Shown here: in pieces, positions 1-34,404 of the stretch | How the letters are laid out: each line of letters opens with the position of its first letter | Numbering within the stretch: position 1 is the stretch's first letter | Assembly (NCBI RefSeq): GCF_003611635.1 | Contig: NZ_RAVZ01000062.1 | Location: forward strand, 1-34,404 | Direction: 5' to 3' | DNA length: 34,404 nucleotides | Origin: Corallococcus terminator | Lineage (GTDB): Bacteria > Myxococcota > Myxococcia > Myxococcales > Myxococcaceae | Notes under the pieces: model-generated | Seen by the model: only the letters and a program-made list of their open reading frames with translations | The model's database searches: none | Told to the model about the DNA's origin: nothing | Program-made: the position numbers and the translations under genes

Positions 1-70
1 CGGCTGGCCTGGCCCATCGATGCTCGGGGAACTCCGGGGGAAATGGCGGCGGAATGTACGCCCCGGCCCC

Positions 71-92
71 CCCGGCGTAAAGGATTGCCGGG
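71..92 (-). terminator. Weak hairpin after the first minus-strand gene
   Basis: CCCGGC (71-76) and GCCGGG (87-92) form a 6-bp GC stem with a 10-nt loop, just downstream of the stop codon of the 99-806 gene. There is no U-tract on the minus strand, so a terminator role is only a guess. Nothing else can be supported in bases 1-98. Confidence 0.2.
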
Positions 93-98
93 CGGGGA

Positions 99-806
99 CT
101 ACTTGACCCCCCACCGCTTCTCGAGCGCCCGCTGCTCCGCCTGGCGCAGCTTCTGCTTCTCGCGCTCGGCACTCTTTTGATCCGACTCCTCGGGCGTGGG
201 GCGCACGGCGAGCTGGTAGACGCTGCCGGCCAGGGCGAAGAGCAGGGCGGCGATGATGACGCCCCAGGGACGGCTGGCCACGGCCTCCACCACGCCGCCG
301 AACTGGTGCAGCGCCGCGAGCGCGCCAATCACCAGCAGCCACGCGCCCACCGCGGAGGCGACGATGCTGCTCACCTGCCGGTGCAGGAGGGCGCCCGCGA
401 TGCCGCCCACCATGAAGCCCGGTCCGAAGCCGAGCAGGAAGTCGTTCTGTCCGGCGATCTGCCCCGCGACGAGGCCCAGGGGCACGCCCACGCCCACGAA
501 GGTGACGGCGTGCGGAAAGAGGAAACCCACCGCCATCAGCCCCGCGGCCACGAAGGTGGGCAGGCGCGGATCCAGGTCCATCATCCCCAGCTTCTGGGTA
601 AGGGCGCCCGTCCACACGAGGCCCAGCACCGCGCCCACCGGGCCCGCGACCAGGCGGAACATCCGGCCTCCGCCCGCGAGCAGCAGCACCATGCCCACGG
701 CCGCGAGCACGACGCCGGCCCACATGGGCAACAGCCGGTAGATGCCCACCCAGCCGGAGGGGTTGAAGGTCTGGTAGGACTTGAGCGCCAGGAGGAAGCC
801 TTCCAT
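99..806 (-). CDS. Multi-pass membrane protein with charged C-terminal tail (possibly DUF4203/TMEM198-like)
   Basis: A 235-residue protein with about six or seven hydrophobic segments between residues 25 and 200, rich in Gly, Ala and Val, followed by a highly charged tail (about 205-235) of alternating Lys, Glu, Arg and Gln that should form a cytoplasmic helix or coiled coil. The Gly-rich spacing of the segments recalls the DUF4203/TMEM198-like fold, but this is a weak resemblance and no catalytic motif is visible. The ATG at 806 has a GGAT-type ribosome site about 7 bases upstream. The next gene upstream on the same strand ends only 27 bp away, so the two may be co-transcribed. The function is unknown. 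Confidence 0.75.
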   Translation of the reverse strand: MEGFLLALKSYQTFNPSGWVGIYRLLPMWAGVVLAAVGMVLLLAGGGRMFRLVAGPVGAVLGLVWTGALTQKLGMMDLDPRLPTFVAAGLMAVGFLFPHAVTFVGVGVPLGLVAGQIAGQNDFLLGFGPGFMVGGIAGALLHRQVSSIVASAVGAWLLVIGALAALHQFGGVVEAVASRPWGVIIAALLFALAGSVYQLAVRPTPEESDQKSAEREKQKLRQAEQRALEKRWGVK

Positions 807-833
807 GGCGCGTCATCCTACTGACAATGGCCG

Positions 834-1097
834 CTAGGAATAGCGGGTCAACGCGAGCCCCAGCAGCAGGGCCAGGATGACGGCGCCCAGGAGGGCGTAC
901 CCGTAGAGGGCGCGGGGCGTGGCGGTGGCGCGCAGGAGGTCCTCGGCCCGCTCACGGTCTTCCGGGGAGGGGGACTGGGCCAGGATGCGCCGGGCGTCCT
1001 TGCGGGCCCCCACCACGTCCCCGGCGTCCTTGCGGGCCCAGGCCGCGCGCACTTCGTCGGAGCCGGGCCCTGGGGGCGTCTGTCCGCCTTTCGCCAT
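834..1097 (-). CDS. Small C-tail-anchored protein with a TPR-like helical region
   Basis: An 87-residue protein. Residues about 14-60 are two amphipathic, Ala/Arg-rich helices with the feel of a single tetratricopeptide-type helix pair (A-W-x-R-K-D-A-G-D-V-x-x-A pattern). Residues about 64-84 form one transmembrane segment near the C-terminus, so the protein should sit on the cytoplasmic face of the inner membrane by a tail anchor. It reads away from the DUF4159 gene, with about 56 bp between the two start codons, and lies directly upstream of the 99-806 membrane protein gene. No family name can be given with confidence and the function is unknown. Confidence 0.7.
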   Translation of the reverse strand: MAKGGQTPPGPGSDEVRAAWARKDAGDVVGARKDARRILAQSPSPEDRERAEDLLRATATPRALYGYALLGAVILALLLGLALTRYS

Positions 1098-1153
1098 GGC
1101 GCGTGTCTATACCAGGGAATGTGGACACCGGCCGACGGTATAAGCACGTCTCC

Positions 1154-1912
1154 ATGCCCGTGCGGTCCCTGTCCCGTCGAAGCCTCCTGCTCGCCACGTC
1201 CGCGCTCGTCCCGCTGCTGTCCCGGCGTGCGTCCGCTTTTGGCGAGAAGAGCCGGTTCATCCCCGCCGTCGCCCGGCACGGAGGTCGCTGGGACGGCCGG
1301 CTTTCCGGCCTGCGGCGGCTCGCGTGGGAGCTTCAGCGCCGCACGTCCGTGGAGGTGGTGCCGGACGCGCGCCCGTTCGCGCTCAGCAGCCAGGACCTGT
1401 TCGAATACCCCTTCCTGTACTTCGGGGGGGACGGGGCCTTCCCGCCGCTGACGGACGCGGAGGTGACGAACCTGCGCCGCTACCTCACGTACGGCGGCTT
1501 CGTGTTCGGCGACGCCAACGACGGCAGCGACGGGGACGGCTTCGATGCGAGCTTCCGGCGGGAGATGGCGCGGGTGCTGCCGCAGAACCCGCTGAAGGAG
1601 ACGCCGGGGACGCACGTCGTCTTCAAGTCCTTCTTCCTGCTGGACGCGGCGCCCGGGCGGCTCCTGCACAAGCCGCTGCCGCTGGTGGCGAGCGTGGGCA
1701 AGCGCGCGGCGATCATCTATTCGCAGAACGACGTGGCGGGCGCGTGGAGCCGCAGCGAGTCCGGTGACTACGAGTTCGACGTGTCCCCCGGTGGCGAGCC
1801 GCAGCGTGAGCTGGCGATCCGCCTGGGCATCAACCTGTGCATGTACGCGCTGTGTCTGGACTACAAGGACGACGCGGTGCACCTGCCCCTCATCCTCAAC
1901 AAGCGGCGCTGA
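1154..1912 (+). CDS. DUF4159 domain-containing protein with Tat-type signal
   Basis: The chosen ATG at 1154 gives a 252-residue protein starting with a twin-arginine signal (SRRSLLL at residues 7-13, hydrophobic core, likely cleavage after ASA at 26-28). An in-frame start at 1103 would bury this signal, so the later start is preferred. The mature part carries the DUF4159 pattern: a beta strand ending in FLYFGGDG, then LTDAEVTNLRRYLTYGGFVFGD, which is typical of class-I glutamine-amidotransferase-like folds without the catalytic Cys. In myxobacteria and other groups DUF4159 proteins travel with MoxR/BatA-type VWA operons. Here the VWA/GATase-like gene follows after 21 bp, supporting joint action in the cell envelope. 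The biochemical role is not known. Confidence 0.85.
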   Translation: MPVRSLSRRSLLLATSALVPLLSRRASAFGEKSRFIPAVARHGGRWDGRLSGLRRLAWELQRRTSVEVVPDARPFALSSQDLFEYPFLYFGGDGAFPPLTDAEVTNLRRYLTYGGFVFGDANDGSDGDGFDASFRREMARVLPQNPLKETPGTHVVFKSFFLLDAAPGRLLHKPLPLVASVGKRAAIIYSQNDVAGAWSRSESGDYEFDVSPGGEPQRELAIRLGINLCMYALCLDYKDDAVHLPLILNKRR

Positions 1913-1933
1913 AGGACCCTGGCGCGCGACCGA

Positions 1934-4213
1934 ATGAACTCCCCGTCCTTCAACGCGTGGAAGCTGGTCAGCCTTTCGCCCCTGCCGGTGTGGGCGCTGG
2001 TGTTGTTGGCGGTGGGTCTTGTCGCGGGCATCGCGCTGGCGGCCTGGGGCGTGCGCCGGGAGCCTTCGCGCGGCCGGCGGCTGCTCCTGTGGGGCCTGCG
2101 CCTGGGCGCGGGCCTGGCGGCATTCTTCTTCCTCCTGGAGCCCGGCATCCGGCACCTGCAGGTGGCGCGGATGAAGAACCGGGTGGCGGTGCTGGTGGAC
2201 CGCTCGGCGTCCATGAACTTCCCGTCGGAGCCGGGCGGGCCCACGCGCAGCGCGCAGGTGGCGGCGTTCCTGGAGAAGGCCGCGCCGACGTTCGCGTCCT
2301 GGCAGGACCGCTTCACGGTGGAGGTGTACGGCGTGGATCCGGAATTGGCCCCGGTGACTCCCGCGCAGTTGGGCAGCGAGCCCGCGCGGGCGGGGACGAC
2401 GGATCTGCTCGCGGCGCTGCGGTCCGCTTCGGCGGCGGGGCAGGGGTCGCGCAAGCTGTCCGGGGTGCTGCTGTTCAGCGACGGCGCGGACAACGCGGAG
2501 TTGAAGGCCGGGGCGGTGGGGCGGGCGCGGGCGGCGCTGGCGGACCTGGGCGTGCCGGTGTCCACGTTCCTGGTGGGGCAGGAGGCGCTGAAGGACCTGG
2601 CGGTGGAGGGCCTGAAGGTGGACGACTTCGCCTTCGTGAGGAACTCGCTCACGGTGGAGGTGGAGATCCACGGCCGGGGCTTCGCGGGCCAGGACATTCC
2701 GGTGGTGCTCAGCCAGGAGGGCAAGACGGTCGCGAACAAGCTGGTGCGGATGACGACCGCCGACGACGTGAAGCCGGTGTCCTTCACCTTCACGCCGGAC
2801 CAGACGGGGCGGTTCGTCTACACCGTGACGGTGCCCACGTTCCCGGATGAGGCCGTGAGCGAGAACAACAGCCGTTCGTTCACGCTGAAGGTCATCCGCG
2901 ACCGGGTGCGCGTGCTGTTGGTGGTGGGCCGGCCGTCGTGGGACGAGCGGTTCCTGCGCGGGCTGCTCAAGCAGGACGCGAACGTGGACCTGGTGTCGTT
3001 CTACATCCTGCGCACGCTGTCGGATGATCCGGGGGTGACGAACGAGCGCGAGCTGTCGCTCATCCCGTTCCCGATGGAGGAGATCTTCGACACGAAGCTG
3101 CACACGTTCGATGTCGTCATCTTCCAGAACTTCGGTTACTCGGACCCTTCGCTGTCCATCGCGGAGTACGAGCGCAACCTGGAGCGCTACATCCACGAGG
3201 GTGGCGCGTTCGTGATGATTGGTGGCGACAGCGTGCTGGGCGAAGGCCGCGCCAGCATGCCCACGCTGATGGAGGCGCTGCCGGTGGAAGCGGCGGGGCC
3301 GGCGAACCCGGAGCCCTTCAAGCCGAGGCTCACGCCGGAGGGCCTGCGGCATCCGGTGACGTCCATTGGAACGGGCGCGGCGAGCACGGAAGGCACGTGG
3401 GGAGAGCTGGCGCCGATTCCGGGCGCGAACCTGACGCGGGCGCGGCAGGGCGCGACGGTGCTGATGGACCACCCGTTCGTGACGGTGGACGGGAAGAACG
3501 CGCCGCTGGTGTCGGTGTGGGACTACGGGCGGGGGCGGGCGATGGTGGTGGCGACGGACGCGACGTGGTCGTGGGCGTTCACGGCGCACCGGGATGGCTC
3601 GCCGAACCGGGCGTATGACCGCTTCTGGGGCAATGCCTTGCGGTGGCTGGTGCGCGACCCGGATTTGACGACGCTGAAGGTGACGGCGGATCCGCCGTCG
3701 GTGGAGCCGGGGCGTCCGGTGGGCGTGGTGGTGCAGGCGCGGATGGCGGACTACCAGCCGGCGCAGGACGCGCAGGTGCGGGTGGAGCTGTTCTCGGTGG
3801 CGACGCAGAAGCCGGTGGCGGTGCAGACGGGGGCCACGGGGGCGGACGGCGTGGTGCGGCTGGAGTTCGCGCCGCCGGCACCGGGGCCGTACAAGCTGCT
3901 CGCGTCGGCGAAGAAGGGCGAAACGGACCTGGGTAAGGGCGAGGACGCGGTGGCGGTGCGCGCGGTGGGCCCGGAGCTTTCGGACGCGTCGGTGCGGCCG
4001 CAGTTGATGGAGCAGATCGCCAGCATCACCGAGGGCAAGGCGTACAAGCTGCCGCAGGACGGGATGCCGGACGTGCCGCTGTTGGATCCGCCGGTGGTGG
4101 AGGTGGGGCGCGCGAAGGACCAGCCTCTGTGGGATCGCTGGTACTACCTCGTGGCGCTCATCGCCCTGCTCGGCGCGGAGTGGTTCGCGCGGCGGCGGTT
4201 CGGGTACGTCTAG
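1934..4213 (+). CDS. Membrane-anchored VWA/GATase-like protein (BatA-type operon partner)
   Basis: A 759-residue protein. Two N-terminal transmembrane segments lie at about 17-40 and 47-68. A von Willebrand factor A-like domain follows, with a MIDAS-type DRSAS motif (D89-x-S91-x-S93) and a second acidic strand (LLFSDGADN). The middle of the protein has a glutamine-amidotransferase-like fold (VLLVVGRPSWDERFL, then FDVVIFQNFGY and GGAFVMIGGD) without an obvious nucleophile Cys. A beta-rich C-terminal region precedes a last transmembrane segment at about 733-752 and a basic tail. This layout is common for the large partner in MoxR-DUF58-VWA operons. It should act in the periplasm, tethered to the inner membrane, probably in chaperone-like or envelope-stress work; that role is inferred. 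Confidence 0.85.
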   Translation: MNSPSFNAWKLVSLSPLPVWALVLLAVGLVAGIALAAWGVRREPSRGRRLLLWGLRLGAGLAAFFFLLEPGIRHLQVARMKNRVAVLVDRSASMNFPSEPGGPTRSAQVAAFLEKAAPTFASWQDRFTVEVYGVDPELAPVTPAQLGSEPARAGTTDLLAALRSASAAGQGSRKLSGVLLFSDGADNAELKAGAVGRARAALADLGVPVSTFLVGQEALKDLAVEGLKVDDFAFVRNSLTVEVEIHGRGFAGQDIPVVLSQEGKTVANKLVRMTTADDVKPVSFTFTPDQTGRFVYTVTVPTFPDEAVSENNSRSFTLKVIRDRVRVLLVVGRPSWDERFLRGLLKQDANVDLVSFYILRTLSDDPGVTNERELSLIPFPMEEIFDTKLHTFDVVIFQNFGYSDPSLSIAEYERNLERYIHEGGAFVMIGGDSVLGEGRASMPTLMEALPVEAAGPANPEPFKPRLTPEGLRHPVTSIGTGAASTEGTWGELAPIPGANLTRARQGATVLMDHPFVTVDGKNAPLVSVWDYGRGRAMVVATDATWSWAFTAHRDGSPNRAYDRFWGNALRWLVRDPDLTTLKVTADPPSVEPGRPVGVVVQARMADYQPAQDAQVRVELFSVATQKPVAVQTGATGADGVVRLEFAPPAPGPYKLLASAKKGETDLGKGEDAVAVRAVGPELSDASVRPQLMEQIASITEGKAYKLPQDGMPDVPLLDPPVVEVGRAKDQPLWDRWYYLVALIALLGAEWFARRRFGYV

Positions 4214-4218
4214 GCGTC

Positions 4219-5025
4219 ATGGTTTTCTCCCGCTGGGCTCGCCTGTATCTGGTGCTCGTCGGTGTCATGGCGAATGCCTGCGCGGGAACGGCTTCCTGGA
4301 CTCAGGGGGCTCCCGACACTTATTCACAGAGCGACTCGGCGTCGTCGGCCTGTCTTCGCAACCCTGCCTGCTTCACTCAGGCAGGGGATGAAGCGCTCAT
4401 GCCGTGGGTCGCCCGCTCAGCGGGGGCCGCACGGACGGTGGTCACGGCGCTCCGATTGCTTGAGGTCGCGGAAGTCCACCGCGTGGGACAGATACTCGCG
4501 GACTGCGCCAATCACGCCAGTACCGAAGTGAATGATCGCAGATTGGGAAAGGGACAACGGCCGACCCGGGAGCAGTGCCAGACCGTGATGGAGAGGGACT
4601 CCCGAGGCAACCCCGTGACGCGTGCGATGCAACTGGGTCTTGAGAAACATCAGGTCGCCTTGGAATGCGCACGCGCGAAGCTGGCCGCGTTGTTTCCGAC
4701 TCATTTCGCCTTGGAACCGCACTACCTCTACGACGCCGCCACCGGTCGTGTCCGATTCGTGCCACCTGAGCTGGTGACGGAGTGGCTGCGCGATGGCTTG
4801 TTCCACCTGCTGCTGGGCGCGCTGGTTCCTGACGTGGTGCTGCACGCTTCGGGTGAGCCGAGCCGAGTCCAGGCCGTCTTCGACTTCAAGTTTCCGTGCC
4901 CCAGCGGCAATCCGTTGCAGTGGGGCCAGCATCCCCATCACGGCGCGCCCCAGGGCGAACTCTACGAACAGGCGCTGGGTATCAAGAGGGCGCGCCTCGT
5001 AGCGCCAGGATATGGAGTCCAGTGA
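4219..5025 (+). CDS. Lipoprotein with PD-(D/E)XK nuclease-like C-terminus; candidate SitA-type toxin
   Basis: A 268-residue protein from the ATG at 4219, five bases after the preceding stop. A lipoprotein signal ends at Cys21 (ANAC-AG), with Ala at +2, which does not retain the protein at the inner membrane. The C-terminal third shows a restriction-endonuclease-like pattern: PD at 204-205, then FDFK at 221-224 (D222-x-K224), then Q245 and Y249 in GELYEQALG. The gene overlaps by one base (TGATG) a DUF3396 gene, and DUF3396 proteins are the known immunity family (TsiV) for VRR-Nuc PD-(D/E)XK effectors. Lipoprotein toxins with a downstream immunity gene are the hallmark of SitA/SitI of myxobacteria, delivered by TraAB outer-membrane exchange. 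G+C looks lower than next door (36 of 60 bases at 4321-4380, against 42 of 60 at 3661-3720), hinting at transfer. The toxin role is inferred. Confidence 0.75.
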   Translation: MVFSRWARLYLVLVGVMANACAGTASWTQGAPDTYSQSDSASSACLRNPACFTQAGDEALMPWVARSAGAARTVVTALRLLEVAEVHRVGQILADCANHASTEVNDRRLGKGQRPTREQCQTVMERDSRGNPVTRAMQLGLEKHQVALECARAKLAALFPTHFALEPHYLYDAATGRVRFVPPELVTEWLRDGLFHLLLGALVPDVVLHASGEPSRVQAVFDFKFPCPSGNPLQWGQHPHHGAPQGELYEQALGIKRARLVAPGYGVQ

Positions 5026-5930
5026 TGCCTTCGTGGCCGAACATCCGCCTCCATGGGCATGACGGGCATGCGAGCATCCTCCGTGTGCGGGACGGCCTGG
5101 GAGCCGCTTTCTACCTGCGCAGCTCCCACGATGACGTGAAGGCGGCCGTGCAGCGAGCGCTGGACACGTATCGCCGCGCCATCACGCCCCACACCCTGAA
5201 CTGGTACGCGGATGATGAGGGGAACTGGCAGCCGTTGGATGCGAGCGGCTGGCGCTTCATCGAACAACGATTGTCCGCGCCGCGCGCCGCTGGGATTTCC
5301 CTGCTGGAAGACGCGGGGACGATGACGGGCTATCGGTTCAGCTACCATGGACGGAGGCTGGGCCATCCGCTTCATCTGAACAGCCCCGCCGTGACGTCCG
5401 CGGTGGGATTCTGGCTGCCTGCGGATGACCCGAGCGTGGAGTTGCTCCGAAAGGTGTCCCTGGAGATGGCCACGCTGCTGCCCTTCGACTCAGGGCACGC
5501 GGGCTTTTGCTTCCAGTTCGACGAGGAGGCCCTGGGGCTGACGGAAGGCATCCGACCGCTGGCCTTCCTCTACCCCGGGCTGGACATCCCGGAGCTGCGG
5601 CGGGATTCGCTGCGGATCGGCACCCGGTTGCGGGGAACGCATTGGATGACGTTCCTGGGACCGACCGTGCTCGCTGACGTGGGCGGAGTCGATGCCCTGC
5701 GCACCCGGCTTCGTTCTCCGGGGGCCACGGTCGAATCGCTATCATCGGAGCGTGCGGTGGTGACGCTCGGCGAACAGCCCCTCTCAGGGGATTCACGACA
5801 GGGCGAATCGATGGATGCCTATCGCGAGCTGTCCCGGCTGCTGGGGCCCTGGATGGACCTGGACCGGGAGGCTTGGGATGGCTTCTCGGAAGAGGACATG
5901 CGGCGCTGGGAGCGCCGCTTCCTGGATTGA
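5025..5930 (+). CDS. DUF3396 (TsiV-like) immunity protein, candidate SitI
   Basis: A 301-residue soluble protein with no signal peptide. The ATG at 5025 overlaps the stop of the lipoprotein gene (TGATG), implying translational coupling. An in-frame upstream start would run deep into the toxin gene and is rejected. The sequence fits the DUF3396 family: a Gly/Phe-rich centre around LHLNSPAVTSAVGFWLP (116-132), then LEMATLLPFDSGHAGFCFQF (146-165), a Tyr-Pro-Gly-Leu-Asp segment near 183-187 and THWMTFLGP near 205. DUF3396 proteins are known as cytoplasmic immunity to type VI VRR-Nuc toxins, which matches a nuclease-like partner. A cytoplasmic location is expected if the toxin attacks DNA. Specificity for this partner is inferred from gene order only. 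Confidence 0.8.
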   Translation: MPSWPNIRLHGHDGHASILRVRDGLGAAFYLRSSHDDVKAAVQRALDTYRRAITPHTLNWYADDEGNWQPLDASGWRFIEQRLSAPRAAGISLLEDAGTMTGYRFSYHGRRLGHPLHLNSPAVTSAVGFWLPADDPSVELLRKVSLEMATLLPFDSGHAGFCFQFDEEALGLTEGIRPLAFLYPGLDIPELRRDSLRIGTRLRGTHWMTFLGPTVLADVGGVDALRTRLRSPGATVESLSSERAVVTLGEQPLSGDSRQGESMDAYRELSRLLGPWMDLDREAWDGFSEEDMRRWERRFLD

Positions 5931-5944
5931 ACCTGGGGAGGGCC

Positions 5945-5969
5945 TCGCGGGGCCTTGCGTGCCCCGCGA
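5945..5969. terminator. Hairpin between convergent genes
   Basis: TCGCGGGGC (5945-5953) and GCCCCGCGA (5961-5969) make a perfect 9-bp stem with a 7-nt loop in the 61-bp gap between the convergent immunity gene and sodC. It could stop transcription from both sides; neither side has a clear U-tract. Confidence 0.45.
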
Positions 5970-5991
5970 AGCACCGCCGTGTGATTCGTGA

Positions 5992-6567
5992 CTACGGCTT
6001 CTCCGCCAGACCGCAGGCGATGCGGCCGCCGGCGTCACCGGCAGGGTCGGTGTGGTAGTCGTCCTTGGTGGCGTGCACGACGACGGCGGAGCCGTCCTTG
6101 TCGAACATCGACTTCACCTTGAGGCCCTGGGCGAAGAAGTCGAACTGCACCTTGCCGTCCGCCGGGACGTAGAGGTTCGGCAGGTCGCCCTCGTGCTTGC
6201 CCTTCGCCGCCAGCACGCCGTGCTGCTTCTTCGTCGGGTTGAAGTGGCCACCCGCCGTCTTGAAGTCCGGCGCGTCGCACTTGCCCGTCTCGTGGATGTG
6301 GATGGCGTGCTCGCCCGCGGGCAGGTTCGACAGCGTGCCCTTCACCAGCACGCCCGTCGGCGCCTGCTCGAACGTCACCGTGCCCACGTCCTTGCCCTGG
6401 GCGTCCTTCAGCGCCGCCTTCGCCATCTCGCCCGGCTTGGGCGCGGGCTTCTTGGCCGCATCCGTCGCCGCAGGAGCCGGAGCCGCGGCGGCCGGAGTCC
6501 CCGCGTCCTGGGCCAGGGCGGGCGTGGTGGTCAGGGCAGCGGCAATCAGCAGGGCGCGAATCGTCAT
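5992..6567 (-). CDS. sodC: Cu/Zn superoxide dismutase, exported
   Basis: A 191-residue protein, using the ATG at 6567 (a start at 6612 would add 15 residues before the signal peptide). A Sec signal ends near ALA-Q (residues 17-20), followed by an Ala/Pro/Lys linker to about 47. The enzyme dismutates superoxide to oxygen and peroxide in the periplasm. All metal ligands are visible: H90 and H92 (IHIHE), H108 (GGHFNP), H116, H125 and D128 (KHEGDLPN), and H165 (VVVHA). The active-site Arg is R182 (GGRIACG), and C97/C185 form the conserved disulfide. It stands alone, convergent with the immunity gene. The Ala/Pro linker may act as a spacer; no lipobox is seen. Confidence 0.95.
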   Translation of the reverse strand: MTIRALLIAAALTTTPALAQDAGTPAAAAPAPAATDAAKKPAPKPGEMAKAALKDAQGKDVGTVTFEQAPTGVLVKGTLSNLPAGEHAIHIHETGKCDAPDFKTAGGHFNPTKKQHGVLAAKGKHEGDLPNLYVPADGKVQFDFFAQGLKVKSMFDKDGSAVVVHATKDDYHTDPAGDAGGRIACGLAEKP

Positions 6568-6678
6568 GGGGTCCAAGGCTCCAGGAGGGAGGGTTACGAA
6601 GCGCCGCGACACTACCTGTCGCCCGCGCCCCTCGCAGGAGAATGTCCAGGCCCCAGCGCGCCGGGTGATGGGGAGTCA

Positions 6679-8256
6679 TCACTCCGGCAGGCTTCCCTCC
6701 AGCGGCACCGGCACCACCCGGGACGCGCCGAACGCGGGCGCCCACACCCGCTGCACCGGCGCCCCGTTCAGGAAGCGCATCACCGCGCGGAACGCCGCCT
6801 CCGGCCCTCCCAGCGTCTCGGCCCAGGCCTGACCCCGGGGGGACAGGTTGGGCACCCTCGGGCCCAGTTCGTCGCACGACTCGGCGCTCCGGGTGATGCC
6901 CAGGCCCTCGTCCCGCACCCGCTGGGGCACGTACAGCGGCGCGAACCTCGCGTGCCGGTGGTCGTGCACGCAGCCGGGCTCCTCCAGCAACGCCGCGGAC
7001 AGGGGCAGCTCCCGCACGTTGAAGAGCAGCTTCACCGCGTCCCGGTGCGGATCATACGGACCGCGCAGCCGGTGGTCCCCGCGTGGAATCAACCGCCGGT
7101 CCAGGTAGCAGAACGCCTTCGCTTCGGGCGGCAGCGCGCCCCGGTGCCTGGCTCCGCCGTAGCGGAAGAACGGCCGCACGTGGCAGGCGTCCACCTCCAG
7201 CGCCGGCCCCTGCTTCAACGCCCGCAGCTTGGGCAACAGCCCCGGCTCCAATCCGAACTCCCGAGCGAAGTCCTCCAGCGTGGCGTCCGTCGCGGCGGCG
7301 AAGGCCCGCAGGCGTGCGAGCAGCCGCTCCTCATCCGCGTCCACCAGCAGCTCGTCGAAGCGCGTCTTCACCCCCGGCAGGCTCACCGGGATGAGCGTGG
7401 TGAGCAGCTCGCCCCGCGCCCGCCAGTCCGCGTCCAGCACGGCGGCCTCCTGGGCGATGGGGGACAGCCGCCACTCGGGGGGCTCCGGCGTGAAGCACTG
7501 GCCCACGCCCTTGTGCTCGTAGCGCGGGGGCGGGGCCTCGCTTCCGGACCGCGACGTCCACACCGTGATGCACGTGCGCACCTGTGTGCCCGTGAAGATG
7601 CCCGGCCCCAGGTCCACCACCTCACGCAGGTGCAGCGCATCCAGCAGCGCACGGCGCAGCGGCGCGTAGATGAACGACTCCAGCAGGCTCGCGGGCGTGA
7701 TGAAGGCCAGTGCCCCCGGCCGGGTGGCCAGGCGCTTCATGGCGACGAGCAGGAAGAAGGCGAAGTCATCCCGCAGGCTGGTGCCGTGTGGCATCGCCAG
7801 GGGCACCAGGGCCCTCAGGCGCGCATAGGCGTCCGCGTCCTTCAGCACCGACGACGTGCCGTTGTAGGGCGGATTTCCCACCCATAACTCGGCGTGCCCC
7901 TCCGGCGTCCCCGCGAGCAGGGGCTCCAGCCCGCCTCGCAGCGCATCCCCCACGCGCACGTCCGCGCCGGGCACCCGGGCCTGACACAGGCGCGCGACCC
8001 CCGCGTCCAGCTCCAGGCCGCACAGCCTCGCGTCCGGCCGGTGCCGCGCCGCCGCCGCGAGGAACGCGCCCGCGCCACAGGCCGGGTCCACCACCGTGAG
8101 CGCGCCCTGTCCCACGTGCCCGAGCGCGAGCGCCAGGGTGCGCTCCACGATGGGCGCGGGCGTGTAGAACGCGCCCACCGCCTTGCGGTTGATGCCGGGG
8201 AACTGGTGGACCAGCAGCTCCTCGTCCAACTCGGGCGTGTCGATGGAGCGGGGCAT
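6679..8256 (-). CDS. N6-adenine DNA methyltransferase, gamma-type, orphan
   Basis: A 525-residue protein. The N-terminal half is a SAM-dependent methyltransferase: motif X-like GAFYTP (28-33), motif I VDPACGAGAF (56-65), an acidic end of the next strand (LELD, 81-84) and motif IV NPPY (128-131). The order X-I-IV and NPPY mark it as an amino-methyltransferase acting on adenine N6. The C-terminal half (about 330-525) has no catalytic motif and probably holds the target-recognition region, as in TaqI-like and type IIG enzymes. No restriction nuclease, McrBC or BREX gene lies beside it, so it may be an epigenetic orphan or part of a broken system. It sits 11 bp downstream of the ion channel gene on the same strand. 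Confidence 0.88.
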   Translation of the reverse strand: MPRSIDTPELDEELLVHQFPGINRKAVGAFYTPAPIVERTLALALGHVGQGALTVVDPACGAGAFLAAAARHRPDARLCGLELDAGVARLCQARVPGADVRVGDALRGGLEPLLAGTPEGHAELWVGNPPYNGTSSVLKDADAYARLRALVPLAMPHGTSLRDDFAFFLLVAMKRLATRPGALAFITPASLLESFIYAPLRRALLDALHLREVVDLGPGIFTGTQVRTCITVWTSRSGSEAPPPRYEHKGVGQCFTPEPPEWRLSPIAQEAAVLDADWRARGELLTTLIPVSLPGVKTRFDELLVDADEERLLARLRAFAAATDATLEDFAREFGLEPGLLPKLRALKQGPALEVDACHVRPFFRYGGARHRGALPPEAKAFCYLDRRLIPRGDHRLRGPYDPHRDAVKLLFNVRELPLSAALLEEPGCVHDHRHARFAPLYVPQRVRDEGLGITRSAESCDELGPRVPNLSPRGQAWAETLGGPEAAFRAVMRFLNGAPVQRVWAPAFGASRVVPVPLEGSLPE

Positions 8257-8267
8257 GCCCGTCCATC

Positions 8268-9131
8268 CTAGCCAGTTTCACCGTCGGTGCTGGGCGGGGT
8301 CCAATCCAGGGCCGTCCCACACCGCTTGCAGAAGCGCGCATCCGGGTCATGACCCTGTGCGCCACAACCCGGGCAGGCCTGGGTGTCCACGTGCTGACGC
8401 GTGGCGGCAGCCAGCTCCACCGACACGATGCCCGTGGGCACCGCGATGATGCCGTAGCCCATCACCATCAGGATGGACGCTAGGAACTGCCCCGTGACGG
8501 TCTTGGGCGTGATGTCGCCAAAGCCCACCGTCGTCATCGTCACGATGGCCCAGTACATGGACCGGGGAATGCTGTCGAAGCCGTTCGCCTCACCCTCCAC
8601 CATGTACATGAGCGCGCCCATGATGACGTCGATGCTCAGCACCGTGCCCAGGAAGACGATGATCTTCGGGCGGCTGGCACGCAGCGCCGTCATCAGCACC
8701 TCCGCCTGTCCCAGCAGGTGCCCCAGCTTGAGGATGCGGAAGACGCGCAACAGGCGCAGCACCCGCACCACCAGCAGCGTCTGCGCCCCGGGGAAGACCA
8801 CGCTCAGGAACGACGGCAACAGCGCCATCAGGTCCACGATGCCGAAGAAGCTGCGCGCGTAGTGCAGGGGGCGGCGCACCGCGATGAGCCGCAGCACGTA
8901 CTCCAGCGCGAAGAGCACGGTGAAGACCCACTCGGCCACGTGCAGCGCGTGACTGTGGTGGAGGCGCACCTGCGACACGCTCTCCAGCATCACCGCCGCC
9001 ACGCTGAACACGATGGCCCACAGCAGGGCCACGTCGAACGCCTTCCCCGCCGGAGTGTCCGCTTCGAAGATGACGGTGTGCAGGCGGGCGCGGAAACCGC
9101 CCGCGGGGCTCTGCTCGGAAGGCCGGTTCAC
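8268..9131 (-). CDS. Voltage-gated-type ion (K+) channel with C-terminal zinc ribbon
   Basis: A 287-residue protein from the GTG at 9131; another GTG at 9233 would add 34 residues of low-complexity sequence and is less likely, though neither start has a strong ribosome site. It has the six-helix ion_trans layout. S4 carries arginines every third residue (VRVLRLLRVFRILK, about 122-135), a pore helix follows, and TVGFGD (201-206) is a K+-type selectivity filter. After S6 comes a four-Cys zinc ribbon, CPGC at 253-256 and CKRC at 268-271, before a short acidic tail. The channel should pass K+ across the inner membrane, and the ribbon may bind a partner or sense metal or redox. It is probably co-transcribed with the methyltransferase gene downstream. 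Confidence 0.88.
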   Translation of the reverse strand: MNRPSEQSPAGGFRARLHTVIFEADTPAGKAFDVALLWAIVFSVAAVMLESVSQVRLHHSHALHVAEWVFTVLFALEYVLRLIAVRRPLHYARSFFGIVDLMALLPSFLSVVFPGAQTLLVVRVLRLLRVFRILKLGHLLGQAEVLMTALRASRPKIIVFLGTVLSIDVIMGALMYMVEGEANGFDSIPRSMYWAIVTMTTVGFGDITPKTVTGQFLASILMVMGYGIIAVPTGIVSVELAAATRQHVDTQACPGCGAQGHDPDARFCKRCGTALDWTPPSTDGETG

Positions 9132-9261
9132 GGCCTCGCAGCTTAGGCGCAATCCCCCGTCCGTCGAGGAAGGTGGACGCCCCGTCCCAGCAACGGCGTC
9201 CTCGCGGCGGAACGTTCGCCACCGCCATTGCACCTGGACTTGCGCCCGCGTTGCTCCCAGC

Positions 9262-9293
9262 CATGCCAGGGGCCACCGTCACCGGCTGGCATG
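9262..9293. promoter_or_regulatory. Inverted repeat in a divergent promoter region
   Basis: CATGCCAG (9262-9269) and CTGGCATG (9286-9293) form an 8-bp inverted repeat with a 16-base spacer, between the divergent ion channel and DUF4239 genes. The centre-to-centre distance of 24 bases (just over two helical turns) would suit a dimeric repressor or activator. No regulator is linked nearby. Confidence 0.25.
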
Positions 9294-9336
9294 CCGTGGC
9301 GTGGTCCTGACGTGGGTCGAGGCTGGAGGGTGGAGC

Positions 9337-10104
9337 ATGGTGGTGGGATTACTCGACATCCTCCCGACGTGGGTGCTCGCCCTGGGGGTGATGGGGCTCA
9401 TCTTCGTGGCCCTGGAGGCGGGCTTCCGTCTCAGCCACCGCCGACCCGGGCTCGATGAGGCGTCCGCGCTCCAGGCCTCGGTGCTCGGTCTGGTGGCGCT
9501 GCTGCTGTCCTTCTCCTTCTCCATGGCGGAGGAGCGCTTCAGTCAGCGGCGCGACCTTGTCGTCAAGGAAGCCAACGCCATTGGCACCCTCTACCTGCGC
9601 AGCGGCTTTCTTCCCGAACCCACGCGCGGAGAGATGCGGACCCGGTTGCGCCGCTATGTCGACCTCCGACTGGAGGCGTACGTATTCGTGGGGGACCGGG
9701 AGCGCTTCACCCAGCTCCGAACCGAGGCGGATCAGATTCAGGGGGAACTCTGGTCACTGCTGGATGCAATCGTGCTCCAGCAGCCGACAGGCATCCAGAC
9801 CCTCACCACCCAGGCGCTCAATGACGTCATCGACGTCTCCGCCGAACGCCTCTCGGCCGCCCGGAACCTCATCCCGGACACCATTTTCGTCCTCCTGCTC
9901 ATCGGGGTCCTCGGCTCGGGGTTGCTGCTGGGCTATCAGCCCGAAACCCACTCGCGCGGGTGGATCTGCTGGACGGTCTTCACGGTGATGCTGACCGCCG
10001 TCATGTTCACCCTGCTGGACCTGGACCTTCCCGACCGCGGCCGCATCCGCACGAGCCAGCAACCCCTGCACGAACTCCGGCAGCAGATGGAGTCCATTCC
10101 CTGA
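9337..10104 (+). CDS. DUF4239 (bestrophin-like) membrane protein
   Basis: A 255-residue protein. The ATG at 9337 follows a good purine-rich ribosome site (GGAGGGTGGA), and longer in-frame starts run into the opposite gene. Two N-terminal transmembrane segments (about 8-28 and 43-63) precede the family signature RRDLVVKEANAIGTLYLRS (about 70-88). An amphipathic soluble region follows, then a C-terminal pair of transmembrane segments (about 172-190 and 200-222). DUF4239 proteins resemble bestrophins and are suspected anion or small-solute channels; the function here is not proven. It is divergent from the ion channel gene. The alpha/beta hydrolase gene follows after 76 bp, with its own ribosome site. 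Confidence 0.85.
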   Translation: MVVGLLDILPTWVLALGVMGLIFVALEAGFRLSHRRPGLDEASALQASVLGLVALLLSFSFSMAEERFSQRRDLVVKEANAIGTLYLRSGFLPEPTRGEMRTRLRRYVDLRLEAYVFVGDRERFTQLRTEADQIQGELWSLLDAIVLQQPTGIQTLTTQALNDVIDVSAERLSAARNLIPDTIFVLLLIGVLGSGLLLGYQPETHSRGWICWTVFTVMLTAVMFTLLDLDLPDRGRIRTSQQPLHELRQQMESIP

Positions 10105-10180
10105 TGCAATCAGGGCAGGCCCTGGCCGTTCCTGGGAGACGGAGCGCACGAACGCGCCGAAGCCCCCAGGAGCCCAGACC

Positions 10181-11287
10181 ATGCAAGACGCAACGCGGCG
10201 CACCTTCCTTCCCCTGCTCGGCCTGGGTGTGTCGCTGATGGCGGGCCTGGCCACCGCGGAGGAGGAAGCACCCCCCACGCCCCAGGCCGTCATGCGCGAG
10301 GCGCGCCGCAGCGTGCTCCCGGATGGCATCGAGAAGGCGGAGGCGGTCCGCATCGGCGGCATCGACCAGTGGATTTCGGTCCGGGGACGCCACCGGGACA
10401 ACCCGCTGCTGCTCTTCCTGCACGGAGGCCCGGGCTTCACGTCCCTGCCGTCCTCGTACTTCTACCAGGGCGAATGGGAGGAGTTCTTCACCGTCGCGCA
10501 CTGGGACCAGCGGGGCGCGGGGAAGACGCATGCGCTCAACGCCCCGGACAAGGTGCGCCCCACCCTGACCATGGACCGCATGGTGGCCGACGCCGAGGAG
10601 GTGGTCGGCTACCTGCGCAAGACCTACGGCAAGAAGCGCATCGTGCTCGTGGGGCACAGTTGGGGCACCGTGCTCGGGGTGAAGCTCGCGCAGCGGCATC
10701 CGGAATGGTTCGACGCCTATGTCGGCATCAGCCAGGTCGTGGACATCCCCCGCAACGAAGCACTGGGCTACGAGGCCACGCTCAAGGCGGCTCGCGCGGA
10801 TGGCAACGCGAAGGCCGTCGCGGAGCTGGAGGCGCTCGCGCCCTATCCGGATCCGAAGGACGCCGCGCGACAGTTGGCGAACCTGCCGAAGGAGCGCCGG
10901 TGGCTGTCGCGCTATGAGAGCTACAACTGGCGCGACCGGAGCTGGCACGGCGCGGACGTCTGGCGCTTCAGCCCGGACGTTTCAGAGAAGGACCTCCAGG
11001 CGCGGGATGAAGGCCTGGACGCGAGCTTCGTGGCGCTCTGGGGCGCCATCTCCCAGGTGGACTTCACGCCGGTGAAGCGCTTCGCCTGCCCGATGTTCTT
11101 CTTTCACGGACGGCATGACCTCACCACGTCCGCGCGCCTCATCGAGCCCTGGTACGACACCCTCCAGGCGCCCTCGAAGAAGCTCGTCTGGTTCGAGGAC
11201 TCCGCCCACATGGTGCACGAGGAGGAGCCCGGCAAGGTGCTCGTCCGACTCGTGCAGGACGTGCTTCCGCTCACTCGGGGGAAGTAG
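10181..11287 (+). CDS. Exported alpha/beta hydrolase, proline-iminopeptidase-like
   Basis: A 368-residue protein with an N-terminal twin-arginine-like signal (TRRTFLPLLGLG, residues 5-16) and probable cleavage after ATA near 24-26. An AGGAG ribosome site precedes the ATG. The fold is alpha/beta hydrolase: oxyanion HGGPG (81-85), DQRGAGKT (109-116), nucleophile elbow GHSWGT with Ser160, acid Asp313 in HGRHD and catalytic His in DSAHMVH (H343 or H346). HGGPG with GHSWGT is typical of the prolyl iminopeptidase group (peptidase S33), although such proteins often act on esters or amides other than N-terminal proline. It would work in the periplasm or outside the cell. Its substrate cannot be read from context. 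Confidence 0.88.
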   Translation: MQDATRRTFLPLLGLGVSLMAGLATAEEEAPPTPQAVMREARRSVLPDGIEKAEAVRIGGIDQWISVRGRHRDNPLLLFLHGGPGFTSLPSSYFYQGEWEEFFTVAHWDQRGAGKTHALNAPDKVRPTLTMDRMVADAEEVVGYLRKTYGKKRIVLVGHSWGTVLGVKLAQRHPEWFDAYVGISQVVDIPRNEALGYEATLKAARADGNAKAVAELEALAPYPDPKDAARQLANLPKERRWLSRYESYNWRDRSWHGADVWRFSPDVSEKDLQARDEGLDASFVALWGAISQVDFTPVKRFACPMFFFHGRHDLTTSARLIEPWYDTLQAPSKKLVWFEDSAHMVHEEEPGKVLVRLVQDVLPLTRGK

Positions 11288-11310
11288 CGCTTCTGCCTTG
11301 GAAGAAGAGA

Positions 11311-11352
11311 GGACGGAACCCGGGCCCCTTTGGAAACACCCGGGTTCCGTCC
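11311..11352. terminator. Strong hairpin between alpha/beta hydrolase and actP
   Basis: GGACGGAACCCGGG (11311-11324) and CCCGGGTTCCGTCC (11339-11352) form a perfect 14-bp stem with a 14-nt loop in the 112-bp gap between convergent genes. It is well placed to end both transcripts, including the acetate operon. No long U-tract is present. Confidence 0.65.
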
Positions 11353-11399
11353 CTGTCCCCCACGTCGAGGAAGAAACCGTGGAGGACCGCCGAGCAGCT

Positions 11400-13025
11400 T
11401 CAAACCTTGTGCGGAGCCTCCGGGATGCCGGGCGGCACCGAGCCCGCCACGCCGGGCGGCGTCACCACCGGGGGCGGAACCAGCGCGCCCACGTGCATGC
11501 GGTGCTGCACCTCCGCGAACCGCCGTGACGCCTCCGCCTCCGGCGACAGCAGCGACACAATCCAGCCCACGAAGAACGACAGCGGAATCGTCACGAGCCC
11601 CGGGTTCTTCAGCGGGAAGGGCGCCGACGCGTGCCCCAAGAGCTCCACCTGCACCGTGGGCGACAGGAAGATGAGCAGCACCGCGCTGAAGGCGCCGGTC
11701 AGCATGCTCGCCACCGCGCCGCGCGTGGTGAAGCCCTTCCACATCATGGACAGCAGCAGCGCCGGGAAGTTCGCGCTCGCCGCGATGGCGAACGCCAGGC
11801 CCACCATGAAGGCCACGTTCTGCCCCTTGAACACGACGCCCAGGATGATGGCCAGCACGCCCAGCAGGAGGCTTGCCAGTCGCGCCACCTTGAGCTGTTC
11901 GCTCTCCGGCGCGTGGCCCTTGCGCACCACGTGCGACCACAGGTCGTGCGACAGCGCCGCCGCGCCCGACAGCGTCAGGCCCGCGACCACCGCGAGAATG
12001 GTGGCGAAGGACACCGCGGCGATGAAGCCCAGGAAGCCCGTGCCGCCCACCACCTCCGCGAGCATGGGCGCCGCCATGTTGCCGCCCTTGTCCACCGCCG
12101 TGATGCCCTGCCGGCCCACCAGCACCGCCGCGCCGAAGCCCAGCACGAACGTCACCAGGTAGAAGAAGCCGATGAGGCCCGTGGCGTAGAACACGCTCGT
12201 GCGCGCCGCCTTCGCGTTGGGCACCGTGTAGAAGCGCATCAGGATGTGCGGCAGGCCCGCCGTGCCGAACATCAGCGCCACGCCCAGGGAGATGGTCTCC
12301 AGCGGGTTGGCCACCAGCTTGCCCGGGGCCAGCACCTCCGGCCCGTACATCTTCGCCGCCTCGTTGAAGAGCGCCGCGGGGTTCATGCCGAACTTCCACA
12401 GCACCGCCACCGCCAGCGCGGACGCGCCGCCCAGCAGCAGCACCGCCTTCACGATCTGCACCCACGTCGTGGCGATCATCCCGCCGAACAGCACGTAGAG
12501 GATCATCACCGCGCCCACGATGACCACGGCCATCTCATACGACAGGCCGAAGAGCAGGTGGATGAGGTTGCCCGCGCCCACCATCTGGGCAATCAGATAG
12601 AAGACGACGACGGTGAGCGTGCCCACCGCGGCGGACAGGCGCACCGGGGTCTGCTTCAGCCGGTAGGCCACCGCGTCCGCGAAGGTGTACTTGCCCAGGT
12701 TTCGCAGGGGCTCCGCGATGAGGAACGTCACCACCGGCCAGCCCACCAGCCAGCCCACCGAATAGATGAGCCCGTCGAACCCCGACGTGGCCACGAGCCC
12801 CGCGATGCCCAGGAAGCTCGCGGCGCTCATGAAGTCGCCCGCGAGCGCGAAGCCGTTCTGCACCGCGCTGATGTTGCCGCCGGCGGCGAAGAACTCGGAG
12901 GTCGTCTTGGTGCGGCGCGCGGCCCAGTAGGTGATGGCCAGCGTGATGCTGACGAAGATGAGGAAGAAGACGATGGCCGTCGTGTTGGGCTGGCCAATCT
13001 GGGAGCCCGCGGTCGAGGGATTCAT
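11400..13025 (-). CDS. actP: Cation/acetate symporter ActP
   Basis: A 541-residue sodium:solute symporter (SSS) with about 13 hydrophobic segments. The N-terminal part shows the ActP pattern: [22 protein letters not shown] (about 43-64) and the following [15 protein letters not shown], which belong to the Na+-binding core region. Acetate-specific ActP family features continue through [13 protein letters not shown]. It takes up acetate and other short carboxylates with a cation. It lies 16 bp downstream of a DUF485 gene, the usual partner (yjcH-actP in E. coli), at the end of the porin-acs-DUF485-actP operon. The 3' end is followed by a strong hairpin. Confidence 0.95.
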
Positions 13026-13041
13026 GGAGTGCCCTTTCGGC

Positions 13042-13320
13042 TTAGCGGCGCAGCTCGTCGAGGATGTGGTCGTACTTGCGGTTGGCCCACAGGATGTAGA
13101 GGCCCGTCAGCACCCAGGCGACCAGGATGGTGACCGCGCCCAACACGATGCCGATGGACAGCCCCGGCACGAGCTGCTGCCCCATCAGCGGCCGGTTGAA
13201 CGCCACGAGCAGGATGAAGCCCAGGTACGTCACGAGCATCGCCACCGTGAGCGCTCCCGCCACGCGCCAGCGCGCGGCGGCGAGTGCCTTCAGGACATCG
13301 TCCTTGGAATTGCCATACAT
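13042..13320 (-). CDS. DUF485 small membrane protein (YjcH family)
   Basis: A 92-residue protein with two transmembrane segments (about 20-42 and 52-78), separated by a short loop with an Arg-Pro pair ([10 protein letters not shown]). The start is the ATG at 13320. DUF485 proteins are nearly always encoded just ahead of actP and probably assist the symporter in the inner membrane, although their exact job is unsettled. Here the gene lies 43 bp after acs and 16 bp before actP, matching the acs-yjcH-actP order of enterobacteria. Confidence 0.92.
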
Positions 13321-13363
13321 CGGTGTGCCTCCTCGGCGGTGAAAGGGAAGGGACCGCGGGACT

Positions 13364-15328
13364 TCAGCGTCGCGAGGCCGGAGGCAGCCCCTTGGTCAAC
13401 AGTTCGTCCAGCACCGCGGGGTCCGCCAGCGTGCTGGCGTCGCCCAGGTTCTCCGTCTCACCGCTGGCGATCTTCCGCAGCATGCGGCGCAGGATCTTCC
13501 CCGAGCGCGTCTTGGGCAGGCCCGACACCAGCACCACCCGGTCCGGCGCGGCGATGGGCCCGATGACGTGGCGCACCTGCTCGCGCAGCGCGCCCATCAT
13601 CTTCTCGTCCGGCGTGCGCACGAAGTCCGGCTTCACCGTCACGAAGGCGCACACGCCGGTGCCCTTCAGGTCGTGCGGGTAGCCCACCACGGCGGCCTCG
13701 GCGACGGCCTCGTGCGCCACGAGCGCGCTCTCCACCTCCGCGGTGCCCAGCCGGTGGCCGGACACGTTGAGCACGTCGTCCACGCGGCCGGTGATCCAGT
13801 AGTAGCCGTCCTCGTCGCGGCGGCAGCCGTCGCCGGTGAAGTACAGGGGCAGGAACCGCGCGTAGTACGTCTCCACGAAGCGCTCGTGGTGGCCGTACAG
13901 CGTCCGGGCCTGACCCGGCCAGGAGCGCGCCAGACACAGGTTGCCGCTGACGCCGTTGCCCTCCAGCACCTTGCCCTCTTCATCCACCAGCACCGGCTCC
14001 ACGCCGAAGAAGGGCAGGGTGGCGCTGCCGGGCTTGCACGGCGTCGCTCCGGGCAGGGGCGCGATGAGGATGCCGCCCGTCTCCGTCTGCCACCAGGTGT
14101 CCACCACGGGGCAGCGGCCCTCGCCCACCACGTCGTGGTACCAGCGCCACACCTCCGGATTGATGGGCTCGCCCACGCTGCCCAGCAGGCGCAGCGACTT
14201 GCGGGAGGACTTCGTGACGAACGCGTCGCCCTCCTTGATGAGGGAGCGCAGCGCGGTGGGCGCGGTGTAGAGCGTGGTGGCCTTCACGTCGTCCACCACC
14301 TGCCAGAGGCGGCCCGCGTCGGGCCACGTGGGCGTGGACTCGAAGAGGACCGTGGTGGTGCCGGTGGAGAGCGGGCCGTACAGGAGGTACGAATGTCCCG
14401 TCACCCAGCCCACGTCCGCGGTGCAGAAGTGCACGTCGTCCGGCTGCGTGTCGAAGACGTAGCGGAACGTGGTGGCGGCGTACACGAGGTAGCCCGCCGT
14501 CGTGTGCATTACGCCCTTGGGCTTCCCGGTGGAGCCCGACGTGTAGAGGATGAAGAGCGGATCCTCGGAGTCCATCCACTCCGCGGGGCACACGCCCCGG
14601 TGCTTCTTCACCTCCACGTCCAGCCAGTGGTCGCGGCCCTCGCGCATCGGCACTTCCTTGGCCGTGCGGCGCACGACGAGGACGGACGTCACCTGCGTGA
14701 GGCCCTCCAGGGCCTCGTCGGTGATGGCCTTGGTCGCCACGTTCTTGGGGCCGCGCGGGCCTTCATTGGCGGTGACGACGAGCTTCGCGCCGCAGTCCAG
14801 CACGCGCTCGCGCAGCGAGTCCGCGGAGAAGCCGGCGAACACCACGGAGTGCACCGCCCCGATGCGGGCGCACGCGAGCATCGTGTACGCGAGCTCCGGC
14901 ACCATGGGCAGGTACACGATGACGCGGTCGCCCTTCTTCACGCCGTGCGCCTTGAGCACGTTGGCCACGCGGCCGACATGGTGTTGCAGGTCGCGGAAGG
15001 TGATGACCTCGTAGTCGCCGGGCGTGTTCTTCGCCCAGATGATGGCGGCCTTGTCCGGGCGCGCCTTCGCGTGGCGGTCCACGCAGTTGACGGTGACGTT
15101 GAGCCTTCCGCCCCCGAACCAGGTGAAGTCGGCGGCCTGCTCGTTCACCTCGCGGAGGGTGTCCGGCGGGTGGAACCAGGTGAGCTGCCGGGCCTGTTCG
15201 CCCCAGAAGGCGTCGGGCGCGTCCAGGCTCTGACGGTAGAGGCGCTGGTAGTCCTCCAGGCTCTTCACGTGGGCGGTGCGGCGGAAGGCTTCCTTGGGCG
15301 CGACGAGCAGGTCCTGAGCGGGTGCCAT
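13364..15328 (-). CDS. acsA: Acetyl-CoA synthetase (AMP-forming)
   Basis: A 654-residue enzyme, full length for the family, that turns acetate, ATP and CoA into acetyl-CoA, AMP and PPi in the cytoplasm. Visible motifs are the adenylate-forming loop YTSGSTGKPKG, the substrate-pocket and ATP motif WWQTETGG, YFTGDG, the hinge region WITGRVDDVLNVSGHRLGT, and the C-terminal PKTRSGKILRR. The last motif contains Lys611, equivalent to the lysine whose acetylation by Pat-type enzymes switches off Acs. No acetyltransferase or deacetylase gene is linked. It follows the porin gene by 12 bp and precedes the DUF485 and actP genes, forming a complete uptake-plus-activation operon for acetate. Confidence 0.96.
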   Translation of the reverse strand: MAPAQDLLVAPKEAFRRTAHVKSLEDYQRLYRQSLDAPDAFWGEQARQLTWFHPPDTLREVNEQAADFTWFGGGRLNVTVNCVDRHAKARPDKAAIIWAKNTPGDYEVITFRDLQHHVGRVANVLKAHGVKKGDRVIVYLPMVPELAYTMLACARIGAVHSVVFAGFSADSLRERVLDCGAKLVVTANEGPRGPKNVATKAITDEALEGLTQVTSVLVVRRTAKEVPMREGRDHWLDVEVKKHRGVCPAEWMDSEDPLFILYTSGSTGKPKGVMHTTAGYLVYAATTFRYVFDTQPDDVHFCTADVGWVTGHSYLLYGPLSTGTTTVLFESTPTWPDAGRLWQVVDDVKATTLYTAPTALRSLIKEGDAFVTKSSRKSLRLLGSVGEPINPEVWRWYHDVVGEGRCPVVDTWWQTETGGILIAPLPGATPCKPGSATLPFFGVEPVLVDEEGKVLEGNGVSGNLCLARSWPGQARTLYGHHERFVETYYARFLPLYFTGDGCRRDEDGYYWITGRVDDVLNVSGHRLGTAEVESALVAHEAVAEAAVVGYPHDLKGTGVCAFVTVKPDFVRTPDEKMMGALREQVRHVIGPIAAPDRVVLVSGLPKTRSGKILRRMLRKIASGETENLGDASTLADPAVLDELLTKGLPPASRR

Positions 15329-15340
15329 GGCGGAGGGTCC

Positions 15341-16444
15341 TCAGTAGAAGAGCTGGAGCTGGGCGGTGCCGGTGATGCCCGTGGAGGCATGGGCGATGTC
15401 CCCCACGCGCGACACGGCCACTTCCGTCTTCAGGTTGAAGGTGTGCTTCTGGAACCAGATGTTGAAGCCGGGGCGCAGCGTGAGCAGGTCCTGCGCCGCC
15501 ACGCGCCCGTTGAAGTACTCGCCGGAGATGATGGGCTGCACGATGCCGATGCGGTAACCCATCTCCACGAAGAAGCCCGTGCCGCTGCGCGGGTTGTCGA
15601 AGCCCTGCTGCCAGGAGAAGACGTTGCTCTGGAAGACGAACTCCTGGTCCGCGCCCACCGGCACGTCCAGGAACACGTCCGCCGCGAGCGCCACGGCGTC
15701 ATGCACGCCGGACGCGGTGGCGATGGCGGAGTACTGGTAGTCGCCGCCCACGCCGAACGACAACATCGGCTGGTCGGTGAAGTAGATGCCCCGGAGGAAC
15801 TGGTCGTACTCGCGGCCCAGCACGTTGTAGCGCGCGTGGCCCACGACGCGCGGCAGGTCGTCCGGGTTGACCACCTGCCCGTTCTCCAGCTTCGCGCCCT
15901 CCACGCCGTTGAGGATGGCCGCGCGGTATGTGAATGGACCCGCGAAGCCGCGCACCTGCACGCCCATGTCGCGCCAGATCTTCCCCACGCCCAGCGGGTA
16001 GCGGATGAGGTCGGAGTGGTAGTCCACCGTCTGGAGCGCGATGGCGCCCTGCAACGCCTGGTGCGACAGCGGCGCGAGGATGAAGCCCGCCTCCACCCAC
16101 ATCTTGTCGGCGACCTCGTAGGCGATGGTCGCGTCCTGGATGAAGAAGGCCGGATTCCAGTCGCCGTTCTTGCCCAGGTTCGGCTGGTCGGTGTCGATGA
16201 AGAACGACAGCCGCTTGGTGATGGAGCCGAAGACGAGCAGCCGCACCCGGCGCAGGAAGAAGTCCGTGCCCACGCCTCCCGTGGGCGCGCCGTCCTTCAC
16301 GAGCTGCATCTGCGGGTGCAGCAGCACGTCGACGTTGAGCACCGCGTCTTCGCCAAGCTGGATCTTCCCGGCCGCCGCGGGGAGCGCGGTCAGCAGGGCC
16401 GTCAGCACCATCCAGCGCGGCAGCAGGCTTGAGGCAGGGCGCAT
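15341..16444 (-). CDS. Outer-membrane porin of the OprO/P (phosphate-selective) family
   Basis: A 367-residue protein. A signal peptide with basic residues R2 and R10, a hydrophobic core and a likely cut after AAA near residue 25 leads to a chain of alternating strands. It includes FLRRVRLLVFGSI and FFIDTDQPNLGK, typical of the OprO/OprP 'phosphate-selective porin' family, and ends in a C-terminal aromatic (LFY) that marks beta-barrel proteins. Family members often transport substrates other than phosphate. First place in an operon with acs and actP suggests passage of acetate or similar acids. A sigma-54-like promoter would start RNA only about five bases before this ATG; Met12 is an alternative start but would give a signal without basic residues. 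Confidence 0.88.
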   Translation of the reverse strand: MRPASSLLPRWMVLTALLTALPAAAGKIQLGEDAVLNVDVLLHPQMQLVKDGAPTGGVGTDFFLRRVRLLVFGSITKRLSFFIDTDQPNLGKNGDWNPAFFIQDATIAYEVADKMWVEAGFILAPLSHQALQGAIALQTVDYHSDLIRYPLGVGKIWRDMGVQVRGFAGPFTYRAAILNGVEGAKLENGQVVNPDDLPRVVGHARYNVLGREYDQFLRGIYFTDQPMLSFGVGGDYQYSAIATASGVHDAVALAADVFLDVPVGADQEFVFQSNVFSWQQGFDNPRSGTGFFVEMGYRIGIVQPIISGEYFNGRVAAQDLLTLRPGFNIWFQKHTFNLKTEVAVSRVGDIAHASTGITGTAQLQLFY

Positions 16445-16459
16445 AGGCCCTGTCGCATG

Positions 16460-16475
16460 AGCAATGCCTGTTCCA
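16460..16475 (-). promoter_or_regulatory. Sigma-54-like -24/-12 element of the acetate operon
   Basis: The minus strand reads TGGAAC, five bases, then TTGCT. The GG and GC doublets have the correct spacing, with one mismatch to TGGCAC in the -24 element. Transcription would begin near 16449, just before the porin ATG at 16444, which is unusually close. The linked activator is a sigma-54 type, and phased GTAAC elements lie 100-171 bases upstream of this start. Confidence 0.45.
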
Positions 16476-16548
16476 CCCCCGCGTTCGTCGGGTTTCAGGA
16501 CCTTGGGGGTTGGCTCGCCGCGTCAGGATGTGGCGGAAGGTGACAGGG

Positions 16549-16620
16549 CGTTACCCCCCGTAACGATTCTCGCACTGCGTCGTAACGCCGGGGTAACACC
16601 GGAGTAACACCGGGTGACGC
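16549..16620. promoter_or_regulatory. Phased GTTAC/GTAAC operator array upstream of the acetate operon
   Basis: CGTTAC (16549-16554) and GTAACG (16560-16565) form an inverted repeat with a 5-base spacer. From 16582 there are three head-to-tail 11-bp units: GTAACGCCGGG, GTAACACCGGA and GTAACACCGGG (16582-16614), then a decayed copy GTGACGC from 16614. GTAAC thus recurs at 16560, 16582, 16593 and 16604, always in multiples of 11 bp on one DNA face. The array sits at enhancer distance from the sigma-54-like element at 16460-16475. The half-site resembles the TGTTAC/GTAACA half-sites remembered for Pseudomonas CbrB. The rest of 16445-16747 shows no gene. Confidence 0.6.
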
Positions 16621-16747
16621 GGCCACGCGATGCGTCAGCGTGGCCCCGTCCGTGTATCGCGAGACATGCGGACGCCCTTCAATGCAGGGCGCGCGGGCGG
16701 CGTGGGTCGGGCGGGAGGAGCGGGCCGCCGGGCGAGCCCCGGTGGGC

Positions 16748-17848
16748 TCAGTCCGCAGCATCCTCTTCGGATGAGATGCCCGCATCCGCGTCCTCGTCCG
16801 GCAGCCTCTGCGAGGTGTCGAGGCCCGCGGCTTCCAGGAGGATCTTCCGACCCGTGGCGGGCAGGCTGAGGCCCGTCGTCGGGTGCCCGTTGGTGAGGAG
16901 CACCACCGCCGCAGCGTGTCCGGGCAGGAAGCCCACCCACGCCACGAAGCCGCCGTTGCCACCGGCCTTGCTCACCACCTTCGCTCCGCCGGGCGCATCT
17001 TGGATGTACCAGCCCAGGCCAATGGACTGATGCGCGGAGATCGCGAAGTGGGGCGTGTGCGCGAGCTTCATCGCTCGGTAGGTGAGCAGCGGCATGGAGG
17101 GGATGCGGAAGAGGTTGCCCTCCAGGAAGCGCAGCATGTCCGACGCGGTGGAGTTGAAGCCCACGCCCCGGTAGCCGATGCGCTTTGCCTTCGCCGTGTA
17201 GCCCTGCGCGATGCGTTCGGGCCGGATGCCGGTGAGGTCCACGCGCGTGTCGCGCATCGTGAGCGGTTCCTGGAGGTCCGTGGCGAACAGCTCCGGGTAG
17301 CTGCGCCGCGCGGCGAAGGTGGTGGTGAAGCCCTGCGTCACCTCGCTCACGTTGGAGTAGCTGTAGTGCGCCCCCACGCGCGTCTCCGGGTTGAAGCGCG
17401 TCCAGAAGTCGAACATCGCCTGCGGTGGCACCTCACCCCGGTACAGCGCGCCCGCGGGGTGGCCGGGCACGTTGGCGGACGGCATGCCCGCCGTCATGGT
17501 GCCCAGCGATTGGGGCGTCACCTGCCGGATGACAGTCCCCTGCTGGCGGACCTCTCCCGGCAGGAAGCGGGTGATCTGATCCGTCAGCGCCATCTTCCCC
17601 TCCACGATGCGCGCAGCGGCGAGCGTGTTGGTGAAGACCTTCTGCACGGATCCGATGAGGAACAGCGTGTCCTCGGCCACCGGTTGGCGGGTTTCACGGT
17701 CCGACAGGCCCGCGACGTAATGGGCGCGCACGTCTCCGCCGGCCACCGCCGCCGAAACGCCAATCTCCGTCTGCGTGCCCAGGTAGTCCTTCATGGCCGC
17801 CGCGACGAGCTGCTTCAGCCGCGCGGGGTCCTGCGCTTGGGTCGGCAT
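16748..17848 (-). CDS. Serine hydrolase, class C beta-lactamase/DD-peptidase family
   Basis: A 366-residue protein. The ATG at 17848 is preferred over 17914 because it has a GGAG ribosome site 8 bases upstream and avoids running into the neighbouring gene. The motifs are those of penicillin-binding-like serine hydrolases: S67-V-Q-K70 (SxxK), Y164-S-N166 (YxN) and K294-A-G296 in place of KTG. Such enzymes hydrolyse beta-lactams, D-amino peptides or esters. No signal peptide is visible at either start, so the protein may be cytoplasmic, which is unusual for the family. The stop codon overlaps a small hairpin (GAGCCC/GGGCTC, 16734-16749). The upstream gene ends 34 bp away, so the two may share a transcript. 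Confidence 0.85.
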   Translation of the reverse strand: MPTQAQDPARLKQLVAAAMKDYLGTQTEIGVSAAVAGGDVRAHYVAGLSDRETRQPVAEDTLFLIGSVQKVFTNTLAAARIVEGKMALTDQITRFLPGEVRQQGTVIRQVTPQSLGTMTAGMPSANVPGHPAGALYRGEVPPQAMFDFWTRFNPETRVGAHYSYSNVSEVTQGFTTTFAARRSYPELFATDLQEPLTMRDTRVDLTGIRPERIAQGYTAKAKRIGYRGVGFNSTASDMLRFLEGNLFRIPSMPLLTYRAMKLAHTPHFAISAHQSIGLGWYIQDAPGGAKVVSKAGGNGGFVAWVGFLPGHAAAVVLLTNGHPTTGLSLPATGRKILLEAAGLDTSQRLPDEDADAGISSEEDAAD

Positions 17849-17882
17849 GCAATGGCTCCGGAAGAAGGGGGGGCGTGGATGC

Positions 17883-18362
17883 CTACGACTCGTAGAGGGA
17901 GATGTCGCAGCCATTGCTGGTCATCTGGATCTTCATGTCCTCGGAGGCACCGTTGAGGAAGAAGTAGACGGTGGTGCCGTCGTCGGAGGCGTCCAGGGTG
18001 CAGTAGAAGTTCTGCTTGCACGTCCAGATCTTCCCGTTGTCATCCTGGAACTGGACCCACCAGTAGTCGTGGCCGATGGCGCCGGTCCAGTAGGTGGCTG
18101 GGAATGAAGAACTGGTGGCGTTCTGCGCGAGCGACGGCCAGTTGCCCTGCTGCTGATAGCTGGGGTCGTTGTTGTAGCGGTGGCGCAGCGTCACGCCGCT
18201 GATGGCCGACCCCCACTGGTTGACGACGACGCAGTTGGCGGTGCGCTCCGTGGACAGCGGGGCGCCGCCCTTCACGGCGGTGCGGGCCGTGTCGGGACGC
18301 AGGCGGGTGTCGAAGCCGGACCGGGGCTGACCACTCGAATCGAGGCGGGCGGAATTGCACAT
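17883..18362 (-). CDS. Small beta-rich protein, possibly an 'Up-regulated in Daf-2' (UDP) domain
   Basis: A 159-residue protein. The ATG at 18362 follows an AGGAG site six bases upstream; another ATG at 18380 lacks one. Residues about 43-159 are rich in Asn, Thr, Trp and Tyr and look like a single beta-sandwich: NQWGSAISGVTLRHRY near 48-63, TGAIGHDYWWVQF at 93-105, and KIWTCKQNFYCTL at 111-123. The sequence recalls the UDP domain of nematode and bacterial proteins, but this is a recollection of pattern and needs a profile search. Four Cys lie at 44, 115, 121 and 152. No signal peptide is seen. A sigma-54 promoter with two palindromic enhancer-type sites lies upstream, implying tightly controlled, inducible expression. 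Confidence 0.7.
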   Translation of the reverse strand: MCNSARLDSSGQPRSGFDTRLRPDTARTAVKGGAPLSTERTANCVVVNQWGSAISGVTLRHRYNNDPSYQQQGNWPSLAQNATSSSFPATYWTGAIGHDYWWVQFQDDNGKIWTCKQNFYCTLDASDDGTTVYFFLNGASEDMKIQMTSNGCDISLYES

Positions 18363-18418
18363 GGGTTGCTCCTGGAACACCGGGGGTTGGATTCATCCGG
18401 TGGATGCCAGGAGCCATG

Positions 18419-18434
18419 AGCAAGCGATGTGCCG
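18419..18434 (-). promoter_or_regulatory. Sigma-54 promoter of the UDP-like gene
   Basis: The minus strand reads CGGCAC-ATCGC-TTGCT, matching the -24/-12 consensus (TGGCAC-N5-TTGCW) except for its first base. Transcription should start near 18408, giving a leader of about 46 bases that contains the AGGAG ribosome site. A sigma-54 activator gene ends 100 bases upstream. Confidence 0.65.
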
Positions 18435-18495
18435 CGCCTCGCTTCCCTCTGGGAGGCCGTGAGGGACGGTGCTTTCGACAGGGTTCGACGCCTTT

Positions 18496-18531
18496 CGACG
18501 CGTCGGAACATGTCGGCACCGACGCGTCGGA
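18496..18531. promoter_or_regulatory. Twin CGACGCGTCGGA palindromes, probable enhancer (UAS)
   Basis: CGACGCGTCGGA occurs at 18496-18507 and again at 18520-18531, 24 bp apart. Each holds the perfect palindrome CGACGCGTCG, extended to 12 bp (CCGACGCGTCGG) at 18519-18530. They lie about 88-123 bases upstream of the predicted sigma-54 start, the usual position for an enhancer-binding protein. As RNA from the response-regulator gene they could also pair with each other (11-bp stem, 12-nt loop) and act as a terminator, but no U-tract follows. Confidence 0.55.
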
Positions 18532-18533
18532 CG

Positions 18534-19915
<1,382 letters not shown>

Positions 19916-19919
<4 letters not shown>

Positions 19920-22873
19920 GCGGAAGCCTCCGGGGGGTTCAGGGGCGCGCGGGGCAGGCTCACGGTGACGCGAGTTCCGCCCTCGACACGGCCTTCGATG
20001 CGCAGCGTGCCACCGTGCTCGCGCACGATGCCCTCCGCCAGCATCAGGCCCAGGCCGGTGCCTTCGCCGGGCTGCTTGGTGGTGAAGAAGGGTTCGAAGA
20101 TGCGTTGCGACAACTCCGGGGCGATGCCGTGGCCCCGGTCCTCCACCTGGATGCGCACCACGTCTCCAGCGGCTTCCGCCAGCAGGTCCACCCGCGCCCC
20201 CGTGGGCGACGCGTCGATGGCGTTGGTCAGGAGGTTCACCAGCACCTGCTCCAGCCGCTGCGCGTCGCCTCTCACGTCCAGCCCGTCCGGGCTCTGGTGC
20301 GTGCACGCCACGTCGCGGCCCTTGCGAGACAACTGCGCCAGTTGCGCGGCCTCCGCGAGCAGCTGGCCCACCGGCACGCGCGTGAAGGGCCGGGACTCGC
20401 CGCCCACCGTGCCCGCGTGGCCGAAGCCCACGAGCGTCCGGACGATGGCGTCGATGCGGCGGCACTGCTGGAGGATGAGCCCCACGCGCTCGCGCACCGC
20501 CTCCGGGTCCTCCAGGTCGTACTTGAGGTTCTGCGTGAGGCTGGCGATGGCGGTGAGCGGGTTGCCAATCTCATGCGCCACGCCCGCGGCCACCCGGCCC
20601 AGCGACGCGAGCCGGTCCTGGTGCGCGAGCCGCGCGTCCACCGCCTTGCGCTCCGTCCAGTCCTCCACCAGGAGCGTCATGCCCTGTGCATCCCCCGCGC
20701 GGTCTCCGTCGGATGGCGTCAGCCGCGAGCAGTGCACGCGCAGGATGCGCGTCTGGCCCCCCACCGGGACGCGCGCCTCCGTGTCGCTGGCCAGGGAAGA
20801 GGCCACGTCTGAAAGCAGGGTGCCCCAGGGCTCCGGCAGATGCGCCAGCGGGTGGCCGCGCGCCGCGTCCATGGACACGCGCGACACCGCCTCCAGCGCC
20901 GCGTTCCAGATGACGACCTCTCCGTCCGGGCCCACCGTGCACACGCCCAGCGGCAGGTCCTCCAGGATGCGGTAGAGGTAGCGGCGCACGACCTCCAGTT
21001 CGCGCACCGGCCCGCGCATGTCCCGTGCGTCGCGCACCCGCTCCTCCACGAAGCGCAGTTGATCCGCCAGGGCGGTGCGCGCGCCGGGGTCCAACCGCAG
21101 CGCTTCGCCCACCGCGAGCCGGGCCAGCACCGGGCCGATGAGGCCGGACAGGTTGCGCTCCACGCCGTCGCGCAGGCGGCGCAACTCCGCGGGCCGACGC
21201 TCGTCCGGGGGCAACTCCAGGGCCTCGCGCGCGCGGTCCACCTCCGCCGCCGCCACCTGCGCGCCCAGCACCGGCTCCAACTGCCGGCGGAACTCGTCGG
21301 GGGAGCTGGCCGCCACGCTGCCCTCGGCGAGCCCCGGCGCCTCGCGCGCGCACACCCGGGCGGCCTCCTTCTCCTCCACCGACTGGCGCGTCATCAGCGA
21401 TACGGCAACGAAGCACAGCGCGTTGAGCCCCAGCGACGTGAACGTGGCGAAGCCCCACGGTTCGTCCGCGGAGAAGCCGAGCGCGACGGAGGCCTGGTTC
21501 GTCCACGCCACCACCGACGGCGGCTCCCACAGGGGCGCGACCAGCGTGGCCGTCCACGTCGCGGCCCCCGCGCCCAGCCCCGCGAGCAGGCCCGCGCGCG
21601 TCGCCTGGGTCCACAGCAGCAGGCCCAGCACGCCCGGCGCGAACTGCGCCGTCGCCACGAAGGACACGAGCCCCAGGTCCACGAGCCCCGTCGCCCGCGT
21701 GTCGATGAGCCGGTAGAAGCCGTAGCCCGCGAGGATGATGGCGGCGATGAGCACGCGCCGGGCCCAGAGCAGCCACCCGTAGAGGTCGTCCCGGCCGCGC
21801 GCGGTGCCCAGGGGCAGCACCAGGTGCGTCAGGCACATGGGCGCGAGCGCGAGCGTGGTGACGATGACCATCGCGCTCGCCGCGGACACGCCGCCCAGGA
21901 ACGCGAGCAGCGCCACGGCTGTTGCCCCCTTCGCGGCGGGCACGGAGAGCACGTGGAAGTCCGCGGGCCAGGGCAGGCCCAGCGCTTCTCCGGACCACAG
22001 CAGCACGGGCACTGCCGCGTTGATGAGCAGCATCAACAGCGGGAAGGCCCACGCGACGGTGGCCAGGCCGTCGCGCTCCGGTGCCTCGGTGAAGGCCACG
22101 TGGTACTGGCGGGGCGTGAGGAAGGCGGCGACGACGGAGAGCACCAGCAGCGGGGCCCAGGACGCGTCGCGCGCGGGGCGTTGCAGCGCCTCCACCGCTT
22201 CGGGGTGCACGGTGAGCCAGTCCTGCAATCCACCCACGCCGCCGAAGACAGACACCACGCACCAGCCCGCGACGATGATGAGCGCCAGCAGCTTCACGCC
22301 GGACTCGAAGGCGATGGCCAGCATCAGGCCCTCGTGACGCTCCCGCGGGGCGGGGTGGCGGGCGCCGAAGAGCAGCGAGAAGACCACCAGCACGCCGCAG
22401 AAGCCGGGGCCCACCAACGCGGGGGACGCGGCGGGGCTCAGAAGGCGGGCGGACTCCACGACGGCGCGAATCTGGAGGGCCAGGTAGGGCAGGCTGCCCG
22501 CAAGGATGAACAGCGTCACCGCGGTGCCCGTCACCTGACCGGGGTAGCGGAACGCGAGCAGGTCCGCGAGCGACGTGAGTTGCAGCTCGCGCGTCAGCCG
22601 CAAGAGGGGCCGCCACAGCACCGGGGCCAGCAGGCATGCGAGCGTGAGGCCCAGGTAGATGCCCAGGTAGCGGAAGCCGTGGCGGGCCGCGTAGCCCACG
22701 CTGCCGAAGTAGGACCAGGACGTGGCGTACACGCCCAGGGCCAGCGCGTAGACGAGCGGGTGCTGGGTGATGCGGGCCGGGATGCGGCCCCTTTCGGCGG
22801 CGTAGGCCACCAGGAACAGCACGCCCAGGTAGGCGACGGAGGCGACGACGAGCGGGCCCAGGCCCAGCGTCAT
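19916..22873 (-). CDS. SSS-STAC-PAS histidine kinase (CbrA/CrbS-like)
   Basis: A 985-residue protein from the ATG at 22873, which overlaps the stop of the small upstream gene. Residues about 1-500 form a sodium:solute symporter-like domain of about 13 transmembrane helices. Then come a STAC-like linker (about 525-600, [13 protein letters not shown]), a PAS domain (about 630-745), the dimerisation helix with His767 in AHEIGNPL, and an ATPase domain with [18 protein letters not shown] and GTGLGL. Such kinases couple solute transport or sensing to gene control: CbrA senses carbon and histidine status, and CrbS controls acetate use. Linkage to acs, actP and a porin favours acetate or a related acid as the signal; this is inferred. 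It pairs with the response regulator whose start overlaps its stop. Confidence 0.93.
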
Positions 22874-23061
22874 GGGCGCAGGCTCCGGTGCGCCACCCAG
22901 CCGCCCAGGGCAATGACGCCCAGCCACACGACGAAGGGAAGCCAGGCGGGCGCGCCTTGCGCCAGCCACAGTCGCCGCAGCGGGGAGCCGAACAGCAGCA
23001 CCGCGACGGCGAACACCAGCAGCGACGGCATGGCGGGAGGTTCCGCGGGAGGCCGCGACAT
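22870..23061 (-). CDS. Small two-TM protein translationally coupled to the SSS kinase (CbrX-like)
   Basis: A protein of about 63 residues with two hydrophobic segments, one near the N-terminus (PSLLVFAVAVLLF) and one near the C-terminus (WLPFVVWLGVIALGGWVA), joined by a short basic loop. Its stop overlaps the kinase start by four bases (ATGA), implying translational coupling. The start is uncertain: ATG 23061, GTG 23067 and ATG 23031 are all possible, and the last has the best upstream purines. A small coupled gene called cbrX precedes cbrA in Pseudomonas. This gene sits in the same place; sequence kinship is not proven. It may set kinase dosage or modulate the symporter domain. Confidence 0.65.
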   Translation of the reverse strand: MSRPPAEPPAMPSLLVFAVAVLLFGSPLRRLWLAQGAPAWLPFVVWLGVIALGGWVAHRSLRP

Positions 23062-23150
23062 GCGCACGAGGATAACAGCCCCGCCGGGCGTGGGGGGAGC
23101 TTGTGCGCGCCGTGGTCCTCCCCCCTCCGGGACTGCTAAGCCAACGAGCC

Positions 23151-24689
23151 ATGGCCTCCCCGGAAGTGCCCCCCTTCTCCGAGCTGTCCCAGTTCACCCT
23201 CGACCGCGAATCACTGAGGTTGCTGCCGGAGTCCTTCTGCCGCCGCCTGGGCGTCGCGGTGATGGGACGGGTGGATGCCACGAAGGAGCAGGAGCCGGTG
23301 ACGGTGGCGATGCTGCATCCGGACGACCTGTCCGTGCGCTATCGCATCGCGGACTTCCTGCGCCGTCCGGTGCAGCCGGTGCGGCTGAACCAGTACGAAA
23401 TCGACACCGCGCTGGAGGTGGGGTTCGGCGCGGGCTCCCACCTCACGGTGGACGTGGTGCTGCGTCCGGGCACGCCCCTGTCGCAGCAGCCCACGGCGGT
23501 GGAACTGGTGAACCACGTGCTGACGCGGGCGGTGGAGCAGAACGCGTCCGACATCCACCTGGAGAGCTACCCGGATGACGTGGACCTGCGCTACCGCGTC
23601 GACGGCATCCTGCATCAGGCCTACACGGACATCTCCCCGGACTCCCTGCCGGAGGTGGTGGGCCGCATCAAGATCATGGCCGGGCTGGACATCTCCGAGC
23701 GGCGCAGGCCGCAGGATGGCCGGCTGCGGGCCCTCTTCCACGGGGAGGCGGGGCCCAAGTCGGTGGACTTCCGCGTGAGCGTGGTGCCGTCGCCGTCGGG
23801 CGAGGACGTGGTCATCCGCCTGCTCGACGCCACGGTGGGCCTGGTGCCGGTGGAGAAGTTGGGGATGACGCCGGAGGTGCAGGCGACGGTGCTTCGGCTT
23901 CTGGGCAACCCGGAGGGGCTGGTGCTGGTGACGGGACCCACGGGCAGCGGGAAGACGACGACGCTGTACGCGGCGCTGGCCCGGCTCAACGACGGGCGCA
24001 AGAAGATCATCACCGCCGAGGACCCCATCGAATACGTGGTCCCCAAGGTGAACCAGAAGCAGGTGTCGACGCAGATGCCGCACCTGACCCTGTTGCGCGC
24101 GCTCCTGCGGCAGGACCCCAACGTGATGCTGGTGGGAGAGATTCGCGACCTGGAGACGGGCAGCACCGCGCTGATGGCGGCCTCCACGGGGCACGTGGTG
24201 CTGGGCACGCTGCACACAGCGGATGCGATTGGCACGGTCAGCCGCCTGCGGGGGCTGAAGCTGGAGGACGGCGACATCGCGGAGGCGCTGCTCGCGGTGC
24301 TGGCCCAGCGGCTGGTGCGGAGGATCTGCCCTGGGTGTTCCGCGCCCGCGACGCCGACGCCGGAGCAGGTGGCGCTGTTGGGGCCGCTCCTGGACGGCGT
24401 GCAGCCCCGGGCGGGGCAGGGCTGCGAGGCGTGCCGTCACACCGGCTTCAAGGGCCGGGTGGGGTTGTTTGAATTGCTGGTGGTGGACCCCGACCTGCAA
24501 TTGCTCATCGCGACCGGGGCGCCCGTCGTGCAACTGCGCCGGCACGCGATGGCCCGGGGCTTCCGCACGCTGGTGCAGGACGCCCTGGAGAAGGTGGCGG
24601 CGGGCGTCACCACGCTGCATGAGCTGACGCGCGTGGTGCCCTACCGCTACCTCGTCACGGCGCGCGAGGAGCGCGGTACGGCCGGCTGA
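23151..24689 (+). CDS. GspE/PilB-family secretion or pilus ATPase
   Basis: A 512-residue protein; the ATG at 23151 is chosen because upstream sequence belongs to the divergent promoter. After a short N-terminal domain (about 1-110) come the ATPase motifs: Walker A GPTGSGKTT (262-270), Asp box AEDPIEY (289-295), Walker B VMLVGEIRD (325-333) and His box GTLHTAD with His355. A zinc-binding four-Cys module, C393/C396 and C425/C428, follows as in GspE and PilB. These hexamers drive pseudopilus or type IV pilus assembly at the inner membrane. No other pilus or type II secretion gene lies in this window, so it probably serves machinery encoded elsewhere or is a paralogue. The gene is divergent from the kinase operon. 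Confidence 0.92.
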   Translation: MASPEVPPFSELSQFTLDRESLRLLPESFCRRLGVAVMGRVDATKEQEPVTVAMLHPDDLSVRYRIADFLRRPVQPVRLNQYEIDTALEVGFGAGSHLTVDVVLRPGTPLSQQPTAVELVNHVLTRAVEQNASDIHLESYPDDVDLRYRVDGILHQAYTDISPDSLPEVVGRIKIMAGLDISERRRPQDGRLRALFHGEAGPKSVDFRVSVVPSPSGEDVVIRLLDATVGLVPVEKLGMTPEVQATVLRLLGNPEGLVLVTGPTGSGKTTTLYAALARLNDGRKKIITAEDPIEYVVPKVNQKQVSTQMPHLTLLRALLRQDPNVMLVGEIRDLETGSTALMAASTGHVVLGTLHTADAIGTVSRLRGLKLEDGDIAEALLAVLAQRLVRRICPGCSAPATPTPEQVALLGPLLDGVQPRAGQGCEACRHTGFKGRVGLFELLVVDPDLQLLIATGAPVVQLRRHAMARGFRTLVQDALEKVAAGVTTLHELTRVVPYRYLVTAREERGTAG

Positions 24690-24697
24690 CGACGGCG

Positions 24698-26278
24698 TCA
24701 GTCCAGCTTCGTGTCCAGGCCCGAGGGCAGCAGCACGGTGAACGCGGAGCCCTGCCCGAGCGTGCTCCGGACCTGGACGATGCCGCCGTGGGCTTCGACG
24801 ATCTGCTGGGTGATGAAGAGGCCCAGCCCCAGCCCCCCGTAGTTGCGCTCTGATACCGCGCGCACGAAGCGATCGAAGACGCGGGGCTGGTGCTCTGGCG
24901 CGATGCCGATGCCTTCGTCCTGCACGGTGAGGAGGGCCAGCCCGGAGTCCATGCGCACGTGGACGCGGATGGGTTTTCCCGCGCCGTACTTGAGCGCGTT
25001 GGTGAGCAGGTTGGTCAGCACCTGCTCCATCCGGACCCGGTCCCAGTTGCCGGGCAGGGGGGCCGGCGCCTCCAGGTTCACCGTGGAGCCCACCTGGAGG
25101 GCCTGCGGCGTGTAGCGGACCACCACCTCCCGAGCGAGCGCGGTCAGGTCCATGGGCGTCCGGTTCAAGCGCAACTGGCCCATGCTGATGCGTGAGACAT
25201 CCAGCAGGTCCTCGATGAGGTCCGCGAGCTTGCGGACCTGTCGGCGCGCCACGTCCAGGTCCCGGGTCAGCCGCCCCACGGGCAGGGTGGCCTCCGGGTG
25301 GTTCTCCACGACGCGCAGCAGGGATGTCAGCTTCAGTTGCAGCGGCGTCAGCGGCGTCTTCAGCTCATGGGAGGCGACGGACAGGAACTCGTCCCGGGCG
25401 AGCACGGCGTCCCGCAGCATCTCCAGCTCGCGCCGTTCCTGGGTCTGCTTGTGCTGCGTGAAGTCGCGCGTCACCTTGGCGAAGCCCCGCAGCGTCCCTT
25501 GTGGGTCATACAGCGCGGTGATGACGACGCTGGCCCAGAAGCGGCTGCCATCCTTGCGGATCCGCCAGGCCTCTTCCTCGAAGCGCCCCTCCTCCGCCGC
25601 CACCTGGAGGGCCCGTTGGGGCTTGCCCCGGGCCACGTCCTCGGGAGGATAGAAGCGGCCGAAGTACTGCCCGAGGACCTCCTCGGCCCGGTAGTTCTTG
25701 ATGCGCTCGGCCCCCGCGTTCCAGGTGCTGACCCGGCCTTCGGGGTCGAGCATGTAGATGGCGTAGTCCTGGATGCTTTCAATCAGCAGCCGGAAGCGCT
25801 CCTCGCTCTGGAGCAGGCGCTCCTGGGCCAGCTTGCGCTCCGTGAAATCGCGCGTCACCTTGCCGAAGCCCCGCAGGATCCCCTGGTCGTCGCGCAGCGC
25901 GGTGATGACGACGCTGGCCCAGAAGCGGCTTCCGTCCTTGCGCAGCCGCCATCCCTCCTCCTCGAAGCGGCCCTCCCGGGTGACGAGCTCCAGCTCCGCC
26001 TGGGGCTTGCCCCGGGCCACGTCCTCCGGAGGGTAGAAGCGGCTGAAGTGCTGCCCGAGGATCTCCTCGGCCCGGTAGCCCTTGATGCGCTCGGCCCCCG
26101 CGTTCCAACTGGCGACGCGCCCCTCCAGGTCCAGGGTCAGGATGGCGTAGTCCCGGACGTTGTCGATGAGCAGGCGCAACTGGGCGTCCGCGTCGGTGAG
26201 GCCGTGACTGCTGGCGTAGGTGCCCCCCCTGTTGCCCGGGGATTCGGGATCGAGGCGGTCATCCAGGGGGCTTCGCAT
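24698..26278 (-). CDS. PAS-PAS sensor histidine kinase with duplicated PAS domains
   Basis: A 526-residue soluble kinase without transmembrane segments. Two nearly identical PAS-PAC modules (about 37-150 and 165-278), each with DYAI, WNAGAERIK, FYPPEDVARGKPQ and KDGSRFWASVVITAL, are offset by exactly 128 residues. This is an in-frame 384-bp duplication, also visible in the DNA (for example CAGCGCGGTGATGACGACG at 25511 and 25895). The kinase core has His304 in SHELKTPL, then NLLTNALKYG, DEGIGIAPEH and GLGLGLFI. The PAS modules likely sense a ligand, redox state or oxygen in the cytoplasm. No response regulator is adjacent, so its partner is elsewhere. It is convergent with the GspE-like gene, 8 bp apart. 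Confidence 0.93.
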   Translation of the reverse strand: MRSPLDDRLDPESPGNRGGTYASSHGLTDADAQLRLLIDNVRDYAILTLDLEGRVASWNAGAERIKGYRAEEILGQHFSRFYPPEDVARGKPQAELELVTREGRFEEEGWRLRKDGSRFWASVVITALRDDQGILRGFGKVTRDFTERKLAQERLLQSEERFRLLIESIQDYAIYMLDPEGRVSTWNAGAERIKNYRAEEVLGQYFGRFYPPEDVARGKPQRALQVAAEEGRFEEEAWRIRKDGSRFWASVVITALYDPQGTLRGFAKVTRDFTQHKQTQERRELEMLRDAVLARDEFLSVASHELKTPLTPLQLKLTSLLRVVENHPEATLPVGRLTRDLDVARRQVRKLADLIEDLLDVSRISMGQLRLNRTPMDLTALAREVVVRYTPQALQVGSTVNLEAPAPLPGNWDRVRMEQVLTNLLTNALKYGAGKPIRVHVRMDSGLALLTVQDEGIGIAPEHQPRVFDRFVRAVSERNYGGLGLGLFITQQIVEAHGGIVQVRSTLGQGSAFTVLLPSGLDTKLD

Positions 26279-26347
26279 GGATGAAGCGTAGCCGCTTCCG
26301 GGGGCCGATTCGGCGGTGTCGCGCGGCAGGTTCCGCAGCCAGACACT

Positions 26348-26376
26348 CCCGCCTGGGTGTCATGCGCCCAGGCGGG
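26348..26376. repeat. Perfect 10-bp inverted repeat in a long non-coding gap
   Basis: CCCGCCTGGG (26348-26357) and CCCAGGCGGG (26367-26376) pair perfectly with a 9-base loop. It lies upstream of the PAS-PAS kinase gene and follows no plus-strand gene closely, so it could be an orphan terminator or an operator. The surrounding gap 26279-26858 (580 bp) holds no convincing gene; only the promoter-like patch at 26666-26695 stands out. Confidence 0.4.
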
Positions 26377-26665
26377 CGGGGGCTTGGAGCATCCCTGTCC
26401 GCCGCTGCCCGCATCCAGCGGCTCGCTCCCGGCACCTCATGCCGCGGAGGGTCCTATGCGCCGCCGACGCGATTTCGCCCTGGCGTACCCGCCACAAAGA
26501 CGACGCTGGCCGGTTCGGAGTCGTCTTCTCGGTGATGGGATTGGGATTGGGGATGCGGCGGCTGGAGTGACAGCGCAGGAGCGAGTCGATGTTGTGAGTC
26601 TTGGATGACTCCGGATGGGTCGATGATTGCTTGCAACACCACGGAATGGATGTCTTTGGGCGCCC

Positions 26666-26695
26666 TGGACAATTCACATAATAACTGTTTATTCT
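26666..26695 (+). promoter_or_regulatory. Sigma-70-like promoter in an AT-rich patch
   Basis: TGGACA (26666-26671) and TATTCT (26690-26695), separated by 18 bases, lie in a conspicuously AT-rich stretch in this high-GC DNA. They are about 163 bases before the toroid protein start at 26859. The leader would be long; no riboswitch was recognised in it. Confidence 0.35.
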
Positions 26696-26858
26696 GACCT
26701 GGCACGTCCTTCGTGGGGCGCAACCTTCCAGGTCAGACGCAAGTGCCGGAACACCGGGGCGCGGGACGCAAACGCGCGGGTGCCTGGCCTGCGTGTGTCC
26801 TGGGGGGCTCGGCTCCTCGCGGCTGGTCCGTGCTCACCCACCACCCTGGACGCATTCC

Positions 26859-29708
26859 ATGTCACCTGTCGTCACCCGTTCGTCGCCCCGTTGGGCGGCG
26901 TGCGTCGCCGTGTTCGCGGCGCTGCTGCTGTCGGCCTTTGGCCTGCCGGCGGCCGCGGCCACCAACACGGAGGCCACGCAGAAGGCCATCCACTTCCTGA
27001 GCTCCGATGTGGCCAACTGGACCACGTCGCAGAACTGCATCGCCTGCCACCGCCAGGGCGCGGCGGTGTTCGGTCTGTCGAGCGCCAAGGCCAATGGCTA
27101 CAACATGGCCCAGGCCACCCCCACTGGCCGCACCATCCTGGGCAACCTGGAGTTCATCTCCGCGCGCATCAAGACGGACCAGCGCCCGGCGGGGAACTGG
27201 GTGCACGAGGGCAGCGCCTACCCGTACACGAAGACGAGCTGGGCGTCGTTCGGCCTCGCGGGCTTCGACCAGTACGTGTCCACGGAGCACAGCAACTCCC
27301 TGGTGATGGCGGCCAACTGGGCGGTGGGCGTCCAGCAGGCCAGCGGTCGTTGGCCGGAGGACCACGGTGGTTACCCCGTGACCTACGGCAGCGTGCCCGT
27401 GACGGCGCGCTACATCGTGATGCTCGCGCAGGCCAAGCAGCGCGTGGACCCGGCCAAGGCGGCGCAATACCAGACCGCCATCGACAAGGCGGCGGCGTAC
27501 CTGCGCGCCAACCTCAACAACAACGACACGTCCGCCGGCGGCGACGGCATGCCGTACACGTTCGAGAAGGCGTGGGCCATCGTGGGCCTGAAGGCCGCGG
27601 GCCCCGGCGCCAACAACGTCAACACGAACGCCATCACCACGCTGGCCAACCAACTGACGGCGATGGCCCCGGTGAGCGGCAAGGGCTGGGGTGACCTGCC
27701 CGCGAACGCGTCCAACGACTTCGACACGGGCATCACGGTGTATGCGCTGTGCCTCGCGGGCAGGCAGCCCGCGGACGACGTCCGGTTGTTCAATGCGATT
27801 GAATGGCTGAAGTCGCGGCAGGCGGCGGACGGGAGCTGGGGTTCGGGCACGGCGACGCCGGACATCCCGACGACGTTCGCGTCGCTGGGCCTCGCGTGCT
27901 TCGGCGACTTCAGCGTGGAGGTGTCCGTGGTGGGCGAGGACACCAAGATGTTCAATATCTTCGAGCCGGCGATCCAAGAGACGACCTACACCTTCAAGGT
28001 GAAGAACCACGGCTATCAGGCGGACACGTACACGCTGAGCGTGGCGGGTGGCCTTCCCGGCTGGACGGCCACCCTGAACCGGCCCACGGTGTTCCTGGCC
28101 TCCAACGCGGAGACGACGGTAACGCTCACCGTGCGCGCTCCGGCGAACCTGACGGCGTCGCTCCTGTCGGAAGTCACCGTGAAGGCGGCCTCCGGTGGCG
28201 CGCCGGGCGTGTCGGCTTCGGCGCGCGTGCGCACGTACACCCCGCCGCCGCCTCCCGTGACGGGCCGCGCGACGACGACCACCATCCTGACCCCCGCGGC
28301 GAACGCGCAGGTGACCATTGGCCAGGCGACGCTGCTGTCGGCCCGGGTGGTGGATGCGACGAACGTCCTGGTGAAGGGCCCCCAGAAGGGCGTCGTGACC
28401 TTCTTCGTGGCCGGCGTGGCCATTGGCGCGGATGACGACCTGGACGGCGACGGCGTGTTCTCCCTGCCGTGGAGCCTCTCCACCGACACGTGGACCGTCA
28501 CGGGCGCGCAGGACTACCGCGCGGTGTACTCGGGCGTGACGCTCCAGACGCCGCCGAACCTGCTGGGCAGCACGGCGGCCCAGACGCTCATCATCAATGC
28601 GTACCCGTACACGCCGCCGGACATCGTCATTGGCAACCAGCCTGCGTTCATCCGGGAGACCACGTTGTCCGTGTGGGGCTTCGTGCGGCCGGCCACCAAC
28701 GGCGCGGTCATCACCTACGCGGCCTTCATCGTGAACGGCGGCGCGCCGGTGGTCGTGATTCCCGAGGCGAGCGGTGGCCTGGTGTTCACCACGGTGGAGC
28801 TGGTGGAAGGTCCGAACATCATCCAGCTCACCGGCCGCGACAGCCTGGGCGGCATCACCACGAAGCAGATCAACCTTACGGTGGATCGCATCCCGCCGGT
28901 CATCACCATCCAGTCGCCGGTGCAGGGCCAGGTGGTGGGCACGGCCATCGTGGACGTCACCAGCCTGATTGATGAGCAGACGCCCACCTGCGTGGAGACG
29001 CAGTGGTTGAACACCACGCTGCTGGAGTTCGGCACCGGTTCGGTGACGCACCCGGTGAGCATGCCGAACTTCGGCGAGCAGGGCATCCTGGTGCGCGCCA
29101 CGGATTCCGCCGGCAACGTGACGGAGGCCGTGGTGCACGTGTTCGTGGACGCCGGCACCCCCACGGTGACGACGGACCCGGCGGAGGGTGTGACGTTCGG
29201 CCCTCGCGCCAACCACACGCTGCCGTACACGATTCGCGTGTCGTCCCTGTCCGCGACCACCGTGAAGCTGGGCAGTCAGACGTTCCAACTGCCGCGTGGC
29301 GGCGGGGAAATCCAGACGTCGGTGGTGCTGGCATCGGGCGTGAACACGCTCACCATCGACGTGACGAACGAGGCGGGCCGCAGCGTCCGCACCACGCGCA
29401 CCGTGCGCTATGACACGCAGGCGCCCACGGCGACGCTCCTCACGCCGGTGCCCAACGGCACGGCCAGCGGTGTCATCACCCTGTCGGCCCGGGTGACGGA
29501 TGCGCTGAGTGGCATCAAGAACGTGGCGTTCACGCGGGACGGGTCAGGCATCCGCGCCGGCACGCTCCAGCCGAACGGCACGTGGACCGCGGAGCTGGAC
29601 ACCCGCGAGCTGCTGGATGGGACGCACACCGTCGATGTCTGGATGACCGACGCGGTGGACAACTTCGTCATCCAGAGCTTCAACTTCACCGTGAAGAACA
29701 ACCCCTGA
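26859..29708 (+). CDS. Secreted squalene-cyclase-like toroid protein with CXXCH haem motif and Ig-like repeats
   Basis: A 949-residue protein. The ATG at 26859 begins a signal peptide (hydrophobic 14-33, likely cut after AAA near 33). Residues about 36-350 form an alpha/alpha toroid of the prenyltransferase/squalene-cyclase type, with QW-like motifs QASGRWPED (160-168) and QAADGSWGSG (321-330). A reduced DFDT (287-290) stands where cyclases have DXDD, so catalysis like hopene synthesis is unlikely. The motif C60-I-A-C63-H64 is a c-type haem attachment signature inside this domain. Similar CXXCH-plus-toroid proteins occur in other bacteria, but their job is unknown to me. From about 370 there is a NEW3-like beta domain, a Pro-rich linker and several Ig-like domains. 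It is probably periplasmic, secreted or surface-bound, and followed by a strong terminator. Confidence 0.85.
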   Translation: MSPVVTRSSPRWAACVAVFAALLLSAFGLPAAAATNTEATQKAIHFLSSDVANWTTSQNCIACHRQGAAVFGLSSAKANGYNMAQATPTGRTILGNLEFISARIKTDQRPAGNWVHEGSAYPYTKTSWASFGLAGFDQYVSTEHSNSLVMAANWAVGVQQASGRWPEDHGGYPVTYGSVPVTARYIVMLAQAKQRVDPAKAAQYQTAIDKAAAYLRANLNNNDTSAGGDGMPYTFEKAWAIVGLKAAGPGANNVNTNAITTLANQLTAMAPVSGKGWGDLPANASNDFDTGITVYALCLAGRQPADDVRLFNAIEWLKSRQAADGSWGSGTATPDIPTTFASLGLACFGDFSVEVSVVGEDTKMFNIFEPAIQETTYTFKVKNHGYQADTYTLSVAGGLPGWTATLNRPTVFLASNAETTVTLTVRAPANLTASLLSEVTVKAASGGAPGVSASARVRTYTPPPPPVTGRATTTTILTPAANAQVTIGQATLLSARVVDATNVLVKGPQKGVVTFFVAGVAIGADDDLDGDGVFSLPWSLSTDTWTVTGAQDYRAVYSGVTLQTPPNLLGSTAAQTLIINAYPYTPPDIVIGNQPAFIRETTLSVWGFVRPATNGAVITYAAFIVNGGAPVVVIPEASGGLVFTTVELVEGPNIIQLTGRDSLGGITTKQINLTVDRIPPVITIQSPVQGQVVGTAIVDVTSLIDEQTPTCVETQWLNTTLLEFGTGSVTHPVSMPNFGEQGILVRATDSAGNVTEAVVHVFVDAGTPTVTTDPAEGVTFGPRANHTLPYTIRVSSLSATTVKLGSQTFQLPRGGGEIQTSVVLASGVNTLTIDVTNEAGRSVRTTRTVRYDTQAPTATLLTPVPNGTASGVITLSARVTDALSGIKNVAFTRDGSGIRAGTLQPNGTWTAELDTRELLDGTHTVDVWMTDAVDNFVIQSFNFTVKNNP

Positions 29709-29737
29709 GTCCCTGACAGGACTTGAGGGCGTGACCG

Positions 29738-29780
29738 ACGGGGCGGCAGGTCTTCACGGACCTGTCGCCCCGTTGTCTTT
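29738..29780 (+). terminator. Strong intrinsic terminator after the toroid protein gene
   Basis: A 15-bp stem with one G-U pair (29738-29752 with 29759-29773), a 6-nt loop and a following TGTCTTT tract form a classic intrinsic terminator 29 bases after the stop codon. The remainder of 29781-29977 shows no clear gene. Confidence 0.8.
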
Positions 29781-29977
29781 CGCTTCGGCGTTGCCTGGGC
29801 GTCCACGGCCTGTGGACCGGTAGCCCGGGCGGCTACAACAAACGCCGGGTTGCGTCCCCCTCGCGGGAGTGGCGGTGCTGGCGGCACGGGATGTGCTCAG
29901 TGCCGGCGTCGCTGAAGCCCGAACGCCCGAGTGCCGGCGGCGTCCCGGGAATGCGCTCCCTCCGGCAGGGTGCTCCC

Positions 29978-30535
29978 ATGAACGCGTCCCGTTTTCTCGC
30001 AGGCCTGCTCTTCTCGTTGACCCTGCTCGTCAGTGCCGAGGCCTCCGCGCAGAGCTGCACGACCCTGGTGAACTCCCAGTTCAACTGGGTGCAGCAGGGC
30101 GGGGGCTATTACATCAACGTGACGGGCGTTTCGCTGAAGCCGGCCACGGGCTCGGTGGGCGCGGTGGCGTCGTACATCTCCGCCAGCCTGAGCAGCCGTG
30201 TGCCCGCGAGCTTCTATATCAATCCCGTCACGGGGGTGGTCACGCGGGTCCCTGCCCGGCTCACCAGCCCCGCCAACAGCGGCCGTCAGACCTTCAATGA
30301 CCGGAGCTATTACTCCACCCAGTCAGGTGTCTCGCGCTGGCAGAACTTCTCCGCCTTCGCCCAGGACAACGTCCAGTTGGAGCTGGATGACACCGGCAAG
30401 CTGACCCTCATCCTCAACACCTGGGGCAACGGCCAGGTCGTCCTCACGTCGCCCACCTGCACGGGCAACGTGATGAGCGGCTTCTCCGGAACCGCGCTGC
30501 ATGCCTTCACCTTCGAGCAGTTCTACCTGGGCTGA
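29978..30535 (+). CDS. Secreted hypothetical protein
   Basis: A 185-residue protein. The ATG at 29978 opens a good Sec signal (basic R5, hydrophobic 7-20, cut after ASA at 22-24, mature start Gln). The mature part is beta-rich with many Ser, Asn, Thr and Gly, a Cys shortly after the signal (C27) and a second near the C-terminus (PTCTGN) that may form a disulfide joining both ends of a jelly-roll-like fold. The pattern around SLSSRVPASFYINPVTGVVTRVP is distinctive but not recognised. An upstream ATG at 29891 would hide the signal and is rejected. It probably works outside the cell or in the periplasm. It stands alone between two terminators. Confidence 0.75.
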   Translation: MNASRFLAGLLFSLTLLVSAEASAQSCTTLVNSQFNWVQQGGGYYINVTGVSLKPATGSVGAVASYISASLSSRVPASFYINPVTGVVTRVPARLTSPANSGRQTFNDRSYYSTQSGVSRWQNFSAFAQDNVQLELDDTGKLTLILNTWGNGQVVLTSPTCTGNVMSGFSGTALHAFTFEQFYLG

Positions 30536-30539
30536 GCCA

Positions 30540-30587
30540 GGACGCCCGCCTTCGCGTCCCGGAGGGTGGGAGCTTCCGCTCCCACCC
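30540..30587. terminator. Tandem hairpins between convergent genes
   Basis: A 6-bp stem (GGACGC at 30540-30545 with GCGTCC at 30554-30559) is followed by a 10-bp perfect stem GGGTGGGAGC (30564-30573) and GCTCCCACCC (30578-30587) with a TTCC loop. They lie between the convergent secreted-protein and lipoprotein genes and could stop both. No U-tract is present. Confidence 0.5.
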
Positions 30588-30628
30588 CGTGATGTCACGG
30601 TGGGGCGCACCGCCCGGCGGCCCTCCGC

Positions 30629-31819
30629 TCAGAGGCCGTCGGCGTAGCACCAGCCCGTGGTGCGGTCGTAGCCGCCACCGGAGAGCGGATACCCGATGAA
30701 GCCCAGCTCCTCGCCAGCGCCGCAGTCAGAGCGGGCGCGTGCATAGCGCAGGCAGGTGCCATGCCCCGTTCCGGCCAGGTCCACGCAGGCGCCGCGGGCG
30801 CCCTCGGTGCCGCAGAACTCGGCGAAGCCCAGGCTGCACGTCTCCCCGATGAGCGCCGGGTCGAAGGCGAAGCCGATGGGCTCCAGCACGGACTGTTCGA
30901 TGCACAGGCCATAGACGCCGCACACCGTGCCGCTGGGGCAGCCGGGGACGGCCGCCATGGGGTCGCACGTGGCCAGACACTGCCGCGCCTCCGTGAACAG
31001 GTCCGTACAGGCGAAGCCCTGCGCGCAGTCCGTCGTCGCCAGCCCGCTGGACGTCGGCGCTGGCGTGTACGTGCACGCCTCGCCCTGCGTCTTGGTGCCA
31101 GTGGCCTGCTCCAGCGTGCCGTCGTCGGCCAGGTAGTCCGTGGCCACGCAGGACAGGCCGGGCAGGTTCGCGGTTGGCGAGCCCTGTCGCGGGTCGCACC
31201 CGCCCGCGCGCACCGTGTTCCAGGTCGCGAAGCGGATCCACTTGCACTCGCCGCCGGGCACCACCGCGCTGCCCCGGTAGGGCGCGCTGAGCGGCGGCGC
31301 GTTCACCGACTCGCGCAGCGTCACGTTGGAGAGGGCGCCCACCGTCTGCTGCGGTGACACCTTGAGCGCCAGCAGCAGCGAGCCCGTGTCCGCGACGAAC
31401 AACTTCTGCCCCGCCGTGCCCGCGTCCTGATAGCCGAAGACGCACTGCTCGCACGTGAAGAGGTTGGCGCCGCCGCTGGCCAGGTCATGCAGGCCGGGGG
31501 CCGTGTTCACGTCCAGCCGGATGTTCGCGGTGTCCGCCACCGCCGGGTCTCCGAACGCGCTGAAGGTTCCCAGATAGGTGGGCTGCGCCCCGTACTTCAC
31601 GGGCGTCGTCTGGATGCCATTCGCCAGTGCACCCATCGTGATCTCGGTGCACCCCGCGGGTGGGGTGAGCTGCTGCGTCTGCTGTTCCAGGGACTCCAGC
31701 GCCGCCTGCTCGGGGGCCGGCGCCGGCGTCTCCACGGCGCATCCCGCCACCGCCATCCACAGCACCGCGCTCACCCGCCATGCACGGAACGGGTGGGCTC
31801 CACTGTTTCGAATCGACAT
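30629..31819 (-). CDS. Cys-rich outer-membrane-type lipoprotein
   Basis: A 396-residue protein. The ATG at 31819 has a GGAG site about 8 bases upstream. The lipoprotein signal ends at Cys27 (AVAG-C), with Ala at +2, so release to the outer membrane is expected. A Pro/Ala/Glu/Gln-rich spacer (about 30-55) precedes the globular part. The C-terminal half is rich in Cys (about 14, including CEQCVFGY and the CLATCDPMAAVPGCPSGTVCGVYGLC region), suggesting a disulfide-stapled EGF- or defensin-like module. No known family is recognised. Such Cys-rich lipoproteins are common in myxobacteria and may serve in surface or adhesion roles. It reads away from the DHFR-like gene's region and faces the 29978 gene. 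Confidence 0.78.
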   Translation of the reverse strand: MSIRNSGAHPFRAWRVSAVLWMAVAGCAVETPAPAPEQAALESLEQQTQQLTPPAGCTEITMGALANGIQTTPVKYGAQPTYLGTFSAFGDPAVADTANIRLDVNTAPGLHDLASGGANLFTCEQCVFGYQDAGTAGQKLFVADTGSLLLALKVSPQQTVGALSNVTLRESVNAPPLSAPYRGSAVVPGGECKWIRFATWNTVRAGGCDPRQGSPTANLPGLSCVATDYLADDGTLEQATGTKTQGEACTYTPAPTSSGLATTDCAQGFACTDLFTEARQCLATCDPMAAVPGCPSGTVCGVYGLCIEQSVLEPIGFAFDPALIGETCSLGFAEFCGTEGARGACVDLAGTGHGTCLRYARARSDCGAGEELGFIGYPLSGGGYDRTTGWCYADGL

Positions 31820-31933
31820 GCCGTCTTCTCCAGGTGTGTGGGTCCCGGCTGCCTTTGAGGCAGTCAGTCCGGACCCCTGAGCTGGATTGGATTACGCGAA
31901 GACGTCTGGGATTCACAAATCAATTCGACGTCA

Positions 31934-31965
31934 CATTCCCATCCATTTCGTTTGAGATGGGAATG
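31934..31965. repeat. Perfect 10-bp inverted repeat in an AT-rich gap
   Basis: CATTCCCATC (31934-31943) and GATGGGAATG (31956-31965) pair perfectly across a 12-base AT-rich spacer. It lies between the end of the DHFR-like gene and the lipoprotein start, so it may be a terminator of the former or an operator of the latter. Confidence 0.45.
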
Positions 31966-32018
31966 GCATGGATTCTCATCTGGCGATTCTCAATGTCGCG
32001 AAAGCGGGACGCAGGCTT

Positions 32019-32591
32019 TCACGAAGCGCGGCGCACGTAGTTCAGGAAGACGACGCCGCTCTGGACGGTGCGTGACCCGGTGAGTTGGAGCCGGTGGGGC
32101 GCGAAGCCCGCGTCGACGAGTTTGATGCCCGAGCCGGCGATGACGGGATTGAGCTTGATGACATACGCGTCGATCTCCGGCAGGAGCTCCGCCGCGAGCG
32201 CTCCCCCACCACACAGCCAGATGCCCAACCCGTCCCGGGCCTTCAGTTCGCGCACGGTTTCGAGTGGGGTCCTGGAGAGATTGACGCCGGGGTCCGGGCT
32301 CTGGGTGAGGGTGCGCGAGAAGACGTAATGCTCCAGGTGGGGATAGGCATTGGTGACGCCCGCGTCCAGGCCCACCTGATAGGTGTGCCGGCCCTCCAGG
32401 ACCGTGTCGAAGTGCTGCCCGGGACCGGAGAGGCCCCGGACCGCGCGGTAGCTGGCGGGGAGTGTCTCCGGATACTCGGCGGCGATCGCGTCGAGGTAGT
32501 CCGGTTCCATGGCGAAGAAGTCGAAGGTGCCGTGCGGGGACGCGATGAAGCCATCGAGGGTGCTGGCGACGTAATAGGTGAGTTTTCGCAT
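32019..32591 (-). CDS. RibD C-terminal/dihydrofolate-reductase family protein
   Basis: A 190-residue soluble protein. The N-terminus RKLTYYVASTLDGFIAS and a central GIWLCGGGALAAELLPEIDAYVIKLNPVIAGSGIKL are characteristic of the RibD_C/DHFR-like superfamily: the Gly-rich loop (residues about 126-131) contacts the NADPH phosphates, and the acidic Asp near residue 13 follows the first strand. Bacterial members of this stand-alone group reduce unknown pterin- or flavin-like substrates or act as deaminase-reductase relatives. No riboflavin or folate gene lies nearby. It is divergent from the small membrane-anchored gene at 32735. The substrate is unknown. Confidence 0.88.
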   Translation of the reverse strand: MRKLTYYVASTLDGFIASPHGTFDFFAMEPDYLDAIAAEYPETLPASYRAVRGLSGPGQHFDTVLEGRHTYQVGLDAGVTNAYPHLEHYVFSRTLTQSPDPGVNLSRTPLETVRELKARDGLGIWLCGGGALAAELLPEIDAYVIKLNPVIAGSGIKLVDAGFAPHRLQLTGSRTVQSGVVFLNYVRRAS

Positions 32592-32734
32592 GCGGGGATT
32601 GCCTCCTGTCCGTCTGGCTTACCTCACCCCGAAGGGGTGCAGGGCGCTCGTCGCGCCGGAGGTCCGCCGCGCCTGCTAGAACCGGACATCCGGCCCCATG
32701 GCGGGGCGCGGCGCTGGATGCGGGAGGCAGGGCC

Positions 32735-33103
32735 ATGCGGGTGCTGTGGTTCGTGGGAGGGATGGCGACCGGGGTGGTCCTGACGCTCATCACCGGGGTC
32801 GCGCTCTGGATTCAGGACACCTCGCCCCAGCGGGCGCGGATAGAGGTCCGCGTGGAGAACCACACCGGCCAGGATGTGCAGGAGGTCCGCCTCGAGCATG
32901 TGGATGGGGAGGTCGTCCACCGCCTGCTGCTCAAGGGGGACTCGCTGGCCCTGTCCTACGAGCCCCGGGGCGAGTCGTCGTACAAGCTCATCGCCATCCT
33001 GGAGGATGGCCGGCGGTTGACGGGCGGCGCTGGCTACATCGAGAGAGGGGCGCGGACCCGGGAGGTGCTGGAGCCGGAGCGGGTGGTTTCCTCCGACCCG
33101 TGA
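32735..33103 (+). CDS. Small membrane-anchored protein with a beta-sandwich-like domain
   Basis: A 122-residue protein. A GGAGGCAGGG ribosome site precedes the ATG at 32735. One N-terminal hydrophobic helix (about 4-26) is followed by an extracytoplasmic domain of alternating strands (ARIEVRVENHTGQDVQEVRLEH, then RLLLKGDSLALSYEPRGESSYKL) that resembles an Ig-like or lipocalin-like small sandwich. No cysteine or catalytic motif is visible. It probably sits on the periplasmic face of the inner membrane, either anchored or, if cleaved, secreted. The function is unknown. The glycosyltransferase gene follows 79 bp downstream. Confidence 0.68.
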   Translation: MRVLWFVGGMATGVVLTLITGVALWIQDTSPQRARIEVRVENHTGQDVQEVRLEHVDGEVVHRLLLKGDSLALSYEPRGESSYKLIAILEDGRRLTGGAGYIERGARTREVLEPERVVSSDP

Positions 33104-33182
33104 CGTCTGTCTTTGTGCGGCCACGGCCCACCCTGGCGTGTGCGGTGAAAGGCATGTCAGCGGTAATCCGTATCCTCGCCGC

Positions 33183-34319
33183 ATGTCCATCCTTGAAGGA
33201 CTGCCCACGGTTTGCATGGGCATGTTGTCCACCAGCGGAGGCTCCTCCATCGCGGCGCTCAGCCTGGGCGCGGCGTTGAGACAGGAGGGGCTCGCGGTCC
33301 GCTACCTGCATTGTGATCCGCTGGGCGCTCGTCCGGACGACACGCGGGTGCTCTCCCCGGAACGGGCGCTGCGGGCGGCGCACAGCCTGGACGTGGACGC
33401 TGCGTTCACCAGTCCGCTGGAGGTGTGCGAACAGCTCCTGCGCCTCCATGACATGGCGCCCTTCGGGTTGCTGCACCTGCACAACCTCCAGGTCTTCGGC
33501 CTGCCCGCCTACTTCCTGCGAAGGCTGCGGGGCGTGCCGTACGTGGTGACGTTCCATGGCTCGGATGTGCTCAATGAGGCGCTGCTCGGGACGCGGCCGG
33601 AGGTCACCCGCGAGGTGCTGCGGGACGCGGCGGCGGTGACGTGCGTGTCGCGCTACCTGGCGGACGCGCTGGCGCACCGGCTGCCGGAGCTGCCCTCGGC
33701 GGACGTCGTCCACAACTTCCTCCGGCCGGAGCTGCGGCGCCCCTGGGCTCCGGGGGCGGAGCAGACGGACCGGTTCCTCCACGTGTCGTCCCTCCGTCCG
33801 GTGAAGCGGCCGGAGCTGTTGCTGGCGGCCTTCGCCCGGCTGCACGCAAGCCGTCCCCACGCCACCCTGCGGCTGGTCACCACCCACCGGGGGGCCCTGC
33901 GGGCCCGGGAGCTGTTGGCGTCCTACCCGCTGCGCGACGCGGTCACGGTGTTGGTGGGCGAGGACGACACGGAGGTCCTGGCGCGCGAATACCAACAGGC
34001 CACGGCGCTGGTGCTCACCTCGCGGTTCGAGTCCTTCGGGCTGGTCATGCTGGAGGCGCTCGCGCACGGCCTGCCGGTGGTGGCCCCCGCGGTGGGAGGC
34101 ATCCCGGAGGTGCTGGGGATGGACTGGCCGTTGCTCGTCCGGGGAGACACGGCCAACCCGGAGGCCTACGCGGACCGGATGGCACAGGTGGCGGACGGCG
34201 GGGTGAGGCCCCTGCTGCGCGAGCGGGCCGAGGGGGTGCTCGCGCGCTTCGATGGCTCGCGGCAGGTGGCGGACTACGTGCGTGTCTATGCGCGGGCCCT
34301 GTCGGCGGGGTCGGCATGA
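33183..34319 (+). CDS. GT4-family glycosyltransferase, BshA-like
   Basis: A 378-residue enzyme from the ATG at 33183; the codon at 33138 would add 15 residues that read poorly. The GT-B pattern is clear: a Gly-Gly-Ser loop near the N-terminus (MLSTSGGSSIAALSLG) that binds the donor diphosphate, GLLHLHNLQVFGLPAYFLRRL, VVTFHGSDVL, VTCVSRYLADAL, VVHNFLRPE, then the acceptor-side LHVSSLRPVKRPELLLAAF and the donor-binding ESFGLVMLEALAHGLPVVAPAVGGIPE with its E-x7-E spacing. These features, with the order of loops, recall BshA, the N-acetylglucosaminyl-L-malate synthase of bacillithiol synthesis. No bshB or bshC gene is visible and many GT4 enzymes look alike, so the substrate is open. It overlaps a short ATG by four bases at its 3' end. 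Confidence 0.8.
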   Translation: MSILEGLPTVCMGMLSTSGGSSIAALSLGAALRQEGLAVRYLHCDPLGARPDDTRVLSPERALRAAHSLDVDAAFTSPLEVCEQLLRLHDMAPFGLLHLHNLQVFGLPAYFLRRLRGVPYVVTFHGSDVLNEALLGTRPEVTREVLRDAAAVTCVSRYLADALAHRLPELPSADVVHNFLRPELRRPWAPGAEQTDRFLHVSSLRPVKRPELLLAAFARLHASRPHATLRLVTTHRGALRARELLASYPLRDAVTVLVGEDDTEVLAREYQQATALVLTSRFESFGLVMLEALAHGLPVVAPAVGGIPEVLGMDWPLLVRGDTANPEAYADRMAQVADGGVRPLLRERAEGVLARFDGSRQVADYVRVYARALSAGSA

Positions 34320-34374
34320 AGGCGGACGGACGCGGTGGGCTTTGGGGTTCGTCCCACGGCCGAGGAGACGGTGC

Positions 34375-34404
34375 ATGCCAGGGCTGACGCTGGCTCTTAT
34401 ACAC
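34375..34404 (+). CDS. Truncated start of the next gene
   Basis: An ATG at 34375 follows a strong GAGGAG ribosome site eight bases upstream. Only five codons before the adapter-like bases at 34390 are trustworthy. The gene cannot be identified and is cut by the contig end. Confidence 0.35.
   Translation, partial: MPGLTLALIH
34390..34404 (+). other. Probable Tn5/Nextera mosaic-end adapter at the contig end
   Basis: The final 15 bases, CTGGCTCTTATACAC, match the first 15 bases of the Tn5 mosaic end used in Nextera libraries (CTGTCTCTTATACAC) at 14 positions, in one of the few AT-rich patches of the window. They are probably untrimmed adapter and should not be read as genome. Confidence 0.8.

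Follow-up and report, generated by a model that had tools for sequence, protein, structure and literature searches.

A GTTAC/GTAAC array upstream of a myxobacterial acetate operon is a probable binding site of a linked CbrB orthologue

Introduction

The CbrAB two-component system of Pseudomonas and Azotobacter, whose targets are crcZ and crcY, has been described as unique to the Pseudomonadaceae (PMC8871633). The regulator CbrB recognizes the subsites TGTTAC (forward) and GTAACA (reverse), the centres of which lie 20-25 bp apart (PMC6296734), and nine residues have been named for the histidine pocket of the kinase CbrA (PMC13022988). In the CrbS/CrbR (MxtR/ErdR) system an SLC5-STAC kinase controls acs and actP (PMC5715377, PMC5436829), and RpuS/RpuR controls the pyruvate symporter MctP in Sinorhizobium (PMC9100948). 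Our search of mostly open literature found no paper linking CbrAB with myxobacteria. Here we describe a 34,404-bp stretch of the Corallococcus terminator genome (hereafter the window), in which a dense array of GTTAC/GTAAC half-sites stands upstream of an acetate operon and near a kinase-regulator pair (Table 1).

Results

A pentamer search of the window located GTAAC on the plus strand at 16560, 16582, 16593 and 16604 and GTTAC at 16550, the successive start-to-start distances from 16550 being 10, 22, 11 and 11 bp. Read in gene orientation, that is, on the minus strand towards the porin gene, the array is F-11-F-11-F-22-F-10-R (F, GTTAC; R, GTAAC; start to start). The first-pass annotation of this DNA had placed the elements at multiples of 11 bp, which holds for the four same-strand copies but not for the inverted partner, 10 bp away. 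The window contains ten such pentamers, and half of them are packed into 59 bp, while dinucleotide shuffling of the window, repeated 1000 times, gave at most three per 60 bp, and among 20000 shuffled versions of the intergenic region (303 bp) none had five. In the genome of 10.35 Mb the exact palindrome GTTAC-N5-GTAAC is found a single time, at the array, and thus the regulon looks local here. A genome search with spacers of 4-6 bp returned the array site and only one other, an N6 palindrome on another contig (G000:C20:10556-10571, L032).

Table 1 Features of the window around the array.
Feature	Coordinates	Strand	Basis or remark
actP-like cation/acetate symporter	11400..13025	-	SSF and PRK09395
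Small membrane protein, presumably of the DUF485 kind	13042..13320	-	ORF located; named by look and by position before actP
acs, acetate-CoA ligase	13364..15328	-	TIGR02188, 942 bits
Outer-membrane porin-like protein, first operon gene	15341..16444	-	Weak Porin_O_P, ExtI-like
Sigma-54 (-24/-12) promoter TGGAACAGGCATTGCT	16460..16475	-	Only window match to TGGNA-N6-TTGCW; spacing to array shared with L199, L204, L149
Degenerate half-site GTCAC (gene orientation), 10 bp downstream of R1	16540..16544	-	Invariant in 14 congeners; putative role
Core half-site R1, GTTAC on plus strand (GTAAC in gene orientation), right arm of GTTAC-N5-GTAAC	16550..16554	+	Conserved
Core half-site F2, GTTAC, left arm of inverted pair	16560..16564	-	Pentamer search; conserved
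Core half-site F1, GTTAC, 22 bp upstream of F2	16582..16586	-	Kept in 14/14 regulator-bearing congeners with intact promoter
Half-site GTTAC, 11-bp-phased extra copy	16593..16597	-	In some congeners only
Half-site GTTAC, distal, 11-bp-phased extra copy	16604..16608	-	Pentamer search; lacking in most congeners
Class C beta-lactamase-like gene between regulator and array	16748..17914	-	Absent from between them in many congeners
PUD1_2-like small protein between regulator and array	17883..18380	-	Domain match
CbrB orthologue: receiver, AAA+ sigma-54 activator with GAFTGA, Fis-type HTH	18534..19919	-	Domains and reciprocal best hits
CbrA orthologue: SLC5-like membrane domain, STAC region, PAS, HisKA, HATPase	19916..22873	-	Alignment to CbrA; start probably 22873

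The array stands 89 bp upstream of the sigma-54 element TGGAACAGGCATTGCT, in agreement with an earlier suggestion of a sigma-54-like element at enhancer distance. The operon behind this promoter comprises porin, acs, a small membrane protein and actP; the third product we take to be of the DUF485 kind, a family name from established knowledge and not from Pfam. Between array and promoter (window 16476-16549) lies a block, GTCACCTTCCGCCACATCCTGACGCG..CGAGCCAACC in gene orientation, and because its GTCACCTTCCGCCACATCCTGACGCG part is as invariant as the half-sites among 14 congeners, a second factor may bind there. Where the Corallococcus congeners have GCCAC in this block, the genomes of genus g24 have GTAAC. 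Every congener also encodes a second acetate-CoA ligase, ~53% identical (G000:C122:19641-21524; upstream region L225), and the four upstream regions of it that were read contain no array.

The stop codon of the kinase gene overlaps the start codon of the regulator gene, the two genes sharing 4 bp. Pseudomonas CbrB was fetched from named genomes, and all comparisons use the retrieved genomic sequences. Its best match in the C. terminator genome was the regulator of the window (548 bits; runner-up, 334), and this regulator in turn found CbrB as its best match in four Pseudomonas genomes (535-546 bits; runner-up, 369 or less). The C-terminal DNA-binding tails of the two proteins are near-identical (16-residue stretch). 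The kinase aligns with CbrA over its full length (~42%), and its SLC5 part scored 406-425 bits against CbrA and 230-240 bits against the second SSS kinase of Pseudomonas, CbrA being the best match in four genomes. This second kinase has ~1190 residues, the size of CrbS/MxtR, and from its size is probably CrbS. Pfam found the PAS, HisKA and HATPase domains of the window kinase, and its SSF model gave no match to the N-terminal part. Judged from these comparisons, the linked pair is orthologous to Pseudomonas CbrA/CbrB; what had been called a CbrAB-like system near the array is thus borne out by reciprocal best hits with wide margins and by the near-identical tail.

The nine residues of the histidine pocket map unambiguously onto the retrieved Pseudomonas sequences. 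Myxobacterial kinases retain Y51, W55, K196 and F406, and nearly always Y75, while they carry S (A once) for F248 and S or T for A56. In the window kinase the changes from CbrA are F248S, A56S, S53T and F71Y. The retained K196 implies that these kinases would be proton-coupled as CbrA is, and the substitution of F248 hints that histidine is not their ligand.

All 14 genomes of the genus that have both the regulator and an intact promoter, the window included, carry the core F-22-F-10-R together with the sigma-54 element. The extra 11-bp copies number two in the window species, one in four others and none in the remaining congeners, and for this reason they seem to have arisen by local expansion not long ago. 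Immediately upstream of the array, six congeners have the sequence coding for the C terminus of the regulator. One congener (G014) has lost the kinase, the regulator and this acs and has retained porin, actP and the palindrome (L155), F1 being missing at its porin promoter; another genome (G032) has the porin orthologue with neither a regulator orthologue nor the array.

Across the phylum, 56 of 195 genomes, representing 12 of 90 genera, encode a regulator orthologue (threshold, E <= 1e-130). In about 11 myxobacterial genera related CbrAB-type pairs adjoin acs, actP, porin or ligase genes, nearly always with half-sites, and about 11 of the regulator-bearing genera have half-sites at acs, acs-like ligase, porin or actP promoters, mostly as an inverted pair. 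What the relatives share is a core in which the arms of an inverted pair start 9-10 bp apart and a half-site on the same strand stands 22 bp upstream; the layout in g24 is F-22-F-9-R-21-R. Three genomes (G036, G021, G042) carry the same array and sigma-54 element at a distant porin gene. Not even two half-sites within 30 bp were found in any of 29 acs upstream regions of regulator-less genomes, nor at any of six second acs genes in regulator-bearing genomes. Inside each of three genera (g5, g16, g32) the array at acs tracks the presence of the regulator, and in G031 the actP promoter next to the regulator has the array and the distant acs gene lacks it. The distance from array to promoter is 89 bp in four genera (that of the window and those of L199, L204 and L149), 78 bp at a pair of loci from a single genus, and 112 bp and 171 bp in one case each; the distances differ mostly by helical-turn steps.

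Several of the cross-genus promoters were found via the palindrome itself and are unusable as a test of it. As a check on this bias, twelve myxobacterial regions were picked by gene position: the inverted pair (9/10 bp) occurred in nine (shuffles, 0) and TGG-N8-TTGC in 11 (shuffle mean, 0.15). No clear array was seen in the stretch read of three orthologue-bearing genomes (G143, G119, G097). Two others (G022, G043; L146, L147) have the regulator orthologue, with no kinase homologue found within ~8 kb, and in a congener of theirs (L207) the kinase lies ~2 kb from the regulator.

Lack of GTAAC conservation in relatives had been named by the first-pass annotation as an outcome that would speak against its reading; it was looked for and did not occur, the core being kept in 14/14 and also across genera. 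The emphasis of that annotation on 11-bp phasing fared less well: the phasing is present in the window but is not a conserved feature of the relatives. From the layouts in congeners and across groups we therefore reject it as the conserved principle and prefer the inverted pair with a half-site two turns upstream.

Arrays were also seen in other settings. One genome (G047) has dense GTTAC/GTAAC arrays on one contig (L187, 3052-3105; L188, 3076-3115, 12391-12429 and 13601-13643); it encodes no close CbrB orthologue, acs, porin and actP homologues are absent beside these arrays, and another regulator might share the half-site. In other genera, an array with a sigma-54 promoter precedes a sugar/MFS-type transporter gene (L184, 8184-8209), and at L180 (3044-3067) and L183 (3011-3034) the same combination precedes genes without a Pfam match; these three sites are candidate extra regulon members.

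The association of regulator and array also appears, from sequence comparison, in Gammaproteobacteria outside Pseudomonas. In a class-wide draw of 369 genomes around a Pseudomonas genome, 37 (this Pseudomonas included) encode a regulator orthologue, up to 70% identical. Twenty-eight gammaproteobacterial orthologues were picked without reference to the motif, and the 400 bp downstream of the regulator contained the inverted pair in nine (shuffle mean, 0.009) and lacked the short inverted pair in the other 19; the strict TGG-N8-TTGC was found in only two. Several of these 28 regions have acs or an SSS transporter next to the regulator. At 79 Pseudomonas loci, the half-sites downstream of cbrB (the crcZ promoter) stand mostly as F-19/20-R-22-R, and the commonest layout contains F-19-R-22-R. 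The half-sites TGTTAC/GTAACA, which the first-pass annotation had ascribed to CbrB, agree with these loci and with the published subsites (PMC6296734).

Discussion

We consider it highly probable that the array consists of upstream activating sites of the CbrB type, through which sigma-54 transcription of the acetate operon is driven, and very probably it is the docking site of the nearby CbrB counterpart. From the sites, the promoter, the operon, the orthology and the co-conservation observed here, we infer the following course. The CbrA orthologue, an SLC5-STAC-PAS histidine kinase, would convey a physiological signal by phosphotransfer to the CbrB orthologue, the Fis-type HTH of which would bind the GTTAC/GTAAC half-sites, namely both arms of the inverted pair, the copy that lies two helical turns upstream and the two extra one-turn copies. 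The regulator would oligomerise at the array, and its GAFTGA-bearing AAA+ domain would open sigma-54 RNA polymerase at 16460-16475, switching on the porin-acs-DUF485-actP operon and with it the uptake and activation of acetate.

An alternative is that GTTAC-N5-GTAAC is read by an unlinked regulator and that the adjacent CbrAB pair has a different target. Dozens of sigma-54 activators are encoded in the genome, the palindrome persists in G014 without the linked pair, and G047, which lacks a close orthologue, has GTTAC arrays. However, the half-site and the HTH both fit CbrB, the array at acs tracks the regulator even inside single genera, and it often stands directly after the regulator gene, so that we regard an unlinked regulator as unlikely. 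Less probable again, and in our view quite improbable, is that the CbrB orthologue mainly represses or poises the operon while an extra activator at the conserved downstream block sets acetate induction. Sigma-54 promoters require an AAA+ activator, and the array stands at a classical enhancer distance with a helical-phase-conserved spacing to such a promoter, which argues against this idea; in its favour are the invariant block GTCACCTTCCGCCACATCCTGACGCG between array and promoter and the finding that, among CbrB targets examined in P. putida, three were repressed (PMC6296734). Readings of the repeats as a random grouping, as a terminator serving the upstream gene or as dispersed repeats can be practically dismissed even though the same-strand copies GGGGTAACACCGGAGTAACACC resemble a short tandem repeat, since the shuffles exclude chance, a search for a terminator-like site found none, the palindrome is single-copy and the array is conserved across genera.

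With the array read as activating sites of the linked CbrB orthologue, the myxobacterial orthologues beside acetate-uptake operons offer a simple one-operon version of CbrAB, in which the signal, the pocket, the geometry of binding and the output are all open to testing in one place. They would represent a second, independent wiring of a transporter-kinase to acetate use besides CrbSR, and the predicted regulator-site pair would extend the known recognition code over two phyla. We put forward, as a conjecture with about even chances, that CbrAB is a family spanning Myxococcota and Gammaproteobacteria that exerts local control of the uptake of acetate or other monocarboxylates via one GTTAC half-site code, and that Pseudomonas made a global carbon regulator of it, with the inverted half-sites moved one helical turn apart and the kinase pocket changed to histidine.

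Among the known systems, RpuS/RpuR resembles the present one, by description, in that an SLC5/STAC kinase governs a monocarboxylate symporter, but it belongs to another lineage and has another target. CrbSR shares acs and actP as linked targets, here by position and promoter only. However, CrbR is of the LuxR type and CrbS is a hybrid kinase, whereas the regulator described here is a sigma-54 AAA+ protein with a Fis HTH and its non-hybrid kinase is closer to CbrA. Membership in CrbSR is rejected on the regulator type and on the kinase, and the contrast with CrbSR drawn in the first-pass annotation stands, the SLC5 part being far closer to CbrA than to the second SSS kinase and the regulator being a sigma-54 activator and not LuxR-type.

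The likeness to CbrAB includes a regulator that is a reciprocal best hit with a near-identical HTH, a best-hit kinase with the CbrA domain order SLC5-STAC-PAS-DHp-CA, and TGTTAC/GTAACA subsites upstream of a sigma-54 promoter. Both systems have GTTAC/GTAAC half-sites with a same-strand 22-bp step at a sigma-54 target promoter, and the regulator gene is immediately followed by the array in Pseudomonas as well as in six myxobacterial congeners, though not in the window. On the other hand, the published layout is F1-R1-R2 with 20-25 bp between centres and here it is F-22-F-10-R, the inverted pair at 9-10 bp being one helical turn closer than the 19-20 bp at Pseudomonas crcZ. The pocket of the kinase differs at the four positions given above. 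The adjoining target here is the porin-acs-actP operon and in Pseudomonas the CrcZ RNA; a CrcZ family search gave no match in the C. terminator genome, and the control genomes likewise gave none. As far as orthology can be judged from the sequences, the present data contradict the uniqueness of CbrAB to the Pseudomonadaceae.
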